Positions 1 to 64,000 of a stretch of DNA of 64,000 bases are shown in pieces. Each line of letters opens with the position of its first letter. The stretch's first letter is position 1. The notes below the pieces were generated by a model. That model was not told where the DNA came from and did no database searches. It saw only the letters and a program-made list of their open reading frames with translations. The DNA comes from a virus, in the IMG/VR virus record IMGVR_UViG_3300044716_000122, positions 1 to 64,000 of that record. One strand, 5' to 3'. A program made the translations under genes and the position numbers.

Positions 1-1
1 T

Positions 2-115
2 ACAGACCCTAAAGAATGGGAGATGAAGTATCAACCGTACGAAGAAGCAGAACTTGATTGCCTTAAAAAATTAATTGAGATAGTAAAAACACACGAAGGA
101 GGTAACAATGGCTAA
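2..115 (+). CDS. C-terminal end of a gene entering from the left (partial)
   Basis: An open frame runs in from the left edge and stops at TAA 113-115. It gives about 37 residues, charged and predicted helical, ending in THEGGNNG. It overlaps the ATG of the next gene by 8 bases, which is typical of tightly packed phage operons. The Shine-Dalgarno-like AAGGAGG at 98-104 lies inside its last codons and serves the next gene. Too little of the protein is present to assign a function, and the frame is called only because it stays open and is properly spaced. Confidence 0.5.
   Translation, partial: TDPKEWEMKYQPYEEAELDCLKKLIEIVKTHEGGNNG
98..104 (+). promoter_or_regulatory. Strong Shine-Dalgarno sequence (AAGGAGG)
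   Basis: AAGGAGG lies three bases upstream of the ATG at 108. It stands out because most other genes here start after A/C-rich leaders with no anti-16S complement. It fixes the start of the following gene at 108. Confidence 0.6.
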
Positions 116-434
116 AGAATCTATATCCTCCTTTATTGAAAAGTTACTTAGTGAAGCATCTCCTGAACAAATGGAAGCTACAAGCAAACAAATGGAGCCT
201 CTAGGTCCAAAAGCAGAAGCTCATGACTTAGTTCTATCTTTTTATTACAGCCTTCCTAATAACGGAAGTTTAAATCATGGTATTAATAGCTGTGACTCTC
301 GTTATAAGGAAGGTGTTGTATGTGCTGGAATAGCTACTAAGCGAATTATCTTAGCCCTAGAAGCCCACAGTTGGCAAAACAGAAATGAAATAGCACACTA
401 TAAGGAAATTTTAAAAGAAATAGAACTACTATGA
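108..434 (+). CDS. Hypothetical small early protein, 108 aa
   Basis: The 108-aa acidic protein has no motif that I recognise and no signal peptide or membrane segment. The start at 108 is supported by AAGGAGG just upstream. The stop overlaps the next start as ATGA (431-434), so the pair is probably translationally coupled. It lies in the accessory run of small genes ahead of the replication block, where phages often carry host-takeover proteins; that role is only inferred from position. Confidence 0.65.
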   Translation: MAKESISSFIEKLLSEASPEQMEATSKQMEPLGPKAEAHDLVLSFYYSLPNNGSLNHGINSCDSRYKEGVVCAGIATKRIILALEAHSWQNRNEIAHYKEILKEIELL

Positions 435-784
435 GTAAAATAAAACAAACTAAAATACCAATGATCCTAACTGAGGATGGTATATTTAAAATTGCTGTTG
501 AGCAAGGAGTAATTGAAAACGAATTTAACTGGAAGTTAGTTAGAGAACGTGATGGCTTAGTTAACCAGTCTAAAGAAATTCTTTGGTTAGAGTTTGATGA
601 GAAAGGTAAGTTTAAAGAGAAACATGATGAGCCTGCTATAGGACGTTCATTACTTATGTCTCCTTTTAATGCTTACTTTACTTGGCAGACAACAGATATT
701 ACAGAAATAATTGAATCATCAGAGGATAGTTCGTATCTTAAATTCAATACAAGAAACAGTGTATACGAATTATTTAAACTATGA
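431..784 (+). CDS. Hypothetical small early protein, 117 aa
   Basis: The 117-aa soluble protein has alternating hydrophobic and charged segments and two aromatic-rich stretches (ILWLEFDEKG, AYFTWQTTD), suggesting a compact mixed alpha/beta fold. I do not recognise a family. It is coupled by ATGA overlaps on both sides: its start sits in the stop of the preceding gene, and its stop (782-784) lies in the start of the small membrane protein. It belongs to the accessory early operon. Confidence 0.65.
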   Translation: MSKIKQTKIPMILTEDGIFKIAVEQGVIENEFNWKLVRERDGLVNQSKEILWLEFDEKGKFKEKHDEPAIGRSLLMSPFNAYFTWQTTDITEIIESSEDSSYLKFNTRNSVYELFKL

Positions 785-957
785 AAACACTATCACTATT
801 TATTTTTAAACTAACTTTATTAGTCTGTTTGTTTTTCCTAGGATTTATAGGGCTTATAGTCAACATAGGCTACCTATTTGTAGAACTATTTGATAGTTGG
901 ATTAATTCTATTTGTGGTAAAATAGAAGATAAACTTGACAAATTAAGAGTACTTTAG
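781..957 (+). CDS. Small membrane protein, 58 aa
   Basis: ATG 781 to TAG 955-957 encodes 58 residues. Residues 4-36 are a long hydrophobic stretch rich in Leu, Phe, Ile and Val, enough for one membrane helix or a hairpin, followed by a charged tail of about 20 residues ending KLDKLRVL. The start overlaps the previous stop as ATGA. Small one-helix phage membrane proteins can act in superinfection exclusion or membrane remodelling, but nothing here tells which. The alternative is a spurious frame, made less likely by the coupled start and the classic membrane-protein composition. Confidence 0.6.
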   Translation: MKTLSLFIFKLTLLVCLFFLGFIGLIVNIGYLFVELFDSWINSICGKIEDKLDKLRVL

Positions 958-963
958 ATTATT

Positions 964-1185
964 ATGACAATAGAAACAGAATTAAAACTAGATTTACAAG
1001 GTTATACTCCTAAACAGTATGCTGCTCTTATTCTAAAAGATGACTTTGGCTACAGCCATGAGAAAGCAGGAATACAACTAGGTATTAGCCGTTATGCATT
1101 TGCCATACTCTATAAAAGAGCTAAAACTAAACCAGACACACGTTATGCTTACAGAAATATCTTACTACTGCGAAAAGCGACCTGA
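964..1185 (+). CDS. Hypothetical 73-aa protein with possible helix-turn-helix
   Basis: The 73-residue basic protein has a central stretch at about residues 31-55 (HEKAGIQLGISRYAFAILYK). It resembles the turn and recognition helix of sigma region 4 or resolvase-type HTH domains, which suggests DNA binding. It ends inside the following acetyltransferase gene. The resemblance is from reading only, and a non-specific small helical protein is the alternative. Confidence 0.5.
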   Translation: MTIETELKLDLQGYTPKQYAALILKDDFGYSHEKAGIQLGISRYAFAILYKRAKTKPDTRYAYRNILLLRKAT

Positions 1186-1627
1186 GTTTTTTGACTTTAT
1201 CTCAAACCACTTTAAAGTTGTATTTACAGAGAAATCCTTTAATGATTCCAACTTATCCGTGCATGCTATCCAAGATGGATATGATATAGCAGCTGTATTG
1301 TTAATGAAGAAGAAAAAAGTAGGATACCGTATTACCTTTATTCACGTAGCAGAGAAGTATCAAAGACAAAGAATAGGTAAGTTTCTTTTATCTTTAGCTC
1401 ATGAACATGCTTTAAGGGAAAATAAGAGCCCTGTCAATATAATCACTAGAGTTAAAGCAAATAACTTAACTTCGTTAAACTTCTTTATTAATGCAGGATA
1501 CACTTTTAAAACTTTTGAGTGTAGACATGAAACAATTGAGATTAACGGAGAGATTACAACAACAATTAAACCAGCTTATATATTAACTTATGACTTCAGA
1601 AACGAGATTATTGTTAAACAGGATTAA
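1145..1627 (+). CDS. GNAT-family N-acetyltransferase
   Basis: GNAT enzymes move an acetyl group from acetyl-CoA to an amine on a small molecule or protein. The core is clear: a beta-4-like strand (YRITFIHVAEKY), the acetyl-CoA loop QRQRIGKFLL matching the Q/R-x-x-G-x-G/A motif, then NLTSLNFFINAGYTF, the usual motif B with the N-x-x-S/A-x-x-x-Y/F-x-x-x-G-F pattern. ATG 1145 gives 160 residues and a 41-base overlap with the previous gene; an upstream ATG at 1094 would add 17 residues and a longer overlap. The substrate is unknown. Phage GNATs are proposed to modify host proteins or DNA-modifying machinery. Confidence 0.8.
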   Translation: MLTEISYYCEKRPEFFDFISNHFKVVFTEKSFNDSNLSVHAIQDGYDIAAVLLMKKKKVGYRITFIHVAEKYQRQRIGKFLLSLAHEHALRENKSPVNIITRVKANNLTSLNFFINAGYTFKTFECRHETIEINGEITTTIKPAYILTYDFRNEIIVKQD

Positions 1628-1991
1628 AACTCCTGATGGTACTATCTTGACTTCTTATAATAGACATGACTACCTAACCCATAAAGATGCTATAACCAAA
1701 GAGGTTCTTATGGTAGACGGAGGTAATGACTATATAAGAAGGCATGTAGGCACTTACGAAGAGCTAAGCGTCTATGACGATGGCTCACACTTAACTAGAA
1801 GGTCAGCTTTACATTGGGGTACTAGAGGTAAGGATAATAAACAACCCTTAACCTATAAACCAATCAAAGACCTAGATTCAGATCATATAGAAGCTATTCT
1901 AAGAACACAAACCCAGATTTCTGAGTTTTATAAACAAGTGTTTAAAGAAGAGTTGAAATATAGATTTGACGAAAAAGCAGAAAAGCTTTAA
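1590..1991 (+). CDS. Conserved phage hypothetical protein, 133 aa
   Basis: The 133-aa protein starts within the last codons of the GNAT gene. It contains a distinctive run, TSYNRHDYLTHKDAITKEV, then VDGGNDYIRR and SALHWGTRGKDNKQPLTY, followed by a helical tail (DHIEAILRTQTQISEFYKQVF). I have the impression of a widespread phage family with the same order of motifs (HDY, MVDGG, WGTRGK), but no biochemical role is known to me. Invariant-looking His, Asp and Gly residues could suggest a small enzymatic or nucleotide-binding protein; that is inference. Confidence 0.65.
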   Translation: MTSETRLLLNRIKTPDGTILTSYNRHDYLTHKDAITKEVLMVDGGNDYIRRHVGTYEELSVYDDGSHLTRRSALHWGTRGKDNKQPLTYKPIKDLDSDHIEAILRTQTQISEFYKQVFKEELKYRFDEKAEKL

Positions 1992-2000
1992 CTTTGAGAT

Positions 2001-2222
2001 ATGTCACCAGAAACTCAAGCCCTCGCCCTAGAGATTGAAATCAAAAGTTTAGGATTTCAAGTAGACAGAACAATGTACAGAAAGATTGCTAATCTTATGA
2101 TAGACAAGATCATACTAGAGTACGAAGATATGTCTAAGTACTTTGATGGAAATAACAAGTCTATTAACAATGCTGTGTTATACTGGAAACAAGTTAAACA
2201 ACACACTAACGATGAGGTGTAA
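2001..2222 (+). CDS. Hypothetical 73-aa helical protein
   Basis: This small charged protein is probably all-helical (ETQALALEIEIKSLGFQVDR, then YRKIANLMIDKIILEYEDM). No family is recognised. It sits in the same tightly packed early operon and overlaps the start of the following small membrane ORF by about 11 bases. Confidence 0.5.
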   Translation: MSPETQALALEIEIKSLGFQVDRTMYRKIANLMIDKIILEYEDMSKYFDGNNKSINNAVLYWKQVKQHTNDEV

Positions 2223-2376
2223 ACTTAGACTGATTAGATTTAAAATAAACAACACTAACTGTATGAGTAGCACTCAGTTCCTCGCCTACTCTCTTCTCTC
2301 TATTTCCCTTTTGTCCATAGTAATAGCAATGTTTGCTAATCTATGGAGTATCTTTGTGGAATGGAGTACACACTAA
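2212..2376 (+). CDS. Tiny membrane protein, about 54 aa
   Basis: Starting at ATG 2212 (an alternative is 2263), the product has a basic N-terminus (MRCKLRLIRFK) and one strongly hydrophobic segment, FLAYSLLSISLLSIVIAMFA, long enough to cross the membrane, then a short tail WSIFVEWSTH. The basic-in pattern would put the N-terminus in the cytoplasm. It is the second tiny membrane protein in this early region. A frame open by chance cannot be excluded. Confidence 0.4.
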   Translation: MRCKLRLIRFKINNTNCMSSTQFLAYSLLSISLLSIVIAMFANLWSIFVEWSTH

Positions 2377-2558
2377 GTGAAGAAGGTACAGTCATTGAAT
2401 TTCATCTGATTGTTAAGACAATGCACAAAAACGAAGATTACAAGTTTTACTCGGAAAAAGAACGAGATAAAGCACACAAGAAAGCCCTAGGAGAAAAGAA
2501 TTTATTACTCGTTCATTGTTACAAACACGACAGCGAAGAAATACCAGAAAACATTTAA
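2361..2558 (+). CDS. Hypothetical small protein, 65-71 aa
   Basis: This is the last gene before a terminator. ATG 2361 gives 65 residues; ATG 2343 would add six. The protein reads as two or three beta strands (MEYTLSEEGTVIEFHLIV) followed by a Lys/Glu-rich helix (YSEKERDKAHKKALGEK) and a strand (NLLLVHCYKHD). No family is recognised. Confidence 0.55.
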   Translation: MEYTLSEEGTVIEFHLIVKTMHKNEDYKFYSEKERDKAHKKALGEKNLLLVHCYKHDSEEIPENI

Positions 2559-2578
2559 ATTAAACTTAACTACACAAT

Positions 2579-2603
2579 AAAGCACCTCTAGGGGTGCTTT
2601 TTT
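2579..2603 (+). terminator. Rho-independent terminator ending the first early operon
   Basis: The 8-bp stem AAAGCACC/GGTGCTTT with a 6-base loop runs straight into six T residues. It ends the small-gene operon about 20 bases after its last stop codon and separates it from the 680-aa gene. Confidence 0.85.
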
Positions 2604-2637
2604 CATTTAAACTAAACTAAACTAACCTAAACAAAAT

Positions 2638-4680
2638 ATGCCAAACCAACAAATTATTGATGATCCATTCTCTTCGGAGTTTATGGAAACTGCAAACAAA
2701 GAAATGCAAACTATTCATGTATCTGCTGCTTCTATACCTAGAAGGAGAGTAAAGCAGGATAAGTTTGTTCTACACGCTGACTTAAAGAAAAGATTAATTA
2801 AACTTATTAGTACTAATGTACCTGAGCAAGTAAAAGAAATTGCTCAGCAAATTATAGATTTAACGCACGTACCTACTTTAAACAAGTATTGTAACTATCT
2901 AGGGTTATCTCAAGCTGACTATACTAAAATTTCTTATTTAGATGAAGATCGTAAGAATCGTTTAGATGGTCAAGTGGGTATTCAACACATTATTAAGCCT
3001 GGAACAGAAGCTGTATTTCACTACAGAAGAAATTACGTAAGTCATGAACCTGATCATGGTCACTATGATTGTAAACTAGTTTTAACTGCTAGACACCTAG
3101 GAGGAGATGTTTTTCCTATTAAGGGATTTTTACCTGAAAACAAAGAATTTACAGTAACTTCTTATCTATGGGAAAATGGCCAAAGAACACAGAATGAACA
3201 TGTTTTTAACTTTGAATTTAAAAATACCTTCTTGGAAAAAGATTCAAGGCCTCTAAGGATTAGAAACTCTAGGTTAGTGTCTAGTGCATCTTTTCATGTA
3301 GATCAATCAGGATACGAAGGTACTGGAGGATATAATCTATTAGGCGTAAGTTTTAATAAAACTGAAACTAAAGTTAAAGAAGTATGGAACTACAAACAAA
3401 GATACCACACTTCAGTAGGTAAGATTGTTCGTAGGTTATTTGGAGATACTTATAGCGATAGAGATATTACTGCTTTTGCAGAAGCCTATGCTAGTCTAAT
3501 TACTGTAAGCAATCCTTTGTATGATTTTGCTATTATTGACGGAGATGCTATCAAAGATGCCTATCACTTTGAGAACTATGCAGCTACATCAGGTACTCTA
3601 GGAAGCTCTTGTATGCGTCACAGATCATGTCAAAACTACTTTGACATCTATACTAAGTTTCCAGACAAAGTAAAGATGGCTGTGCTTAAAAGAGGTAGTA
3701 AGATTGCTGCTCGTTCTATCATGTGGAACATTGAAGGTAAGTTTATGTTTGACCGTATTTACTATACAACAAACGAAACACAAAACTTACTCAGGAACAC
3801 ATTAGAAGCTGCAGGATACTCTACTCTTTTCTCTGTAGGAGGAAACTACTCTATGGAGATAGATTTAGAAGGAATAACTAAGTTCCCTTATCTAGATACT
3901 TTATGTAGCTATGACCTAGCTAGAAAAATACTTACCAATGGTTGTATAGAAGGTCCTCGTTATGAGTTTAGAAACACTGGAGGTGATTACTATCAATATA
4001 ATAGTTATAATGTAGATGAAGATGAAGACAGTGACTATACCTGTAGTTGCTGTGATAATACTGTACATTATGATGATACTATTTACATTGATAGAGGTCA
4101 ATATCGTGATCTAAGAGTATGTGAAGATTGTGCTATTTATTCAGAGTCAACTGGAGAATATCATACCACTCAAGATGACACAGTTAGCACTTATCAAGAT
4201 GATTCTATTTTAACAGATGAAGGTATTAGACTAGTTGATAATACATGGGCACACCAAGATGATCCTGAACTTAGGCAATTTGAGAATGACTTTGGTTATT
4301 TTATCTTAGATCAACATGACTATCTAACTGATGGCAATGTATATTATCACCCAAATGATGAGAATAAGCCAGAAGATCTCTATGATAGCGAAGAAGTAGA
4401 AAGAAGAAACAAAGAAAGATTGTCTCAGATTATGGCAAATAACTCTCTATCAGGTACTCTTACTACTAATTCTACTAATTCTACTATTAACATCCATAGT
4501 AGTAGTAATGTTGGTATTGGAAATTTAGGTATTGGAACCTATCTACTAAATACAAATACTATTACTAGTACTACTAATTACTCGAATTTTTCTTTTGTAA
4601 ACGAAAATCAACCTGAATCAGAAGAAATAATAGAAGTAGAAGCGATGGTAGAAGACAATAATGAAGAACACTTAATTTAA
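2638..4680 (+). CDS. Conserved 680-aa phage protein with SCMR motif and zinc ribbon
   Basis: This large soluble protein opens a new unit after the terminator, behind an (AAACT)n-type leader. Its middle contains the stretch SGTLGSSCMRHRSCQNYFDI, then GSKIAARSIMWN and FMFDRIYYTT. I recall similar cysteine/arginine blocks in other large phage proteins of unknown function. Near residues 460-500 is a treble-clef or ribbon-like Cys set (CSCC and, about 25 residues later, CEDC), likely binding zinc. The C-terminal part becomes acidic and then a Ser/Thr/Asn/Gly low-complexity tail (about residues 600-650), built from ACT/AGT triplets. A role in replication, transcription or RNA handling is plausible only from neighbours. 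Confidence 0.75.
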   Translation: MPNQQIIDDPFSSEFMETANKEMQTIHVSAASIPRRRVKQDKFVLHADLKKRLIKLISTNVPEQVKEIAQQIIDLTHVPTLNKYCNYLGLSQADYTKISYLDEDRKNRLDGQVGIQHIIKPGTEAVFHYRRNYVSHEPDHGHYDCKLVLTARHLGGDVFPIKGFLPENKEFTVTSYLWENGQRTQNEHVFNFEFKNTFLEKDSRPLRIRNSRLVSSASFHVDQSGYEGTGGYNLLGVSFNKTETKVKEVWNYKQRYHTSVGKIVRRLFGDTYSDRDITAFAEAYASLITVSNPLYDFAIIDGDAIKDAYHFENYAATSGTLGSSCMRHRSCQNYFDIYTKFPDKVKMAVLKRGSKIAARSIMWNIEGKFMFDRIYYTTNETQNLLRNTLEAAGYSTLFSVGGNYSMEIDLEGITKFPYLDTLCSYDLARKILTNGCIEGPRYEFRNTGGDYYQYNSYNVDEDEDSDYTCSCCDNTVHYDDTIYIDRGQYRDLRVCEDCAIYSESTGEYHTTQDDTVSTYQDDSILTDEGIRLVDNTWAHQDDPELRQFENDFGYFILDQHDYLTDGNVYYHPNDENKPEDLYDSEEVERRNKERLSQIMANNSLSGTLTTNSTNSTINIHSSSNVGIGNLGIGTYLLNTNTITSTTNYSNFSFVNENQPESEEIIEVEAMVEDNNEEHLI

Positions 4681-4691
4681 AAAAACAAAAA

Positions 4692-6113
4692 ATGACTTAT
4701 AAATATAAAAGCAAAGAACTAGGTGAACTAGATGATACATTAAAAGGAAATTTCCCTGTAGACTTTGATCTACTGTTTGATATTATGTATCAACAAAGCC
4801 CCACCTACCAGCCAGAGATGGAGAAACTTAAAAAGAATTGGCTTATAAGTCTTATTTCTCAGATAGACGGAGTAACAGTAGAAGAGAAAGGCGGTAATAT
4901 CTATTGCACAAAAGGAGAAGCCGAGTATTATCCTACTGTAGTAGCTCACTATGACACAGCTCAAGACTACCATGTAGGCATGCGTATCTTTAAGACAGAT
5001 AAGTGGATTTTCGGCTTTGATGACTTCAGAGGCGAACAATGTGGCTTAGGTCTCGATGACTCTGTAGGTGTATGCTTTGCTATTCAGATGCTTAAGATGA
5101 TGCCTGTATGTAAGGTATTTTTGCCTTATGGTGAGGAAAGAGGTCTAGTAGGTACTAACTGTTGTGATATGTCTTTCTTTGACAACTCTCTAGTAGTTAC
5201 TCAGCTAGATCGTAGATCTTATACAACAGACTTCATCCAGTATACTAACGGGTATCAAGTGTGGAATCCTGAACATCTTACCCTTATTGAACCTTTGATG
5301 AACAAATATGGATACAAGCCTGCTTCAGGTACAGCTACTGACGTAGGTGGACTTCGTAGAAGGGGACTTAAAGTTTCTTCTCACAACTTATCTTGTGGTT
5401 ACTTTAACGAGCATGGAGATACTGAGGTAGCTAGTGTTAATCTAATGATCAACGCTTTTAGCTTTGCTTATGAGATGCTTACAATGTTGGCTGAAAGAAA
5501 CATTCCACTCGAATTTCCTCTTCCTTCTTTTGACCTTCCTAAGCATTCTGGTAAAAAGTCACATAGTAGTGAGTCTCATCTAGGCTTAGGTGCTAAGCAA
5601 ATTAGCATGTGGGACAGCTATGATGACTATTACTATGATCAGGTTAAGGGAGACTTTGTAAAAACAGAAGATAAAACAAAAGATCCCTTCTATTGGGAAG
5701 ATGATGGGAAGACCTCTAAAGACGTTAAATCTGTTGAAGATGACATGGATGACCTTGCAGCCTATGAAATGTACAATGAATGGGTTATGAGTGTTTATCC
5801 TGAGATGTCTTTACCTGCACATAGGAAAGAACTTACTCACCTCTCTCAGTACTACTGTGCAGATGGAGTAGACTTTAAAGTAAAAGACCTATCCTCTACA
5901 ACAGTAGATGAATCTCTTATGGATGAAGGTATATGTCCTATTTGTTTAGGACATGCTATACAAATCACGAATGACTTGTTACTTGAGACTGTTTGTACAG
6001 ATTGTGAAAGTGTTTTTAACATACCCAAAGACGTATTAGAGGCATATGAGTATGACTTTCATCAAGTGTGGACTGGTAAGAAAGATTTCTTAGAGATTAA
6101 GGGGTTAGCTTAG
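4692..6113 (+). CDS. M20/M28-like zinc aminopeptidase with C-terminal zinc ribbon
   Basis: The order of metal ligands of di-zinc M20/M28/M42 exopeptidases is visible: AHYDT (His86, Asp88), GLDDSVG (Asp122/123), YGEERG (Glu148/149), QLDRR (Asp173) and NEHGDTE (His241). These enzymes remove amino acids from peptides or hydrolyse related amides. Only about 65 residues separate Asp173 from His241, so the large M20 dimerisation domain is absent and the fold is closer to the compact M28 type. After a charged linker, Cys415/418 and Cys435/438 form a zinc ribbon, unusual for a peptidase. There is no signal peptide, so it probably acts in the cytoplasm. The substrate is unknown. Confidence 0.8.
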   Translation: MTYKYKSKELGELDDTLKGNFPVDFDLLFDIMYQQSPTYQPEMEKLKKNWLISLISQIDGVTVEEKGGNIYCTKGEAEYYPTVVAHYDTAQDYHVGMRIFKTDKWIFGFDDFRGEQCGLGLDDSVGVCFAIQMLKMMPVCKVFLPYGEERGLVGTNCCDMSFFDNSLVVTQLDRRSYTTDFIQYTNGYQVWNPEHLTLIEPLMNKYGYKPASGTATDVGGLRRRGLKVSSHNLSCGYFNEHGDTEVASVNLMINAFSFAYEMLTMLAERNIPLEFPLPSFDLPKHSGKKSHSSESHLGLGAKQISMWDSYDDYYYDQVKGDFVKTEDKTKDPFYWEDDGKTSKDVKSVEDDMDDLAAYEMYNEWVMSVYPEMSLPAHRKELTHLSQYYCADGVDFKVKDLSSTTVDESLMDEGICPICLGHAIQITNDLLLETVCTDCESVFNIPKDVLEAYEYDFHQVWTGKKDFLEIKGLA

Positions 6114-6121
6114 TCTACTCC

Positions 6122-6151
6122 TTAATCGTAAATCTACAATTAAACGATTAA
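6122..6151 (+). other. Inverted repeat TTAATCGT...ACGATTAA
   Basis: A perfect 8-bp inverted repeat with a 14-base spacer lies in the 53-base gap between the peptidase gene and the next ORF. It is AT-rich and not followed by T residues on the plus strand, so it is a poor terminator. An operator or mRNA-stabilising hairpin is equally possible. Confidence 0.35.
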
Positions 6152-6166
6152 AATCAACTAAATTTT

Positions 6167-6436
6167 ATGGAAAATGAATATTATGGAGATAGTCTGGAAT
6201 CAACCCCAGACTATCTTTTTATGAAAAAAATGTGGATGGAAGACTTGGAAAAAGTTGAAGAATCCGTTATCTTTGTAGACCCGCCTAAGTTTAATAAAGA
6301 GAGATTATTCAAAGGCATAAACGTAATTTTAACCACAACAGAAAATGAAGAAAACATTCTACGAAGTCCTATGGGAACTAGCAGTCAAAGAGAAAATGAT
6401 AGACAAGTGGATTTACGAAGACAAACTTCTGAATAA
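6167..6436 (+). CDS. Hypothetical 89-aa protein overlapping the next gene
   Basis: The acidic 89-aa protein has a first part (residues 1-60) that looks protein-like: DYLFMKKMWMEDLEKVEES, then VIFVDPPKFNKERLF. Its last 30 residues (RSPMGTSSQRENDRQVDL and on) read like a shadow of the following gene's frame. The overlap of 92 bases is unusually long for this genome. Either both genes are real, or the downstream gene starts later (for example ATG 6396). No family is recognised. Confidence 0.5.
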   Translation: MENEYYGDSLESTPDYLFMKKMWMEDLEKVEESVIFVDPPKFNKERLFKGINVILTTTENEENILRSPMGTSSQRENDRQVDLRRQTSE

Positions 6437-6893
6437 TGGAACCACTTTTAGTTGGACACCTAAAGCACTTGAAGAACTTGACATAAGTGAAGTAATATCT
6501 GCACTTAAAGTTGCTAGACATTCTGATCCTATTAAAGTAATTGCAAATCCAACACCACAACCTGAAATACCTATCACATGGGTAACAGAGTTTATCGCTA
6601 AGTTTAGTGCAAAGAACATAGGAGTATCAGGAAAGACTACTGACAAGGTGAGTGTGGTTAAACGATTGATTAAATTCTTAGCAGAGTACGATTACACTCT
6701 AGATGAAATAGCCAAGGCTACTGACCTTTACATAGATACCTTGAAAGGACAAGGATCTATTAGGTATATCAGAGAGTGTGGGTACTTTATCTCTAAGAAG
6801 ATTGATGGAGTAGAGCAAAGCGACTTAGCTAAGTGGTGTGAAGAGTTAAAGAATGGTACTGGACCTGCTTACAATAGCCATCAAATTCTATAA
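6345..6893 (+). CDS. Putative helicase loader or helicase-associated protein
   Basis: The 182-aa, mostly helical protein lies two bases upstream of the DnaB-like helicase gene, which is where phages often keep helicase loaders or a split DnaB N-terminal domain. The C-terminal half (TLDEIAKATDLYIDTLKGQG, then YIRECGYFISKKI and LAKWCEELKNG) resembles regions I associate with phage replication-initiation (DnaD/loader-like) proteins. I see no Walker motif, so it is not a DnaC-type ATPase. The loader role is inferred from context and a weak resemblance. Confidence 0.55.
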   Translation: MKKTFYEVLWELAVKEKMIDKWIYEDKLLNNGTTFSWTPKALEELDISEVISALKVARHSDPIKVIANPTPQPEIPITWVTEFIAKFSAKNIGVSGKTTDKVSVVKRLIKFLAEYDYTLDEIAKATDLYIDTLKGQGSIRYIRECGYFISKKIDGVEQSDLAKWCEELKNGTGPAYNSHQIL

Positions 6894-6895
6894 AG

Positions 6896-8002
6896 ATGAA
6901 CTTTGAAAGTATAATTTCCCAAATAGAAAGAAATAAGATAATCAAAGAAGCAGGAGGGATAACATCTATTGCTCCTCCCTTTCCTAGATTAGCTCAGTAT
7001 TATGGAGGATTTACTAAAGGTTCTATTACTTGTATTACTGCTGCATCAGGTGTAGGTAAGTCAAAGTTTGCAAAATACATGACTATCGTAAACATCTACA
7101 AAGCAACAAGAAATACAGAAATTACTCCTAAGATATTTTATTTTGCTTTAGAAGAAAGTGCTACTGACTTTTGGCTATCTTTTATCTCTATTTATTTATA
7201 TCAGAATCACAACATTACTGTTACTGTACAGCAATTAAAATCTATAGGAAACTATAGTGTAAGTTCTGAGTTAATGACTAAGATAAGAGCTGCAGAAACC
7301 TTTATTACTAATTTACAAAACATTGTAGATGTTATAGATTATATAAGGAATCCTACAGGTATAGCTAAGTACGTAAAATCGTACTTCGATAATCCAGATG
7401 TAGGAGAAAACATCTACAAAGACTTAGATGATGGTAGAAGAATTACTACAGGCTACAGATACAGATCTGAAGATCATTGGGTATTCTTTGTACTAGACCA
7501 CATTAGTCTTTTATCTAACGAGATAGCTCCTGACACTAAGATGAAGTTAAGTTCCTATCAGACTTTTGACTTTATGATTAAGGATTATGTATTAGACGTC
7601 TTTTCTAAGCGATACAAGATGGCTAGTATTATTGTCCATCAACAGACTCCTGCATCAGAAAAGCAAACCTACACCTACAAGGGACAGTTAATGGAAGAGA
7701 AGCTAGAACCTTCTATGGAAGAACTCCACATTAACAAAGGTGTACACCAAGACTACGAAGTAGTTCTAGGTTTATTTAGTCCAACAAGATATAACATAGC
7801 AGTTCATAATGGCTATGATGTAGCATTACTCGGTAACAAATACCGTTCTCTTAAATTCCTTAAAGATCGTTACTATGGCTTAGAAAATTCAAGCGTAGGA
7901 CTTTACTTTAATGGAGCTAACGGAAAGTTTGACGAGTTACCAAAGCCTGAAGAGATGAATAATCCTGTAGGTAATTATTATGAAAAGTATTTAAAAATGT
8001 AA
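6896..8002 (+). CDS. DnaB-like replicative helicase core (RecA-fold ATPase)
   Basis: The protein has the architecture of a DnaB/SF4 helicase C-terminal domain. Walker A is TAASGVGKSKFAK (Lys55, Ser56). It is followed by the catalytic glutamate block FYFALEES, Walker B FFVLDH (about residue 200), and VHQQTP (about 250) at the position of the sensor motif that touches DNA. At 368 aa it is shorter than a bacterial DnaB and lacks the N-terminal primase-interaction domain, which the 182-aa neighbour may replace. It would unwind the phage replication fork together with the primase and DNA polymerase downstream. Confidence 0.85.
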   Translation: MNFESIISQIERNKIIKEAGGITSIAPPFPRLAQYYGGFTKGSITCITAASGVGKSKFAKYMTIVNIYKATRNTEITPKIFYFALEESATDFWLSFISIYLYQNHNITVTVQQLKSIGNYSVSSELMTKIRAAETFITNLQNIVDVIDYIRNPTGIAKYVKSYFDNPDVGENIYKDLDDGRRITTGYRYRSEDHWVFFVLDHISLLSNEIAPDTKMKLSSYQTFDFMIKDYVLDVFSKRYKMASIIVHQQTPASEKQTYTYKGQLMEEKLEPSMEELHINKGVHQDYEVVLGLFSPTRYNIAVHNGYDVALLGNKYRSLKFLKDRYYGLENSSVGLYFNGANGKFDELPKPEEMNNPVGNYYEKYLKM

Positions 8003-8008
8003 AAGCCT

Positions 8009-8329
8009 ATGAATAAAAAAGAAGATTTTAGTCCTGAATTAACCCAAGTACTCACTCATATGTGTAATATGATTGAAGTAAACTACGATGACGTAGATTT
8101 TAATTCCCCTACGTGGTATTGGGACCATACCTGGACAATGGCTAAGGAAGAAGAATTTATAGATTGGCTAGCTAAACTACTTTATGACAACACTAAAGTA
8201 AGAAAAGCAATCTTAAGTTACCCTGCTAAAGATAAAAAGCGTTGTCAAGCAGGAGCAAGATTCTTTGCTTCTATGTACGGATGGAAAATAATAACAGAAG
8301 ATTTAGATAAATTACTAGAGACAAAATAA
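8009..8329 (+). CDS. Conserved small phage protein, 106 aa
   Basis: The 106-aa protein contains a tryptophan-rich centre (PTWYWDHTWTMAKEEEFIDW, then LAKLLYDNTKV) and a C-terminal segment ending in FFASMYGWKII. Similar short proteins with a HTWT...EEEF...YGWK signature occur next to replication genes of other phages, but I know of no function. It is translated between the helicase and the Sak4-like ATPase and is probably part of the replication operon. Confidence 0.65.
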   Translation: MNKKEDFSPELTQVLTHMCNMIEVNYDDVDFNSPTWYWDHTWTMAKEEEFIDWLAKLLYDNTKVRKAILSYPAKDKKRCQAGARFFASMYGWKIITEDLDKLLETK

Positions 8330-8347
8330 ACAAAACAAACTAACTAT

Positions 8348-9046
8348 ATGTCAAGCAAACTAATCGCTATCGTAGGTCCTTCAGGTACTGGTAAATCCAC
8401 AGCTGTAAGGACTTTAGACCCAAAAGAAACATTTATTATTAATGTAGCAAGGAAAGAATTGCCTTTCAAAGGAGCAGAAAAGCTTTACAATCTTGAATCT
8501 AAGAATTACATGGAGGTAGATGATATTAATCAAATCACCGCATTGTTACAACAGATCAGCGAGAAAGCTCCTCACATCAAAAACATCATCATGGATGATG
8601 CTATCTACTCTATGTCTTTTCTTATGATGAGAAAAGCCAATGAGATTGGTTTTGGTAAATTTGTTACTCTTGCAAAAGATGTAACCAATATGCTTACTAG
8701 TGCCCGTAAACTTCGTAATGACCTTAAAGTATTCTACATCACTCACTCAGAGAACATTGAAGATGATGGACATATCGTAGGTCAGAAGATTAAAACAATC
8801 GGTAAAGCACTAGACAACCAAATCGTACTAGAAGGATTGTTTACTATCTGTCTTTATACTCACGTAGGTGAAGATAAAGAAGAGAAAGCAACTTATCAGT
8901 TTGTAACTAATCGTTTTAGAAACTACCCTGCTAAAAGTCCTATGGATATGTTTGCAGAAACTCTTATCCCTAACGACTTACAAGTAGTATGTGATACAAT
9001 AGATCGTTATTATGCAGAAGAAACACCAGTAAAAGATAAAAAATAA
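8348..9046 (+). CDS. Sak4-like AAA_24 recombination ATPase
   Basis: This P-loop ATPase has Walker A IVGPSGTGKSTA (residues 8-19), Walker B-like NIIMDDA at about residues 79-85, a VFYITHSE sensor block and a late YPAKSPMDMF segment, all typical of the phage AAA_24/Sak4 family. Sak4 proteins are small RecA-like ATPases of about 220-240 aa that anneal single-stranded DNA with an SSB partner; at 232 aa the length fits. The SSB candidate follows immediately, which supports the assignment. An alternative is a generic phage nucleoside-triphosphate-binding protein. Confidence 0.7.
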   Translation: MSSKLIAIVGPSGTGKSTAVRTLDPKETFIINVARKELPFKGAEKLYNLESKNYMEVDDINQITALLQQISEKAPHIKNIIMDDAIYSMSFLMMRKANEIGFGKFVTLAKDVTNMLTSARKLRNDLKVFYITHSENIEDDGHIVGQKIKTIGKALDNQIVLEGLFTICLYTHVGEDKEEKATYQFVTNRFRNYPAKSPMDMFAETLIPNDLQVVCDTIDRYYAEETPVKDKK

Positions 9047-9065
9047 AACAAAACAAAACAAAATT

Positions 9066-9908
9066 ATGAAATTCGATCAATTAGAAACCAGAGAGCCTGG
9101 AGCAGGCAAAAAATTGTACACAGGATTTGCTCCTGTTCAAGTTGTAAGTGTTAATCCTACAGCTAAAGAACTTGCAAAAATCCTAGGTATTGAAGAAGAC
9201 AAGGTTAAAGAGCCTACCTATGAGTCAGAGAATGGAATGCGTCTTGACTTCTGGTATGTAAATCATCCAGACTTTAAAACAGATTTGCGTGGTAAGTTTA
9301 CTTTATGGGTAAACAATGACACTCGTATGTCTCAAGCAGGTAAGAAACAATTCATTGACAACTTTACTAAAACTACATGGGCTGAGAACCTTGCTACTCT
9401 AAGTGAGTATCAAGCATCTATTGACCCTTCTCGTAGATTAGATATGAAGAGTGTACGTGAAGCTAAGGGCGGAGAAGAAACAGTTTATTCTTTGCTTAAA
9501 GCTTATGGTAACATCTCTCCAAAAGAAAAACCATTTGTTCTTGACAACTGGGCTTCTATTGCTAAAGGTAAAGGCAATGAGTTAGTAGACTTCTTTGCTC
9601 ACTTTAACAAAGCCAACATGGGTGTTAAGGTTCTTTTGGGAATCAAAGATGAAAAATATCAAGACGTATGCACTAAGGTATTTGTTAACGTACAAGGTAA
9701 AATTACTGAGTATGTATCTAAGCAAATCACAGGTGAGTATGGCTTTAAGAGTTTCTACGGAAGTTATACTTTCAAAGAATACACTGAAAATGATGCTCCT
9801 GAAGCAAACGAAACTGAGACTCCTTTTAAATCAGAATCTATGATGAGTTGGGATACCAGTGAAGTAGCAACAAGTCCTGTTAGCACAGATATTAACGATA
9901 TCTTCTAA
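9066..9908 (+). CDS. Probable single-stranded DNA-binding protein
   Basis: The 280-aa protein ends in an acidic, low-complexity tail (from about residue 235) that closes with DINDIF. That C-terminal tip is like that of bacterial SSB (D-D-x-P-F) and T7 gp2.5, which docks replication partners. The folded part is a mixed strand/helix region with many aromatic and basic residues; no clear OB-fold signature can be read by eye. It is the last gene before a strong terminator and lies directly after the Sak4-like ATPase. Identification rests on the tail, size and context. Confidence 0.65.
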   Translation: MKFDQLETREPGAGKKLYTGFAPVQVVSVNPTAKELAKILGIEEDKVKEPTYESENGMRLDFWYVNHPDFKTDLRGKFTLWVNNDTRMSQAGKKQFIDNFTKTTWAENLATLSEYQASIDPSRRLDMKSVREAKGGEETVYSLLKAYGNISPKEKPFVLDNWASIAKGKGNELVDFFAHFNKANMGVKVLLGIKDEKYQDVCTKVFVNVQGKITEYVSKQITGEYGFKSFYGSYTFKEYTENDAPEANETETPFKSESMMSWDTSEVATSPVSTDINDIF

Positions 9909-9937
9909 AATTAAAAGTAATCTATTCTCTTTTTTAG

Positions 9938-9969
9938 AAAAGGGGTTACTTTTGTGACCCCTTTTTTAT
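9938..9969 (+). terminator. Strong rho-independent terminator after SSB
   Basis: The stem AAAAGGGGTTAC/GTGACCCCTTTT (one mismatch) with a short T-rich loop is followed by TTTT. It ends the helicase-to-SSB operon just ahead of the primase gene. Confidence 0.85.
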
Positions 9970-9994
9970 TGAAGAAGGGTTAAAAACAACACTT

Positions 9995-10984
9995 ATGGAT
10001 CTCTCAAGCATCGAAATACGACCTAATGTAAAGACTTTATACGCTTTACTAGGACAAGAAAACCTAATGTCTTTTTACTTCGGTGAGAAAATAGACTTGA
10101 GAAAGAAATATAAGAATCCATTCAGATCTGACAAGCATGCTACCTGTTTCTTTAGGTGGAGTCAAGGAGGTAATCTGTATTTTGTAGATTATGCTACGGA
10201 GAAAGTGCACTACAATGCAATTGACATAGCTCAAATGCGTACTGCCTACGAGTATCCAGACATTCTATATAAAATAGAATCAGATTTCCAACTTAAGAAC
10301 TTTAGTTTAGAAGACAGACTTAGATTAGAGATGGAAGTATCCACTCTCAAAAGTCCTAAGCCAGCAGAGATAAAGCCTGCATCTATTAAAGTTACTGTTA
10401 CAAAATTTACACAAAAAGACTTAGAGTACTGGCTTCAATTCGGAGTAACAGAAAAAATACTTAAGTTCTATGATGTAAGAAAAGTAGACAAAGCATGGAT
10501 AGCAGATAACATCTGGTACATTAGTAATACGTTTGACCCCTGTTATCGGTATAAGGAAAAAGATAAGTTTAAACTATATCGTCCCTATGCAGAGAAGAAA
10601 GTTAAATTTAGAACAAACTTCTTTGGAGGTATGCTTGAGGGTTACACCCAGCTACCACACAAGGGAACTATTCTAATCATTACTAAAGGCACTAAAGATG
10701 TTATGACCTTACACTCTATTGGAGTGAATGCTGTTGCTGTTAGAAGCGAAACTACACCTATATCAGAAAATGCTTATGAGTTACTTAAAGCAAGATTTGA
10801 CACTATGTATGTATGGTTTGACGCTGATAGAGCAGGAGAAGAAGGTGCTAAGAAGATTTCAGAGACGTATGGAATTCCTGTACTATACCACCACGGAAGT
10901 TTAGGAAAAGACATAAGTGATATTTACAAAAACCACGGAAGAGAAAAATTAATAAAGATATGCCAAGAATTAAGGATATTATAA
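9995..10984 (+). CDS. DnaG-type (TOPRIM) DNA primase
   Basis: The N-terminal region NPFRSDKHATCFFRW, then NLYFVDYA (about residues 43-70), corresponds to the CHC2-type primase zinc domain but lacks the cysteines. The TOPRIM domain follows: LIITKGTKDVMTL at about residue 227, then AVRSE, and MYVWFDADRAGEEGAKK at about 272-288 with the D-x-D metal pair. In the first motif the usual glutamate (EGYxD) is lysine, a variant I recall from other Bacteroidota phage primases. It would make RNA primers for the family A polymerase. The DnaA-like gene overlaps its 3' end by 25 bases. Confidence 0.75.
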   Translation: MDLSSIEIRPNVKTLYALLGQENLMSFYFGEKIDLRKKYKNPFRSDKHATCFFRWSQGGNLYFVDYATEKVHYNAIDIAQMRTAYEYPDILYKIESDFQLKNFSLEDRLRLEMEVSTLKSPKPAEIKPASIKVTVTKFTQKDLEYWLQFGVTEKILKFYDVRKVDKAWIADNIWYISNTFDPCYRYKEKDKFKLYRPYAEKKVKFRTNFFGGMLEGYTQLPHKGTILIITKGTKDVMTLHSIGVNAVAVRSETTPISENAYELLKARFDTMYVWFDADRAGEEGAKKISETYGIPVLYHHGSLGKDISDIYKNHGREKLIKICQELRIL

Positions 10985-11574
10985 ACGAAGCTTTAGAAAT
11001 TGCTTTTGACAAGTTAGAAGTAGAAGCACTAGTACGATATAATATTATGTTATTAGTTTTAAAGAAAACTAAAAACAAACAGTATTATAGTAAAGTAATA
11101 AATGACATTAATCCAGAAGAGCTAAGATTAAAACGCAAGTTGGCAATGATAAAAGCACATGAACTTAAAGTAAATTTAGATAAGTTTTCAGAGTTTGAGT
11201 TGGGAGTAATGCATATTGTTTGTGATATAAACAGAATGACTGTAAAGGATTTTACAATAAATAGTCGTAAACGTGAGCTAACAGAAGCAAGATTTCATTT
11301 TGCAGCTGTACTTTTAATACACTTTAACTACACTTACAAGAAGGTAGGTACTTTGTTAGGAAGAGATCACTCTACGATTATACATTCTATGAAACAACAT
11401 TTAAACTTTTCTAATTCTATTAAAAGTTACAAAACAAGATACAATCAAGTTATAAACATGATGGAAGAAACCTACCCAGGACTTATGAGTACTACTCTTA
11501 ATCCTAATATTATTGTTAGAAGAACTCAACTTAAAAGAAGTAAGCTAGTGAATAAAGATGCAAAAACTGATTGA
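10960..11574 (+). CDS. Protein with DnaA domain IV-like DNA-binding domain
   Basis: Residues about 105-150 match the C-terminal helix-turn-helix of DnaA: a helix ending in FAAVLLIHFNY, then YKKVGTLLGRDHSTIIHSM, which carries the diagnostic GRDHST signature (residues 134-139) that reads DnaA boxes in the major groove. The AAA+ ATPase part of DnaA is absent; the first 100 residues are basic and helical. Such a protein could mark the phage origin, recruit the helicase, or occupy host DnaA boxes. Gene overlaps with primase upstream and uracil-DNA glycosylase downstream indicate one operon. Confidence 0.8.
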   Translation: MPRIKDIINEALEIAFDKLEVEALVRYNIMLLVLKKTKNKQYYSKVINDINPEELRLKRKLAMIKAHELKVNLDKFSEFELGVMHIVCDINRMTVKDFTINSRKRELTEARFHFAAVLLIHFNYTYKKVGTLLGRDHSTIIHSMKQHLNFSNSIKSYKTRYNQVINMMEETYPGLMSTTLNPNIIVRRTQLKRSKLVNKDAKTD

Positions 11575-12259
11575 TATTCCAGACGATTGGTATCATCACT
11601 TAAAAGACACAATAGAAAGTCCGTACTTTAAAGCCCTTGGAGGTTTCGTAGCTAATGAGAGAAAGACTAAAACTATCTTTCCTTATAAAGACGAAGTCTT
11701 CAAGGCTTTTAATTTAACACCTTTTCAGAAAGTAAGGGTTGTTATTTTAGGAATGGATCCTTATCCAGGCAGAAATGTAGGGGAACCTATTGCTCATGGA
11801 TTGGCTTTCTCTCCTAGAAAAAAGACTTACATTACTCCGTCTTTAAGAATGATGTATAACCGTATTAAAACAGACATTTATCCAGACGATCTAAGCTTCC
11901 CTACTGATATGAATATAGAATCATGGGCTAAGCAAGGAGTTCTTATGCTAAATGCTGCTTTGACTATCGAAGAAGGTAAGTCAGGTTCTCACCTAGAGCC
12001 TTGGAAACAGTTCACAGAAGCTGTATTCAAAACACTAAACGAGAGTACTACAGGACTTATATTCTGTTTTTGGGGAAAAGACGCTTTAAAGTTTGCTCCC
12101 CTTATCAACGATGATGTACACCACGTACTAGTAGCATCACATCCTGTTTCTGCCGTATACAAAGGTGGAGTTTGGGAATGTGATCACTTTAAAAGAATTA
12201 ACCAAATACTAATGGCCAGTAATCCAGACGATATAGACTGGCTAGAAAACTTAAAATAA
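11558..12259 (+). CDS. ung: Uracil-DNA glycosylase (family 1-like)
   Basis: UDG removes uracil from DNA to start base-excision repair. Motifs of family 1 appear in order: VVILGMDPYPGR (catalytic Asp67; the usual GQDPYH), AHGLAFSP (uracil pocket), GVLMLNAALTIEEG, FCFWGKDA and ASHPVSAVYKGG in place of HPSPLS. At 233 aa the length matches bacterial Ung. Glutamine and histidine of the first motif are changed to Met and Pro, and the HPSPLS loop is altered, so activity or specificity may differ. The start overlaps the DnaA-like gene by 17 bases. Confidence 0.85.
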   Translation: MQKLIDIPDDWYHHLKDTIESPYFKALGGFVANERKTKTIFPYKDEVFKAFNLTPFQKVRVVILGMDPYPGRNVGEPIAHGLAFSPRKKTYITPSLRMMYNRIKTDIYPDDLSFPTDMNIESWAKQGVLMLNAALTIEEGKSGSHLEPWKQFTEAVFKTLNESTTGLIFCFWGKDALKFAPLINDDVHHVLVASHPVSAVYKGGVWECDHFKRINQILMASNPDDIDWLENLK

Positions 12260-12268
12260 AACAAAGAA

Positions 12269-12466
12269 ATGAATTGGCAAGACTATGAGTCCTTAGGACA
12301 TTTAGAATTAAAAGGAAAATTAGTAGAATATCTATCTAATAGAACTAAAATAATAAAAGAAATGGAGCAAAGCAGTGAGTATGAGTACTGTGAGATCCAA
12401 GGAAGAATTAAAGAATTAGACGAATTAATAGACTTTATCGAAAACATTAAAAAAATAAAACCATGA
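12269..12466 (+). CDS. Small coiled-coil protein, 65 aa
   Basis: This very short charged protein is predicted as one or two amphipathic helices (LKGKLVEYLSNRTKIIKEM, then RIKELDELIDFIENIKKI), consistent with a coiled coil. It ends by overlapping the ATG of the DUF932 gene (12463). No family is recognised. Confidence 0.55.
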   Translation: MNWQDYESLGHLELKGKLVEYLSNRTKIIKEMEQSSEYEYCEIQGRIKELDELIDFIENIKKIKP

Positions 12467-13311
12467 ATAAACAACAATTGCTAGAATCATCTAGAACAAA
12501 TTGGACTGTAGCAAAGAAACCTTTGTTTGGTCCTGATGGAGAAATTACTCCTGCTTACGGAGTATTCCGTGAAGACAACAATAATTGTCTTGGTGTAGTA
12601 GGATCTAAGTATGTTCCTACTCAGAATGCAGAAATCCTTGACATGCTTTTAGAAGCTGCTGTCCGAGTTAACATTAACGGAGAAAGAGGTGGATTTTTAG
12701 GTAACGGACAAAAAGTCTACTACCAGTTTCCTTTAACAGATGTACAGATTGGAGGATCTTTTAACAAGAGATTCCTTACAGCTCTCACATCACATGATGG
12801 TAGCGCTCCTATGGGCTTTGGTGCAACTAACGTAACTGTTGTATGCTCTAATACCTTTTATATGGCTCTTAGAGACTCTAAGCGTGTAAGACATACTAAG
12901 AACTCTCATGAGCGTTTAAGTGGTATTATCTCTCAGTTACAAAGTTCTCTTACTCAAGAGGAACAGTTCATCGAGAAATTGATGGAATTAAGCAAAATCT
13001 ATATCCCCGAAACAGTTACAGATGAATTTATCATTAACATTATCGGAGGAGATGGAGAAGCATCTAGAGGTAAGAATCGTATTAACGACTTTAGAACAGC
13101 TTTGACTACTGAGTATGAAACACACGAGAACACAGCTTACGCTTTGTTTAACGCTACTACTCGCTTTACCAACTATATGATGGGACACAAGAGTATCGAA
13201 GCTAAGCGTGAGTCTCTAATTCACGGAACTGCTTACACAATTAACAACAGAGGTTTAGAATTAATTTCTGAAACTTACACTCCTTTATATACACCTGAGT
13301 TAGCTTTGTAA
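12463..13311 (+). CDS. DUF932-family protein
   Basis: The N-terminal block reads AYGVFREDNNNCLGVVGSKY, then VPTQNAEILDML. This is the hallmark of DUF932 phage/plasmid proteins: a copy of the endogenous R-x-D-x-x-x-x-L-G-V-V-x-x-x-Y-x-P-x-Q-N pattern. The 282-aa length fits. DUF932 proteins are frequent on plasmids and phages, often near recombination genes, and their biochemical role is not established. The gene is the last in the unit and is followed by a terminator. Confidence 0.8.
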   Translation: MNKQQLLESSRTNWTVAKKPLFGPDGEITPAYGVFREDNNNCLGVVGSKYVPTQNAEILDMLLEAAVRVNINGERGGFLGNGQKVYYQFPLTDVQIGGSFNKRFLTALTSHDGSAPMGFGATNVTVVCSNTFYMALRDSKRVRHTKNSHERLSGIISQLQSSLTQEEQFIEKLMELSKIYIPETVTDEFIINIIGGDGEASRGKNRINDFRTALTTEYETHENTAYALFNATTRFTNYMMGHKSIEAKRESLIHGTAYTINNRGLELISETYTPLYTPELAL

Positions 13312-13337
13312 TTGTCTCTTGCATGCCAAAAAGATTA

Positions 13338-13364
13338 GGGGGTCACAAGATCCCCTTTTCTTTT
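13338..13364 (+). terminator. Rho-independent terminator after DUF932 gene
   Basis: The stem GGGGGTC/GATCCCC (one G-T pair) with loop ACAA is followed by TTTTCTTTT. It sits 27 bases after the DUF932 stop and immediately upstream of the TATATTTG box of the next unit. Confidence 0.8.
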
Positions 13365-13366
13365 AT

Positions 13367-13374
13367 TATATTTG
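13367..13374 (+). promoter_or_regulatory. Bacteroidota-type -7 box TATATTTG, near-leaderless start
   Basis: TATATTTG matches the TAnnTTTG -7 element of the Bacteroidota primary sigma factor and is followed six bases later by the ATG at 13381. A transcript would begin at or next to the start codon. No TTG -33 element is present at the expected distance. It lies directly after a terminator, as expected for a new unit carrying ninG and polA. Confidence 0.55.
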
Positions 13375-13380
13375 TATAAT

Positions 13381-14028
13381 ATGTTAAAGAGAACAGCAAC
13401 AAAAAAGATTCCTGTCAAAGGAGTCCCTGAACTTAAGGAAATTCAAAAGCCTTGTTCAGACTGTGGGAAGATTAAAGCTATAGCCAACAAAACAAAGAGG
13501 TTATGTGCTACGTGTGTAATGAAGGAGAAGAAAGAAAAGCAGAAAGTCCGTAAAGAAATCAAACGTAAGTTAGAGAAAGAAACTATCAGTCAAAGTAAAC
13601 TAGACCAGATAACTTCTTGGTTAGTTAGAGGAGCACATATTAACAAATGCCATGCTTGTGAGATTACACTAGACCCTAAGGGCTTACAGTGTGCTCACTT
13701 TGTAGGTAGAACTAAAGTTGCTACTCGCTATCACCTAAATAATCTATTACCCGCTTGTCCTAGATGTAATCTATATACTCCTCACCACGTGTGGAACTTA
13801 GGTAAGTCTTTAAACAGGATATGGGGAACTGATACTACGGAAGACATGCTACAGCTTTCTAACAAAATATTAAAATTAAGTAACTACGATAGAAAACTTA
13901 TCTATGACGTTTATAGAACCTGCCTTACAGAAATTGAAGAAGGAAACTATAGCCAAGATCAGAAGTATCAGAAGTTACACCAAGCATTGAAGGATTATAA
14001 CAAGATAGTGGAACCCTTATTAAAATGA
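13381..14028 (+). CDS. ninG: NinG/Rap-like Holliday-junction nuclease candidate
   Basis: NinG (lambda Rap) is a structure-selective nuclease used in phage recombination. The protein has an N-terminal zinc knuckle (PCSDCGK...LCATCV), a Lys/Glu-rich helix, then the HNH-like core: KCHACEI, LQCAHFVGRTK, RYHLNNLLPACPRCNLYTPH. The C...C, H-F and C-x-x-C-N residues match the NinG pattern. ATG 13381 is preferred over a TTG nine bases upstream because it follows the -7 box. The stop overlaps the polA start as ATGA (14025-14028), so nuclease and polymerase are coupled. Confidence 0.75.
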   Translation: MLKRTATKKIPVKGVPELKEIQKPCSDCGKIKAIANKTKRLCATCVMKEKKEKQKVRKEIKRKLEKETISQSKLDQITSWLVRGAHINKCHACEITLDPKGLQCAHFVGRTKVATRYHLNNLLPACPRCNLYTPHHVWNLGKSLNRIWGTDTTEDMLQLSNKILKLSNYDRKLIYDVYRTCLTEIEEGNYSQDQKYQKLHQALKDYNKIVEPLLK

Positions 14029-15995
14029 TTTATCTAGTAACAAAACAAAACATTTCCCTACCTGATATAACTCTCTGCACAGTACAAGAATCATTAAACT
14101 ACCTTAAAGACCTAGAGTGGGTTGCTATAGATACAGAGACTTCTGGATTTGATGCATATACCTGTAAGCTATACACACTTCAGCTAGGTGACAATGACAA
14201 TCAGTTTGTAGTTGACTTGACTACGATTGATATTAATGACTACAAGCAGCTCTTAGAGACTAAAGGAGTCATTGGTCATAACTTAAAGTTTGATTTAAAG
14301 TTCTTATATCATCAGAGAATTGTACCAACCAAGGTATACGATACCTTTTTAGGCGAAAAAACGTCAAGACTAGGTATAGAAAGTCATAGGTGTTCCTTAG
14401 CTGCTTGTGTAAAACTACACTGTGGAGTCATATTAGATAAGGAAGAAAGAAAGAATATTACAGGCAATCTAACAGAAGGCTTTGTAAAGTATTCTGCTTA
14501 TGACGTAAAATACCTACATGCTCTTAAAGAAGCTCAAGAAGTAATTTTATTTGCTGCAGGATCTAAAGTATCAATCGAGTTAGACAATCGCTTTGTCTTA
14601 GTTTTAGCTTACATAGAATATTGTGGTATGAAGCTAGACGTAGATAAGTGGACTAACAAGATTCACAAAGTACAGACCCAAGCAGATGCAGCTACTAGAA
14701 AATTAAATGAGTTTATCTTTACTAACGAGATGAATAAGTTTATTAACTATCAGTTAGACTTATTCTCTGGAGGAAACAAGATTAAAATTAACTGGAACTC
14801 ACCTGCTCAGGTAGTAGAGTTCTTTGAAGCTATAGGAGTAAATACTTCTGTAGTAGAGAAAGGAGTTAAGAAGCATACAATAGAAGCAAACCATCTAATT
14901 AAGTTTCAAGACAAACATCCTATTATCAAGATTTACCTTTCTTTTAAAGAAGCCCAAAAAGACATAGGCACCTATGGTTATAACTGGATTGAGCAAATTA
15001 ACCCCGCAAGCGGTAGAATACACACTCAGTTCAAACAGTTAATGAACACAGGTCGCTTATCTAGTGGAGGTAAGTCAGGAACAACCAAGAATTTTAACTT
15101 CCAAAACATTCCCTCAGATGAAGAAACACGTAGTTGTTTTGTAGCAGAAGAAGGAAACACCCTAGTAGGCTGTGACTATACAGGTCAAGAACAGATAGTA
15201 CTAGTAAATAAGTGTTTGGACGAAAATTTACTTGAGTTTTACGATAAAGATTTAGGAGACATGCATTCATTTGTAGCCTCGAAGATGTACGAAGAGTTAG
15301 ATGGATTAGATTTAAATGAGATTAAAAAGAAACACAAAGATAAAAGACAGTCAGCTAAGGTAGCAGGCTTTGCAATTAACTACGGTGGTAGTGGTATAGG
15401 TATAGCAGAACAGTTAGGATTAAGCGTAGAGCAAGGCAATAAGATTTATGCAGCCTACTTTTTTGCATTTCCTGGACTAAAAGCATACTTTGATGAAGCT
15501 AAGAAGTTCGGAGTTGATAATGGATATGTATTAATCTCTCCTGTTACAGGTAAGAGATCTTATGTAGATTATTATGACGAGTTTAATCAACTCAAGAACG
15601 AAATGGATAAAGACTTCTGGGAAAGATACAAAAAGCTTAAAAATGCAGCCACTCCTACAGCACTTGCTATGAAGGAAAAGGTTTCTAAGTTTTTTAGAAA
15701 AAGAGGTGACATAGAAAGAATGTCCTTAAACTATCCAATCCAAGGGGAATCTGCAGAGATAACCAAGCTAGCATGTGTTTACTTTTGGTCAAGATATCTA
15801 GTACCTAATGATCTTTTATTTAAAGTTAAGATTGTAAATGTCATTCATGACGAGATTCTTATAGAAACACCAGAAGCAATTGCGCAACAAGCTGCTGCAC
15901 AATTAGAAAAATCAATGGTAGATTCAGGAGCTAAGTTTTGTACGAGAGTTCCTCTTAAAGCAGATCCTTGTATATCACCTTATTGGAGTAAATAA
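14025..15995 (+). CDS. polA: Family A DNA polymerase with 3'-5' exonuclease
   Basis: This is the replicative polymerase. The exonuclease domain is intact: AIDTETSG (Asp36, Glu38), GHNLKFD (Asp90) and YSAYDVKYLH. The polymerase domain has motif A VGCDYTGQEQIV (Asp384, in place of DYSQIELR), motif B KDKRQSAKVAGFAINYGGSG and motif C VNVIHDEIL (His608, Asp609, Glu610). At 656 aa it lacks a 5'-3' exonuclease, as usual for phage PolA. crAss-like phages carry either family A or B polymerase; this one is the A type. It is translationally coupled to the NinG-like gene. Confidence 0.92.
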   Translation: MIYLVTKQNISLPDITLCTVQESLNYLKDLEWVAIDTETSGFDAYTCKLYTLQLGDNDNQFVVDLTTIDINDYKQLLETKGVIGHNLKFDLKFLYHQRIVPTKVYDTFLGEKTSRLGIESHRCSLAACVKLHCGVILDKEERKNITGNLTEGFVKYSAYDVKYLHALKEAQEVILFAAGSKVSIELDNRFVLVLAYIEYCGMKLDVDKWTNKIHKVQTQADAATRKLNEFIFTNEMNKFINYQLDLFSGGNKIKINWNSPAQVVEFFEAIGVNTSVVEKGVKKHTIEANHLIKFQDKHPIIKIYLSFKEAQKDIGTYGYNWIEQINPASGRIHTQFKQLMNTGRLSSGGKSGTTKNFNFQNIPSDEETRSCFVAEEGNTLVGCDYTGQEQIVLVNKCLDENLLEFYDKDLGDMHSFVASKMYEELDGLDLNEIKKKHKDKRQSAKVAGFAINYGGSGIGIAEQLGLSVEQGNKIYAAYFFAFPGLKAYFDEAKKFGVDNGYVLISPVTGKRSYVDYYDEFNQLKNEMDKDFWERYKKLKNAATPTALAMKEKVSKFFRKRGDIERMSLNYPIQGESAEITKLACVYFWSRYLVPNDLLFKVKIVNVIHDEILIETPEAIAQQAAAQLEKSMVDSGAKFCTRVPLKADPCISPYWSK

Positions 15996-16025
15996 AACTA
16001 AAACAAACTAAACTAAATTAAAATT

Positions 16026-16571
16026 ATGGGATCAACCACATTTTATCACAAAAGAACAGCTCCTAGTATGAAGGAAGCTTATAATCAATTAGTAGAAGAT
16101 GCTATTGATGAGTACGGTAATGATGCGTACAATGGAACTATTAGCACAACTAATGGTTTTGTAGACGTTACTAAGAAGTTTAAAGATTCAGGCAAAAAAC
16201 TAAGTGCCTTTATTGAGTCTGCAGAAGACGTTATGGACAAAAGAGATTGTTGGGGTATCTGCGTTCTAGAACCTAAGTTAAACAGCAACAAGATTAAAAG
16301 CCAAGTAGAAATAATTCCTCAGGTAGGTAGACGTGTTTGGGAAACTAGATACGAAGTACAAGCAGAAGGAAGACTTATTGGAAGTCATCCATTACAAGCA
16401 GGAGCAATTAAGATGGCCAGAGACTACACAGAACGTACTAAGGTTAGTACTCACGTTACTAGAGTTAATGTTTTAAAAGAAGGCGAGAAAAATGTAGCCT
16501 TTGTAAATTACAAGCCTAGTAGTGAAGAACGTCAAGGAGAATATGTACTCTTTGGTTGGGCAGCAGAATAA
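16026..16571 (+). CDS. Conserved hypothetical protein, 181 aa
   Basis: The N-terminus carries a block, SMKEAYNQLVEDAIDEYGND, followed by AYNGTIST, that I recall from small phage and plasmid proteins of unknown role. The remainder is strand-rich (VEIIPQVGRRVWETRYEVQA). No catalytic set is visible. The gene starts after the A/C-rich leader ACTAAAACAAACTAAACTAA, with no Shine-Dalgarno, and lies between polA and the NinB-like gene. Confidence 0.65.
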   Translation: MGSTTFYHKRTAPSMKEAYNQLVEDAIDEYGNDAYNGTISTTNGFVDVTKKFKDSGKKLSAFIESAEDVMDKRDCWGICVLEPKLNSNKIKSQVEIIPQVGRRVWETRYEVQAEGRLIGSHPLQAGAIKMARDYTERTKVSTHVTRVNVLKEGEKNVAFVNYKPSSEERQGEYVLFGWAAE

Positions 16572-16581
16572 TAATTAAACA

Positions 16582-17019
16582 ATGATTAACCGCATTTATA
16601 TGCCAGCTACTCTCTCCCTTAACATAGATGGAACTATTCATCTTAAGGGAGATAGAGAGTTGATGCAGTCGTACTTTAGAGAATTGACAAAAGGAGATCC
16701 TGCGGTGGATGTAGAAGTTTGTATAACTAGATTAGATTCTAAGAAAACAAACCCTCAGTTAGCTTATTTCTACAGCACCCTAGTACCTATCATCCGAGGA
16801 GGATTTGAAGCCCTTACAGGCGAAGTATACACCAAAGAAGAGGTAGTCACTTATCTTAAGGACAAGTTCTTCTACGAGGAGATTATGTTCCAAGGTCAAT
16901 TTATTAAAACACCACTCTCACTTTCTAAAGGAAAAAAAGAAGAAGTTAATGAATTTATTAAGCAAGTAATTAACTTTGCAACAGATACTCTTGGAGTGCC
17001 TGTACCTGAATTAAATTAA
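16582..17019 (+). CDS. ninB: NinB / lambda Orf-like recombination protein
   Basis: Lambda Orf (NinB) binds single-stranded DNA and SSB and helps load recombinases. The protein has the family's layout: an N-terminal strand pair, then KTNPQLAYFYSTLVPIIRGG (the RSxxQNxxYW-like helix), a central helix with EEVVTYLKDKFFYEE, SLSKGKKEEVNEFIKQVINF and the C-terminal ATDTLGVPVPE, matching the family's AAELGVxLPE ending. At 145 aa the length fits. Together with the NinG-like nuclease it makes a lambda-nin-type recombination pair in a non-lambdoid phage. Confidence 0.7.
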   Translation: MINRIYMPATLSLNIDGTIHLKGDRELMQSYFRELTKGDPAVDVEVCITRLDSKKTNPQLAYFYSTLVPIIRGGFEALTGEVYTKEEVVTYLKDKFFYEEIMFQGQFIKTPLSLSKGKKEEVNEFIKQVINFATDTLGVPVPELN

Positions 17020-17032
17020 TTAAACTAAACTT

Positions 17033-17299
17033 ATGTTATATATAATAGAACCAAGAACAGAAACAGACAGAGTGGAAGCCGTGGGCTTACCTGATGTCAA
17101 CTATCATTACGGTGAAAACATTGTTACCTACAATGACAACGAATCAGCAGAAAGTATTCAATTGGGTACTCTTGTTGATTGCAACGGAGTAACTTGTGTA
17201 GTTACTGAACTATCTTCAATGAAGTTTGGAAGAGTTATCTTAACTGTAAAACCAGTAGATGCTACTCCTAAAACAACTACTGGAGCTTTAATGCGTTAA
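17033..17299 (+). CDS. Hypothetical 88-aa protein
   Basis: The short, strand-rich soluble protein includes ENIVTYNDNESAESIQLGTL, then VDCNGVTCVVTELSSM and RVILTVKP, consistent with a small beta barrel. No family is recognised. It begins after the leader TTAAACTAAACTT and ends two bases before the next gene. Confidence 0.6.
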   Translation: MLYIIEPRTETDRVEAVGLPDVNYHYGENIVTYNDNESAESIQLGTLVDCNGVTCVVTELSSMKFGRVILTVKPVDATPKTTTGALMR

Positions 17300-17301
17300 T
17301 T

Positions 17302-17625
17302 ATGACTGAACAAGCTTTACGTTACAACACAGGCAAGAGAAGATGGACTTTAGTAGACTTTAAGTCTCTAGAGTCTATGGTTGAAGTCCTTGAGTATGGG
17401 GAAAACAAATATGATAAATGGAATTGGTGTAAAGGTATGCCAGTTTCTGCAGTAAGCGAAAGTTTACTTAGACATATGTTTGCTTTCCTAGATGGGGAAG
17501 ACAAAGACCCTGAGTCAGGAATAGATCACCTAGGACATGTTATGTCTAATGCTATGTTTCTCTCGTACATAATGAGAGAAAAGTCTCAATATGATGATAG
17601 AAGCCGTGAAACTCCAACTAAGTAA
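17302..17625 (+). CDS. dATP/dGTP diphosphohydrolase-like protein (DUF5664 type)
   Basis: Motifs of the DUF5664/dGTP_diPhyd N-terminal family are present: YNTGKRRWTLVDF, then EVLEYGENKYDKWNW, a metal-binding-like helix SLLRHMFAFLDGEDKDPESG and IDHLGHVMSNAMFL. Members are short all-alpha proteins related to MazG-type nucleotide hydrolases and are proposed to trim deoxynucleotide pools. At 107 aa it is a single-domain version. No adenylosuccinate-synthetase-like PurZ gene is nearby, so a 2-aminoadenine DNA pathway is not suggested by this window. Confidence 0.75.
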   Translation: MTEQALRYNTGKRRWTLVDFKSLESMVEVLEYGENKYDKWNWCKGMPVSAVSESLLRHMFAFLDGEDKDPESGIDHLGHVMSNAMFLSYIMREKSQYDDRSRETPTK

Positions 17626-17691
17626 CTTTCTTCATGGAACCAGAGGACAACGAGGTTATCCTTATTGGTTCTTTTATTTTATACCAACAAT

Positions 17692-17742
17692 AAGCATAAG
17701 TCGTACATCTTCATTATATGACTTGAACATACACTTATGCTT
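17692..17742. other. Intergenic 10-bp inverted repeat
   Basis: AAGCATAAGT (17692-17701) and ACTTATGCTT (17733-17742) form a perfect 10-bp inverted repeat with a 31-base spacer. They lie in a 155-base gap (17626-17780) that otherwise holds only a 19-codon frame from 17634. No T tract follows on either strand. A regulatory hairpin, operator pair or remnant is possible. Confidence 0.45.
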
Positions 17743-17780
17743 CCTTTGGTTTGTTTTAACCGTAACAATTGAAAAAAGAA

Positions 17781-18749
17781 ATGATTCTAAATCAAGATTA
17801 TCTAAGCAATACCGCAATAAGTCAAAGTAGGCTTAAAAAGATCCTACAACATCCTAACCTATACTTTAATTACGATCCTAAGTCTGACACAGAAGAACCC
17901 GCAGATGTAACATTGATAGGAGATGGAGTAGACTTAATTATTACACAAGGAGAAGAAGTCTTTCAAGAAGAATTTCTAATCAGCACAGTAGAAAGACCAA
18001 CAGCTCAGATGGGAGACTTTGTATGGAACCTATTTATCAATAGACATGATTCCAATGCAGAACAGATCGCATATGAGACTGTAGGGTTTAAAAGAGATAC
18101 TCTTCCTAAAGTAAGAGAGAGATTTGAGAAAGAAGGTAAAGCCTATTATGATCACCTAATTGAAGCAGATGGAAGAAAAGTAATTTCTCCAGCACAATTA
18201 GCTACAATCTATAATCTGGTAGAATCTCTTAAGAATCATCCCTTTAGTTCTAAGTTTATCTTAGGCAATGACCAATATAAAATCTTTACACAACAGGCTC
18301 TTACTTTTGAGTACTTGGGATTTGAGTGTAAGGCTCTATTAGATTTGGTAGTTGTGGACGTAGACAATAAGTTTTTATATCCTATCGACTTAAAGACTAC
18401 TACAACTTCTTTAAACTATTGGACAGAGACTCTTATGAAGTATCGTTATGATCTTCAGGGAGCATTCTATACAGAAGCTTTAAAGCAGTCAGACTTAAGT
18501 ATCTATGGAGAAGGTTTAACTGTTAAGAACTTCAGGTTTTTAGTAGAAAGCCAAAAATTCCCAGGTAGTCCGCTTATCTATGAGTTATCAGATGAAGCAA
18601 TGACTCTAGGTAAAGAAGGAGGAGTATATCAAGGTAAGACCTACGAAGGCTTTCATCAAGCACTAGAACGTTTACGTTGGCATATTGACAGTGATTTGTG
18701 GAACTATACTAGAGAAGACTATCAGAACAATGGAATCAGAATTGTATAA
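17781..18749 (+). CDS. RecE/Cas4-like PD-(D/E)XK exonuclease
   Basis: The protein begins like RecE/exonuclease VIII-type enzymes (LSNTAISQSRLKKILQHP) and has the nuclease core ECKALLDLVVVDVDNKFLYP followed by IDLKTTTTSLNYW, giving the D...D-x-K catalytic set, then MKYRYDLQGAFYTEAL, matching the conserved YxxQ helix. Such enzymes degrade double-stranded DNA 5'-3' to feed single-strand annealing. ATG 17781 was chosen; a TTG at 17769 is possible. With the Sak4-like ATPase, SSB and NinB/NinG it completes a recombination set. Confidence 0.78.
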   Translation: MILNQDYLSNTAISQSRLKKILQHPNLYFNYDPKSDTEEPADVTLIGDGVDLIITQGEEVFQEEFLISTVERPTAQMGDFVWNLFINRHDSNAEQIAYETVGFKRDTLPKVRERFEKEGKAYYDHLIEADGRKVISPAQLATIYNLVESLKNHPFSSKFILGNDQYKIFTQQALTFEYLGFECKALLDLVVVDVDNKFLYPIDLKTTTTSLNYWTETLMKYRYDLQGAFYTEALKQSDLSIYGEGLTVKNFRFLVESQKFPGSPLIYELSDEAMTLGKEGGVYQGKTYEGFHQALERLRWHIDSDLWNYTREDYQNNGIRIV

Positions 18750-19191
18750 TAAAGTAGTGAATACAAGTTTAAATAATAGCACAAGATTTCTAAGCCCCTT
18801 GATATTTACAGCAAGGGGTGAAGAATCTTTACGTGTATTGTTAAACTTTGGTTTAATTAATGTTTACGTAGATGACTACGGATACAAGTCTAAGTATCTA
18901 TACTGTCTTTTTTATTTGTTTAAACCTACAGACAAAGCTGCTTTTGAGGAATTCCAAAAGAAGATTACTAGCTTTGACTCTTTCTATGACTACTACGAGG
19001 TAGAAGACAAGATAATGTTTGTGTTCAGAGTTAATTCCATCTACAGAAGAGACATAGATCGTTTTAAACAGAATAGATTCCATGACATGTCAGATGATTA
19101 TAAGATTTTATTTCATAGAAATATAAAATTTAATGACATAGATATGGATATAAGAAAAGAAATCTATAGATTTGAAGAATACTTGACTTAA
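18730..19191 (+). CDS. Hypothetical 153-aa protein
   Basis: ATG 18730 lies within the last codons of the exonuclease gene (20-base overlap). The protein is rich in Phe, Tyr and charged residues (LYCLFYLFKPTDKAAFEEFQ, then FYDYYEVEDKIMFVFRV) and reads as an alpha/beta fold with a long C-terminal helix. No family is recognised. The stop overlaps the next start by one base (TAATG), so the three genes 17781-19643 are coupled. Confidence 0.65.
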   Translation: MESELYNKVVNTSLNNSTRFLSPLIFTARGEESLRVLLNFGLINVYVDDYGYKSKYLYCLFYLFKPTDKAAFEEFQKKITSFDSFYDYYEVEDKIMFVFRVNSIYRRDIDRFKQNRFHDMSDDYKILFHRNIKFNDIDMDIRKEIYRFEEYLT

Positions 19192-19643
19192 TGGCTTTTA
19201 TACAAGAATCTTATGATACATATAATCAGAAGGGAATCAAACTCCTTTCTGATTATATTGTTAGTAGGGGGTTTGAACTAATAGTTAAAGAAAAAGAAGA
19301 CTATAATATAGACATAATTGCATACAAGAATGGAAAGAAATACTTGTTTGAAGCAGAAATGAAGAAAGATAGAAGTATAACTACACCAGAAGATTTCTAT
19401 GATACAGTGTCTTTTTTATCTAGGAAGAAAAAGTTTGCAGAACAGAATGAGTTTATCTACTTTATAATTAGCAATATAAATGGGGGAGCTATAGGCGCTA
19501 TCTCTGATGTTATATTTAAAGAAGAACACAAGATACAGAAGCATATAAGCAAAGATGGTAGAAAAGGATATGAAGATTTTTATCAAGTACCAAGAGAACT
19601 TTGTAGATTTTTCCCACCTGAAGAATTTTTAGTAAACAAATAA
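19191..19643 (+). CDS. Small PD-(D/E)XK endonuclease-like protein
   Basis: The 150-aa protein contains a restriction-enzyme-like core: an N-terminal helix (GIKLLSDYIVSRGFELIV), then DYNIDIIAYKNGKKYLFEAE followed by MKKD, giving a D-x(10-15)-E-x-K pattern, and a strand FIYFIIS. This is typical of small phage nucleases such as resolvases, homing-type or host-DNA-degrading enzymes. The rest is short and basic. Substrate cannot be read from the sequence. It is coupled to the preceding 153-aa gene. Confidence 0.6.
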   Translation: MAFIQESYDTYNQKGIKLLSDYIVSRGFELIVKEKEDYNIDIIAYKNGKKYLFEAEMKKDRSITTPEDFYDTVSFLSRKKKFAEQNEFIYFIISNINGGAIGAISDVIFKEEHKIQKHISKDGRKGYEDFYQVPRELCRFFPPEEFLVNK

Positions 19644-19653
19644 AAAAATAGAA

Positions 19654-19935
19654 ATGAGCATAAAATTATTTGGACACAGAGTATTACTCAATCGTCCTAA
19701 GAAAGAAGAAAGACTTATCCAACTTACACCAGAGATGGAAGAGGAAATGAACATGAAAGAACTAATAGGTTTGAAGCACTTAGAAGTCTATACCATTGGA
19801 GAAGAAGTAACCAATGTAAAAGTAGGCGATGTAGTGTACGTAAACCTAATGTATCTTCAGTCTGCTGAACTAGTAGAAGTAGATGGTTCAGAAAGAATCA
19901 TGGTAAGAGATAGCGATATCGCATTCACTTGGTAA
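19654..19935 (+). CDS. GroES-like co-chaperonin
   Basis: GroES forms the lid of the GroEL folding chamber. The N-terminus KLFGHRVLLNRPKKEER matches the first GroES strand (D-R-V-x-V-x-R), and the C-terminal half VTNVKVGDVVYVN (52-64), VEVDGSERIMVRDSDIA (74-90) matches V-K-V-G-D-x-V and the final E-x-D-I-L-A strand pair. The central mobile loop (residues 22-40) is diverged, as in T4 gp31 and other phage versions that adapt host GroEL for capsid folding. At 93 aa the length fits. A role in folding virion proteins is an inference. Confidence 0.75.
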   Translation: MSIKLFGHRVLLNRPKKEERLIQLTPEMEEEMNMKELIGLKHLEVYTIGEEVTNVKVGDVVYVNLMYLQSAELVEVDGSERIMVRDSDIAFTW

Positions 19936-19953
19936 TCAATTAAAACTAAAGAT

Positions 19954-20280
19954 ATGTTATTCTATTACAGCGAAAAAGAAAAAATCGAGAATGGAGAAGA
20001 GATGGAACTTATCATTAAGAAAGGTTTCTCCTTTGAAATTAGTAAAGTCTTAATGACCTACCCTACAGACAATGGTTTAGCTGTTGTTTTAGACGGTAAT
20101 GCTGACAAACTTAACCCTGTAGACTATCAATATAAAATTGATCCTGCTACTAAGCAAAAAGTTCCAGTAAAAATCACTAAATTTGAAACCACCAGTGAGC
20201 CTATAGTTGTTGAATTGAAAGTAAAAGAAGAAATTCTTGCTTTCTTTAGCTTAACAGGAGGACCACAGGAGGTTAAGTAG
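19954..20280 (+). CDS. Hypothetical 108-aa protein, last gene of the plus arm
   Basis: The acidic, strand-rich protein (MELIIKKGFSFEISKVLM, NGLAVVLDGNADKLNPVDYQ, then KFETTSEPIVVELKVKEEIL) may form a small beta sandwich. No family is recognised. It is the last plus-strand gene, 37 bases before the bidirectional terminator. Confidence 0.6.
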   Translation: MLFYYSEKEKIENGEEMELIIKKGFSFEISKVLMTYPTDNGLAVVLDGNADKLNPVDYQYKIDPATKQKVPVKITKFETTSEPIVVELKVKEEILAFFSLTGGPQEVK

Positions 20281-20317
20281 TTTTAGTTTTTAGTTTATTT
20301 AGTATTTCCAACCAACC

Positions 20318-20347
20318 AAAAAGGGGCTCTTAATAGGGCCCCTTTTT
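20318..20347. terminator. Bidirectional terminator between the two arms
   Basis: The stem AAAAAGGGGC/GCCCCTTTTT with a 10-base loop carries T residues on both sides of the hairpin, so it can stop transcription arriving from the plus arm and from the minus arm. It lies exactly in the gap between the convergent genes ending at 20280 and 20348. Confidence 0.92.
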
Positions 20348-20578
20348 TTATAGTCTTATTACTCTTGGATGTTCTAACCCTTCTGCTAGGATGACATCTA
20401 ATCCTAGTATGCTTTCTATTGTTACATCATCCTCATCCTCTACTCCCATCTCTATGAGTAAGTCCTCAAACTGTTCTTCTGTGAGTAGGACTGCGTTAGG
20501 TCTCATTGCCTGACCATCCTTCTCTGAGTCTAAGTAGAACTGATTTATTAATTTATCTATATCTGCTAGGGTAATCAT
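20348..20578 (-). CDS. Hypothetical acidic protein, 76 aa
   Basis: The 76-aa acidic protein begins ITLADIDKLINQFYLDSEKD, then contains RPNAVLLTEEQFEDLLIEMG and EHPRVIRL. The RPNAVLLT-x-EE-x-x-x-LL pattern occurs in short phage proteins, but I know of no role. It is the last gene of the minus arm, 16 bases after the metallophosphoesterase, and ends at the bidirectional terminator. Confidence 0.6.
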   Translation of the reverse strand: MITLADIDKLINQFYLDSEKDGQAMRPNAVLLTEEQFEDLLIEMGVEDEDDVTIESILGLDVILAEGLEHPRVIRL

Positions 20579-20594
20579 AACTGTTTATTTGATT

Positions 20595-21929
20595 TTATTT
20601 AAAGCGAATATAAAACGAATATATTAAATCTGTATCTTTTTCTACTAAATCAAATGAAACTCCTGGATATCCTGGACCAAAATTGTTCATTACCCACTTA
20701 GAAGAGCCATACATAGACAATACGTTACGGTATCTAAACTTGTATACCTGTTGCATACTCTCTGTATGTAAGTCTCCTTTTACTATAGAAATATTTTTAT
20801 TATCTCCTAAGTTGTGGTGATCTATGTATTTATTAAGGAAATTTTCTGCTTTTTCTGTTAAGAAAAGGGGAAGACCATGCTTAAGATCTTCAGAATCTTT
20901 TCCATGAGTAAAGATAAACGTGTGTTTGCCATAATCAAAGTGTTCTAGGAACTTCTCCATTATCGTTACTTTGATAAATGGATAAGCTGTATTTAAATAT
21001 AAAGCTAATGCTTGGTTTGTAATATACCCAAAGGAACCTGCATGGTTATCCTCTGTCTGCATGATAGCATGAATGTTATTTGCAAGATTCTTTTCTTGCA
21101 ATTCATCGAAAAATCTTTTGTGAGCATAAAGGTAAGTCATAAAAGACTCCTTATTGTTCATGTTTTGCGGGAGTTGGTGTCCTCCTCTAGTAGTATGACC
21201 ACTCCAACCATCTAATGAATCCCCTAAATCACAAATAAACAAGTCTTCTAGTCTTCCAAAGGCTTTTACTTGTTTTTCTATCTCCTCTAATACCCTCATC
21301 ATACGTACTTCAAAGACATCTTCGTTGTACTCATTGTTAAAGATAGAGTTAGGGTGAGTAAGTGCTCCTACATGTTTGTCACTCATATAAACAAATAAAG
21401 CCTTCTTAGAGGCTACAGGAGTCTTTTTAGGAGTAGGGCAAGGACTTATGTTAGATTCTAAGAAAACCTCTCTTAGAACGTCTTCTATGTCTTGAGGTAA
21501 ACTATCCTCAGGCTTTATAGAAGCAAATAAGGCTGACACTAGCCAGCCTGAACTCTTTTCTTTACTCCAATATTGAACTAATCTCCACTTAGTAGTATCT
21601 ATTTTGTGGATCTTAATAATCTCTTCAGCAGATCTAGGTTGCTCAGAAACTAGTTTAGATACTTCTAGAGTGCCTTTATCTAAGTTTTCATCGTAAGTTC
21701 CTAAAGTATGATTAGACAACACATGAGAAGTAGGAGTTGGCTGATATAAAGAATCCTCTTTAAGTAAGTGAGCCATTGCTGTCCTCTTTAAGTCACGAAC
21801 TCTTTTTCCTCTCAGAAGATTGTTTATTTCTGGCTGATAGTTGAAGCGGATAGCAACTTCAACAGCTGTCTCGGTTGTATTTGGATTGTCAATGTAGTAT
21901 TGAACAATCTGTTTAGAGATTGAGATCAT
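20595..21929 (-). CDS. Calcineurin-like metallophosphoesterase
   Basis: After an N-terminal region of about 170 residues that looks like a DNA-binding or linker part, the metallophosphoesterase core appears in order: VYMSDKHVGAL (D-x-H), ICDLGDSLDGW (GD), QTEDNHAGSFG (in place of GNHD), FIFTHGKDSED and IVKGDLHTES (in place of GHTH). These bind two metal ions and hydrolyse phosphodiesters or phosphomonoesters; SbcD/Mre11-type nucleases share the fold. The gene is the first after the lysis cassette in transcription order. The substrate, nucleic acid or nucleotide, cannot be told. Confidence 0.8.
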   Translation of the reverse strand: MISISKQIVQYYIDNPNTTETAVEVAIRFNYQPEINNLLRGKRVRDLKRTAMAHLLKEDSLYQPTPTSHVLSNHTLGTYDENLDKGTLEVSKLVSEQPRSAEEIIKIHKIDTTKWRLVQYWSKEKSSGWLVSALFASIKPEDSLPQDIEDVLREVFLESNISPCPTPKKTPVASKKALFVYMSDKHVGALTHPNSIFNNEYNEDVFEVRMMRVLEEIEKQVKAFGRLEDLFICDLGDSLDGWSGHTTRGGHQLPQNMNNKESFMTYLYAHKRFFDELQEKNLANNIHAIMQTEDNHAGSFGYITNQALALYLNTAYPFIKVTIMEKFLEHFDYGKHTFIFTHGKDSEDLKHGLPLFLTEKAENFLNKYIDHHNLGDNKNISIVKGDLHTESMQQVYKFRYRNVLSMYGSSKWVMNNFGPGYPGVSFDLVEKDTDLIYSFYIRFK

Positions 21930-21939
21930 AGGCAGAGAG

Positions 21940-22320
21940 TTAAAGTATTAACCCTATGGTTAACAAAACTATAGCAAATAATCCACCTTTCAAAACATTT
22001 TTAAGTGTTTTAATCGTTTCTCCTTGTGATTTAACTTTAGTATCTAAGCGAACTATCTCTATTTTAGCGGTATCCAGGGCTTTCCTGAAGTTTGGAATAA
22101 TAGAATCTTTATATAAAGTTAACTGTATACTGTCAGTCTTAACAATCTTTTTAAGACTAACTACCCTTTCACGTGCTTGAATTCCTTTTAGGAACTCATC
22201 ATTCAACTCCTTTAGCGGTAAGCTGTCTAGAGATTGTGAGTAGGTACTTTGTGCCGTCAATATCAGGCATAGTGTCAATAGCAATCTGAATTGTATCATA
22301 CTTAAGGGTGATTTTTTCAT
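21940..22320 (-). CDS. Spanin-like secreted or membrane protein (outer or unimolecular type)
   Basis: The 126-aa protein has an N-terminal signal-like hydrophobic segment (FRLLLTLCLILTAQSTYS), a long periplasmic-type coiled-coil region (residues 60-105, KALDTAKIEIVRLDTKVKSQ) and a C-terminal membrane segment (LFAIVLLTIGLIL). Two membrane anchors joined by a coiled coil is the plan of a unimolecular spanin, which fuses inner and outer membranes at lysis. Cys18 could be lipidated but the preceding residues are not a canonical lipobox. The gene overlaps the neighbouring 105-aa gene by 122 bases in another frame, like Rz/Rz1. Confidence 0.6.
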   Translation of the reverse strand: MKKSPLSMIQFRLLLTLCLILTAQSTYSQSLDSLPLKELNDEFLKGIQARERVVSLKKIVKTDSIQLTLYKDSIIPNFRKALDTAKIEIVRLDTKVKSQGETIKTLKNVLKGGLFAIVLLTIGLIL

Positions 22321-22516
22321 AGGTTCTATACTCTTCGTGTTTTATGTGCTCTAAGGAGTCTAACTTCTCAAAGTAAGTATCATTTGCTTTATCTATAGAA
22401 TCAATAAAAGATATTACTTGGTTAGTATCTTGCTCTTGTACATACTCATATTTAAATAATAGGTATGCGATTACTGCAATAAAAAAAATATTAAGTTTTA
22501 CGCTTAGGTTCTTCAT
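22199..22516 (-). CDS. Inner-membrane spanin-like (Rz-type) protein
   Basis: The 105-aa protein begins with an N-terminal membrane helix (LNIFFIAVIAYLLFKY) followed by a charged periplasmic domain rich in heptad-like leucines (SFIDSIDKANDTYFEKLDSL and on). This is the layout of i-spanins. It starts 26 bases inside the 3' end of the holin gene, and the downstream partner starts inside it in another frame. The nested order holin, Rz-type and Rz1-like partner is typical of Gram-negative phage lysis cassettes. Assignment is by topology and context; sequence identity to Rz is not visible. Confidence 0.55.
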   Translation of the reverse strand: MKNLSVKLNIFFIAVIAYLLFKYEYVQEQDTNQVISFIDSIDKANDTYFEKLDSLEHIKHEEYRTYEKITLKYDTIQIAIDTMPDIDGTKYLLTISRQLTAKGVE

Positions 22517-22928
22517 CTTGGTGGTTGAATTTATGTTGATCTATTTTTTCTAGAATGTGAGAAAGGACACTATTATTAATCACTCCTACTGTATGAGCAT
22601 TTTTAAGTGCACTGATAAGTTGGAAAACGATAAAGGGAGCACAGAAAGTTTCACTTAACCAAAATGTACCATCAAACCCCTTCTCAATCATAAGAATAAC
22701 TGTAAGGATAACTACCCAAGCAAACAAAGTACGAAGTACTCTAAGTGCTTTTTTAGTTTGAAAACCAATCTTCTTAGTTCCTGCCCATACCCCAAAGAAT
22801 CCATCTAAGAATACTACTGCTACAATCGCTAAGTACTGCTCTGCATTATCTGCAGTCAAATGTAAAAAGTACGTTCCTAAGAAGGCTAAAAAAGTTGTAC
22901 TGAGGTATAGTAGTCCTGAGGTTTTCAC
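22491..22928 (-). CDS. Holin (phage holin family 4-like), GTG start
   Basis: The protein has three or four hydrophobic segments (LLYLSTTFLAFLGTYFLHL, YLAIVAVVFLDGFFGVWAG, LFAWVVILTVILMIE, FCAPFIVFQLISAL) and a charged C-terminal tail ending in DEEPKRKT. The motif FLDGFFGVWAGTKKI and the late HxxG...IxxxIDxHK-like segment match phage holins of the 4_1/TcdE-like group, which make the lesions that start lysis. At 145 aa the size fits. No ATG is available near the N-terminus; GTG at 22926-22928 is the start. Spanin-like genes follow directly; no endolysin is seen beside it. Confidence 0.75.
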   Translation of the reverse strand: MKTSGLLYLSTTFLAFLGTYFLHLTADNAEQYLAIVAVVFLDGFFGVWAGTKKIGFQTKKALRVLRTLFAWVVILTVILMIEKGFDGTFWLSETFCAPFIVFQLISALKNAHTVGVINNSVLSHILEKIDQHKFNHQDEEPKRKT

Positions 22929-22954
22929 TATTAAAAAATATTTATATGTTTAAA

Positions 22955-23164
22955 TTAATTATACGGATCCGCAGGAATGGGAAAATCAGAGTTATCTAAT
23001 GTAAGAAACTCAACGTTAACAAGGATATCAGAAAAGTTATCTAAAGAGTTCTTAGAACAAACATATCTTCCATCTAAAGTAGTAGCGTAGTTAAACTCTA
23101 TTTGTCCCCGTTTTAAACCCTTATTCTGGGTTGCTTGTTCTTGTGTTAATAGTATATACTCCAT
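22955..23164 (-). CDS. Small phage protein MEYILLTQEQA type, 69 aa
   Basis: The 69-aa soluble protein begins EYILLTQEQATQNKGLKRGQ and contains YATTLDGRYVCSKNSL. I recall similarly starting short proteins directly after the fibre genes of many Bacteroidota phages, without known function. Its ATG overlaps the stop of the LamG-like fibre gene by one base. Confidence 0.6.
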   Translation of the reverse strand: MEYILLTQEQATQNKGLKRGQIEFNYATTLDGRYVCSKNSLDNFSDILVNVEFLTLDNSDFPIPADPYN

Positions 23165-23976
23165 TATCTACTTAGTTGAGTGTTTAATTGATTGAGTAAC
23201 GTATTTAAAATAACTAGCTGTGCATCTGTAAATCCTTTTGCTAAATAAAAGAACTTATAAGTTTTTTGGGAAAACAGTGCAGGTGTATTTGCTCCAGGAC
23301 TTCCATTACTAGTCGCACCTATAAAGAATTTATTAGTAGGAGTTACACTAACATCACCAGTTGTTCCATTAGCAACAAAAAGACCGTCTTTATAAACAGC
23401 TGTAACGCTGTCTAATGTTTGAAAATGCCAAAATGCTACTGCTTGTCCACTAAATACTACACGTCCTGTTATATCATTATTAGACATAATATCTAAAATA
23501 TTATTATTTGTACTAAACCAAACAGATCTAATTCGTTCTGCACCAGAACTTTCCGTAATACCCATGGGAATTTCTGTACGAGAATTAAATCCTGTAGCAT
23601 CCCAGAGACCAAAAGATAAATCAGTCATACTAAATCCACTTACTGCACTAGGAGAAAAATTAGTATTTCCGTATTGACTAGTTCCATTAAATGAAATTGT
23701 GTTACTAGACAAAGTTGGAGTATCTACCCAAGTTACTTGGTAAGTTGATGGAGATATTAAATTATAAGAAGATTTAGCTAAGTCACCAACTATAGGATAA
23801 AAAAAATAAAACTTACTCCAAAGTCCGTTTGTTTTTAATGAACTAACAAAAGTGTTAATTGCTGATTTTATAGAATAGTCAGTAATTCCTGCTGCTGTAA
23901 AATACGTAATAGCATCAGAATCAAAAATGATTTCCTTGTAAATACTTTTACGTATTCCTATGCCAACGCCAATCAT
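23164..23976 (-). CDS. LamG/concanavalin-like fibre or adhesin protein
   Basis: The 270-aa protein has an N-terminal segment (FDSDAITYFTAAGITDYSIK, then NTFVSSLKTNGLWSKFYFFY), which I recognise from surface proteins of Bacteroidota phages and prophages. A beta-rich part follows that reads as a concanavalin/LamG-like jelly roll (ISFNGTSQYGNTNFSPSAVS, DGLFVANGTTGDV, FFIGATSNGSP). It likely binds host glycans or decorates a fibre. It forms a coupled pair with the 100-aa gene upstream (TAATG-type overlap at 23976). Confidence 0.7.
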   Translation of the reverse strand: MIGVGIGIRKSIYKEIIFDSDAITYFTAAGITDYSIKSAINTFVSSLKTNGLWSKFYFFYPIVGDLAKSSYNLISPSTYQVTWVDTPTLSSNTISFNGTSQYGNTNFSPSAVSGFSMTDLSFGLWDATGFNSRTEIPMGITESSGAERIRSVWFSTNNNILDIMSNNDITGRVVFSGQAVAFWHFQTLDSVTAVYKDGLFVANGTTGDVSVTPTNKFFIGATSNGSPGANTPALFSQKTYKFFYLAKGFTDAQLVILNTLLNQLNTQLSR

Positions 23977-24278
23977 TACTTATAAGCAATTACGCTACCG
24001 CTAGAGATAGTAAAATCGGTAATTATACCACCAGGCAAGTAAGCTCCCGCTTTAAAAGTTACTCCACTCATACCGTTATTAGCTAGTTCTGAAGCACCAT
24101 TAACTTTAAATTCTGTAAATATAGTATCTTCTTGTACAACTAATGCACAGTACTTTACTGACGTTACAACAGCCACTCCGTGACGTTTAAATCCTCCTGT
24201 ACCTACAGCAAGACCTGAGGTAGAAGCTATTTGACGAAGCTTCTTTGAATGTTCTTTGAGCAAATCATTATTTTCCAT
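23976..24278 (-). CDS. Small structural protein paired with the LamG-like fibre
   Basis: The 100-aa protein ends in a beta-rich domain (VVQEDTIFTEFKVNGASELA, ... GVTFKAGAYLPGGIITDFTI, SSGSVIAYK). Short proteins with the same ending occur upstream of the same LamG-like protein in other Bacteroidota phages. The N-terminus is helical and charged. It is the first gene of the fibre and lysis unit and lies just behind the promoter at 24327-24356. A tail-tip or fibre-base role is inferred from pairing. Confidence 0.65.
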   Translation of the reverse strand: MENNDLLKEHSKKLRQIASTSGLAVGTGGFKRHGVAVVTSVKYCALVVQEDTIFTEFKVNGASELANNGMSGVTFKAGAYLPGGIITDFTISSGSVIAYK

Positions 24279-24302
24279 AATTTTATTATCGTTTCGACAT
24301 TA

Positions 24303-24320
24303 AGTCCGACCTGAGTCCGA
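24303..24320. repeat. Direct repeat AGTCCGA at a predicted transcription start
   Basis: AGTCCGA occurs at 24303-24309 and again at 24314-24320, separated by CCTG. It is GC-rich in an AT-rich intergenic region. On the minus strand it lies just downstream of the TAAATTTG box, overlapping the expected transcription start and 5' UTR of the fibre/lysis unit. It could bind a regulator or be a 5' UTR element. Confidence 0.5.
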
Positions 24321-24326
24321 GTTATA

Positions 24327-24356
24327 CAAATTTACCTTAATTAAAAATAAAGTCAA
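24327..24356 (-). promoter_or_regulatory. Bacteroidota-type promoter of the fibre and lysis unit
   Basis: Read on the minus strand: TTG (24356-24354), 19 bases, TAAATTTG (24334-24327), followed by TATAAC. This fits the -33 TTG / -7 TAnnTTTG promoter of Bacteroidota. The start would lie about 24320, 40 bases ahead of the ATG at 24278. The -33 element lies just beyond the 24358 stop of the giant gene. Confidence 0.7.
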
Positions 24357-24357
24357 G

Positions 24358-27300
24358 TTACTTCTTATAAGGCTTAGGACTAACATCCAACCCTTTTCTA
24401 TCTCCAATTAAGTTCATAAATGGATATGCAAAAGGCGTTGATTCATCTTCTTGACCTGTTTTTATTTTTTCTACTCTTCTTTCAAACCAAACACTTAACT
24501 TGTTAGCTCTTACTCCAATTTCTTTTGGAATAGGTTCTCCTCGTTCTACATATCTCAAAGCTTGACTCTCTAAATCCTTCATCTCTTTCTTAAATAACTT
24601 TAATTCTTGAGCTAAACGAGTCCTAGTTGGCATATACTCTAAACCTTGATGTTCTTTTGTGTAACGAGTAACAAGTTCTTTAGTATAAGTCTTAGGCGAG
24701 TAAGCGTTAAAAGCTCTGTTTTGAAATTCAATAGACTTAGGACCAATAAACATTCCTTTAGCTCCCATTGCTTCCATTGCTAATACAGCTAATCCCATTT
24801 CTCCTGCTTGCATAGGGTGAGTTTTATCCCAGTCTACTTTATTAGAATTTGAACGATATCTATAATAAGGATCTGTAGTAAATAAATCATCACGATCTGT
24901 AATGAATTTCTTAAATACACTTGCAGGTCCTAATAAACTCCACAACATCCTATCTGCAAGACCTATACCGTTTGCTTTTTCAGAACCCCAAGTAAATAAT
25001 GCTTCATTCATTCCCCATAGAGTGAATACACCTTCAGCTTCATTTGCAGTTCTCTTAAGTGCTAAACAAACATAATCTTTCCAATCTGCTTGAGCATCTT
25101 CTTCACAGTTTAAAGAAAGAGACATTTGAACTATTAAATTGGCTAGTACGGTAAAAGTAGTAAATTGAATAGCAAACTGTTTTAAACCTGCTTTATCAAC
25201 TTCAGAACTGTATTTCCAGGTATTATAAAAGTTACCCTGATCATAGTAAATAAAATCTCTTAAGAATCTAGTAGCAGCTATATGAGAACCTACTGTTCTT
25301 ATTCCAGAACCATAGTGAATAGTCTCTAATCCCCAAGTTGATTTAAGGTCAGGTATAATCCACTTCTTTAAGAACATTACTGATCGGAACCAAGCATGCT
25401 TAGAAGCAGTTGGCTGAGCACTTAAAGCATATATACCCTGTGCTCTTTCATTTGCTAATTGAACATTGTTTCTAATCTTATTTATAAATGCAGGACTAAC
25501 CTCTACGTTATCTTTAACCTGAATTATACCATCTTTTAATTCAAATGCATCTTTAAGTGCTACTGTTTCATCACTATCCTTTTTCTTTACTCTATACTTA
25601 TTCAAGAAAGTATAAGTAGTTACAGCAGCAATGTCGAATTCCGTATAATCTCTCAGAGTAGAAACAGATCTCCAGACTTTACCATATTTTACAAGACCTT
25701 TGTTGTTAATCTCATTTGCTTGGTTAGCAGCTCCCTGTGTTCCTATAAAGTAATCAACTAAAGATAGTCTAAAAGGTTTTGCTCCAAATTGATTATATGC
25801 AAGATAAAACTCTTGCGAAATACCAGCAGTATCTGCATGTGCTTTTACTAAGTCAGCAGCAGTGAGGTGGTAGAAACCTAATTGAGAATATATCTTAAGG
25901 TGTCCGCTAATCCAGTTTTGTGGTAAGTTTATAAGATTAAGTCCAAGTGTTTTAAATCCTGCAAAACTTGTAACACCACTAATAATAGAGTTAGAAGTTT
26001 TTTTCCAAGGTGTATCAGACTCCAAAGTTTTACCATACAACTCACGATCAATAAGATCTTTGATTACTTTAGTAGAATCTGTTATACGTTCTCCCTTATC
26101 TGTTACTACACTTTCCATAGCAAGAACAGTAGATTGATACTTACGCATCTTTCTGAATCTTTCAGATGAAGTAGCGTAAGAAGCCATAGCAGTCATGATA
26201 TCATAAGACTGCTGTTCTATAGGAAGAGTACGTGCATAACGATTGAATAGTCTTCTAGACTCTCTCATTACTGGATCGCCAAAAGCATCTACTTGATAAG
26301 CTGCACCAAAGATATCTTCCTCATCTGAAAAAGCTTCCCTGTCTCCTGAGAAGAAACTAGTAACATTCTTAAAATAAGTCTTAACAATATTCTGTTTAAG
26401 TTTAATTTGATCAATAACTTCTCCAGGTGTCTTTCTTAATCCTGGAATCAAATCACCTAACTTATCTTTTTGATATAGTCCTTCCTGACTTCTATAATGT
26501 AAGTCAGTCATTCTGTCAAGAAGCTTTCTACGATTATCAGATAAGTTATCGTAGGCTTGGTTATAGTATTGTCCCCCTGTAATTTCTTTAAATGTAATCT
26601 CCCCTGGCTTATAGTTAGGATTTTTAAAGTCTGCATTTACTACAGACTTATACCATAATGAAGAAGGAGCATCTTTTTGTATATACTTAGGATCATTAGG
26701 TCTAGTAACCCTCCACATAAAAATAGGCTCTACTACTTCAACTGTTGAACGAAGATTAGGGTCAAATCTATACTTAGTAATGTGATTGTCTTTATACCAA
26801 GTAGAGTTTTTAAATGCAACATTTACTAATGCTTCAATAGACTTTTGATCTAAGTCAGGATTTTCTGTCTCTACCTTTGTTCTAATAGCATTGACTTGAT
26901 GTTCAACTGCAGTATTATAGTACTCAGAGTTTACGTTAGATTGAAGTCCTTGAAGTTGTTCTATAAGTCCAGATAGTCTAGACTTAGTATTAGCGTCTAG
27001 TGGACTATCTTGTTTAAGCAAAGCTTTAATATTTTCAATCTCTTGTTCTATTTCTTTCGCTTTTACTACTTGCTTTTCAGTAACGTCAATAGGATCGTAA
27101 ACTCCGTTCTTATCTTTGTTACCTTTTAAAAGATTAAACAAACTAGAATACAAGTCAGTAATAGAACCTCTGCTACTAAGTAACTCTTGAATCTCGTCTA
27201 AGATATCTTGTCTAGTGTCGTAAAACTCCTGAGTGTAGATAGTACGGGTGTGAACTGCAGCCCAGTTATTATAACTTTCTGGAGTAATAAATCCTTTAGC

Positions 27301-30138
27301 TAACTTAGATTTCTTATCTGCAAGTACTTTTTCAAATACGTTTTTACTATCGTCAGTTAAAACAAAACTAATTACACTTAGATTTCTTTTGTTTTCTTTC
27401 CAATTCTGAATAGCTAAAGCATCTTCGTACTCTTTTCCTGTTTTTAACTCTCCATCTGGAGTATACAAACGTTCTAACTCATTGATTTCTTTTTCTTTTT
27501 CTTTGAGTTGTAAGATAATATTATCATCTATTTCTCCTGTTCCAAACTCTTCCCTAATAGCTCCTATCTCTTGATAGATTTTGTTTCTTTTAGCTTTTAT
27601 ATCTTCTGGAAGAAGTTTTTGAATGTTATAATACTCTTCTGTAAATGGACGCTCAGTATACTCTTCGTAAAACTTCTTAAGGTCTTGCTCTGCTTGTTCT
27701 TGAATCTCGATAGTTTCTCCAAACTCGGCCAAGTAACGTAGCTCAGTAGATCTGTTTATCAACTCTACGCTTTTTACTTTATTATTTAAAGATATACCTT
27801 CTTGGTCTTTTACTAACTGTCCATCTACAATCTTATAGATAGAAGTCTCTCTGATGTAATGTTTATAGAATTCCCTAGGAGTTACAACTGCACCTAGAAA
27901 CCCTCCTTCTTCTTTGGCAATATCATCCATTAAATTCTGCCACTCTTTTGCAATAGGCTTTAGGGTTTCTTGAAACTCGTTATTAATGCCCCTAATGTAT
28001 TGAGAAACCATTTGTATGGTTGCATTCTTAGTAGACATAGCAGAGTTGAATGCACTAAACCAAGAAGAATTCTTTACTATCCAATCGTTATTTGATATGA
28101 ATTTTTTAATATTTTCAGGAGTAGGAACAGAGCTATCTCTCCTCTCCTCTAACTCAGCAATCCTCTTAAGTATTTTAGGAGTCTGTTGTCTAGATTTTAA
28201 CTTAGCAATATCTTCGTTAAAAGATTTCTCAATAGCCTCACGTTGAAGAGCAAGACTATCAGATAATTCTGACACTACTGGATCTAATATAAGTGCAGCA
28301 TGACGTTCTTTAATGTTAGTAATTGCAAGTTTAGCTGTAACGAAGTTTTTTAGGAAAGCATTCTTAGCTGTTTCCTCTCTGTACATCTGTCTTGCTTTTT
28401 CTGTAGAGATTAACTCACTAAACTTTTCTAAATGTTTTTCAAAAGATAAAGCTTGTCTGTAAGCTCTGTCTATATCTCCTAGTTTTTTTCCTGAAGGTAT
28501 ATTAGGATCTTCCGCTAAGTTATCAATGTGTCTTAGTAATCCAGTTAAATAGTAACCACTATACTGCATGTAGTCTGCCAACTCTAAAACAGAAGCAGCT
28601 ACATCCTCTTTAGTAACTATATCTTTTATTTCATTTATAGCACTTAATGCTCTTTGAAGGGATTCTGTTCCCAATCCTAGATACTTATTAGTATCTAAAA
28701 TCTTCTTAAACTCTGAGTCACTAATAGCTGCAGCATAAGTTTTTATTTTATCTGCATAGTTTTGAAACTCAAAAGGAGCATCAGGAGTGGGTTTTACATA
28801 CTGAGTAATAGAATCTACTAATTCTGTAGGGATTATACGTTGGAACATATAATCTGCTATAGCATCATTTGTAGGAATTACATCGAATATATTAGAAGGA
28901 TCTACGAGAGAGTCTACTAAGTTAGACATGTTGCTAACTTCACTAACTCCTACATTAAAAGACTTAAACAAAGACTTAAACCAATCAAAGATTTTATCAA
29001 ACAAACTTCTATCAGTTTTAGTAGCCGCCTGTCTTCCTAACTCAGTTACTATAGCTTCTTCCCAAAAAGAATCAGTACCTACGTAATCAGGGTAGTTGTC
29101 TTTTACAAAAGTATAAGCGGAAGATGTAGGAGAATTGTCATGTAACTTTTGAATTTCGTTTTTAAGTTGTTCAAAAAGTTCTGGATTGCTTTCTCTAATA
29201 GCCCTAACTGCAAAGTGTCCAAACTCATGCCAAGGGGTATCTTCTTTAATTAGTTCAGGATTGAATACAATCTCACCTGTTGTAAAGTTTACTCTTCCTA
29301 TCTCGTCTAAGTCTGTATCCCATTTCCAAGTAACTCCTGGAAATCTTGCTACTAACTTATTTAAAACCTCTGAGTACTGTTTAATATTTGGATTCTTTAG
29401 TGCTTGAATTAACTTAAAGTTTCTTTGGAACATACTAGAGTCCAATGACAATACTTCACCGTCTACTAAGAACTCTTTTGCAGACTCAATCTTTTGCATT
29501 AAACCTGCTTCGTCCTTCTTAAGATTCTCATGGATATCAAACAACTCTAGTTCTGCTCTCATATCCTCTTCCTCTAGAGTCTCAATAGCCTCTAAGAAAG
29601 GATTAGCATATCTACCAGTTAAATCAAACTCTACAAGCATTTGTCCACTGTATAATTCTCTTACAGTTGCAGGAGGATTATAAGATACTAATGGGAACAT
29701 TGCATTAATACTTTCTCTTAGTCGTACAGCATAATTATAAAGTGCAGCAGGAGACTTAACTCTCTCTGTTTGACTCAAGTAAATACGATTACCATCTATA
29801 GTAACAGACTTACGTCCTTCAATTGTAGGTAGAATCTCTGCAAAGTGTTTAGCAGCTACGTAAGTTCTTCTTTCTGACGTAGACATCTTCCAGTATGCAG
29901 GATCATTTTGAATCTCTTTAAGGAAGTCGTATTGTCTTTCTAAACGAATAAACCTATCAGCTATAGAATTGATATATTTTTTATCAGTTATAGTAGTTTG
30001 ATTTGCAAGATTGTAGTACTTAGCAGGAACTTCTCCCTGATACTTATCCCAGAGATAATAAGCATACTCTGGGACAATAGATTGAAGCGACTCAAACTGA
30101 GCTTTTATATTAGGGTCTGATAGGTTAGGACAAAACAT
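24358..30138 (-). CDS. 1926-aa zincin-containing virion/ejection protein
   Basis: This second giant gene follows the RNA polymerase gene. Near the N-terminus is a zinc-peptidase motif, TPWHEFGHFAVRAI (HEFGH at residues 304-308), with a likely third ligand in SFWEEAIVTELG about 50 residues on; this resembles zincin domains of polyvalent phage proteins. Much of the remainder is charged, helical and coiled-coil-like. The C-terminal third has Ala/Gly-rich hydrophobic stretches (ISGVTSFAGFKTLGLNLINL; FAIQFTTFTVLANLIVQMSL) that could cross or enter a membrane. No RNA polymerase catalytic motif is visible. By position it matches the third large injected protein of crAss-like phages; a protease or channel role is inferred. 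Confidence 0.75.
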   Translation of the reverse strand: MFCPNLSDPNIKAQFESLQSIVPEYAYYLWDKYQGEVPAKYYNLANQTTITDKKYINSIADRFIRLERQYDFLKEIQNDPAYWKMSTSERRTYVAAKHFAEILPTIEGRKSVTIDGNRIYLSQTERVKSPAALYNYAVRLRESINAMFPLVSYNPPATVRELYSGQMLVEFDLTGRYANPFLEAIETLEEEDMRAELELFDIHENLKKDEAGLMQKIESAKEFLVDGEVLSLDSSMFQRNFKLIQALKNPNIKQYSEVLNKLVARFPGVTWKWDTDLDEIGRVNFTTGEIVFNPELIKEDTPWHEFGHFAVRAIRESNPELFEQLKNEIQKLHDNSPTSSAYTFVKDNYPDYVGTDSFWEEAIVTELGRQAATKTDRSLFDKIFDWFKSLFKSFNVGVSEVSNMSNLVDSLVDPSNIFDVIPTNDAIADYMFQRIIPTELVDSITQYVKPTPDAPFEFQNYADKIKTYAAAISDSEFKKILDTNKYLGLGTESLQRALSAINEIKDIVTKEDVAASVLELADYMQYSGYYLTGLLRHIDNLAEDPNIPSGKKLGDIDRAYRQALSFEKHLEKFSELISTEKARQMYREETAKNAFLKNFVTAKLAITNIKERHAALILDPVVSELSDSLALQREAIEKSFNEDIAKLKSRQQTPKILKRIAELEERRDSSVPTPENIKKFISNNDWIVKNSSWFSAFNSAMSTKNATIQMVSQYIRGINNEFQETLKPIAKEWQNLMDDIAKEEGGFLGAVVTPREFYKHYIRETSIYKIVDGQLVKDQEGISLNNKVKSVELINRSTELRYLAEFGETIEIQEQAEQDLKKFYEEYTERPFTEEYYNIQKLLPEDIKAKRNKIYQEIGAIREEFGTGEIDDNIILQLKEKEKEINELERLYTPDGELKTGKEYEDALAIQNWKENKRNLSVISFVLTDDSKNVFEKVLADKKSKLAKGFITPESYNNWAAVHTRTIYTQEFYDTRQDILDEIQELLSSRGSITDLYSSLFNLLKGNKDKNGVYDPIDVTEKQVVKAKEIEQEIENIKALLKQDSPLDANTKSRLSGLIEQLQGLQSNVNSEYYNTAVEHQVNAIRTKVETENPDLDQKSIEALVNVAFKNSTWYKDNHITKYRFDPNLRSTVEVVEPIFMWRVTRPNDPKYIQKDAPSSLWYKSVVNADFKNPNYKPGEITFKEITGGQYYNQAYDNLSDNRRKLLDRMTDLHYRSQEGLYQKDKLGDLIPGLRKTPGEVIDQIKLKQNIVKTYFKNVTSFFSGDREAFSDEEDIFGAAYQVDAFGDPVMRESRRLFNRYARTLPIEQQSYDIMTAMASYATSSERFRKMRKYQSTVLAMESVVTDKGERITDSTKVIKDLIDRELYGKTLESDTPWKKTSNSIISGVTSFAGFKTLGLNLINLPQNWISGHLKIYSQLGFYHLTAADLVKAHADTAGISQEFYLAYNQFGAKPFRLSLVDYFIGTQGAANQANEINNKGLVKYGKVWRSVSTLRDYTEFDIAAVTTYTFLNKYRVKKKDSDETVALKDAFELKDGIIQVKDNVEVSPAFINKIRNNVQLANERAQGIYALSAQPTASKHAWFRSVMFLKKWIIPDLKSTWGLETIHYGSGIRTVGSHIAATRFLRDFIYYDQGNFYNTWKYSSEVDKAGLKQFAIQFTTFTVLANLIVQMSLSLNCEEDAQADWKDYVCLALKRTANEAEGVFTLWGMNEALFTWGSEKANGIGLADRMLWSLLGPASVFKKFITDRDDLFTTDPYYRYRSNSNKVDWDKTHPMQAGEMGLAVLAMEAMGAKGMFIGPKSIEFQNRAFNAYSPKTYTKELVTRYTKEHQGLEYMPTRTRLAQELKLFKKEMKDLESQALRYVERGEPIPKEIGVRANKLSVWFERRVEKIKTGQEDESTPFAYPFMNLIGDRKGLDVSPKPYKK

Positions 30139-30146
30139 GGTTAATA

Positions 30147-30154
30147 CAAATATA
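30147..30154 (-). promoter_or_regulatory. -7 box TATATTTG ahead of the 1926-aa gene, near-leaderless
   Basis: On the minus strand TATATTTG ends at 30147, eight bases before the ATG at 30138, and fills most of the 22-base gap between the two giant genes. No TTG is found at the -33 distance. Transcription would begin at or beside the start codon, as for the TATATTTG box at 13367. Confidence 0.5.
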
Positions 30155-30160
30155 GTTTAA

Positions 30161-33100
30161 TTAGCAATTTTTACTTAGATTATTATTGATCTCACGGAGT
30201 TTAGCAAAGGACTCATCCAAGAATAACTGGTTTTCTTCTTCAAAGTTAATCGTCAGTTGTTTAGGAGCATTAGATGTTTGGGTAACTATACCAAGAGGAT
30301 TTGTGGTCATACCCTCTACTAACGGCATTACACGTCTCATAGTTATGGTGACTCTGTAAGAACCTGGTTCATAAGTTTTTCCATCTACTCTGGTAGTCAG
30401 TTCAGGCAAGAAACTATCTTGAGGTTTAGGCAGGGTTCTATGAAAAACTTCTCTATTTACTCCGTTTACTCCAAATACATATGCAGTACCCGATTTAAGA
30501 TCAAGTTGTTTAGGACTTCCATCCCTAGACTCAATAGAGAAATTACCTGTACCCCCAAGATTTACCCCAATAACAGGATAGTTAATTGCCGACCTACTCT
30601 CATCTACATCATTATGAGAACTAATAAAAGTGTTTTCTTCATAAAGGTTAATAATAGCACCGTCATAATTAGTCATGTCCACACCTGAAGCCTTTTGCAT
30701 CAATTCTCTGAAACGAGAAGTAATAGGTGCTAAAGGTTGATTATTTATAGAAGTAGTGTAGTAACCGTACTTAGTTTTATTTAAAGGATTAATAACGTCT
30801 GGAATGCTTACAGATTTTTTTCCAGTATTATTAGACTTATAATCCCATCTTAAGCCTAGTCCAATCATTTTACTAGCAGACTTTCCTTTATTTGTTTTAG
30901 CTGCTTGTTCCTCTAAGAAAGGTTTTAAATAATTAAATAATTCTAATTGTTCTTCCTGACTAAGAGCAGATTGATTTACGTAGATTCCCTCTTTAACTTC
31001 TGTTCCTTTTGGAGTAAGATTAGTAGATGCTTGAGCAGATTCACTATCTTTAAGAGTAAGTTCAGATTGTGAAATAGTAGTAAGATCTATTATATTCTTT
31101 CTAGACAAGTTGTAGTCTTTGTAATAGTTTAAAGTAACAGGAATATTTTTACTACCATATAACTCTGGATGATTTTCCTTAAAGCGAGCTGTAAAAGAAT
31201 CCATAAACTCTGAAGTACCTTCTTCTAACTGTGCTTCGTAACTTGAGATAAAGTTAGTAATTACAGAAGACATAGGGAAAGTATAGATAGACTCAGGAAT
31301 CAAAGGCAAGTAAGAGTCAAACTTTTTATTAAGTTGTGTACCCAAAATACCTGCATAAGCAAACGCTTTAAAGAATCCTTGCATATCTGCTATCAACTGC
31401 GCATCAGATAGATTAGTAGGATCTAAAGAAGGATGAGACCAGTTAAAGCCTTTTTCAAACTCCTCTTTGTAGATATCTACAGAGAACTCTAGCTCAGTCT
31501 GTTTTAATCCTGTTCTTACAAATGTAGAGTTGATATCAGAGTTAATAGACACTAAGCCAAAGATATCGTTCTCAGCAGTGATTCCTCGTTGAATAAGTCT
31601 AGACTTAAGATTCGTATACAAAGAACCTATGTTTCCAGGATTCTTCTTGTCCAAGAACTGTTCAAACATACCTGCTTGAGGTACGTTATTTAAGAACAAA
31701 GCATACAACAAGTCATTCTTAAACACTCTAGAGTAACGATCATAGTCAAGTTTACGATTAGTTTCCTTAGCAACAGCAAACTGTCTTAAAATTCTATTTG
31801 TAATCTTAGGGTTAGCAGAGATAGGGAATACCTCAACAAACTTATCCAATACACCTTGTTGTACTTGGAAAGGAGACACTACAGTATTTCCTATTACATC
31901 TAGCAAACCTTGTCTGTTAAATATTGTACTCTTCTCTCCACCTTCTTTTAAGTAAGGAATAAGTTCTAAAGAAGCAGAACGGAAAGACTCAAAGTTCTGT
32001 GGTGAGAATGTATCGTAGTCTACAGCCAAAGAAATTGTAGCTAAGTCTCTTGTTTGATCTTCTAACTCCAAGAATACAGCCAAACGTCTTACATCAAACA
32101 AAGGCTCTTCTTTATTGAATAGTTCTTCACGAGCTGTCTCTTGAGTTGTCTTAGCATACATCTGTGAGTAAACGTTAGAGATAAACTTGTTACGACTAAT
32201 TGCACCGTACTTATTCCTAGAGTTATTAATTAAAGTAGCCTCTAAGCTATTCTCAGGAACTCTTTCTAGTATAGTCTCAAGAATATCTTCAAGCGACTTA
32301 CCCTTAGAGTAATCTAAAATAGAAGAACGGAACTTTTTACCATCAATTACACTAGGCTTATTTATTAAGTTTACAATGTCATTAAATCTTGTACCAGCCA
32401 TCAAAACATAATTTACTACAGGAGTAATCAAGTTGTTTAGACCAATCGAAGCAATACCATCATTCTTTTCAATATCTACGTGTGCACTAATTGTCTCTCC
32501 AGACATCTTAGAGATACGTGTACCATCTACGTTGTTGACTCTACTGAAGTCAATATATCCGTCAGTAGTACGATTTGACTCTAACAAATATCTTCTAACT
32601 GATTTCTCGTCTTCTCTGTAGAAGGTAGTCTTCTGAAGCAAAGAATGGAATACGTTATTCTTAGCGTCAGTACCCAAAGCAGTCTTATAAGTATTCAAAG
32701 AGAATACATATAACTGATAGATAGGACTAATCAAGTTAGTAAGACTTGCAGTAGTAGAATCTGATTTAGTTCCGAACTCTTTAACTGCTTTGTCAATTGT
32801 TTCAATAGTGTTGGGAGTAATCAAAGCTTCAAAGATCTCTGGTTGACTCAAACGATTAGAGATGTTCAAAAGCAAAGCGTTAGCATATCCGTTTCTAAGA
32901 TTCTTAAGGTCTTGCAATAAAGATTTTTCTTCCTTTACTAAGTCACCTACCCACTCATTCAAGTCTGCTAGGCTATTAGACAATTCTTTTTCAGAAGTAG
33001 TACGTAAAACGTTCTTAATTCTTCTTATCTTATCAATGGTTTCTGCAGATTTTTGCTGCTTTTCAGGAACAAGTTCTCCAGAGAATTTTTTACGAAGTGT

Positions 33101-36100
33101 TTCCAAGTCACCTTCTGTTACACCTGCATCCATCAACTCTCCTTCTGATACTCCTTTAAGAGACTTAAGTTCTTGGTAAAGATTACCTAAACGACTGCTA
33201 GCATCAAAACCGTTAGTAGTAAGGATATTTCCTAACTCATCTAGAAGTTCTTTTTTCTCTTCAGTGTACTGTCTCTTAAGCTCTCTAGTTTCTTTTAAGT
33301 CAGCAAGCAACTCTTTCTTTCTAACTATTAAGTCTTCTGGAGTACTTACTCTGTCTATTAGCATGCTTCCATCATTATTTATAGATGGATCGTAACAGAA
33401 TAGTTTATCAATATCGTAATCCGATCCAGACTTAATTACCATCTCATCGGGAACTAAGATAATCTCTCCACTCTCTTCAGGTAGAAACTCAACTATTTCA
33501 AAGTTTTCCATAGTGTTATATCCTTGACCAGGAATACGGATAGCAACCATAGACAACTGAGAAGCATAAGTATTTCTAAACTGAGCATCTTTGAGTGCTT
33601 CGTTAAGTCTTGTAAGAGCTGTGTAAGGATTTACAGGAATACCATTTGCATCAAGTTCCCCAATAGGTTGATTGTCTATAGGAGATAAGAGATTTAACAA
33701 AGGATAGTATCCTTTAGAGAAAGATATAATAGCTTCTGCTTTAGAAATTTTACCGTCTACAATATCATAGTACTTAAGTTTTCTGCTGGGTCTAATTAAA
33801 GATACAGGATACTGTACTCGCTGTGCTCCAGGAATCTTTTGACGTATGATTTGATTTTTAACACTAGCAACAATTGCACTCTCCATAATAGTACGATCAA
33901 TCATACTATCTAGGGTATACATAAGAGTATTATCAGTCTTTAACTGTAGTAAGTCTTTTGTAGACTCAGCTGCATTCTTCTTAGAGATTTCTTTTATCAA
34001 GAATTCAACTAACTTCTCTTTATCTTGTAGTTGTTCTAAGAAGTTAAGTTTATCAAAGTTAGTCAAGTTTTCAATAATTGACTTATACTCTTGATATCCA
34101 GCCAATTCAGACTCTGTAGTAGCATCCTTATAAACAAGTTTACGGAACTGAGTACTAAAGATACTGTTAAAGTCTTCTTTATTCTCAATCAATACTTGTT
34201 CTTTAAGATACTTAAGATCTACTACTCCTGTAGGAACAGCTTGTGACTTAACTTTACCTTTACCATCAAACAAACTTACTGGTGCTATTGTCTCAGAAAT
34301 CTTAGTACCTGAACTAAATACTGCATAGTCTGCAGAAGAAGTATGTAACTTTTGTAGAATAGAAGCAAGTTCTGGATTATCTACCATTTCAGAAGGTAAG
34401 ATAGGTTTCATAGAGTACTTGTGGAATACAGGTACTGACTCTCCGCTTTCTATTTTATTGTGTCCAGAGTACTGAAGTTTCTTAATAGTAAATTTATAAG
34501 TAGATTTCTTGTTAAGTAAAGCCTCTAGTTCTTCTCTGACAGTATCTTCTGCATAATCAGGAGCAGTCTGTAACTCTAAGTATTTTTTATAGATGTCATC
34601 CTGTCTCTTAAACTCTTCCATCATTTCTGGAGTAACTCCAGTAGAGATAGAATAGAACTTACGGAAGAAATCTATAGTACAGAAAGCCGCAGCATCTTGC
34701 TTAGCAGAGCTTTTATCGTTTGTGTAAGCGTCTTTATTTTCTCCGTATGACTTACTCTTAGAAGCAGTAGTAGACTTAACAGCTTCATCCTTAAGAACTA
34801 TATAAGATATTTGATCAATATTAGCTCTGTTTGGATTTACTTTAATGTTATTTTGTTGAGCGTAGGTGTGAAGTGCATCTCTTCCAGAGTTAACACTTAA
34901 GCCAGACTGACCTGATTCTAAATACTCTAAGTTCTGTGGATCAATAATAGCATAAGAACCAAATGCATTCCAAGCACTTAAACGCTTTTCAATATCTTTA
35001 ACATTCTTGTAGTAATAAGGATGTCCAAAGAAAAGTTTATGTTGCTCTATTCTTCCAATAGCAGAGAAGAAGTGATACTTCATAAGTTCTGAGTCAGGAA
35101 GGTTATAAGTCTCCCCTAAGATAATCTTAGATTTGTTAGCCTGAGAATTAATGTACTGTCCAAATCTAGTGTAGATATCTTTGTTTCCATTAATAGATTC
35201 AAATATCTTGTCTAAAGACATATTAGATGCAGGACTCTTGAATGCACTAAATAAAGCAGTCCTTTGTTCTGGAGTGAAAATCTTGTGGAAGTAAGTAAGC
35301 TTTGGACTTCCATCAGTATCGTAAGCGTCAATCTTAAACTTATTAGAACCCTTAGCAGTAACCTGAACCTCAGCTTCAATCAAAGGGACAATTCTTTTTA
35401 TAAATAAATCATAAGGAACTTGATCAGCACCACTCAAGATAAATGGATCAGCTTGGTTATTAGCTGGCAATAATCCTAAGTAGTCTCTAAGCTTTCTATC
35501 AAATACTAAACCTCTTGTAGTTGACTTACCACTTAAGCGATTAATCTCTTCAATTCCTGCTTTAGTTAATCCGATAATATCTGAGTAGTGTTTCTGTGAT
35601 TCGTTAGAGTCAATAGTCTTTTCACCTTCAATATCTTTGATACCAAGTAGGTTACCTAACTCTACTTTACGAGGTACTTCAATACCTTGATATTTGTCTT
35701 TTCTTCTTTTACCTCCTTCGTTAAACAAGTAAGATAAAACAAAAGAAGACTTAGCGTTAGGATTGTTTTGTGGATTTAAGTGAGGTAACTCAGCATAAAC
35801 TTCATCAAGTGTAGGATACAAATTACCATCATTCAAGACATTTAAAGTCTTACTCATAAATGTATGTTGATTGATAGACCAAATCTGTTTGTTAACAGCA
35901 TTGTATCTCATGTCATTTACATACTGAGGATTAGCTTCTACTTCATATTGAATAACAGAACTTACGTTACCACTTTCTCCTGCTACCTTAACATCTTCTT
36001 CATTTACGTGATCAGAAGAAAGATCACTCAATGGTTCCATAATGTAAGCCTGAGTCTGAGACAAAGACTTAAGTTTATTATAAATTAATTTAACTAATCT

Positions 36101-39100
36101 TTCCTGTACATCAGCATTCTCTTTGACAAATAACTCTTCTGCATTAGGACTCAAGTTAAAACCTAAAGGCTTCAACATTTCCAAAAGACTTAAGTTATAT
36201 TCAGCAAAGTCCTCTTCATCTTTTGGAGCAGTAGGAACACCTGGGAAAGTAGCAAAGTATTTATCTGTATCTAAATAGAAAGTTCCTGTAGTGTTATTTC
36301 TTTTAGAGTAAGCACTAGGATTTAAAGAGAAGTCTGTATCAAACTTACTGCGAAGGTTAATAGCATCTAAAGACTGTGCTTGGAATATTTTTGTCTCTTT
36401 AATATTTCCCTCTTCGTCTCTTGTAATTTCTGTAGTATATCCTTCAATGTAAGGCATACTAAAAATTTTATAGAACTCATTCTTAAAGTTAAGCGAACTT
36501 CTCTTATCAATACTCTCAGTGGGAGAAGGGAGATAACTTATAAATTGTTGGAACTGAGGGTACTCCTCTTTTAATTCTTGTAATCTAGAATAAAGATCTT
36601 CATAAGAATTACTGCCTGACAACCTACGTTGTAAGATGTTCCAGTTTATATTAAAGTCACTGAGTCTAGGTACACTGTATACAGGATGCAATACAATCTC
36701 TCCGTTTTCGTATCTAGGAAGCGTTTTAAGAGCATTAATTAAAGTCTGTGAAGCAATCTGCTTCTGAGACATTTCATTCACGCTAGCCTCAAAAGTAGCA
36801 AACTCTACATTAGCTTGTTCTATAGAAACAATCTGTTCAGAAACCAACTGCTTTCTAATGTTATCACTAAATAAAGTAGAGTTAGTTTTATGAAACTGTG
36901 TAACGTTATTAAAGTCTTCCAGGATCTTTCTTAAGTTCTCGATAGTAGGAAGAAGAGACTCATCATTGTTTTTATTATATTGTTCTACTAGAGAGTCATG
37001 ATCGTCTAGTAAACTCTTAGCTAAGTAACTATAAGTTTTGTTTGCTGCTACAGGGCTAGAAAGTACGTTGATAAGCGTAGCATTTTGATTAGCAAACATG
37101 TTGTTAGCCAAGTAAACATAAATACTATCTAGGTCATCCAAGAAAGCCTTAGAGTCTTTGTAAGACAAAGAAGTTATGTTTCCTGCCTCATCCTCGTATA
37201 CGTACTTACCAGAGAACAATTGAATAAAGTACTGGTTAGCTTCTTTACGTTTGAATTGAGTCAAGTTACCCCTATACAAGCGAGAGAAGTAATGATCAAC
37301 TGTCTTCTTATCAGAGAGCAGGTTAGAGATAAAGTCCCAAATTTGTTTAAAGATAGATTTAGATTCTTTTGCTTCTGCAATAGATACTGGAAGAACTTTA
37401 CCTTCACTTAAAGCATAAGCTCTAAAGTCTTCTGCAAGTTTTTCTTCTAGTTCTACAAAAGACAAATCTCCATAGATGCTTCTTGCTTCTGCATACAAAG
37501 CTGCCTTCTGCTCAGGAGTTAAATACAACTGAGAGAATTCATGCCATGCTTCGTGGTAAGCTTCTGCATAGTTAGCTCCCTCAAACAAGAAGATACCTGC
37601 TTTAGACCATACAGCATAAGCTTCAGGATGACTGATAGTGTTATCAAAGATAAAAGGAGTGTTCTTGAAGATAGGATGATTAGCTACCCAGTTCTTAGCA
37701 GCTTCATTTTGTTTCTTGGTAATGTTATTTCTTAAGGTCTTGTTCCTATTAAATTTTACAGGACCTTCACCCGTATTAAGATTGTTTAACGTACTACGTA
37801 AACGATCAATCTTAGAAGTTGTAGGTGCAACAGGTTGTTCTAAAGCAGCTATTTCTAAATCGTATCTAAAATTAATCTCATCTCTTTTTTCTTGCCTAGT
37901 TTTCTGATCTTGCTCGTTTTTAGCAAGACGTTCTTTCTGTTCTCTTGTTGGGAATTCTTCAAGTATTAAGGGGTATAGAAGTTCTACATTCTCTTCTCGA
38001 CTCAACTCCTCTTGTCTTCTTTTTTCTATACCCGCTTTAGCATCTATAGGTTGTGTAGCAGCAGGTTGAACAGGAAGATTATCGTTAGTAGCATCAACTA
38101 CATCAGATACATTAGGTTCAATAACTCTGTAGTCTGGACTAAATGATAGAGTTCTGTTTTCTTCTCTAATAAAAGTAGCACCGAACTCAGGGCTCTTAAC
38201 AAAGTCTGAGTATGTGTTGTAGTTTTTAGTAACTACTTCTCCAGACTCTTTAACAACTAATGCTGTGTAAGGAGCATTCTGTTCTACTAATCTAGCACTA
38301 ACTAGCTTATAGGAAGACTCTCCTAGTTTAAGCAAGTCTTCTTGTTGATTCTTAGAAGGTTTGATATATTTCTTCTTGTCCTTACCTTCTACTGGATATT
38401 CAACAACTATTTTATTTCCAGAAGTTGCAGTAAGATAAAGGTTAGCTTTCTTAAAGAAACGCATACCACTCTTAGCACCCCCCTCTTTAGTTTTTACAAA
38501 AGTAGAGTTAACCTGCTGACTCATGTAATCTAGGAAGATAGCAGCATCTGTTCTGATAGACTCGCTTAGAGTCTGAGGTAAAGTACCATTGTTAAAAGCA
38601 TTTATAAGAGTCTGTACAGTATTACCATTAGTAGGAATACTAACACCTGTGTAAGGGTTACGTGCTCCTTCTTTTACGATGTGTACACTTCCAGGATTTA
38701 ACACATAATTCTTTTGTGCTCCTGTAAGAGTTCTAGAGATAGGATCTGTGTGCACGTAGATGTTTTCTCCTACAGCTTTTGCTAGAGGACGAGCATCTTG
38801 AGCACCCCAACCATATCCAGATACTACTCCGTTTATAGATGATACTATAATCTTACCTTCTGTTGCTTGCTTGCGTACAGAAGCCATCTCTGGACTTACG
38901 TTTTTATTAGGAAGAACAGGAACAGAAATTAAAGAAGTCTTAGCCTTAGATGGCTTACCTAACTTAGTAAACCTAACTAACTCTCCGTCTGAATTAACAA
39001 ATACACTAGAGATACCAGAACCAATCTTTGAAGGATTCTCTTTAACATACTCCATGAAAGGTTGATTGTGAATAGGTACTCCGTTAACAGTTAAGAGAGA

Positions 39101-42100
39101 AACCAACTCAGTCTTTTCTTCTTCAGTCAAAGAAGACTTTTCCTTAAATGCTTTAAGTCTTTCTACCTTGGGAGCATCAAAGATAAATTCATAGATACCC
39201 ATTACAGATTGTATACGAAGATCCAAATCTGTTACTTTGTTTGCACGAGTATCTTCAGAGTAAACAGTAACTATATTATCTATTAAAAGAGCTGCAGGAT
39301 CTTGAACAGTTTGATTCTCTTTATTAGTTGTGATTGTAGCTATGTGTAAGCCACGTTCTCCCTTAATAGTAAATTCTTTATCTTCTTTAGCTTTAGTTTC
39401 CTGAGCTGACTCGTAGTTGTCTGATTCGATTACACTATCCGTAATTAACTCAGGCGCTTCTTCTATTACCTCATCTGTTGTAGGTACGTTTACTATATCT
39501 TCTGGAGTAGCTGTTTGAGATACTTGAGTTTGAGAAACTAACTTAGCAATTACGCCTTGTACAAATTCTTTTCTTTTACCTGTAACAAAAGTAAGTCCGC
39601 TTACATCAACAATACCTTCAGATGCTTTTGCAAATGTATCTTCAATACTCTGAGCATCATCAGGATAAAGACCTAAGAGAGCACTTCTAACTTGATTTAA
39701 GTTTTCTAGATTGTCTAGATTTCTAAGAGCATTCTTAATTAATTCAGATACTTGTCCTTTAACTTCATCAATGTCTGCATCTGGATTAGATACTAGATCA
39801 TTGAGGTCAGATAAAAGCAAAGCGTACTCATCAAATACATCTTGATCTACATCTAGTACTTTTCCAGGAGTAGGTTTTTGAGTAGGTGTAGGTACTTCTT
39901 GGGGTTGAGGACTAAAGTTATTAACTATAGGAGCATTTAGTCTAGCTTCCATAGCAGCCTTATTCATTTCAAGGATTTTAGCTCTAGTATTATTAGCATC
40001 TAATCCTAAAACAGCTTTACCATAATCATTGTAAATGATTGTATTTAGTTGATTCTCTAAAGCAGTAAGTTCGTCAGGATTCTGTTCCTTAAGTATCTTA
40101 TGCAATTCTAATTGTTGAGCTAAGTCGAATCTTTGACTACTAGTTAAGTGATCATGAACACCTTCTTCTAATTCTCCCGACTCTAATTCTTCAGGAGATA
40201 ACTCAGCAATTGCAAGTAGTTTTTCTTGCAAAGCTTTAGTCTCTGGATTTTGTAAGTTACGAGTTGCTTCAAACTGAAACTCTCCTTCATTTAAAATCTG
40301 TCTTGTAGAAAGTTCGTCTAAGATATTTTGAATTAACTCAGGAGCATTAGGTCCAGGTTCTGTAGGTTGTATTAAAGGAGAGTTTTCTAAAGTATACTGT
40401 GCATCAATTGCATTCATCCTATCAACTGCAGGATAAAAAGTATGTGCTGCAAGTTGTAACTCTAACCTTGTAAGGTTTTGTGGATTAGTATCAAGTGTTT
40501 GACTAAATCTTCCAAGTCTTTCTTGAATGCTAGCATCTATCTTGTCTTGGAATTTTTTATACTCCTCACTTACAAAAGTATATCTGTCATCGTTAACAGG
40601 AACACTTAAAAGAGATTGTCTTGTTTGTTCTGCTATTCCTATAAGAGTAGATAGATTAGTATCTGCATTTGTTGCAGCATTTGCTTGTGTTTCAAACAAT
40701 TTACTAATGATAGATTTCTTTTCTGTTTCATCTAGTCCTACATACTTGTCTGCAAGTTTAACAGTACTTAAGATAGAGTTACTAGTATTGGCTAATAGAT
40801 CTTCATAACTCTTTACTTGTTCAGGAGATAATTCAGTAGTATCTACGTTTAATAAATCTTCTTGAAACAAACGATTATTAAAGTGTGCAAACTGAAGTTC
40901 TTTGTCATCTAGTAGATTGGTTAGACTTTTAACATTGTTAAGTTCAGTCATACTATCTAATCTTCTAGCAATGTTATCAATGGCCGCAGTCTTCTTTAAA
41001 CCTTCTTCTTTAGTTATCTGTTGATTAGATACTCTATTTGCAATTAGTTGTTTGTATTGTTCAGGATTGTTTGCAATGTTCCATCTAGCTTGACTTAAAC
41101 GTTCCTGCCTCATTGCATTCCTAGAACTCAAGTTAGTTGCGCCTGATATAAACAAAGACGGGATAAACCCTTCTATGAAAGTATCTAAGGTAGAACTTAA
41201 GTTAAACTTATTAGTCTCTTCTACTTCAAAGTTTTGTTGAGTAGAGTATTTATCTACAAGATAGTTACCAGCTAAAGCTGCAACTTCTTCAAATGCTTCT
41301 TGAGTAGCACCCGATACAAGTCTTCTAGTTGCAGTAGGAGCCATTAACAATGCTGCGTTAAACTTAGACAAAGAATTTTTTGGAACTAATCCTAATAGTA
41401 TATCTCTACGTCTAGTAAGATTACTTAATGCAGTAGGATCTAGCTTACCTAGTTTTGCAAACACATCATCTAAAGCACCATAAGCAATTCCTCCATCAAA
41501 TAATTTCACATCTGGAGTAATACTCTCTGTAAGTCCTTCTACAATTGCTCTGAGACCTGCTACTCTAAAAGCAGTACTTCCATCTTTAAAGTTTGAACGT
41601 TCTTCTGCATAGAATCTAGGAAAGGTAGTTGCCGTAACAGTACCCATAGTAGAAATTCTAGGAGCTACACTCTTTAAAAAAGTAGCTGTATTAGCTTCAG
41701 ATAAGCCTGCGGCACCTGCTACTCTAGCCCAACCGAAACCTGCAGTTCTTGCTCCCATACCTATTCCCTTAGAAAGAAAAACAGTATTAAGCACATCCAT
41801 AGAAATTGGAAGAATCTGTTCAGCAGGAGACCAAAAGTTCCAAGTCGTATTACCTTTTTTATCTGTCCAGCTTACTTGACTAAAAGTAACTTTGTTATCA
41901 TGAATATCACGAGTTATCTCAGAGTCATCAATCTTGTTATTCTTATTTAAATCTTTACCAACAAAAAATGTTGGAGGAGCAATATAATCAGCCTTAGATC
42001 TTAGTCTATAAGCTCCTGAAGGATCATCAAGTAATGAATGTATTCCCGATAACTGTTTAGCTACATTAGAACGGTAGTATCCTACGTTTCTACTAAGTGT

Positions 42101-43210
42101 TTCAGCCCAAGAACCTTGATCTCCTTCTGCAAGTCTTTCGTTTTTAAAAACTTCTTGTTTTTGTTTTGCTTTTTTACGACTATACTCTTCTGGATAAAAA
42201 CTTTTTAAATAAGTATCTTCTACAGTCAAGGGTTTTAGTTTTTCACTTAACTTCTTAACATAGGATAGTTCTTGATTTAAAGATGTTTTTTGTATTGCAA
42301 GTAGATTCTTTTGTTCTTGATTATAAGTATCTTTTATCTTATTATCAATATCAGAAATTTGTTTTTCATAGTCATAGATCTTATTATCCGCAGCATTCTT
42401 AATAGCATAGTTATACTGCATCTCCATACCAGCATTTAAGTCTTGATCTGTAGAAAAGTAAGAAGCTTTATAAGCAGCTAGATCCTCAGGATTATAAAGT
42501 CTAGACCCTACCCTATTAGATTCTAAATCAGCTAGTTGATTAATAATATCTTCATTTTTTGTTTGCTTAGACTTTAAAGCAAAGCTTAATCTTTTATTTG
42601 TAGCATCAAAAGTACTTAAGAACTTTTCTCGATCTTGTAATGTATTTTCTGAAAGGTAGGCATCAAAGTTTTTGCTAGCTCGTTTAGAACGATTAATTCC
42701 ATTGACTTGTTCAACCATATCAGAATATGATTTTCTTAATGATTCTTTATCGACAAAACTAAGAGTTGAATTAGCAATTTTATTATACTTATCTCTTAAC
42801 TCTCCCAAAGCTTTTTGACTTTCTTCAATTGTACCTTCAGTTAAGGTCTTTTTAAAGATAGAAGCGGCAGAGTTAATATTTTTCTTTGTTTCTGCATCCG
42901 CATCTACCATCTTAGCAGTAAGATCCCCAAAAGCCAAATCACCTGCTTGTTTCAAAAAGGACTGACCTTCAACAGATTGTTTTGCTTTATCTAGAGATAA
43001 GTCACTTGTTAAAATACTACTAACACCTGACTCAATCTGTTTATCTTGATCTATCTTATATTGAGTATAAGCACTAGGACCAGAAATTGCATTAATAGTA
43101 TTTATTTCCTGTTCGTTACGTAATAGATCAGAATGTATTTGTTCAGAAGTTTTACCTGTTTTTGCAAGGTGTATCTTATCAATCTCGTTTCTTAGAGGAT
43201 TAAAGGGCAT
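30161..43210 (-). CDS. Giant virion RNA polymerase fused to zincin and AlkB-like domains (4349 aa)
   Basis: crAss-like phages inject a two-barrel RNA polymerase to transcribe early genes. The catalytic motif KSGSDYDIDKLF lies at residues 3261-3272 (Asp3264, 3266, 3268), preceded by RIPGQGYNTMENF and, at about 2930-2965, VPVFHKYSMKPILP and SADYAVFSSGTK. Other parts are an Ala/Gly-rich hydrophobic region (about 470-695), charged coiled coils (about 700-1300), a zincin motif YHEAWHEFSQLY (HEAWH 1886-1890, with EEKLAEDF downstream), and a C-terminal AlkB-like dioxygenase (His4199, Asp4201, His4257, YRVTITMRR). At 4349 residues it is twice the 2180-aa enzyme of phage phi14:2. The whole is one unbroken frame, probably packaged and ejected. 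Confidence 0.88.
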   Translation of the reverse strand: MPFNPLRNEIDKIHLAKTGKTSEQIHSDLLRNEQEINTINAISGPSAYTQYKIDQDKQIESGVSSILTSDLSLDKAKQSVEGQSFLKQAGDLAFGDLTAKMVDADAETKKNINSAASIFKKTLTEGTIEESQKALGELRDKYNKIANSTLSFVDKESLRKSYSDMVEQVNGINRSKRASKNFDAYLSENTLQDREKFLSTFDATNKRLSFALKSKQTKNEDIINQLADLESNRVGSRLYNPEDLAAYKASYFSTDQDLNAGMEMQYNYAIKNAADNKIYDYEKQISDIDNKIKDTYNQEQKNLLAIQKTSLNQELSYVKKLSEKLKPLTVEDTYLKSFYPEEYSRKKAKQKQEVFKNERLAEGDQGSWAETLSRNVGYYRSNVAKQLSGIHSLLDDPSGAYRLRSKADYIAPPTFFVGKDLNKNNKIDDSEITRDIHDNKVTFSQVSWTDKKGNTTWNFWSPAEQILPISMDVLNTVFLSKGIGMGARTAGFGWARVAGAAGLSEANTATFLKSVAPRISTMGTVTATTFPRFYAEERSNFKDGSTAFRVAGLRAIVEGLTESITPDVKLFDGGIAYGALDDVFAKLGKLDPTALSNLTRRRDILLGLVPKNSLSKFNAALLMAPTATRRLVSGATQEAFEEVAALAGNYLVDKYSTQQNFEVEETNKFNLSSTLDTFIEGFIPSLFISGATNLSSRNAMRQERLSQARWNIANNPEQYKQLIANRVSNQQITKEEGLKKTAAIDNIARRLDSMTELNNVKSLTNLLDDKELQFAHFNNRLFQEDLLNVDTTELSPEQVKSYEDLLANTSNSILSTVKLADKYVGLDETEKKSIISKLFETQANAATNADTNLSTLIGIAEQTRQSLLSVPVNDDRYTFVSEEYKKFQDKIDASIQERLGRFSQTLDTNPQNLTRLELQLAAHTFYPAVDRMNAIDAQYTLENSPLIQPTEPGPNAPELIQNILDELSTRQILNEGEFQFEATRNLQNPETKALQEKLLAIAELSPEELESGELEEGVHDHLTSSQRFDLAQQLELHKILKEQNPDELTALENQLNTIIYNDYGKAVLGLDANNTRAKILEMNKAAMEARLNAPIVNNFSPQPQEVPTPTQKPTPGKVLDVDQDVFDEYALLLSDLNDLVSNPDADIDEVKGQVSELIKNALRNLDNLENLNQVRSALLGLYPDDAQSIEDTFAKASEGIVDVSGLTFVTGKRKEFVQGVIAKLVSQTQVSQTATPEDIVNVPTTDEVIEEAPELITDSVIESDNYESAQETKAKEDKEFTIKGERGLHIATITTNKENQTVQDPAALLIDNIVTVYSEDTRANKVTDLDLRIQSVMGIYEFIFDAPKVERLKAFKEKSSLTEEEKTELVSLLTVNGVPIHNQPFMEYVKENPSKIGSGISSVFVNSDGELVRFTKLGKPSKAKTSLISVPVLPNKNVSPEMASVRKQATEGKIIVSSINGVVSGYGWGAQDARPLAKAVGENIYVHTDPISRTLTGAQKNYVLNPGSVHIVKEGARNPYTGVSIPTNGNTVQTLINAFNNGTLPQTLSESIRTDAAIFLDYMSQQVNSTFVKTKEGGAKSGMRFFKKANLYLTATSGNKIVVEYPVEGKDKKKYIKPSKNQQEDLLKLGESSYKLVSARLVEQNAPYTALVVKESGEVVTKNYNTYSDFVKSPEFGATFIREENRTLSFSPDYRVIEPNVSDVVDATNDNLPVQPAATQPIDAKAGIEKRRQEELSREENVELLYPLILEEFPTREQKERLAKNEQDQKTRQEKRDEINFRYDLEIAALEQPVAPTTSKIDRLRSTLNNLNTGEGPVKFNRNKTLRNNITKKQNEAAKNWVANHPIFKNTPFIFDNTISHPEAYAVWSKAGIFLFEGANYAEAYHEAWHEFSQLYLTPEQKAALYAEARSIYGDLSFVELEEKLAEDFRAYALSEGKVLPVSIAEAKESKSIFKQIWDFISNLLSDKKTVDHYFSRLYRGNLTQFKRKEANQYFIQLFSGKYVYEDEAGNITSLSYKDSKAFLDDLDSIYVYLANNMFANQNATLINVLSSPVAANKTYSYLAKSLLDDHDSLVEQYNKNNDESLLPTIENLRKILEDFNNVTQFHKTNSTLFSDNIRKQLVSEQIVSIEQANVEFATFEASVNEMSQKQIASQTLINALKTLPRYENGEIVLHPVYSVPRLSDFNINWNILQRRLSGSNSYEDLYSRLQELKEEYPQFQQFISYLPSPTESIDKRSSLNFKNEFYKIFSMPYIEGYTTEITRDEEGNIKETKIFQAQSLDAINLRSKFDTDFSLNPSAYSKRNNTTGTFYLDTDKYFATFPGVPTAPKDEEDFAEYNLSLLEMLKPLGFNLSPNAEELFVKENADVQERLVKLIYNKLKSLSQTQAYIMEPLSDLSSDHVNEEDVKVAGESGNVSSVIQYEVEANPQYVNDMRYNAVNKQIWSINQHTFMSKTLNVLNDGNLYPTLDEVYAELPHLNPQNNPNAKSSFVLSYLFNEGGKRRKDKYQGIEVPRKVELGNLLGIKDIEGEKTIDSNESQKHYSDIIGLTKAGIEEINRLSGKSTTRGLVFDRKLRDYLGLLPANNQADPFILSGADQVPYDLFIKRIVPLIEAEVQVTAKGSNKFKIDAYDTDGSPKLTYFHKIFTPEQRTALFSAFKSPASNMSLDKIFESINGNKDIYTRFGQYINSQANKSKIILGETYNLPDSELMKYHFFSAIGRIEQHKLFFGHPYYYKNVKDIEKRLSAWNAFGSYAIIDPQNLEYLESGQSGLSVNSGRDALHTYAQQNNIKVNPNRANIDQISYIVLKDEAVKSTTASKSKSYGENKDAYTNDKSSAKQDAAAFCTIDFFRKFYSISTGVTPEMMEEFKRQDDIYKKYLELQTAPDYAEDTVREELEALLNKKSTYKFTIKKLQYSGHNKIESGESVPVFHKYSMKPILPSEMVDNPELASILQKLHTSSADYAVFSSGTKISETIAPVSLFDGKGKVKSQAVPTGVVDLKYLKEQVLIENKEDFNSIFSTQFRKLVYKDATTESELAGYQEYKSIIENLTNFDKLNFLEQLQDKEKLVEFLIKEISKKNAAESTKDLLQLKTDNTLMYTLDSMIDRTIMESAIVASVKNQIIRQKIPGAQRVQYPVSLIRPSRKLKYYDIVDGKISKAEAIISFSKGYYPLLNLLSPIDNQPIGELDANGIPVNPYTALTRLNEALKDAQFRNTYASQLSMVAIRIPGQGYNTMENFEIVEFLPEESGEIILVPDEMVIKSGSDYDIDKLFCYDPSINNDGSMLIDRVSTPEDLIVRKKELLADLKETRELKRQYTEEKKELLDELGNILTTNGFDASSRLGNLYQELKSLKGVSEGELMDAGVTEGDLETLRKKFSGELVPEKQQKSAETIDKIRRIKNVLRTTSEKELSNSLADLNEWVGDLVKEEKSLLQDLKNLRNGYANALLLNISNRLSQPEIFEALITPNTIETIDKAVKEFGTKSDSTTASLTNLISPIYQLYVFSLNTYKTALGTDAKNNVFHSLLQKTTFYREDEKSVRRYLLESNRTTDGYIDFSRVNNVDGTRISKMSGETISAHVDIEKNDGIASIGLNNLITPVVNYVLMAGTRFNDIVNLINKPSVIDGKKFRSSILDYSKGKSLEDILETILERVPENSLEATLINNSRNKYGAISRNKFISNVYSQMYAKTTQETAREELFNKEEPLFDVRRLAVFLELEDQTRDLATISLAVDYDTFSPQNFESFRSASLELIPYLKEGGEKSTIFNRQGLLDVIGNTVVSPFQVQQGVLDKFVEVFPISANPKITNRILRQFAVAKETNRKLDYDRYSRVFKNDLLYALFLNNVPQAGMFEQFLDKKNPGNIGSLYTNLKSRLIQRGITAENDIFGLVSINSDINSTFVRTGLKQTELEFSVDIYKEEFEKGFNWSHPSLDPTNLSDAQLIADMQGFFKAFAYAGILGTQLNKKFDSYLPLIPESIYTFPMSSVITNFISSYEAQLEEGTSEFMDSFTARFKENHPELYGSKNIPVTLNYYKDYNLSRKNIIDLTTISQSELTLKDSESAQASTNLTPKGTEVKEGIYVNQSALSQEEQLELFNYLKPFLEEQAAKTNKGKSASKMIGLGLRWDYKSNNTGKKSVSIPDVINPLNKTKYGYYTTSINNQPLAPITSRFRELMQKASGVDMTNYDGAIINLYEENTFISSHNDVDESRSAINYPVIGVNLGGTGNFSIESRDGSPKQLDLKSGTAYVFGVNGVNREVFHRTLPKPQDSFLPELTTRVDGKTYEPGSYRVTITMRRVMPLVEGMTTNPLGIVTQTSNAPKQLTINFEEENQLFLDESFAKLREINNNLSKNC

Positions 43211-43252
43211 AGTTAAGTAAGTTTAATATTTAATATTTATTGATAGATAAAT

Positions 43253-44854
43253 TTATTCTTCGTCCTCTACAACATCCGTTAGAGGATTAACCTGTTGAGC
43301 AGCAGTAAGGAAAGGATTGGCTTTACGTCTACCTGAATAAGTTTCTACTGTATTGCTTCTAGCCATACTTTTTATAATATCTAAGTCAGAAACATATAAG
43401 TCTTTAATGTTTTCTCCAGTAACTAGCATAGTCTGACCCTCCTTTAACTCCACAACATAAGAATCAGTATCTTTAACATTTTTTAAATAAGTTAAGAAAG
43501 ATTCTACAATAGCCTTCTGTGGGCCCGAAGGAGTAACATTAAGTACTTTAGATGGGTCACTAAGTATCTCAGAGACACGTAGTTTATCTATATCAAGGTT
43601 AGTAGTATTCATATCAAACATCATTGGAACATTATAAAAGTCCTGCTGGTCAACTTTTGCCATACTCATAAGTTCTTTTTTCTGCTTAAGAAGATTTTCT
43701 GGTTTTTGTCTTTCAAGTTTTTGTTTATACTCCTCTTTAATTAAATCGTTTTGAAAAGCCCTAGTTTGTCTAGCATCTGCTCTAGCTTCTTTCCAATATT
43801 CATTACTAATAAGATCTCTGCTTACTTTTTTAGTAGCATACATGTTACCCATGTTTGTAGCAAACATATCTTCATAGATTTCCATATATTCTCCTAAGTC
43901 AAAATCCTCTAAAGTAGTAGCAGCCTTCTGTTCAGCTAGTAACCTAGACTGCTCATAGTAAACTGCTCTTTGTTTGGTCTGTTCTAGTTGTGCTTTAACT
44001 GTAGCTGAACCTGTAGTATTGTAAACTTGTTGGAGTCGATCTGTCTCTGCCCTAAACAATTCAGCATTTTTAGCAGCTGTAGTAGCTTTAGCTTGCATAT
44101 CTTCTACGTAACCTTGGTGAGCACTTTCTGTTCCGACTTGCTCTAGACTATAGCCAGCATCCATTTGAAACTGACGTACTTTATTAGGATCACTAGCAAT
44201 AAATGATTTAAATTTATTAGCTAAATCTGTAGTGTTATATCCTTCTTCTGTTACCTTTTCTATATAAGCAGGTCCAAATCCAGAATTCATATTAAAAGAT
44301 TCTTCTTGATCAGGTTTTTGAGTTTTCATAAACTCCATCCAATCTTTAGAAAGATCTACATAAGGAGTATACTCTTTACCATAGCCAATCTTTTGACCTA
44401 ATTTACCACTCTTCATGTAGTCTTGAACATCCTTCATATAAAAATAATCATTAACTACACTACGTTCTCCTGGCTTCATCTTAGTTAACTGATCTTGTCT
44501 ACGAGCTACTTCTTTTCCATTAGAGATAGCAGTAGTTATATACTGATCTCTCTCTAAAGGTTTACCTACGTTTAGTACTGCTTGTACATTTGCTTTGTTA
44601 GAGAAGTCTAATCCTGCACTATTACTAATAGACTTAACCAAGTTACCCATAGACTTATCAAAATATTCTTTCTCTACATCTGTAAGGATAGAACTTCTAA
44701 GACTATTGTAAGTATCGAGATTCTGTTGTATTTTAAATACACCCTCATCATACATCTCTTGTTTCTTTTGAGCAAACTTAAGTAAGTCGTCTGCTGGTAA
44801 AGGCGAGATATAATCTGGATATACAAATTTAGTATGTTGTGCTGAAATTGGCAT
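43253..44854 (-). CDS. Candidate virion cargo/ejection protein, 533 aa
   Basis: The 533-aa protein begins PISAQHTKFVYPDYISPLPA, a short Pro/Tyr-rich opening, followed by a long helical charged body (residues 20-490) with Gln/Lys-rich stretches and an acidic tail ending VEDEE. Proteins with the same kind of opening (Y-x-x-P-L-P...KxxxYDEG) precede the RNA polymerase genes in crAss-like phages and are virion cargo. There is no enzymatic motif. It lies between the 788-aa protein and the RNA polymerase fusion and probably forms part of the ejected complex. The assignment is by position and composition. Confidence 0.65.
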   Translation of the reverse strand: MPISAQHTKFVYPDYISPLPADDLLKFAQKKQEMYDEGVFKIQQNLDTYNSLRSSILTDVEKEYFDKSMGNLVKSISNSAGLDFSNKANVQAVLNVGKPLERDQYITTAISNGKEVARRQDQLTKMKPGERSVVNDYFYMKDVQDYMKSGKLGQKIGYGKEYTPYVDLSKDWMEFMKTQKPDQEESFNMNSGFGPAYIEKVTEEGYNTTDLANKFKSFIASDPNKVRQFQMDAGYSLEQVGTESAHQGYVEDMQAKATTAAKNAELFRAETDRLQQVYNTTGSATVKAQLEQTKQRAVYYEQSRLLAEQKAATTLEDFDLGEYMEIYEDMFATNMGNMYATKKVSRDLISNEYWKEARADARQTRAFQNDLIKEEYKQKLERQKPENLLKQKKELMSMAKVDQQDFYNVPMMFDMNTTNLDIDKLRVSEILSDPSKVLNVTPSGPQKAIVESFLTYLKNVKDTDSYVVELKEGQTMLVTGENIKDLYVSDLDIIKSMARSNTVETYSGRRKANPFLTAAQQVNPLTDVVEDEE

Positions 44855-44857
44855 GGT

Positions 44858-47224
44858 TTAATATTTAGATTTTTTATACATTCCTTTTTTAGCCTTAGCA
44901 GCTACTGGAGGAGTTACTGCGGGTGTTACCGCAGGCTTTGCAGGAGTTACTGCTGCATTCTTGGCTTCTTGTTCTTTTATGTAGTTATACATATCAAACA
45001 TATATTTTGCATCTTGGGGCATTGATGGATTTCCAGTAGAATTCCAGTTAAAGGTAGGGGATAAAATTGGAATACCCAAAGCTTTTAAACTTTCATCTTG
45101 TTCAAATTTAGCTTTATTAGTTACAAGACTTGCAACAGCTGCTTGTTTTTCTGCAGATTGTGCATCCCTAGCTTGAGCTATTTGATTATTATATACACGA
45201 TCAAATGCTCCTGCATTAAATTGATCTGCTTGAAAACTCATTTGTGCATTAGCCATATCTGCCCTTGTTCTTCCCTCTGCATCATAATTCTGTTTGGTTT
45301 GGAAAGCCTTTTGTTTAGCATCTAATCCTGCAATGTAAGCCATGTTAGGATCTGCTCCTGCTCTCATTGCAGCTGTTCCCATGTTGTCTATATCTTGAAG
45401 TTCGCTTTGAATATTTAAAGTCTGGGGACGAAGATAAGGAGCATCTATCTCAGGAATAGCATAAGAATAAATTTCTTGTGCTTGAGCAAGTCCCATAGCT
45501 TGGGGAATTGCTTGATACAAAGGAAACTGCCCAGGAGTATATTTACCTGTCTTTCCAGGAGTTACATCATTTATTTTTGTTCCATCAGGAGGAGTACCAC
45601 TACTACCTTCTGGAGGAGTTACTGGCTTTTCTGGGGGAATAGGTTTTGCATCTAAGTGTTCAAATCCAAAAGCTTTATCATTTCCTTTCTTAGGTCTAAA
45701 TTGTCCTTCAGGTAAATACTTTTGAAACTTAGGATAAAATACACTCTCCCTAAAGTAATCATCATTGTAGAGTTTGCTAGCGTCATTAATATCATAACTA
45801 CTAGGATCTACTCCTAAAATTTCAAATGCTTTCTTACGAGTATCTAATTCGTTTAATTTTCCTGCTTCTTCTTTTCCTAAACGTTCTCTAACTATTTTTT
45901 GCTCAAAGTCTTGAGGAGAAAGTCCTGCATTAAATCCTTTAACCTGAGGTGCTCCTGCAATTCTTGAATTAGAACTTTGTACTAGGTTTGTAATACCATA
46001 AGCCTCTGCCGCTTTTGCTATGTTACTCTTAGCATCAAAGTCTAAGTTAGAAGGAATCTCTAATCTATATACTCCTAGACTTTTATCTGTTTTTTGGAAA
46101 CCTGGATCCCATTTAGCATATTGCCTAAGTTCTGGCGGTAAAGTTGTAATATCTGGTTGAGGATTTTTCTTACCCCCACCATCCATTTGTAGAGTCTGTG
46201 CTTCTTGGACATTTCCTCCGTATTGCATTTCTGCAAGTATTTTATCTTGCACACTTTGAGGAAGTGCTCTGAAGCCTGCATTGTTTATGCCTGCTCCATT
46301 CTTTGCTTCTAACTCTCCATTAGAATTACCATTAAGAGCTTGTTGATCATTAAACAAACTATCAAGTATTTTCTGGTTACGTTGCATCATAATACCCGCA
46401 GTATCTTTATCTACCTGTTTAGCAAAAGGATTATCAAGAGTCTTCTTATATGATGTAAGGTCATAGTTCTTAGCCATTTGAGCAAAGGTTTTCTTAGAAC
46501 CTTCTGGCTTTAGACTGTTAGAATATACACGAGTTTGATCAGGAAGGTTTGTAGGTATACCTCCATTAGAATGAGAAGGGCCTATTGCCATTTCTGTTTC
46601 AAAGTTTGGAAGTTGGATAAATTCTCCACCTTCGATCTCTACGTTATTGTTTCCTCCAGAAGAATAACGTTTGTTTATTTTTGCACCCATTTCTGCTTTA
46701 ATTGTAGGTTGATATTCTGTACCCCCACTTGTTGTACGACCATACATATAGTTGTAATCGTAAAGAGGTTTTGATTTTCTTTGTTGTATTGACTCGTTAA
46801 GTTTACGTTGATTTTCTAAATCTTGATTGTATCCAAGAGCAGAATCTATTCCTAGTAGTCCTAAACCTACAAGTGCATCTTCCTGTCCTTTAAACTGATC
46901 AAAAAAGTTTTTATCTAAAGAACCTGAATCTACAGTCTTAGTTAACTCATCTGACTTAGAAAACCTTTGATCTTCTGTAGGTACTTGCTCTTTCCCTAAT
47001 GTAACAAAAGAAGATGAGTTTAAATTAGGTATTTTGATTTCTGGATTAACCTTCTTCTGCCAATCATATTTCTCTAGCTCACTAGGAATAAACCCAGGAA
47101 TATTAAGAAGTTCTCCTGCATTATCTGGATTATCTGTAAGTTGTGGATTAGACAAGTTAGTGGCTTTAGGATTAAGATCCTCTCCTCCATTACCAAATCT
47201 TTTAAATAAGCGATTTCTTAACAT
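44858..47224 (-). CDS. Candidate virion cargo protein, 788 aa
   Basis: The protein carries the segment NVEIEGGEFIQLPNFETEMA followed by IGPSHSNGGIPTNLPDQTRV, a block I recognise from crAss-like and other Bacteroidota phage structural proteins. It is rich in Gly-Gly motifs (GNGGED, AEMQYGGNVQ, MDGGGKKN), has Pro-rich linkers (about residues 540-570), and ends in an Ala/Pro/Val repeat and a basic tip (KAKKGMYKKSKY). This is the layout of packaged, partly disordered internal proteins. It is the first gene behind the promoter at 47288-47317. Confidence 0.65.
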   Translation of the reverse strand: MLRNRLFKRFGNGGEDLNPKATNLSNPQLTDNPDNAGELLNIPGFIPSELEKYDWQKKVNPEIKIPNLNSSSFVTLGKEQVPTEDQRFSKSDELTKTVDSGSLDKNFFDQFKGQEDALVGLGLLGIDSALGYNQDLENQRKLNESIQQRKSKPLYDYNYMYGRTTSGGTEYQPTIKAEMGAKINKRYSSGGNNNVEIEGGEFIQLPNFETEMAIGPSHSNGGIPTNLPDQTRVYSNSLKPEGSKKTFAQMAKNYDLTSYKKTLDNPFAKQVDKDTAGIMMQRNQKILDSLFNDQQALNGNSNGELEAKNGAGINNAGFRALPQSVQDKILAEMQYGGNVQEAQTLQMDGGGKKNPQPDITTLPPELRQYAKWDPGFQKTDKSLGVYRLEIPSNLDFDAKSNIAKAAEAYGITNLVQSSNSRIAGAPQVKGFNAGLSPQDFEQKIVRERLGKEEAGKLNELDTRKKAFEILGVDPSSYDINDASKLYNDDYFRESVFYPKFQKYLPEGQFRPKKGNDKAFGFEHLDAKPIPPEKPVTPPEGSSGTPPDGTKINDVTPGKTGKYTPGQFPLYQAIPQAMGLAQAQEIYSYAIPEIDAPYLRPQTLNIQSELQDIDNMGTAAMRAGADPNMAYIAGLDAKQKAFQTKQNYDAEGRTRADMANAQMSFQADQFNAGAFDRVYNNQIAQARDAQSAEKQAAVASLVTNKAKFEQDESLKALGIPILSPTFNWNSTGNPSMPQDAKYMFDMYNYIKEQEAKNAAVTPAKPAVTPAVTPPVAAKAKKGMYKKSKY

Positions 47225-47287
47225 GTTTTAATTATTTATGTTATTAACATAGAAGGTTAATAACTGCTTGAGTTTAAGCTAGTTATA

Positions 47288-47317
47288 CAAATATACAAGA
47301 TTAAGATAAAAAAGCAA
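47288..47317 (-). promoter_or_regulatory. Bacteroidota-type promoter of the cargo/RNA polymerase unit
   Basis: On the minus strand TTG (47317-47315), 19 bases, then TATATTTG (47295-47288) and TATAAC follow, matching -33/-7 of Bacteroidota. The start would be about 47281, giving a leader of roughly 55 bases before the ATG at 47224. The promoter overlaps the terminator of the upstream unit, so the two transcription units abut. Confidence 0.7.
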
Positions 47318-47336
47318 GGGTTGATTTCTCAACCCT
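47306..47336 (-). terminator. Strong terminator with GAAA tetraloop
   Basis: On the minus strand the stem AGGGTTGA/TCAACCCT with a GAAA tetraloop is followed by TGCTTTTTT. Its 5' arm contains the TGA stop of the 50-aa gene. It ends the tail and small cargo unit, and its T-tract side overlaps the -33 element of the next promoter. Confidence 0.9.
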
Positions 47337-47481
47337 GTCCTCTACTTTTCTTGAGATAATTTTTGCTAGACTTTGACTTAGATGCCTTAGTCTTTGCTAC
47401 AACTCCTTTTCTTCTTACCTTAGGTTTAACCTTGAACTTTGAAGATGAAGATGTATTTGATTTAGATGCTTTAGCGGCCAT
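47329..47481 (-). CDS. Very basic 50-aa phage protein
   Basis: ATG at 47481-47479, stop TGA at 47331-47329. The 50 residues are Ser/Lys/Arg-rich, ending AKTKASKSKSSKNYLKKSRG followed by QG. I recall the same type of tail (K-x-S-K-N-Y-x-K-x-x-R-G-Q-G) in short proteins that are widespread in Bacteroidota phages. High positive charge suggests nucleic-acid binding or virion packaging alongside DNA. It lies downstream of the other basic cargo proteins and its stop codon is inside the terminator stem. Confidence 0.7.
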   Translation of the reverse strand: MAAKASKSNTSSSSKFKVKPKVRRKGVVAKTKASKSKSSKNYLKKSRGQG

Positions 47482-47504
47482 GTATTTAGGTTTAGTTTTT
47501 TAGT

Positions 47505-48077
47505 TTAGCATTTCCAGCGTTTACGTGCTTGACGTATTCTGCTGTTAGGATCATTCTGTGTAGCCTGTGAAGACTGACGTAACTGACCTAATGAACGAGC
47601 ACAGTAAGATTTTCTACGACCAGCTGCTTTACTTCCTGCTTTAACCTTACCTGTAACTGCTGTACTTAGTTTAGATCCAGGGTTAGCTCTACGATAAGCC
47701 ATAACTCCTTTTTGAGTCATACCTGCTCCTGACTTAGTAGGACGATAGTTTGCTCCTGGTCCTTTAGTAGTCTTAGCAATAGTTCCCCCTTTAGCCATAT
47801 AAGCTGCTTTAAGTCTACCACCAGCCATAAACTTGTATCCGTACTTAGAAGCATCTTGTCTAGCCTCAGATACATTTCCTTTATTAGCTGCTACGAATCT
47901 TGCCTTAGCAACTGCTGTAGGCATCTTACCACCATCAGCCATTTCACGTTTAATCTTACGTTCTTGTTTAAGCATCTCTGGAGTAGGCTTCTTTCCAGAA
48001 CCTCTCTTTGCACGGATGTTATCCCACAAACCTCGTTGTGAATAAGACCCATCTTTACGTTTTATCATCTGTTTCAT
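47505..48077 (-). CDS. Basic GG-motif cargo protein, 190 aa
   Basis: The 190-aa protein is strongly basic and low in hydrophobics, with recurring M-x-x-G-G-like elements (REMADGGKMP, KFMAGGRLKAAYMAKGGTIA). Its C-terminal block, GRRKSYCARSLGQLRQSSQA followed by DPNSRIRQARKRWKC, is one I recall as recurrent in phage internal proteins (C-A-R-S-x-G-Q-L...N-S-R-I...A-R-R-R-W-K-C). It probably binds DNA inside the capsid. Its ATG overlaps the stop of the 642-aa gene by 4 bases. Confidence 0.65.
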   Translation of the reverse strand: MKQMIKRKDGSYSQRGLWDNIRAKRGSGKKPTPEMLKQERKIKREMADGGKMPTAVAKARFVAANKGNVSEARQDASKYGYKFMAGGRLKAAYMAKGGTIAKTTKGPGANYRPTKSGAGMTQKGVMAYRRANPGSKLSTAVTGKVKAGSKAAGRRKSYCARSLGQLRQSSQATQNDPNSRIRQARKRWKC

Positions 48078-50002
48078 TTTTTTACTTTTGATTTAGCTAG
48101 GAAAGAAGATAAGTCATACTTTACCTTTTCTCTATTGAATTGTTTAGATAGTTGGTTAGCCAACTTTAATCTATTTGATTTACTTTCTACTCTACGAAGG
48201 ATACTAGCTATTCCGTCAACCATTTCTTTATCATCAGAGTGATCTACTTTACCTCCATTCTTTTGTTTCATATAAACAGGTTTACCTGAAGCATCTTTCT
48301 TATAATAGAATCTATCATAAAAGTCGTAAGGTTTTCTATTGCTTCCGTAAACCACTTTATCCATTAAAGGCATATTAAAATCATAAGTGTCATACATAGA
48401 CACATAATCACCTTTCTCATCAGTTCCTTGAGATAGTTTAAATTGTTGTACAGGATCAGTTTCACTAAAAGGTAAGTCCTCAGAGTTTAAAGCTGGATTA
48501 GAAACAAAAGGAGCCAAAGACTTCATTCGTACACTTTTTCCAGGTTTCCCTTTAGTTTTATCCATGTAAGCATTAATTAACTTCTGTGGATCATACACAT
48601 TATTTAAAGAATAGTATTCTGTATTAGGATCTTCCGAGTTACTAGGTTTGTACTTAGAAGGAGTTAAGTACTTAGACTTAGTAGGTAAACCTAAAGCTGT
48701 TCTCCATGCTTCTTCTCCTATTGAATAATCTCCTTCTTGATCCCTACTTGGAGAAGCACTGTTTCCGAATAAGCCACCTATTGCTTCAGGAATACTTGGA
48801 TAAGATACTGGACGGTAGTTATTAAACATAGCTTCTTTACTAACGTCTCCTACTTTTTGAGCAACTCTATTTACTCCTTTTGCTGTAGTAGCTACACCTG
48901 CTGCAAGTTGGGGATTGTTTCCTACTATTTTAGAAAACATATTTCCAAAGAAGTTAGATACTTTAGAAGCAGAGTTTGCAAGAGTATTCATCTCTCTATC
49001 TGCAGTAGTACCTCTTTTGGTGTATTCTTTACTTCCTACTCTTGTGTTAGCCTTAATATATACAGGTTGCATCCTGTCAGGAGAACTAGGCGTAGAAGTT
49101 TCTGGACCAGATGTAACTCCTCCATTAGGCATCTGACGTTTTTGAGAGTTTACCATGCCATCCTTAGCTTTACGCAGTCTTCCACCATCTTTTAATTGAT
49201 TAATATCTACACCTTGATATGGTATATCACTAACAGAGCCATACTTCTGCAAAGCCTTAGCTTTGTTTTCATTTGACATATAGTTAAACTGTTGAATAAC
49301 AGGTTTATTATAGCCAATCTTTTTTACAGGGGGTTCTATTGGAGTAACTGGTAAAGGAGTTTGTACTACATCAGGAATAATTTCTGGTTTATTATAAATA
49401 GGTTGTGATACCTTAGTTAATATTGATTTTTTAGATGGTGTTGGTTTTGTGTTTACTTTATAATATATAGGTGCTACAGGTTTTTTAAATCTAGCATACC
49501 CAATAAACATATCATCTCCACTCCTGTTATTCAAATGACTTCCAGGAACTATTTCATTATTTTTAAAGTTTACTTTATAATCTTGTCTATCATTACCAAA
49601 AATTTTTTCTGTTAATGTTAATGGTTTTTGAATATAACTTTCATAAGAGTTTTGATAAGGATTCATCAAATAACCATTAGGGCCACGATAAGCATCCAAC
49701 TTTGTAAGAGATACAGTGTCACTTTTTATATTATAATTTTTTCTAAAGTCTGCATTTTTAGGACTTCTAGCACTATCCATAATTTTTTTAATAGATCTAT
49801 ATCTATCTTCACCATAATTATAGGCACTCATACTATCATTAAATTTTAATAGTCTAGGATCTCTTGGATTTGATGTATATCTCGAAGGTAATGTTCCACC
49901 ATTAGGCATCTTACGCTTCTTAGAATTCTTATACGCACCCTTAAGTCTTGAACCTGAGGGTGCATTAGAAATTATAGAACCATTTACTTCTGGAATAAAC
50001 AT
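48074..50002 (-). CDS. GG-motif structural/cargo protein, 642 aa
   Basis: The protein is rich in Tyr, Lys, Asn and Pro, with repeated basic M-x-N-G-G elements: KRKMPNGGTLPSRY near residue 30, KRQMPNGGVTSG near residue 293 just after KDGMVNSQ, NQLKDGGRLRKAKDG and MKQKNGGKVDHS. The segment KDGMVNSQK recurs as EDGMLNSQK in the 170-aa neighbour. No enzyme motif is seen. The C-terminal 60 residues are helical and basic. The composition suggests a disordered, packaged virion protein like the neighbours. Confidence 0.6.
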   Translation of the reverse strand: MFIPEVNGSIISNAPSGSRLKGAYKNSKKRKMPNGGTLPSRYTSNPRDPRLLKFNDSMSAYNYGEDRYRSIKKIMDSARSPKNADFRKNYNIKSDTVSLTKLDAYRGPNGYLMNPYQNSYESYIQKPLTLTEKIFGNDRQDYKVNFKNNEIVPGSHLNNRSGDDMFIGYARFKKPVAPIYYKVNTKPTPSKKSILTKVSQPIYNKPEIIPDVVQTPLPVTPIEPPVKKIGYNKPVIQQFNYMSNENKAKALQKYGSVSDIPYQGVDINQLKDGGRLRKAKDGMVNSQKRQMPNGGVTSGPETSTPSSPDRMQPVYIKANTRVGSKEYTKRGTTADREMNTLANSASKVSNFFGNMFSKIVGNNPQLAAGVATTAKGVNRVAQKVGDVSKEAMFNNYRPVSYPSIPEAIGGLFGNSASPSRDQEGDYSIGEEAWRTALGLPTKSKYLTPSKYKPSNSEDPNTEYYSLNNVYDPQKLINAYMDKTKGKPGKSVRMKSLAPFVSNPALNSEDLPFSETDPVQQFKLSQGTDEKGDYVSMYDTYDFNMPLMDKVVYGSNRKPYDFYDRFYYKKDASGKPVYMKQKNGGKVDHSDDKEMVDGIASILRRVESKSNRLKLANQLSKQFNREKVKYDLSSFLAKSKVKK

Positions 50003-50011
50003 TACTTTTTA

Positions 50012-50524
50012 TTATAATTTTTTTCTAACTATTTTTTTAGGATATGCTACTGAATCTTTAGTAATATTATACCTTTGATTAAATTCTTCTTGAGTCACCA
50101 TCTGCATGTCACGTTTACTAACATTATAGTTTGGTCCTTTTTTCTTATTAAAAGCAACCTCCGAAACAAATTCTTGGTTCTCAGGATTCTTTACATTATC
50201 CTTCCATCTTACTACAAGTGTAGGTTTAGGTTTAGGTTGAGAATTAGGACTAGGCTTTTGAGAATTTAACATACCATCTTCTCCCTTACGCATTCCTGAA
50301 AGAGTTTTAGCTAAGTTAGCTCTCTTAACAGTAGTAGAAGAGTAAGCACCTTTATTGCTAAGTACTTTATTACGGAATGCAGGTACAGACATACCAGCCT
50401 TCTTAGCTTGGGCAGTAAAAGATCCTGGCTTCTTGATAGCACCTTTGATCCAATTACCCCCTGATTTCATTTTCTTACCACCGCATTCCATGCAGCCCAT
50501 GTAAGAGTCTTTTAGACGACCCAT
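50012..50524 (-). CDS. Basic GG-motif protein, 170 aa
   Basis: The protein opens GRLKDSYMGCMECGGKKMKS followed by GGNWIKGAIKKPGSF, then a helical basic region (AKKAGMSVPAFRNKVLSNKG; VKRANLAKTLSGMRKG). A Pro/Lys linker (EDGMLNSQKPSPNSQPKPKP) leads to a short strand-rich C-terminus. The combination KPGSFTAQAKKAG...KRANLAKTL is one I associate with small virion proteins of many phages. It carries the same M-x-x-G-G and DGM-x-NSQK elements as its neighbours. Confidence 0.6.
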   Translation of the reverse strand: MGRLKDSYMGCMECGGKKMKSGGNWIKGAIKKPGSFTAQAKKAGMSVPAFRNKVLSNKGAYSSTTVKRANLAKTLSGMRKGEDGMLNSQKPSPNSQPKPKPTLVVRWKDNVKNPENQEFVSEVAFNKKKGPNYNVSKRDMQMVTQEEFNQRYNITKDSVAYPKKIVRKKL

Positions 50525-50534
50525 ATATTTTATT

Positions 50535-50930
50535 TTAAGTTAGTGTTAGTAAGTAAAGAGTCTCAGTAATAAGACCAATAATCTCATCAATGATATTTTG
50601 AATGTGAGTGTTCTCCATACCCAATACTCCTCTGTGTTTGAAGACGTAATCTTTCATGTAGGTTAAGTGAGTCTTAGAGTTCATGTATTCAGATGCAGGG
50701 ATCTTAATGTTAAGACGTTTTCCTACAGTACCAAAGTATGATTCAGTAAGAGAATCAATAAGGTCAAGAATTCCATCATAATAAGAATTCAAAGCTTTGT
50801 GTTCTGAAAACGAAGTACTTTGAAGGTGAGTCAAGTGCATTATATCACGTGACTGAAACAATTGGCCGATAAAGATCTCAGGCTTAATTGTTGTGAATAA
50901 TTCTTTTTCTTTCATGTTGAAGTTGCTCAT
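50535..50930 (-). CDS. DUF5856 ferritin/Dps-like protein
   Basis: The all-alpha protein of 131 aa contains the block MHLTHLQSTSFSEHKALNSY followed by YDGILDLIDSLTESYFG, matching the DUF5856 pattern of a four-helix bundle (H-x-x-T-x-S-x-x-E-H-x-A-L-x-x-Y-Y-D). Ferritin/Dps relatives store iron or bind DNA; the iron ligands of true Dps are not convincing here. It is coupled to the giant tail gene by an ATGA overlap (50927-50930). Its place between the tail and cargo genes suggests it is made late, but its role in the particle is unknown. Confidence 0.65.
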   Translation of the reverse strand: MSNFNMKEKELFTTIKPEIFIGQLFQSRDIMHLTHLQSTSFSEHKALNSYYDGILDLIDSLTESYFGTVGKRLNIKIPASEYMNSKTHLTYMKDYVFKHRGVLGMENTHIQNIIDEIIGLITETLYLLTLT

Positions 50931-53900
50931 GGATTGGTTTGGGTTATTTGTATAGTATTGATAAACTTAAATCTAGAGTAAGCATCTTGTATAAGTCTTA
51001 CTTTAGCAAAGTCTGATTTAATTTTATTCTTCTGATAGGAAACAGAAGTAGGTCTTACACTCTTAGTGTTTGGAACCTTATCAATTGGATACTGAGTTAC
51101 TAGATCTCCCCACTGAGTAGACCAAAGTGGTTGTCCATTTCCTTGTGCTGCAACGTTCCAAAATCCATTAAAGGTATAAAGCTGTTCTCTGCGAGAGATA
51201 AGAGCTTCTATGCCCGTTGCTGTCATTCTAGGATAGGTTATCTTCTGTCTTGTGTTACCGAACTCTTCAGGAATCAATTTAATAATACCAGAAGACTGTT
51301 CTTTGTTATAGATAATCGCCTTAGTAAAGTTTGCTAAGTTCTTTTTATTTGCAGTAGACAAAGAGTAGTACTCGTAATCAGAGTAGTATTCTTGGATGTC
51401 TTGCATCAAAGTAACAGAGTTAACCGTAGATACCTGAGGGAATGAGTTTGCATTATATTCTAGTATGTAAGGATACAAAGTTCCGTAGTAAGTCTGGTAA
51501 GTAAATATAGACAAGTTATGATTCCAAGTAGTAGCACCTGCACTTGTATTAATAATAGTTTGGAAATGTCCTAACAAAGGAATAAAGAAGTTAGGAAGGA
51601 AAGAATAGAAAGAAATAAAGTTCTTAAGCTTAGGAGAGTATGCAACTGTCCAAGACTTATTCTCGAAGTAAGTTGAATTAGTTAACTGAACTTCTGTAAA
51701 GATAGCCCCATCTTGGTAATAAAATTTACGATCCTCGAAAGTTACTGTACCAGTAAGATCTTTTCTTACTCTGTAATCTAACTTAGTGATAAATACTCTT
51801 TCATATCTTTCATCCCAGCCCATTACAATACCTAATCCTGCTTGTGGAGTATCTATATCTACAGTAGGGAAGTCTTTAATTATTTGGAAAGGAAGATTGT
51901 TCTTAAACCAGTTAAAGTTATTCTCTGTTTTAATTTCATTAAATCCTTCTCCTGTGATCTGATAGATATGACCACGCTTAGCATCTACCCAGAATGTTCC
52001 ATACTCACACTTAACATAAGCTCTGTGTTGAGTTCCTATGTAACCTAGATCTGTCTTAGAAAGATCTACAGGCTTTTGTTTAAACATCTCTGCATTACCA
52101 ATCTCTAACTGATAAGGAGAAGTAGTGCTTAGAGTAATACGAGAGTTGTATACTTTAGTTGTATTCTCAAACCTAGCATATACTCTTTCGTTCTCTCCTG
52201 AGTTTAGATCTATTAAGCGACCTCCTTGCTTAGGAAAGTCATAGAAGTTTCCTGGACGGAATACTCTCCAAGCATCTGAAAGATAGTTAGAAGCATTGGC
52301 AGGGTCTGAATAGATTACTCTGTTTTGATGATAAGCCAAACATCCTAGTTCAGGATACTTTAATCTATAAGGAAGGTTAGGACTTAAGTTCTGTGCAGAG
52401 TAAGTAGCGTTGTAACTATAGAAATTGTCATACTTAATAGGTACGTTTACTTCATGCAACCAATCATCTGGAATACCTTCTCCTACATTAGGATAGAAGT
52501 TTTCTTCTAAGTCGTTTCTTCCATGACGTAAGTCTACATTAATATCAGACTCTACATAGAATATAGGTATACCGTAAGAAGCTGTATAGAAATAACCTTC
52601 ATGGGTAAGAGCTAGGTTAGGATTTCTTGCATCTAAATTTGTCTTAGGCAGGAAGTCATTAAATACAGAAGCAATGGTAGCAGCTAAAGCCTGATCTGCC
52701 AATATATCAAGAGCGATAGCAGGTACTGTAGCTCCAGGAATTAATTTACCAAGTGCAGCTAAAAGTTTAGGAGCAAATGCTACTACTAAAGCTCCTGTTA
52801 AAGTGCCAACTATATCTCCTGTAGTAATAGGTTCAGAACTGTTTCCTACATAGTAAGTAGGATATCCAAGATTCGGGAATAACCAATAGTCAAAAGGAAC
52901 ATTATCTACCTTAGCAGGAAGATTAGCCAAGTTACGGGTGAAGAAAGAATGTTTACGCTTTAGTGCAAACTTATTAATGTAAGTATCTCCTCCAAATGCA
53001 GGATAATACTTTCTTTCAAGAGTATATACCCCACTAGAGTTTAAATAAAACTTAGCTGAGTACCCAGTAGAAACATATTTAATGTTTTCTATAGCACCAT
53101 ATTGATTAGGAAAGTTTCTTTTAATAGAAGCATAGTACGCTCGTGTATTAGACTCTACTTCTTGTAAAGGATTGTCTTCCAGGTTTGCTTGCTTTATTGT
53201 AAAACGAGTAGTATCTTTAGATAAAGTAGGATTATGAATTGGAAAAGATCCACTTGTTTTTAAATAAACAGAAGTCTCCCTTAGTCTATTGTGAAGGGGA
53301 GCATCATCATTTAACTCTACAATTTTATCATTAGCGTAAAGTCCTATATCTAAGAATCTTCTTTTATTGCCTGCATTAGGAATAGATTCGTACCGACTAT
53401 ATTTACCTACTGAATTGTATTGGTAAGCCATGTTTTTATTAGGAACAATCTTTTCTAAAAGATCTCTCATAATACTCATATTACTGAGCATGCTTGTAAT
53501 ATCACTACGAGAAGTAACTGTGTTTCCTCCATCTAATAATGTAACTTTTGTTTGAGATTCAATTACAGTAGCTAATGCTCCTGCTATAATTCCAATTAAA
53601 CTATTTGCTGTACTATCTAAAAGCCTATACTGAGGATGATCTAGTACAGGAACAAAGTGGCCCTTTACTTTACCATACTCTAAAGTTTCTAGTTTAAGTT
53701 CTGTTCCAATCTTAGGAAGTTGGAAGTGTGTATCAGGAGAATGAAATATATACCTAGATCCAATAGTGTTGAATCCCTCATGCAACTGCATTCCAAAATC
53801 AGAATCATCAATTCCTCTATCTCCTTTATTATACCAGTCTGGAGTAGATTTAATATAAGCATCAGGACCTAAATCATTGTAAGGATAGTTAGGATAGTAA

Positions 53901-55795
53901 AACTTTTTATTTGATTTAACATCTTTAAAAGTTCCTACATCATAAACAAGCCCCTTAGCTATGACTGATTTATTGTTTACACGATTACCTCTTACTAGCT
54001 CATAGCCACAGATTAATCCTTTAACAGGAATTAAGTTATTGCCTTGGGTGTTTAAAGGATCTTGAATAGAAGCAGTTTGTAATAATGCTTCTAGTTGAGT
54101 TTCATTAATACGTACTCCTATAGGATAGATTAAATCTTTATCATCTGCATGAATGTGATTTACAGCACTATCAGGAAACTTGTGGAATCTAATAGGCAGT
54201 CCTGCTAAGCTTCCCCATACTGATTCGTAACAAGGATAAGTTTCTGTAGACTCCCAATAAGCAAACTTTCCAGATTTACTTGATACAATCTTACAACTAT
54301 ACTGTTCTTCTTGTTTAGTAGGCGTATTAGTAGGGGGAACATATCCACTATCTGCTGTATTATATACTTCCCACTTAAAAGGATCTCTTCCAATAATGCA
54401 ATCATTTTCTATTACAAACGAATCATTGTTTGTTGATTTCGGAATAGTACTATTTTCTCCTGCAGCAGGATCAATTATTCTTCCAGGTATATGAAATACA
54501 TCTGTATACTTTCCGTTCTGTAGTCTAAACTTAATACCAAAAGGATAAACTTCATCTCTTTGGTATGTACGGAAGAAATAAGCAATCTCTGGGTTAGAGT
54601 AATCAAACTTATTATCTACAGGCATCTCTACAGTTTCCCACCTTAACTCAATCTCATTGGCTAGGAGTTGGAAGTTATACTTAGGAGTCTCTGTAAGATC
54701 TGCAAGCATTAGAATATCAGTTTGCTTCTCAATGATTCCTGCATTACTATAATGAGGGCTTCTAATTAAGGGAACAATAGATGAGAATGTAGAAGAGTAG
54801 TCTCCTGAGTAAGTTAAAGAATCTTTGTTTGTAGAAAGATTTACTCTATACGTACCTACCAGATGGTATGTAGTTACTTCATTTATGTTTTCAGCTACTA
54901 CTAAGTTAAAGTAATCAAACAAAGTAGTACTATGTTCTATAGCAACTCTGATAGATTTAGAAGTCTCGTATTCAGTTTGCTCTGTAATAGCACGTTCAAA
55001 GATTGGAAGAGGGTTACAGAAATCAATATAGTCTGTAAGTTCTTTTCCATTCTCATCTGAATAAGCAATTGAAAAAGAGTATACACCTCCCTTGAGTCTT
55101 CCTCCTGAATCTACTGAAGTCGGATAAATAACTGCTTGGCAAAAGTCTGGAAATAATTTTAGTCTGTCACAAGCTGTAGCCAAGTCAGGAATAGGAACCC
55201 CACACTGATCATTACCAAAAGGTTCTTCTAACCAGAAGTACTTAGGAGTAATGTTCTTACCAATAAAGTAAACTTTAGTTTTACAATCATCAATACGATA
55301 CTCTGCAAATACAGGATAGTCTGGACTAAGTCCTAAACAACACTTACCATTAGGGCAAGTATCATTCATAATAATATTAAAGCTACAACAATTTACACTA
55401 TCTCCTGCTCCTTCTCCGTAGTATGCTTCTACAGTACTTGATACAACTGTTCCAGAAATACAACCACAATCTGTTTCTGATTTAACTAATTGATTACAAT
55501 CTTTGCTGAGGTTTATAACCTCACCTATCATAGACCTCCCATCAGGATGAGCTAGGAATACAAGTAACTTAGATTGTTCTGTAATATTTAAAACTCCGAC
55601 AATCTTAAACCCAGGGAATGTAGAAGTAAAGTCAACACAGACTTGATTGGAGGGCTCATTAGTATATGTAGTTGAATTACCATCGTGAGATTGAATGTTT
55701 GCGTTTAAAGCAAACGTAATCATATTCTCCTTTATCTGGTAGTTAACTGAATCTAAATTTAACCCAGCAATGTTCTGATTGATTTTATTCTCCAT
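50927..55795 (-). CDS. Muzzle/stabilization-type tail protein, 1622 aa
   Basis: The N-terminus (QNIAGLNLDSVNYQIKENMI, then NANIQSHDGNSTTYTNEPSN) is the signature opening of the large crAss-like protein annotated as stabilization protein and identified structurally as the muzzle that closes the tail. Several Cys-rich loops (DCGCISG, SVNCCSFNI, NGKCCLGL) may bind metal or form disulphides. Most of the chain is beta-rich, and one short stretch near residues 1010-1045 is Ala/Leu-rich and hydrophobic. At 1622 aa the size fits. It follows the connector-ring genes and precedes the cargo genes, as in crAss-like genomes. Confidence 0.78.
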   Translation of the reverse strand: MENKINQNIAGLNLDSVNYQIKENMITFALNANIQSHDGNSTTYTNEPSNQVCVDFTSTFPGFKIVGVLNITEQSKLLVFLAHPDGRSMIGEVINLSKDCNQLVKSETDCGCISGTVVSSTVEAYYGEGAGDSVNCCSFNIIMNDTCPNGKCCLGLSPDYPVFAEYRIDDCKTKVYFIGKNITPKYFWLEEPFGNDQCGVPIPDLATACDRLKLFPDFCQAVIYPTSVDSGGRLKGGVYSFSIAYSDENGKELTDYIDFCNPLPIFERAITEQTEYETSKSIRVAIEHSTTLFDYFNLVVAENINEVTTYHLVGTYRVNLSTNKDSLTYSGDYSSTFSSIVPLIRSPHYSNAGIIEKQTDILMLADLTETPKYNFQLLANEIELRWETVEMPVDNKFDYSNPEIAYFFRTYQRDEVYPFGIKFRLQNGKYTDVFHIPGRIIDPAAGENSTIPKSTNNDSFVIENDCIIGRDPFKWEVYNTADSGYVPPTNTPTKQEEQYSCKIVSSKSGKFAYWESTETYPCYESVWGSLAGLPIRFHKFPDSAVNHIHADDKDLIYPIGVRINETQLEALLQTASIQDPLNTQGNNLIPVKGLICGYELVRGNRVNNKSVIAKGLVYDVGTFKDVKSNKKFYYPNYPYNDLGPDAYIKSTPDWYNKGDRGIDDSDFGMQLHEGFNTIGSRYIFHSPDTHFQLPKIGTELKLETLEYGKVKGHFVPVLDHPQYRLLDSTANSLIGIIAGALATVIESQTKVTLLDGGNTVTSRSDITSMLSNMSIMRDLLEKIVPNKNMAYQYNSVGKYSRYESIPNAGNKRRFLDIGLYANDKIVELNDDAPLHNRLRETSVYLKTSGSFPIHNPTLSKDTTRFTIKQANLEDNPLQEVESNTRAYYASIKRNFPNQYGAIENIKYVSTGYSAKFYLNSSGVYTLERKYYPAFGGDTYINKFALKRKHSFFTRNLANLPAKVDNVPFDYWLFPNLGYPTYYVGNSSEPITTGDIVGTLTGALVVAFAPKLLAALGKLIPGATVPAIALDILADQALAATIASVFNDFLPKTNLDARNPNLALTHEGYFYTASYGIPIFYVESDINVDLRHGRNDLEENFYPNVGEGIPDDWLHEVNVPIKYDNFYSYNATYSAQNLSPNLPYRLKYPELGCLAYHQNRVIYSDPANASNYLSDAWRVFRPGNFYDFPKQGGRLIDLNSGENERVYARFENTTKVYNSRITLSTTSPYQLEIGNAEMFKQKPVDLSKTDLGYIGTQHRAYVKCEYGTFWVDAKRGHIYQITGEGFNEIKTENNFNWFKNNLPFQIIKDFPTVDIDTPQAGLGIVMGWDERYERVFITKLDYRVRKDLTGTVTFEDRKFYYQDGAIFTEVQLTNSTYFENKSWTVAYSPKLKNFISFYSFLPNFFIPLLGHFQTIINTSAGATTWNHNLSIFTYQTYYGTLYPYILEYNANSFPQVSTVNSVTLMQDIQEYYSDYEYYSLSTANKKNLANFTKAIIYNKEQSSGIIKLIPEEFGNTRQKITYPRMTATGIEALISRREQLYTFNGFWNVAAQGNGQPLWSTQWGDLVTQYPIDKVPNTKSVRPTSVSYQKNKIKSDFAKVRLIQDAYSRFKFINTIQITQTNP

Positions 55796-55800
55796 TAAGT

Positions 55801-56637
55801 TTATTGGATATGAAATTTAATAAAGCGATTACGCATCTTAGCTACGTTATCTGCCATCTGTTGTTTGGTGTAAGTTAACAAATAACCATTAGCTGCTTGC
55901 AATTTATTAAGTTGATCTTGTCTATAGTACTGAAACTTAGCCTCTACCTGACGTTGACTCTCGTCTACTACTGAATGCCAAAGTTGTTCAAAAAACTTAA
56001 ACTTAAGATAAGACTTGATATACTCTTCCACTTCAAGAATTTCTGGAACCATAGGTAAGTTATCATCGTCCATTGGACGTGAGAAATATCTAACGTATAT
56101 GCAACCAGTTTCAAACGTAGATGTGACAGTTTTATTAGGATGAATTTGAATAACATCATTTGAAGAAGTACTAAGGTTAGGACAGTCCTCTACACAAAGT
56201 GCTTTAGATCCATAGTAAACTTTAATCCAAGTAGGTTGCTTCATTGTGATTTTAAAGCCAGGAGTAGAAACAGATACTGTTTCATACATCTCTTCTTTAA
56301 GTCCGCAGTCTGTACAACCGTTAGTACATTGAATAGACTTATACCAACTACCTCTAACAGAGTTTACTCCTTGAGACCAGAAGATCTCAGAGTCATAGTG
56401 TATAGCATAGTCTAGTAGTCCAAAGTCGCAAGGAAGTTCTGACTTGTAGTTGTGAAAAGACAAAACCAATTCTTCTGGTTTCAAGACCATTACCCTAAGC
56501 TTACGAAGTGACTGATCTATGTAAGTAGGAATCATCACTTCACTTATTGCACCTGCCTCAAAGTACGACTTTAACTCTTGCTTTACTTCCGCAATTAAAG
56601 GCTCTGATGAAATAAAGTTAGTGTTATCGTAATTCAT
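55801..56637 (-). CDS. Tail/connector ring protein candidate, 278 aa
   Basis: The 278-aa protein has an N-terminal helical segment (EVKQELKSYFEAGAISEVMI), a middle Cys-rich strand region (CTNGCTDCG; CVEDCPN) and a C-terminal helix rich in Lys/Gln (YIKSYLKFKFFEQLWHSVVD; EAKFQYYRQDQLNKLQAANG). The layout and position, immediately ahead of the muzzle gene, match the ring or tail-tubular proteins that join portal and tail in crAss-like podoviruses. The exact ring cannot be told. No enzyme motif. Confidence 0.62.
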   Translation of the reverse strand: MNYDNTNFISSEPLIAEVKQELKSYFEAGAISEVMIPTYIDQSLRKLRVMVLKPEELVLSFHNYKSELPCDFGLLDYAIHYDSEIFWSQGVNSVRGSWYKSIQCTNGCTDCGLKEEMYETVSVSTPGFKITMKQPTWIKVYYGSKALCVEDCPNLSTSSNDVIQIHPNKTVTSTFETGCIYVRYFSRPMDDDNLPMVPEILEVEEYIKSYLKFKFFEQLWHSVVDESQRQVEAKFQYYRQDQLNKLQAANGYLLTYTKQQMADNVAKMRNRFIKFHIQ

Positions 56638-56648
56638 GTTTTTATATT

Positions 56649-57140
56649 TTAAGACTGTATGTCTATTTTGTTTTCTCTTATAGCTTGCGCTAGTACTGAT
56701 TTGTGTTTGTTAGACACTCTTAAATCGTAGAAGCCAAACTGTACTACCCTCTTATAGTAAGGATACAAGTGAAACTTATAGATGGCACCATTGGTATGTG
56801 TGTTTCTATAAGGCACTTTGACACCAGTTTCGTGGTAGAGTTTCCAGTTAATAATCGTATGTTTACCTTTTGCAATTGCATTTTCTGTTTTTACAACTTT
56901 AATGGAACCTAAGTTTGGAAATCTAATAGCGTATCTACCACGTAACAATCTTTCCATAAGCTTTAAGTGAATCTTTTTAGGGATGCCACAGAATTCTCTA
57001 TAGGTGATATCTTTACGTTTGGTTTCTTTTAAGAACATTTCGTAAGCAGCAAGAGCAGTGTAGTTAGTATCTGACGCTGTATCTTTCTCTTTTTGTCTTA
57101 CTGTGGATTGCTGGTTTTTTCGTATGAAGTCTCTCGACAT
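56649..57140 (-). CDS. Conserved late protein, HU/IHF-like core possible, 163 aa
   Basis: The basic 163-aa protein carries a block, TYREFCGIPKKIHLKLMERL followed by LRGRYAIRFPNLGSIKVVKT, and NWKLYHETGVKVPYRNTHTN. The same pattern (L-L-x-G-x-x-I/V-x-L/F-P-x-L-G-S-I then N-x-H-T-x-G) is common in one late protein of Bacteroidota phages and recalls the shoulder of an HU/IHF fold. It may be a DNA-binding protein packaged in the head, or a structural adapter. It lies between two ring-protein candidates, which favours the structural role. Confidence 0.5.
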   Translation of the reverse strand: MSRDFIRKNQQSTVRQKEKDTASDTNYTALAAYEMFLKETKRKDITYREFCGIPKKIHLKLMERLLRGRYAIRFPNLGSIKVVKTENAIAKGKHTIINWKLYHETGVKVPYRNTHTNGAIYKFHLYPYYKRVVQFGFYDLRVSNKHKSVLAQAIRENKIDIQS

Positions 57141-57142
57141 AA

Positions 57143-57784
57143 TTAGTTGGGTTCATCTCGGTTGTTATCTTCTAGGTCTTGAGGAATTCTTTGATAGTTC
57201 ATCAATGACTGAGTACACATTTCAATCAATGCGTCTGTTAGATAACCTGGAAATTTAAATTGTTTATCGTACATACTTAAACATTCTGTACCATCTATGT
57301 CTTCTATAGACTCAGTAAAGTAAGCGTACATATTAACACACTCTACATCAGGATCTAAAACATACAAATATCCATTACGAATGGTGTAGTATTTTTTAGG
57401 GGTCTTAAAGCGTAAGCGGGAGTGGTTGATAAAATCTCTAATAGTTGTAGGGAAAAGTTCTTCTGAGTTTGAAGTATTGAATACCCCCTGAATGAAATAT
57501 GAATATAAACCTTCATCTATGCTTGGTAGTTTGTTTTTAGTTCTGCGTACAGGACAACCTAAATCACACTCTGATCCTTTAGCTTCAATTAAATGTACAC
57601 ACTCGTAAGCTTGATAAACATTATCTGAAGTAAGCAACCTTCTTAAGTTGATCTCTCTACGTAGTAAAGTAGATGCTTTAGTTTTTAATAAACCATAAAT
57701 ATAACGATCACTAATTAAGTCATCGTCACTAACAAACTTGTTAGCACTCTTAACTCTACCGATCAATTCTGAATTTGTGTACAT
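57143..57784 (-). CDS. Connector/ring protein candidate, 213 aa
   Basis: The N-terminal block SDDDLISDRYIYGLLKTKAS followed by TLLRREINLRRLL is one I recognise from crAss-like tail-connector proteins. The middle contains Cys-rich CDLGCPVRRTK and strand-rich FKTPKKYYTIRNGYLYV. It is the first gene behind the promoter at 57821-57851 and opens the connector/tail unit (rings, muzzle, DUF5856, small cargo proteins). The 163-aa gene follows two bases after its stop. Exact ring number cannot be stated. Confidence 0.62.
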   Translation of the reverse strand: MYTNSELIGRVKSANKFVSDDDLISDRYIYGLLKTKASTLLRREINLRRLLTSDNVYQAYECVHLIEAKGSECDLGCPVRRTKNKLPSIDEGLYSYFIQGVFNTSNSEELFPTTIRDFINHSRLRFKTPKKYYTIRNGYLYVLDPDVECVNMYAYFTESIEDIDGTECLSMYDKQFKFPGYLTDALIEMCTQSLMNYQRIPQDLEDNNRDEPN

Positions 57785-57820
57785 CTCAGGATATAGTTTG
57801 GGTTAATTTAAGGTTCATTA

Positions 57821-57851
57821 CAAATATAATTTAATTTTAAGTTTAAGTCAA
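57821..57851 (-). promoter_or_regulatory. Bacteroidota-type promoter of the connector/tail unit
   Basis: On the minus strand TTG (57851-57849, as TTGAC), 20 bases, then TATATTTG (57828-57821). This is the closest match to the -33/-7 consensus in the window. The transcript would begin near 57814, giving about 30 bases of leader to the ATG at 57784. It sits just downstream of a terminator. Confidence 0.75.
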
Positions 57852-57865
57852 GGGTTAATTTGAAA

Positions 57866-57892
57866 ACTAGAAGAGCCTACTTTCGCAGGCTC
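57866..57892 (-). terminator. Terminator after the fibre-like gene
   Basis: On the minus strand the stem GAGCCTGC/GTAGGCTC with a GAAA tetraloop is followed by a T-rich run. It lies 53 bases after the stop of the 57945 gene. A second, weaker hairpin (GGCAGGA/TCCTGTC with a long T-rich loop) lies between the two at about 57905-57933. Confidence 0.75.
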
Positions 57893-57944
57893 CTACTAGC
57901 AAGATGACAGGAAAACCAACCAAAAAATCCTGCCAAGATTTTTA

Positions 57945-59852
57945 TTAAGGTAGAATTGTGTAAGACAATCCTCCTAAAACAATTTCAACATTAACACCTG
58001 CTGTACCGTATACTACAGTACTTGCAGGGTAAGTAGGATAAGCAATCAATCTCAACACTCCTGAACTATCTAAAGATACCATAGCATCAAATGATCCAGT
58101 AGGCTCAATAAAAGGAGTAGTACCTTTAAGGTAAACTTTAGCTTGAAGATATATTGTACCTGCAGGTCTAATTGCTACAGGAGCAGTTGCTATGTCTACA
58201 GGAGTTCCCGAAGTTAAAGCAAGTGTACCAGTAGAAGTTATACGAATGTTTCCATTCAAAGTAACCATTTGTCCATGCAATACACCCATCAAGTATCCTG
58301 AACCAGGAGTTGTAGGAAATGATAAAGAGTTTCCATTAATAGCACCTGTTACAGTAACAGGAGTAAAGTTATATCTTACAGGAGTAGCTAAGGTAGCTTC
58401 TAAGTTGACAGTTATATCTGTAGCATTGTTTGCACGAGTTGCAGTAACTGTTCCTCCAGTAGAAGTAAAGATAAGTTCTTTGTTTACAAACTCAGAGCCA
58501 TTCCAGAATAAGGTATGATAAATTGCAGGAGCAGAAGTAACTACATCTGCTAAAGCATTTATAGAACAACTGTTAAGCTGTGAGCAAACAAAACGAACTC
58601 CTGAAGCTAATGATAGATTTAATCCATCAGCATCACTTGTAGATACAAAGTCAGATCCGTTTATTTTAAGTTTAAGTCTACCTAGAGTATCTACTACACG
58701 ACCTAACTGAGTAGCTAGAGTTGTGCTACTGTTAGTGTAACCAAAAGTGTATCCGTAGTAAGGAGTAGAACCAAAGTTTGTGGTCCAAGTCAAAGCAAAA
58801 TTTGCAGGGGCAAGAGAAGCTACAGTACTATTTAAAGAAGCAATCTGACTTGTAAACAAGATAGCTGCTGCACTTAAAGTACTAGTAGAAGATCCTCCTG
58901 ACAAAGCAGAAGTATTAATAGATGCAGGAACTGCACTACCTCCTGAGATATAAGTTTTAAGAGCATTAGCTGCAGCTGTTGCAGTACCAATACTATAACT
59001 TTGTGATACGTACATGCCACACACATTAGTAGTAATCCAGTTAATATAATCTGATACTACGCTACTAGAAGGCTTAGTAGTCCATGAATAAGTAATACAA
59101 GGATCTGGAACCACCCCTGTCATATCTATACTTGTAGTAGTAGTACAAAGTTTAGTTCCGTATGCAGTTAACACTTGACCTAAGGTAGAACTACCAGAAG
59201 TAATTCCTGTAACACATCCAGGTACTGTAAAAGTAGGAGTCTCTACTGAAATTACTCTAGTGTTTAAAGAACATAAAGCAGCAGCACTAGCCTCAATAAA
59301 TTGTTGAGCACTTGTAATAGAACTACCTACACTACTTAAGTTTCCTCCTACACGCAAACATCCGTAAGTAAATACAGAATAATCCAATCCTGAAGGAGTA
59401 GCTAAACAGATTCTTGCGTTAAGACTAGCAATAACTGTATCTAAGTTATTAGGAGAAGAAATCAAAGGGACTAAACTTAAAACTGCAATAGTTAAGTTAT
59501 TAGCAGTAGTAGCTCCTCCGATAGTTGCACCTGCTACAGTCAAGACATCATTAATTGTATATCCTGTACCAGGAGCTATAAGAGTAACTTTATATACAAG
59601 AGACCCTACAGTACGAGTTACCTTAACACTAAGACCACTACCAGTTCCTCCCGTAGGACTTACGGTGTAATCAGTAGTAGTTCCAGGGTTTACTGCAACT
59701 CCTGTAAAGTTAAAAGTTTTTACTCCTCCTGTTGCACAGAACAAGTCTGGACCAGAATAAGTAATACACTTGGCATAATTAGTTGAAATACAACCCACAG
59801 TAGCACAAGGGTCAATAGAATTAGTTCCGTAGCAATCAATACAAGTAGACAT
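57945..59852 (-). CDS. Fibre-like virion protein, 635 aa
   Basis: ATG 59852 starts MSTCIDCYGTNS, matching the short Cys-rich opening of neighbouring virion proteins; an upstream TTG is less likely. Residues about 44-129 form a Thr/Gly-rich beta module (YTVSPTGGTGSGLSVKVTRT; TGYTINDVLTVAGATIGGAT), also present in the 531-aa structural protein. The middle is low-complexity Ser/Thr/Ala (about residues 160-360). The C-terminus is a beta-rich tip that resembles a receptor-binding head. This is typical of tail or head fibres. Which fibre it forms is not resolved. Confidence 0.65.
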   Translation of the reverse strand: MSTCIDCYGTNSIDPCATVGCISTNYAKCITYSGPDLFCATGGVKTFNFTGVAVNPGTTTDYTVSPTGGTGSGLSVKVTRTVGSLVYKVTLIAPGTGYTINDVLTVAGATIGGATTANNLTIAVLSLVPLISSPNNLDTVIASLNARICLATPSGLDYSVFTYGCLRVGGNLSSVGSSITSAQQFIEASAAALCSLNTRVISVETPTFTVPGCVTGITSGSSTLGQVLTAYGTKLCTTTTSIDMTGVVPDPCITYSWTTKPSSSVVSDYINWITTNVCGMYVSQSYSIGTATAAANALKTYISGGSAVPASINTSALSGGSSTSTLSAAAILFTSQIASLNSTVASLAPANFALTWTTNFGSTPYYGYTFGYTNSSTTLATQLGRVVDTLGRLKLKINGSDFVSTSDADGLNLSLASGVRFVCSQLNSCSINALADVVTSAPAIYHTLFWNGSEFVNKELIFTSTGGTVTATRANNATDITVNLEATLATPVRYNFTPVTVTGAINGNSLSFPTTPGSGYLMGVLHGQMVTLNGNIRITSTGTLALTSGTPVDIATAPVAIRPAGTIYLQAKVYLKGTTPFIEPTGSFDAMVSLDSSGVLRLIAYPTYPASTVVYGTAGVNVEIVLGGLSYTILP

Positions 59853-59854
59853 AG

Positions 59855-60385
59855 TTATGGGCAACAATCACAAAGTTTAACAATAATAGCTTGAAGTAAT
59901 CCTCTAAGCGTAAGAATCTCATCACCAGAACAAGGATCATCTCCTAAACAACCATTAGCAGCTAACCAAGTTTTGAAAGAAGTATCTAAAGGAAGATCCA
60001 TCCAAAATATATTACCTGAGTTAGTATTAATATTTCCTGCAGACAAGTAGTTTAAGCGAGAACGCAACTCACAAATAACTGCTACAAGTTTAAGTACAAC
60101 TTCAGCAGAATAATATTTATCATCTGTTACTGTAAGACCTACTGTAGAAATTACCGAAGTAGTTCCACATGCTGTGTTAGCATTATCAAATGCAGTTTTA
60201 TTTAATCCTACACGAGTGTCTATGTTAACTACTTTATCATCTAACAACTTAAGCAAGTCGTTTAAGTAAGGGTCACAAGAATCAAAAGAATCTATAAGTC
60301 CTCCTGGAGTAGGAGTACCAGTGTATTTGACGCACCCAGAAGGAACGATCTCGACACAGTTATTGGTAGGGCAGCATTTAGTCAT
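59855..60385 (-). CDS. Fibre-associated Cys-rich protein, 176 aa
   Basis: The protein begins TKCCPTNNCVEIVPSGCVKY followed by TGTPTPGGLIDS, the Cys-rich opening shared with the 635-aa fibre-like protein (SIDPCATVGC, KCITYSG). Then come a helical middle (PYLNDLLKLLDDKVVNIDTR) and a C-terminus with LRGLLQAIIVKLCDCCP. The common opening suggests the two attach to the same site on the virion. No other family is recognised. Confidence 0.6.
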   Translation of the reverse strand: MTKCCPTNNCVEIVPSGCVKYTGTPTPGGLIDSFDSCDPYLNDLLKLLDDKVVNIDTRVGLNKTAFDNANTACGTTSVISTVGLTVTDDKYYSAEVVLKLVAVICELRSRLNYLSAGNINTNSGNIFWMDLPLDTSFKTWLAANGCLGDDPCSGDEILTLRGLLQAIIVKLCDCCP

Positions 60386-60389
60386 TTTC

Positions 60390-60578
60390 TTACAATTTAA
60401 TTTTTAGGGTTGCATTTGTATCGCAGTCTAAACAATCAGCATACTTAAGGAAGCGTGCTAATGCTCTAGACTTTTTGTAATAGGGTTTTGTTAAGTACTT
60501 GATATGCTGTAGTTCCTTGTAGGCAGCCATAGCTAGTTTTTTCTTAACAGTCAAGCTCAAATCTTCTGAGTAGGTCAT
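60390..60578 (-). CDS. Small late protein, 62 aa
   Basis: ATG 60578 gives a 62-residue basic helical protein (YSEDLSLTVKKKLAMAAYKE, then LQHIKYLTKPYYKKSRALAR) ending in a Cys-containing DCLDCDTNATLKIKL. A longer reading to TTG 60659 would overlap the preceding gene by 116 bases and is rejected. It lies within the structural cluster. No family is recognised. Confidence 0.5.
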   Translation of the reverse strand: MTYSEDLSLTVKKKLAMAAYKELQHIKYLTKPYYKKSRALARFLKYADCLDCDTNATLKIKL

Positions 60579-61050
60579 CGGCTTTCTTATATAATTCAGT
60601 AGCTTTTGCAGGATTGCAAAGGTCAGCATGTGCCTCAGCTCCCTTAAGCAAAAACTCAATTTTGTCTAAGTAATATAACATCTTCTCATCATCACAGCAG
60701 TCTACATGTTTAGCCCACTGAACTCCAAGACGACAATCAATTTTGCAGGTACGCAAATGGTACCTAGTACATACTCCTACATTAGGGCAAGGAGCAAATT
60801 CCAATTTGTACACACCATCAGGAAGTGGAGTAAAGCTATCTGTCTCCTCTACTGTTAGTCCAAAAGAATAAGCAGTAAATATGTTTACCTCACTTACTAC
60901 AAACTCAAAGTTAAAAGGGTCATCAAACCCAGGTAGAGTAATACTAATTTCTGCACTAGTGGGAACTACTGGATAAAATGATGTATCCAAGATAGATAAG
61001 AAAGCGCAGTCTTTGGCTTTTAATGCTTCGATGTTTAGTTGTACATTCAT
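60544..61050 (-). CDS. Conserved structural-cluster protein, 168 aa
   Basis: The 168-aa protein has a strand-rich N-terminal half (residues 1-100: FYPVVPTSAEISITLPGFDD; YKLEFAPCPNVGVCTRYHLR) followed by a Cys-rich turn (TCKIDCRLGVQW; HVDCCDD) and a helical C-terminus (MLYYLDKIEFLLKGAEAHAD; ELYKKADDLLRRFE). I recognise the YHLRTCKxDC block from Bacteroidota phage virion clusters. It probably is a minor structural or chaperone-like protein. No enzymatic motif. Confidence 0.62.
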   Translation of the reverse strand: MNVQLNIEALKAKDCAFLSILDTSFYPVVPTSAEISITLPGFDDPFNFEFVVSEVNIFTAYSFGLTVEETDSFTPLPDGVYKLEFAPCPNVGVCTRYHLRTCKIDCRLGVQWAKHVDCCDDEKMLYYLDKIEFLLKGAEAHADLCNPAKATELYKKADDLLRRFELDC

Positions 61051-61054
61051 GTTT

Positions 61055-61079
61055 AAAAAAGGGGAGTGTTACCTCCCCT
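61055..61079 (-). terminator. Terminator after the 98-aa gene
   Basis: On the minus strand AGGGGAG/CTCCCCT with a short loop is followed by TTTTTT. It lies 16 bases after the 61095 stop and just before the next start, so it can act as a partial, level-setting terminator. It closely resembles the terminator at 61415-61441. Confidence 0.85.
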
Positions 61080-61094
61080 ATTTATTTTAAAAAA

Positions 61095-61391
61095 TTAGTG
61101 AAGGGCTACCCAAGCTGAAGCAGCATAAGCCTCAATTTTTGTAGTTGTAGAATTGTAAATAATAGTGCCATTTACTACACCAGTCAAAGCATTACGCTCA
61201 GTTGTAGTATATGTTTTTAGAGTTACAGTAGAGTTACTAACTTGACCCCCTGCAAGATTCTTTACACAGCAAGTAGGATTAGCCAAAACACTTATTACAA
61301 AATTCTCCAAAGATTCTCCAGGGATAGAGTTTGTATGTGATGTCTTAGTCTCCTTAAGGTATGTACCTGATTTTAGAATAATATCTTTCAT
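61095..61391 (-). CDS. Small virion protein, 98 aa
   Basis: The C-terminal half (KTYTTTERNALTGVVNGTII, then YNSTTTKIEAYAASAWVALH) matches a small module common in phage fibres and structural proteins of Bacteroidota phages (T-T-x-E-R-x-A-L...G-x-I-I-Y-N-x-x-x-x-x-x-x-Y-x-x-G-x-W). The N-terminus is strand-rich (LKSGTYLKETKTSHTNSIPG). The gene stands alone between two near-identical terminators, which suggests it is expressed separately from its neighbours. Confidence 0.6.
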   Translation of the reverse strand: MKDIILKSGTYLKETKTSHTNSIPGESLENFVISVLANPTCCVKNLAGGQVSNSTVTLKTYTTTERNALTGVVNGTIIYNSTTTKIEAYAASAWVALH

Positions 61392-61414
61392 TTTTGTTTT
61401 ATTTAATTAAGGTT

Positions 61415-61441
61415 AAAAAAGGGGAGAGTATTAATCTCCCC
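61415..61441 (-). terminator. Terminator after the 531-aa structural gene
   Basis: On the minus strand GGGGAGA/TCTCCCC with a 7-base loop is followed by TTTTTT. Placed immediately after the 61450 stop, it would make the 531-aa protein transcript end cleanly. Such terminators often follow the most abundant virion gene. Confidence 0.88.
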
Positions 61442-61449
61442 TATTTAGA

Positions 61450-63045
61450 TTAGACGTGAAGACTAGTTGGCAATACGTTATTCAACGCAGTAGCAACCGC
61501 AGCAGTTACACCTGACGCAGCCAAGATGATAACAGAGTGAGTGTTCTCAGACTTCTTCTCAAATCCTACTGGAGAAGCGTCAAGATAAGTGATCTCATAC
61601 ATATCGTAAGTTGTAGCACTATTTACGTACAAGAAATTGTTTGAATCTTCGTTGTAAATAGGATTCCAATACCTACGAGCATCAGAAGTTGCAGGCAAGT
61701 TGTTACCAAAGTAATGACGTTCCATTTCAGCCATAGCCTTACCTTCACCCAAAGGATACTTAATATCTTGAGTAGTAGTTACAGGAATAGCAGCACAGAA
61801 GTTTTCGATATCGAAATCTTGAGTATTGTAAGGACCTTCGTGGATGCTTACTTTGAAACGTACCAAGTTGAATACATAAGGAACTGCATCAGGAACACAA
61901 GCGTTTCCGAATTCATCCATAGCATTACCAACAAGTTTAACACCACAAGCAGTTACAGCAGCAGCAGTTACCAATACTTTCTCCCATGCAATGTTATTGT
62001 AAAGAGGCATCAAAGTGATGTCAGAAATCAAAGGAGTTGCAATTTCAAACATACTGTTACCCAAAGAATCTGCATCTGAATCTCCATCTGTATCAGCAGT
62101 AAAAGTGATTGCACCATAAGTTGCAGCAGGGTAGTATGCTTTCAAAGCATTTAACAAAGTACCTTCTGCTCCAGTAGTAGCAGTAACAGTGATAGTAAAG
62201 TCATCAGCAGTAGTAGTACCACCTGTGATTTTAGTACCAAGAAAAGTGATTACTTCTCCGATAGCGTACCCAGAACCTGCCGCATTAACTGTAACTGCAG
62301 TCAAAATTCCTCCTGCAACAGTAAAGTTAAAGGAAGCACTAGTACCACTACCAGAAGTAGAACTTTGAGTAATAGCAGTATAACTACCATCAGTAAATCC
62401 AGTAGCAGCAGTAGTATTTAATACAACAGTTGATGCACCACCTACGTTTGTACCTGGATCAGGAAGAGTCAAAGTATACTTGTAAGTAGGCAAAGTACCT
62501 TTATAAACATAACTAGCAGTTACATACTTGCTCAACAAAGGAGAAGCGTTAATCTTACCAGCAAGATCGCTCATGTAAGTAGAGCAACCCAAAGAGTCAC
62601 ATCCACCTGCACAATCAGCGCAACAAGCAGTCTTAATGCTTACTGACTCTTGGATCATAGGTTGGAAAACACCTTTGCTCCAGTATTCGTCAATTTTCAA
62701 AGTAACAACATACTCTTCATCGCAAGAGAAAGAAGGAGACTTAGAGTCGTTAACTTCGTCAAAACCGATGTAAGAGATTTGTTGTTTAATGCTAGTATCA
62801 GCTACAGTCTTAACTGCAGAGATAATGTTAGAAACTTTAATAGCAGAAGTCTTGAAAGAACCGTATTTGCTACCAACTGCAGCAGATCCGATAGCTACCA
62901 AGAAATCAGCATCAGCAGTAGTACCACCGATGTTAGAAAAAGTAGTAGGGTTATAAATACCCAATACTTGCAGACCCAAAGCGTCAGTAGTCAATGAAGT
63001 ACTAACTGAGCTAGGTACGAAAATTTGTGTGATTTTGTGATTCAT
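61450..63045 (-). CDS. Abundant structural protein candidate, 531 aa
   Basis: The 531-aa protein has a strand-rich body (residues 1-140, ISYIGFDEVNDSKSPSFSCD followed by EEYVVTLKIDEYWSKGV), a Cys cluster (TACCADCAGGCDSLGCS), an inserted Thr/Gly beta module at about 202-291 and a C-terminal half containing EGPYNTQDFDIENF and MERHYFGNNLPA. It is followed by a strong terminator, as expected for a highly produced virion protein. It could be an auxiliary or major head protein, or a tail-surface protein. I saw no decisive HK97-fold signature, so I do not call it the major capsid protein. Confidence 0.6.
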   Translation of the reverse strand: MNHKITQIFVPSSVSTSLTTDALGLQVLGIYNPTTFSNIGGTTADADFLVAIGSAAVGSKYGSFKTSAIKVSNIISAVKTVADTSIKQQISYIGFDEVNDSKSPSFSCDEEYVVTLKIDEYWSKGVFQPMIQESVSIKTACCADCAGGCDSLGCSTYMSDLAGKINASPLLSKYVTASYVYKGTLPTYKYTLTLPDPGTNVGGASTVVLNTTAATGFTDGSYTAITQSSTSGSGTSASFNFTVAGGILTAVTVNAAGSGYAIGEVITFLGTKITGGTTTADDFTITVTATTGAEGTLLNALKAYYPAATYGAITFTADTDGDSDADSLGNSMFEIATPLISDITLMPLYNNIAWEKVLVTAAAVTACGVKLVGNAMDEFGNACVPDAVPYVFNLVRFKVSIHEGPYNTQDFDIENFCAAIPVTTTQDIKYPLGEGKAMAEMERHYFGNNLPATSDARRYWNPIYNEDSNNFLYVNSATTYDMYEITYLDASPVGFEKKSENTHSVIILAASGVTAAVATALNNVLPTSLHV

Positions 63046-63056
63046 AATTTTATGTT

Positions 63057-63773
63057 TTATTCAGAGTTTTTGATTAGACGATCTTCAGCAAACACAGCTT
63101 GTGCTTGATTGTCATTTGATTGAGCAGCAAACTTAACAGCTAGGTCGACAATGTCAGACTTAGCATATTCAGGGAGTTCACAGTCTTGATTAACAGAACT
63201 ACTTCCATCAAACTTTACGTAACCCTGGACATCTATGCTAAGGGGATAACGTAAGTATGTAACGTAGACTTGGTCAACTGTAAACTTACCATCAGTATAG
63301 ACTGTTAAATTATCATTCCCCAGTGTGGCTATCGTAGTTCTCCACTTAAACGAAGGGTTATAATTATCATCTAGATACTTAGTAGTAAGTTCTCCGTGTC
63401 TAATTAGGTCTACTGTTAAGGGTTCAGAACATTTGTTCTGTGTACCTATAGCGTAAGACGAAATATAGAACATATAGTTTACTGCATCTTCCAAAGGGCA
63501 GTCATAGCCAATGTGAAAGAGATCGTTTGTTTTATTTGGTTTTAAAAGAACGTTAGATTGTTTTAACACTTGTAGGTCATCAATCCGTTTTCTGATAGAA
63601 TCGTATCCTACTTTATAAACGTTGTTAGGATTAAGTTTAGTCTTAACCCAACTAACTTGAGCCTTGTTGAGGTAAACCATAATGTCTTCAATCGGGATAT
63701 CAATATTATCCTGACGGTTGACTTTGTTTAGGGTTAACTTAAACTCATAGATGAGTTCCTCAACTGGGATCAT
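63057..63773 (-). CDS. Head-tail adaptor/connector candidate, 238 aa
   Basis: The N-terminal block IPVEELIYEFKLTLNKVNRQ followed by DNIDIPIEDIMVYLNKAQVS is one I recognise from connector proteins of Bacteroidota phages. It continues with a strand-rich middle (KFTVDQVYVTYLRYPLSIDV) and a helical C-terminus (EYAKSDIVDLAVKFAAQSND). The size and plan, two helical ends around a beta barrel, fit P22 gp4/gp6-like adaptor rings. The position beside the head genes supports this. The exact ring is not resolved. Confidence 0.62.
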   Translation of the reverse strand: MIPVEELIYEFKLTLNKVNRQDNIDIPIEDIMVYLNKAQVSWVKTKLNPNNVYKVGYDSIRKRIDDLQVLKQSNVLLKPNKTNDLFHIGYDCPLEDAVNYMFYISSYAIGTQNKCSEPLTVDLIRHGELTTKYLDDNYNPSFKWRTTIATLGNDNLTVYTDGKFTVDQVYVTYLRYPLSIDVQGYVKFDGSSSVNQDCELPEYAKSDIVDLAVKFAAQSNDNQAQAVFAEDRLIKNSE

Positions 63774-63788
63774 AGTTTGTGTTTATTT

Positions 63789-64000
63789 TTAGAGAGCGTC
63801 AATTCTAGCTTTATTCTTTAACTTGTCCTTAAAGGAATCGTATTCTTCAGTGTGCTTAGGGTCAGTTAAGAAAAGTTCAAACTCTTCAATTGACTTAGCC
63901 CATACATGTTCACCTTCGTATACAATAGAACCTTTAATTCTTACTATGTTTTTATCTACTAGGTCTTTAACAAGAGCCTTAACATCAAGCAAGTCATCAC
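63789..64000 (-). CDS. C-terminal part of a gene entering from the right (partial)
   Basis: The minus frame is open to the window edge, so the true start lies beyond 64000. The visible 70 residues include DDLLDVKALVKDLVDKNIVR and WAKSIEEFELFLTD, basic at the C-terminus. No family is recognised. It lies 15 bases ahead of the adaptor candidate and probably belongs to the head gene cluster. Confidence 0.55.
   Translation of the reverse strand, partial: DDLLDVKALVKDLVDKNIVRIKGSIVYEGEHVWAKSIEEFELFLTDPKHTEEYDSFKDKLKNKARIDAL

Follow-up and report, generated by a model that had tools for sequence, protein, structure and literature searches.

A compact phage metallo-exopeptidase with a zinc-ribbon tail and its conserved neighbour, a putative early two-gene module

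The closest described relatives of the protein analysed here are the phage peptidases of PHROG 4191 (phi38:1 gp038, KP34 gp11 and PPWS1 gp07), which have the same catalytic domain, the same ligand order and an adjoining partner gene. The open-licence literature searched holds no account of the function of a PHROG 4191-type peptidase and no study of the gene pair; the accessible part of PMC9145550 contains nothing relevant, and the accessible part of PMC6115819 gives PhiM1_09 as “hypothetical” and PhiM1_10 as a “putative peptidase”, both among the conserved proteins. Among solved structures, peptidase T (PepT) and Xaa-His dipeptidase (M20B; 3gb0, 1fno and 2qyv) are the top folds, with Z scores of 25.4 to 26.8 and rmsd values of 2.4 to 2.5, whereas the best sequence-profile match is to the M42 tetrahedral aminopeptidases (MJ0555 and PhTET). 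For the partner, a phage precedent is Rac of the phiKMV-like phages. According to the available part of PMC7552054, Rac is a GNAT-type protein that acts through proteolysis, with acetyl-CoA pocket residues, no phage protease known for it and a gene that follows that of the phage RNA polymerase; it is a different protein from the partner described below. A jumbo-phage review, in the part available, predicts that phage GNATs and ATP-grasp ligases modify host proteins (PMC7824862).

The window, that is, the whole stretch of DNA analysed, comprises 64,000 nucleotides (positions 1 to 64,000 of IMG/VR record IMGVR_UViG_3300044716_000122) of a 95,045-base virus contig that carries one copy of the peptidase and one copy of the partner. 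The peptidase gene, the partner gene and the parts of both lie on the + strand. The peptidase gene (4692..6113) is an intact, uninterrupted ORF of 473 aa, and the PHROG 4191 “peptidase” profile covers residues 26-255 of its product (P0001) with an E-value of 2.9e-26. Its start codon lies 11 nt past the stop of a 680-aa ORF (2638..4680), whose product we call the SCM protein after the S-C-M motif that it carries. Downstream of the peptidase, PHROG matches to a DnaB-like helicase, a Sak4-like protein and a primase were found; the helicase gene follows at 6896, and an earlier interpretation from the bare sequence (the sequence-only reading) had correctly called the peptidase the last large gene before the replication operon. 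DNA polymerase and virion matches elsewhere in the window are consistent with a phage. A separate GNAT acetyltransferase gene, above the Pfam cut-off (E 5.1e-6), is located in the same early region at 1094-1627.

In most of the 52 related viral loci the peptidase is a full-length ORF, and together with the PHROG match these loci establish the peptidase gene as real. The protein represents a subgroup, marked by its ribbon, of a phage family already known and is not a new enzyme fold. That family is common: the PPWS1 copy finds matches in 389 of the 50,697 phage records, 230 of these being Klebsiella phages. Searches with NCBIfam and Pfam gave nothing decisive for either the peptidase or the SCM protein of the window, while distant peptidase relatives match PepT-like, M28 or M42 models in these collections. 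A phmmer search of the whole peptidase against PDB sequences hit nothing beyond antibody chains, at chance level (E 0.22 or worse), and PADLOC assigned no family to any of 8 proteins.

To describe the catalytic domain we used an alignment (A5) of 63 diverse peptidases from viral-contig loci, which are cluster representatives chosen with length limits, as in alignment A4. The metal ligands H86 (4947-4949), D122 (5055-5057), E149, D173 (5208-5210) and H241 (5412-5414), as well as the catalytic residues D88 (4953-4955) and E148 (E148-E149, 5133-5138), are invariant in all 63 rows over the span 4947..5414, and so are N232, G236, Y237 and E245. The ligand order of clan MH (HxD, D, EE, D/E, H) is likewise found in every row. 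All the di-zinc ligands expected beforehand are thus present, and because all of them are invariant, the peptidase is probably active. The spacing between D173 and H241 is just 65-68 residues in the 63 rows; therefore, no lid domain is inserted. Consistent with this, the AlphaFold2 model (63 rows; mean pLDDT 76.6, pTM 0.63), which is confident for approximately residues 21-270 and fair in the ribbon region, aligns with the catalytic domains of PepT, carboxypeptidase G2 and M42 enzymes over residues 19-271 (4746..5504). The absence of the M20 dimerisation or lid domain that had been suspected is therefore borne out.

The top solved folds for this domain, Xaa-His dipeptidase 2qyv and PepT 3gb0, each gave a Z score of 26.8 and an rmsd of 2.4 over 237 aligned residues, followed by M42, carboxypeptidase G2 (CPG2) and DapE entries; for 50 clan MH entries among the matches listed, Z ranged from 21.6 to 26.8. 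Compared with the M20B entries, the window protein lacks the lid/dimerisation domain and shows an identity of 16-18%. By sequence, the A5 profile matched M42 MJ0555 (E 7.6e-7), in which the HxD, DD, EE and final-H motifs align with those of the peptidase, and PepT (E 3.5e-6). The sequence-only reading had named ligands that fail to converge in a model as evidence against it; the fold match and this motif alignment speak, indirectly, for convergence. At E 0.01 or better, Pfam recognises M42 in 55 of the 63 members, M28 in 25 and M20 in 21; the window protein itself has no Pfam family at this threshold, and thus no match to any of the three. Unlike it, the PPWS1 and Jenst relatives exceed the M28 cut-off. 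We conclude that the protein has a minimal clan-MH catalytic domain rather than being a canonical member of M20, M28 or M42. The fold match, the invariant ligands and the missing lid support its description as a compact metallo-exopeptidase, and the modelled fold points to an aminopeptidase activity.

The window protein differs from PHROG 4191 in its extended N-terminus, in a long linker of acidic character and in the C4 ribbon. The linker (residues 272-414, 5505..5933) is modelled mostly with low confidence. The ribbon core (C415-C438, 5934..6005) consists of two CxxC pairs, CPIC at 415 and CTDC at 435, and all four cysteines (C415, C418, C435 and C438) are in register in 60 of the 63 rows. 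A C4 ribbon fused at the C-terminus had been proposed with the proviso that non-conserved cysteines would speak against it, and the cysteines proved to be conserved. Pfam Zn_Ribbon_TF (TFIIB-type) matches residues 414-442 below threshold (E 0.016; 15.2 bits against a cut-off of 29). A cruder pattern count, taking one peptidase ORF of >300 aa per viral source, detected a C-terminal ribbon in 178 of 186 viral sources versus 3 of 28 genome contigs, although the viral set is biased to ribbon-bearing relatives because its loci were fetched with ribbon-bearing queries. The ribbon is missing in PPWS1, Jenst, MT840031 and most Bacteroidales copies. The ribbon is thus typical of the branch of the window and of many related phage peptidases. 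Since ribbon-less relatives (PPWS1 and most Bacteroidales loci) keep the SCM partner, the gene pair does not depend on it. The interpretation given in the sequence-only reading is partly supported: the compact enzyme with a conserved ribbon is borne out, and a role of the ribbon in directing it to a target is hypothetical. No analysis gave support to a modified nucleotide amide as the target, which the sequence-only reading had suggested. In the huge phage LR756504 (L056 5911-9398; L056 and L062 are the same virus from two collections), there are two different tandem PHROG 4191 peptidases, and only the first has a ribbon.

The sequence-only reading had not noticed that the upstream gene is a conserved partner. 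SCM homologues adjoin the peptidase genes of phi38:1 (L054, where SCM is just downstream), of the human gut contig MT840031 (L057) and of PPWS1 (L058). With iterated HMMs, an SCM ORF was detected in 142 of 201 peptidase-bearing viral sources (200 loci plus the window, with L053, which is the window again, left out), on the same strand as the peptidase in all of them. It is directly adjacent in 116 of the 142 (stop-to-stop ORFs separated by −115 to +73 nt) and 1.8-4.9 kb downstream in the other 26. The L057 copy was missed by the HMM. Among the 59 sources without an HMM match, L091 is the single locus that extends for at least 2 kb upstream and at least 5 kb downstream, and no SCM was found nearby in L091 even when TGA was read as Trp; none was detected in Jenst (L059), whose flanks are near those limits. 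When one locus was taken for each of 57 peptidase clusters, SCM was within 3 kb in 40 of the 57 lineages and the next commonest neighbour family in 13. An SCM-peptidase pair located after a subtilase-family gene (Pfam S8) was seen in an IMG/VR contig (L136 1580-7071).

The pairing extends to genome contigs, mostly of Bacteroidales, where SCM lies just upstream in 30 of 36 peptidase loci; in the other six (L229, L232, L233, L235, L236 and L237) no SCM was detected nearby. These loci look like mobile elements, because in the flanks tested DUF3871 occurs together with a serine resolvase (L202 and L205) or with an integrase (L217). In KP34-like Autographiviridae, an annotated peptidase immediately follows SCM and precedes the primase, in the early region, in 4 of the 5 regions opened (KP34 gp10-gp11, PhiM1_09-_10, Minorna gp49-gp48 and PPWS1 gp06-gp07), and the fifth, C171, has no such arrangement. 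That gut bacteria and widely differing phages share this close pairing suggests that the two proteins form one tool, employed at an early stage of infection. Because a peptidase common in phages usually lies close to a single partner that has not been studied, what was an orphan annotation becomes a two-gene system open to testing, which is present in a coliphage as Minorna gp48 (peptidase) and gp49 (SCM); this conserved pair is the part worth following up.

These counts bear on an alternative, that the peptidase is a stand-alone scavenging aminopeptidase, which would complete the breakdown of host peptides and so supply amino acids for making phage proteins, next to a functionally unrelated gene. 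The closest folds, PepT and M42, are indeed general peptide-trimming enzymes. However, a scavenger would need neither a partner nor a ribbon, and one unrelated-looking gene stays alongside the peptidase in Bacteroidota phages, Bacteroidales elements and Autographiviridae, so that we consider this explanation plausible but not very likely.

The nature of the SCM protein was examined with a model built from 55 rows (mean pLDDT 77.4, pTM 0.40), which is confident in the core (residues 295-407, 3520..3858). The top fold rows for this model are all GNAT-type but weak (Foldseek E 0.013; VIA Z at most 8.9). In Foldseek, FemX came first among the solved rows (E 0.013, prob 0.99, a weak match), and the best 50 also hold RimI, MprF, ATE1, a Leu/Phe-tRNA transferase and an aminoacyl-tRNA-dependent peptide synthase; the resemblance to FemX, MprF, ATE1 and the Leu/Phe-tRNA transferases has E-values of 0.013 or worse and no accompanying sequence similarity. 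VIA ranked ordinary GNATs first (VipF, Z 8.9, rmsd 2.6, 91 aligned), so the fold searches fail to separate aminoacyl-tRNA transferases from ordinary GNATs. A search of the SCM core profile against PDB sequences gave nothing at E 10, and hence no sequence link to FemX or any GNAT, and across the SCM proteins no relevant Pfam family recurs.

All 43 SCM cores of alignment A6 share nine invariant residues: S324, C325 and M326 (3607-3615), R359, W363, D372, Y375, P417 and D420. A6 uses 43 of 55 core ranges, leaving out L012, L136, L068 and nine others that are close duplicates or have SCM far from the peptidase. Of these features, the Autographiviridae copies keep an arginine and the motifs SCM and PY-D, but not the W and the first D of DRIY. 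Profile comparison joins them to the other SCM proteins only weakly (hhalign probability 39, E 3e-4), and the link is supported by the shared motifs and by a BFVD fold search, which found proteins of Nobby, KpV48, Buco and DE17 (E 7e-10 to 3e-8). CoA-dependent GNATs have a loop motif, [QR]xxGx[GA], after strand 4, and this motif was found in 0 of the 55 SCM rows. With moderate confidence, we regard the SCM core as GNAT-like, and CoA-dependent acetylation appears less likely than the use of another acyl donor. We dropped the idea that the SCM motif marks a cysteine protease, since the model resembles a GNAT and C325 has no invariant His to go with it. A DNA-modification reading was set aside as well: Mom also has a GNAT fold, and nothing pointed to DNA modification. 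In the window, the partner (2638-4680) has a cysteine cluster, CSCC...CEDC, C-terminal to the GNAT-like core.

The interpretation that we favour, by a little over even chances, is an early two-gene module in which the GNAT-like partner marks or selects amine or amide substrates and the di-zinc peptidase hydrolyses them. The peptidase would be the hydrolytic half, an active, soluble and compact di-zinc exopeptidase in which an M20B/M42-type lid-less domain is followed by a flexible acidic linker and the C4 ribbon. On a target of host or phage origin, which the C-terminal beta repeats of SCM probably choose, the GNAT-like core of this upstream protein probably forms or recognises an acyl- or aminoacyl-amine bond, and the peptidase would then take off a terminal residue or break the amide. 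In this scheme the ribbon and linker would supply binding, SCM the modification or recognition, and the peptidase the hydrolysis; the two proteins would act jointly, this direction of the reaction being the presumed one, and may take part in host takeover. The pairing counts in the viral, lineage, genome and Autographiviridae sets, the invariant ligands, the ribbon conservation, the PepT/M42 fold, the GNAT-type fold rows for SCM and its missing CoA loop motif speak for the module, whereas the weak SCM fold scores, the failure to find a sequence link from SCM to any GNAT, SCM without a peptidase and the peptidase without SCM speak against it. Adjacency can also reflect co-regulation without joint chemistry.

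A more specific form, reversible aminoacyl or peptide tagging, seems improbable to us. Here SCM, with a GNAT fold but no CoA loop, would add amino acids, for example from aminoacyl-tRNA, to selected proteins, and the ribbon-bearing lid-less peptidase would remove or edit the tag. If so, the phage would rewrite protein N-termini or protein stability early in infection through a widespread system of phages and mobile elements, and amino-acid transfer by the partner would be a new phage route for protein modification. Rac suggests another arrangement, in which the host would be shut off by proteolysis after SCM has acylated one of its proteins, for instance a subunit of RNA polymerase or the partner of a protease. 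The SCM-peptidase pair is in the early region, and SCM, with its GNAT-like core, resembles Rac, in the available description a phage GNAT-type protein in a setting where proteolysis follows. However, clan MH enzymes are exopeptidases, which makes an internal cut unlikely, and the CoA loop motif is absent from the SCM proteins (55/55), in contrast to the CoA pocket described for Rac in the part of its report available. We judge such mark-and-cut shut-off to be decidedly improbable.

Loci were also collected in the reverse direction, from SCM. The peptidase was present in 40 of 67 new viral loci found in this way, nearly always adjacent. The other 27 lack it, and 9 of the 26 records behind them have a peptidase elsewhere; several of the peptidase-less SCM records are short fragments, and some are long (up to 137 kb). 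Two SCM genes were found in each of L258, L266, L278, L285, L286 and L302, and five in a row on one strand in L301 (1172-8665), where the 54-kb record behind the locus yielded no peptidase. Thus, the peptidase is mostly accompanied by SCM, while SCM itself can occur without it or in several copies. Under the tagging scheme, tandem-SCM phages would tag several targets. That the peptidase instead matures SCM, or another phage protein, by trimming, SCM being a substrate and not a fellow enzyme, would fit the tight adjacency and the tandem genes, but SCM is conserved in its core motifs and not at its N-terminus, and no peptidase accompanies the five genes of L301, which makes this very unlikely. 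The phage records LR745206, LR756501 and LR756504 (634-735 kb) contain 8, 15 and 13 SCM-like places, respectively, indicating that huge phages carry large SCM families.

In five relatives the peptidase gene is interrupted, and the corresponding codons of the window copy are uninterrupted. The gene is split right behind the catalytic EE pair in L044, L050 and L051 (codon 152, 5145..5147 in the window) and between S234 and C235 in L048 and L049 (codons 234-235, 5391..5396). Rfam detected a group I intron in all five, at about 4908-6005 in L044, 4903-6000 in L050 and L051, and 6712-7900 in L048 and L049 (74.7-96.8 bits; gathering score 50), whereas the sixth locus tested, L052, had no such match and the window had no Rfam match. 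Two insert ORFs tested matched LAGLIDADG families. Junctions placed by eye, with T before the insert and G at its end, restore GEERG-LVG and NLS-CGY. Two sites in active-site motifs fit homing elements aimed at codons that the virus cannot change, with splicing being putative. In five further peptidase relatives, an in-frame TGA occurs at the same place, after DDKVG (L080 and L091, 6298-6300; L108, 6310-6312; L123, 2103-2105; L201, 1253-1255); phages of this lineage may translate the codon as an amino acid.
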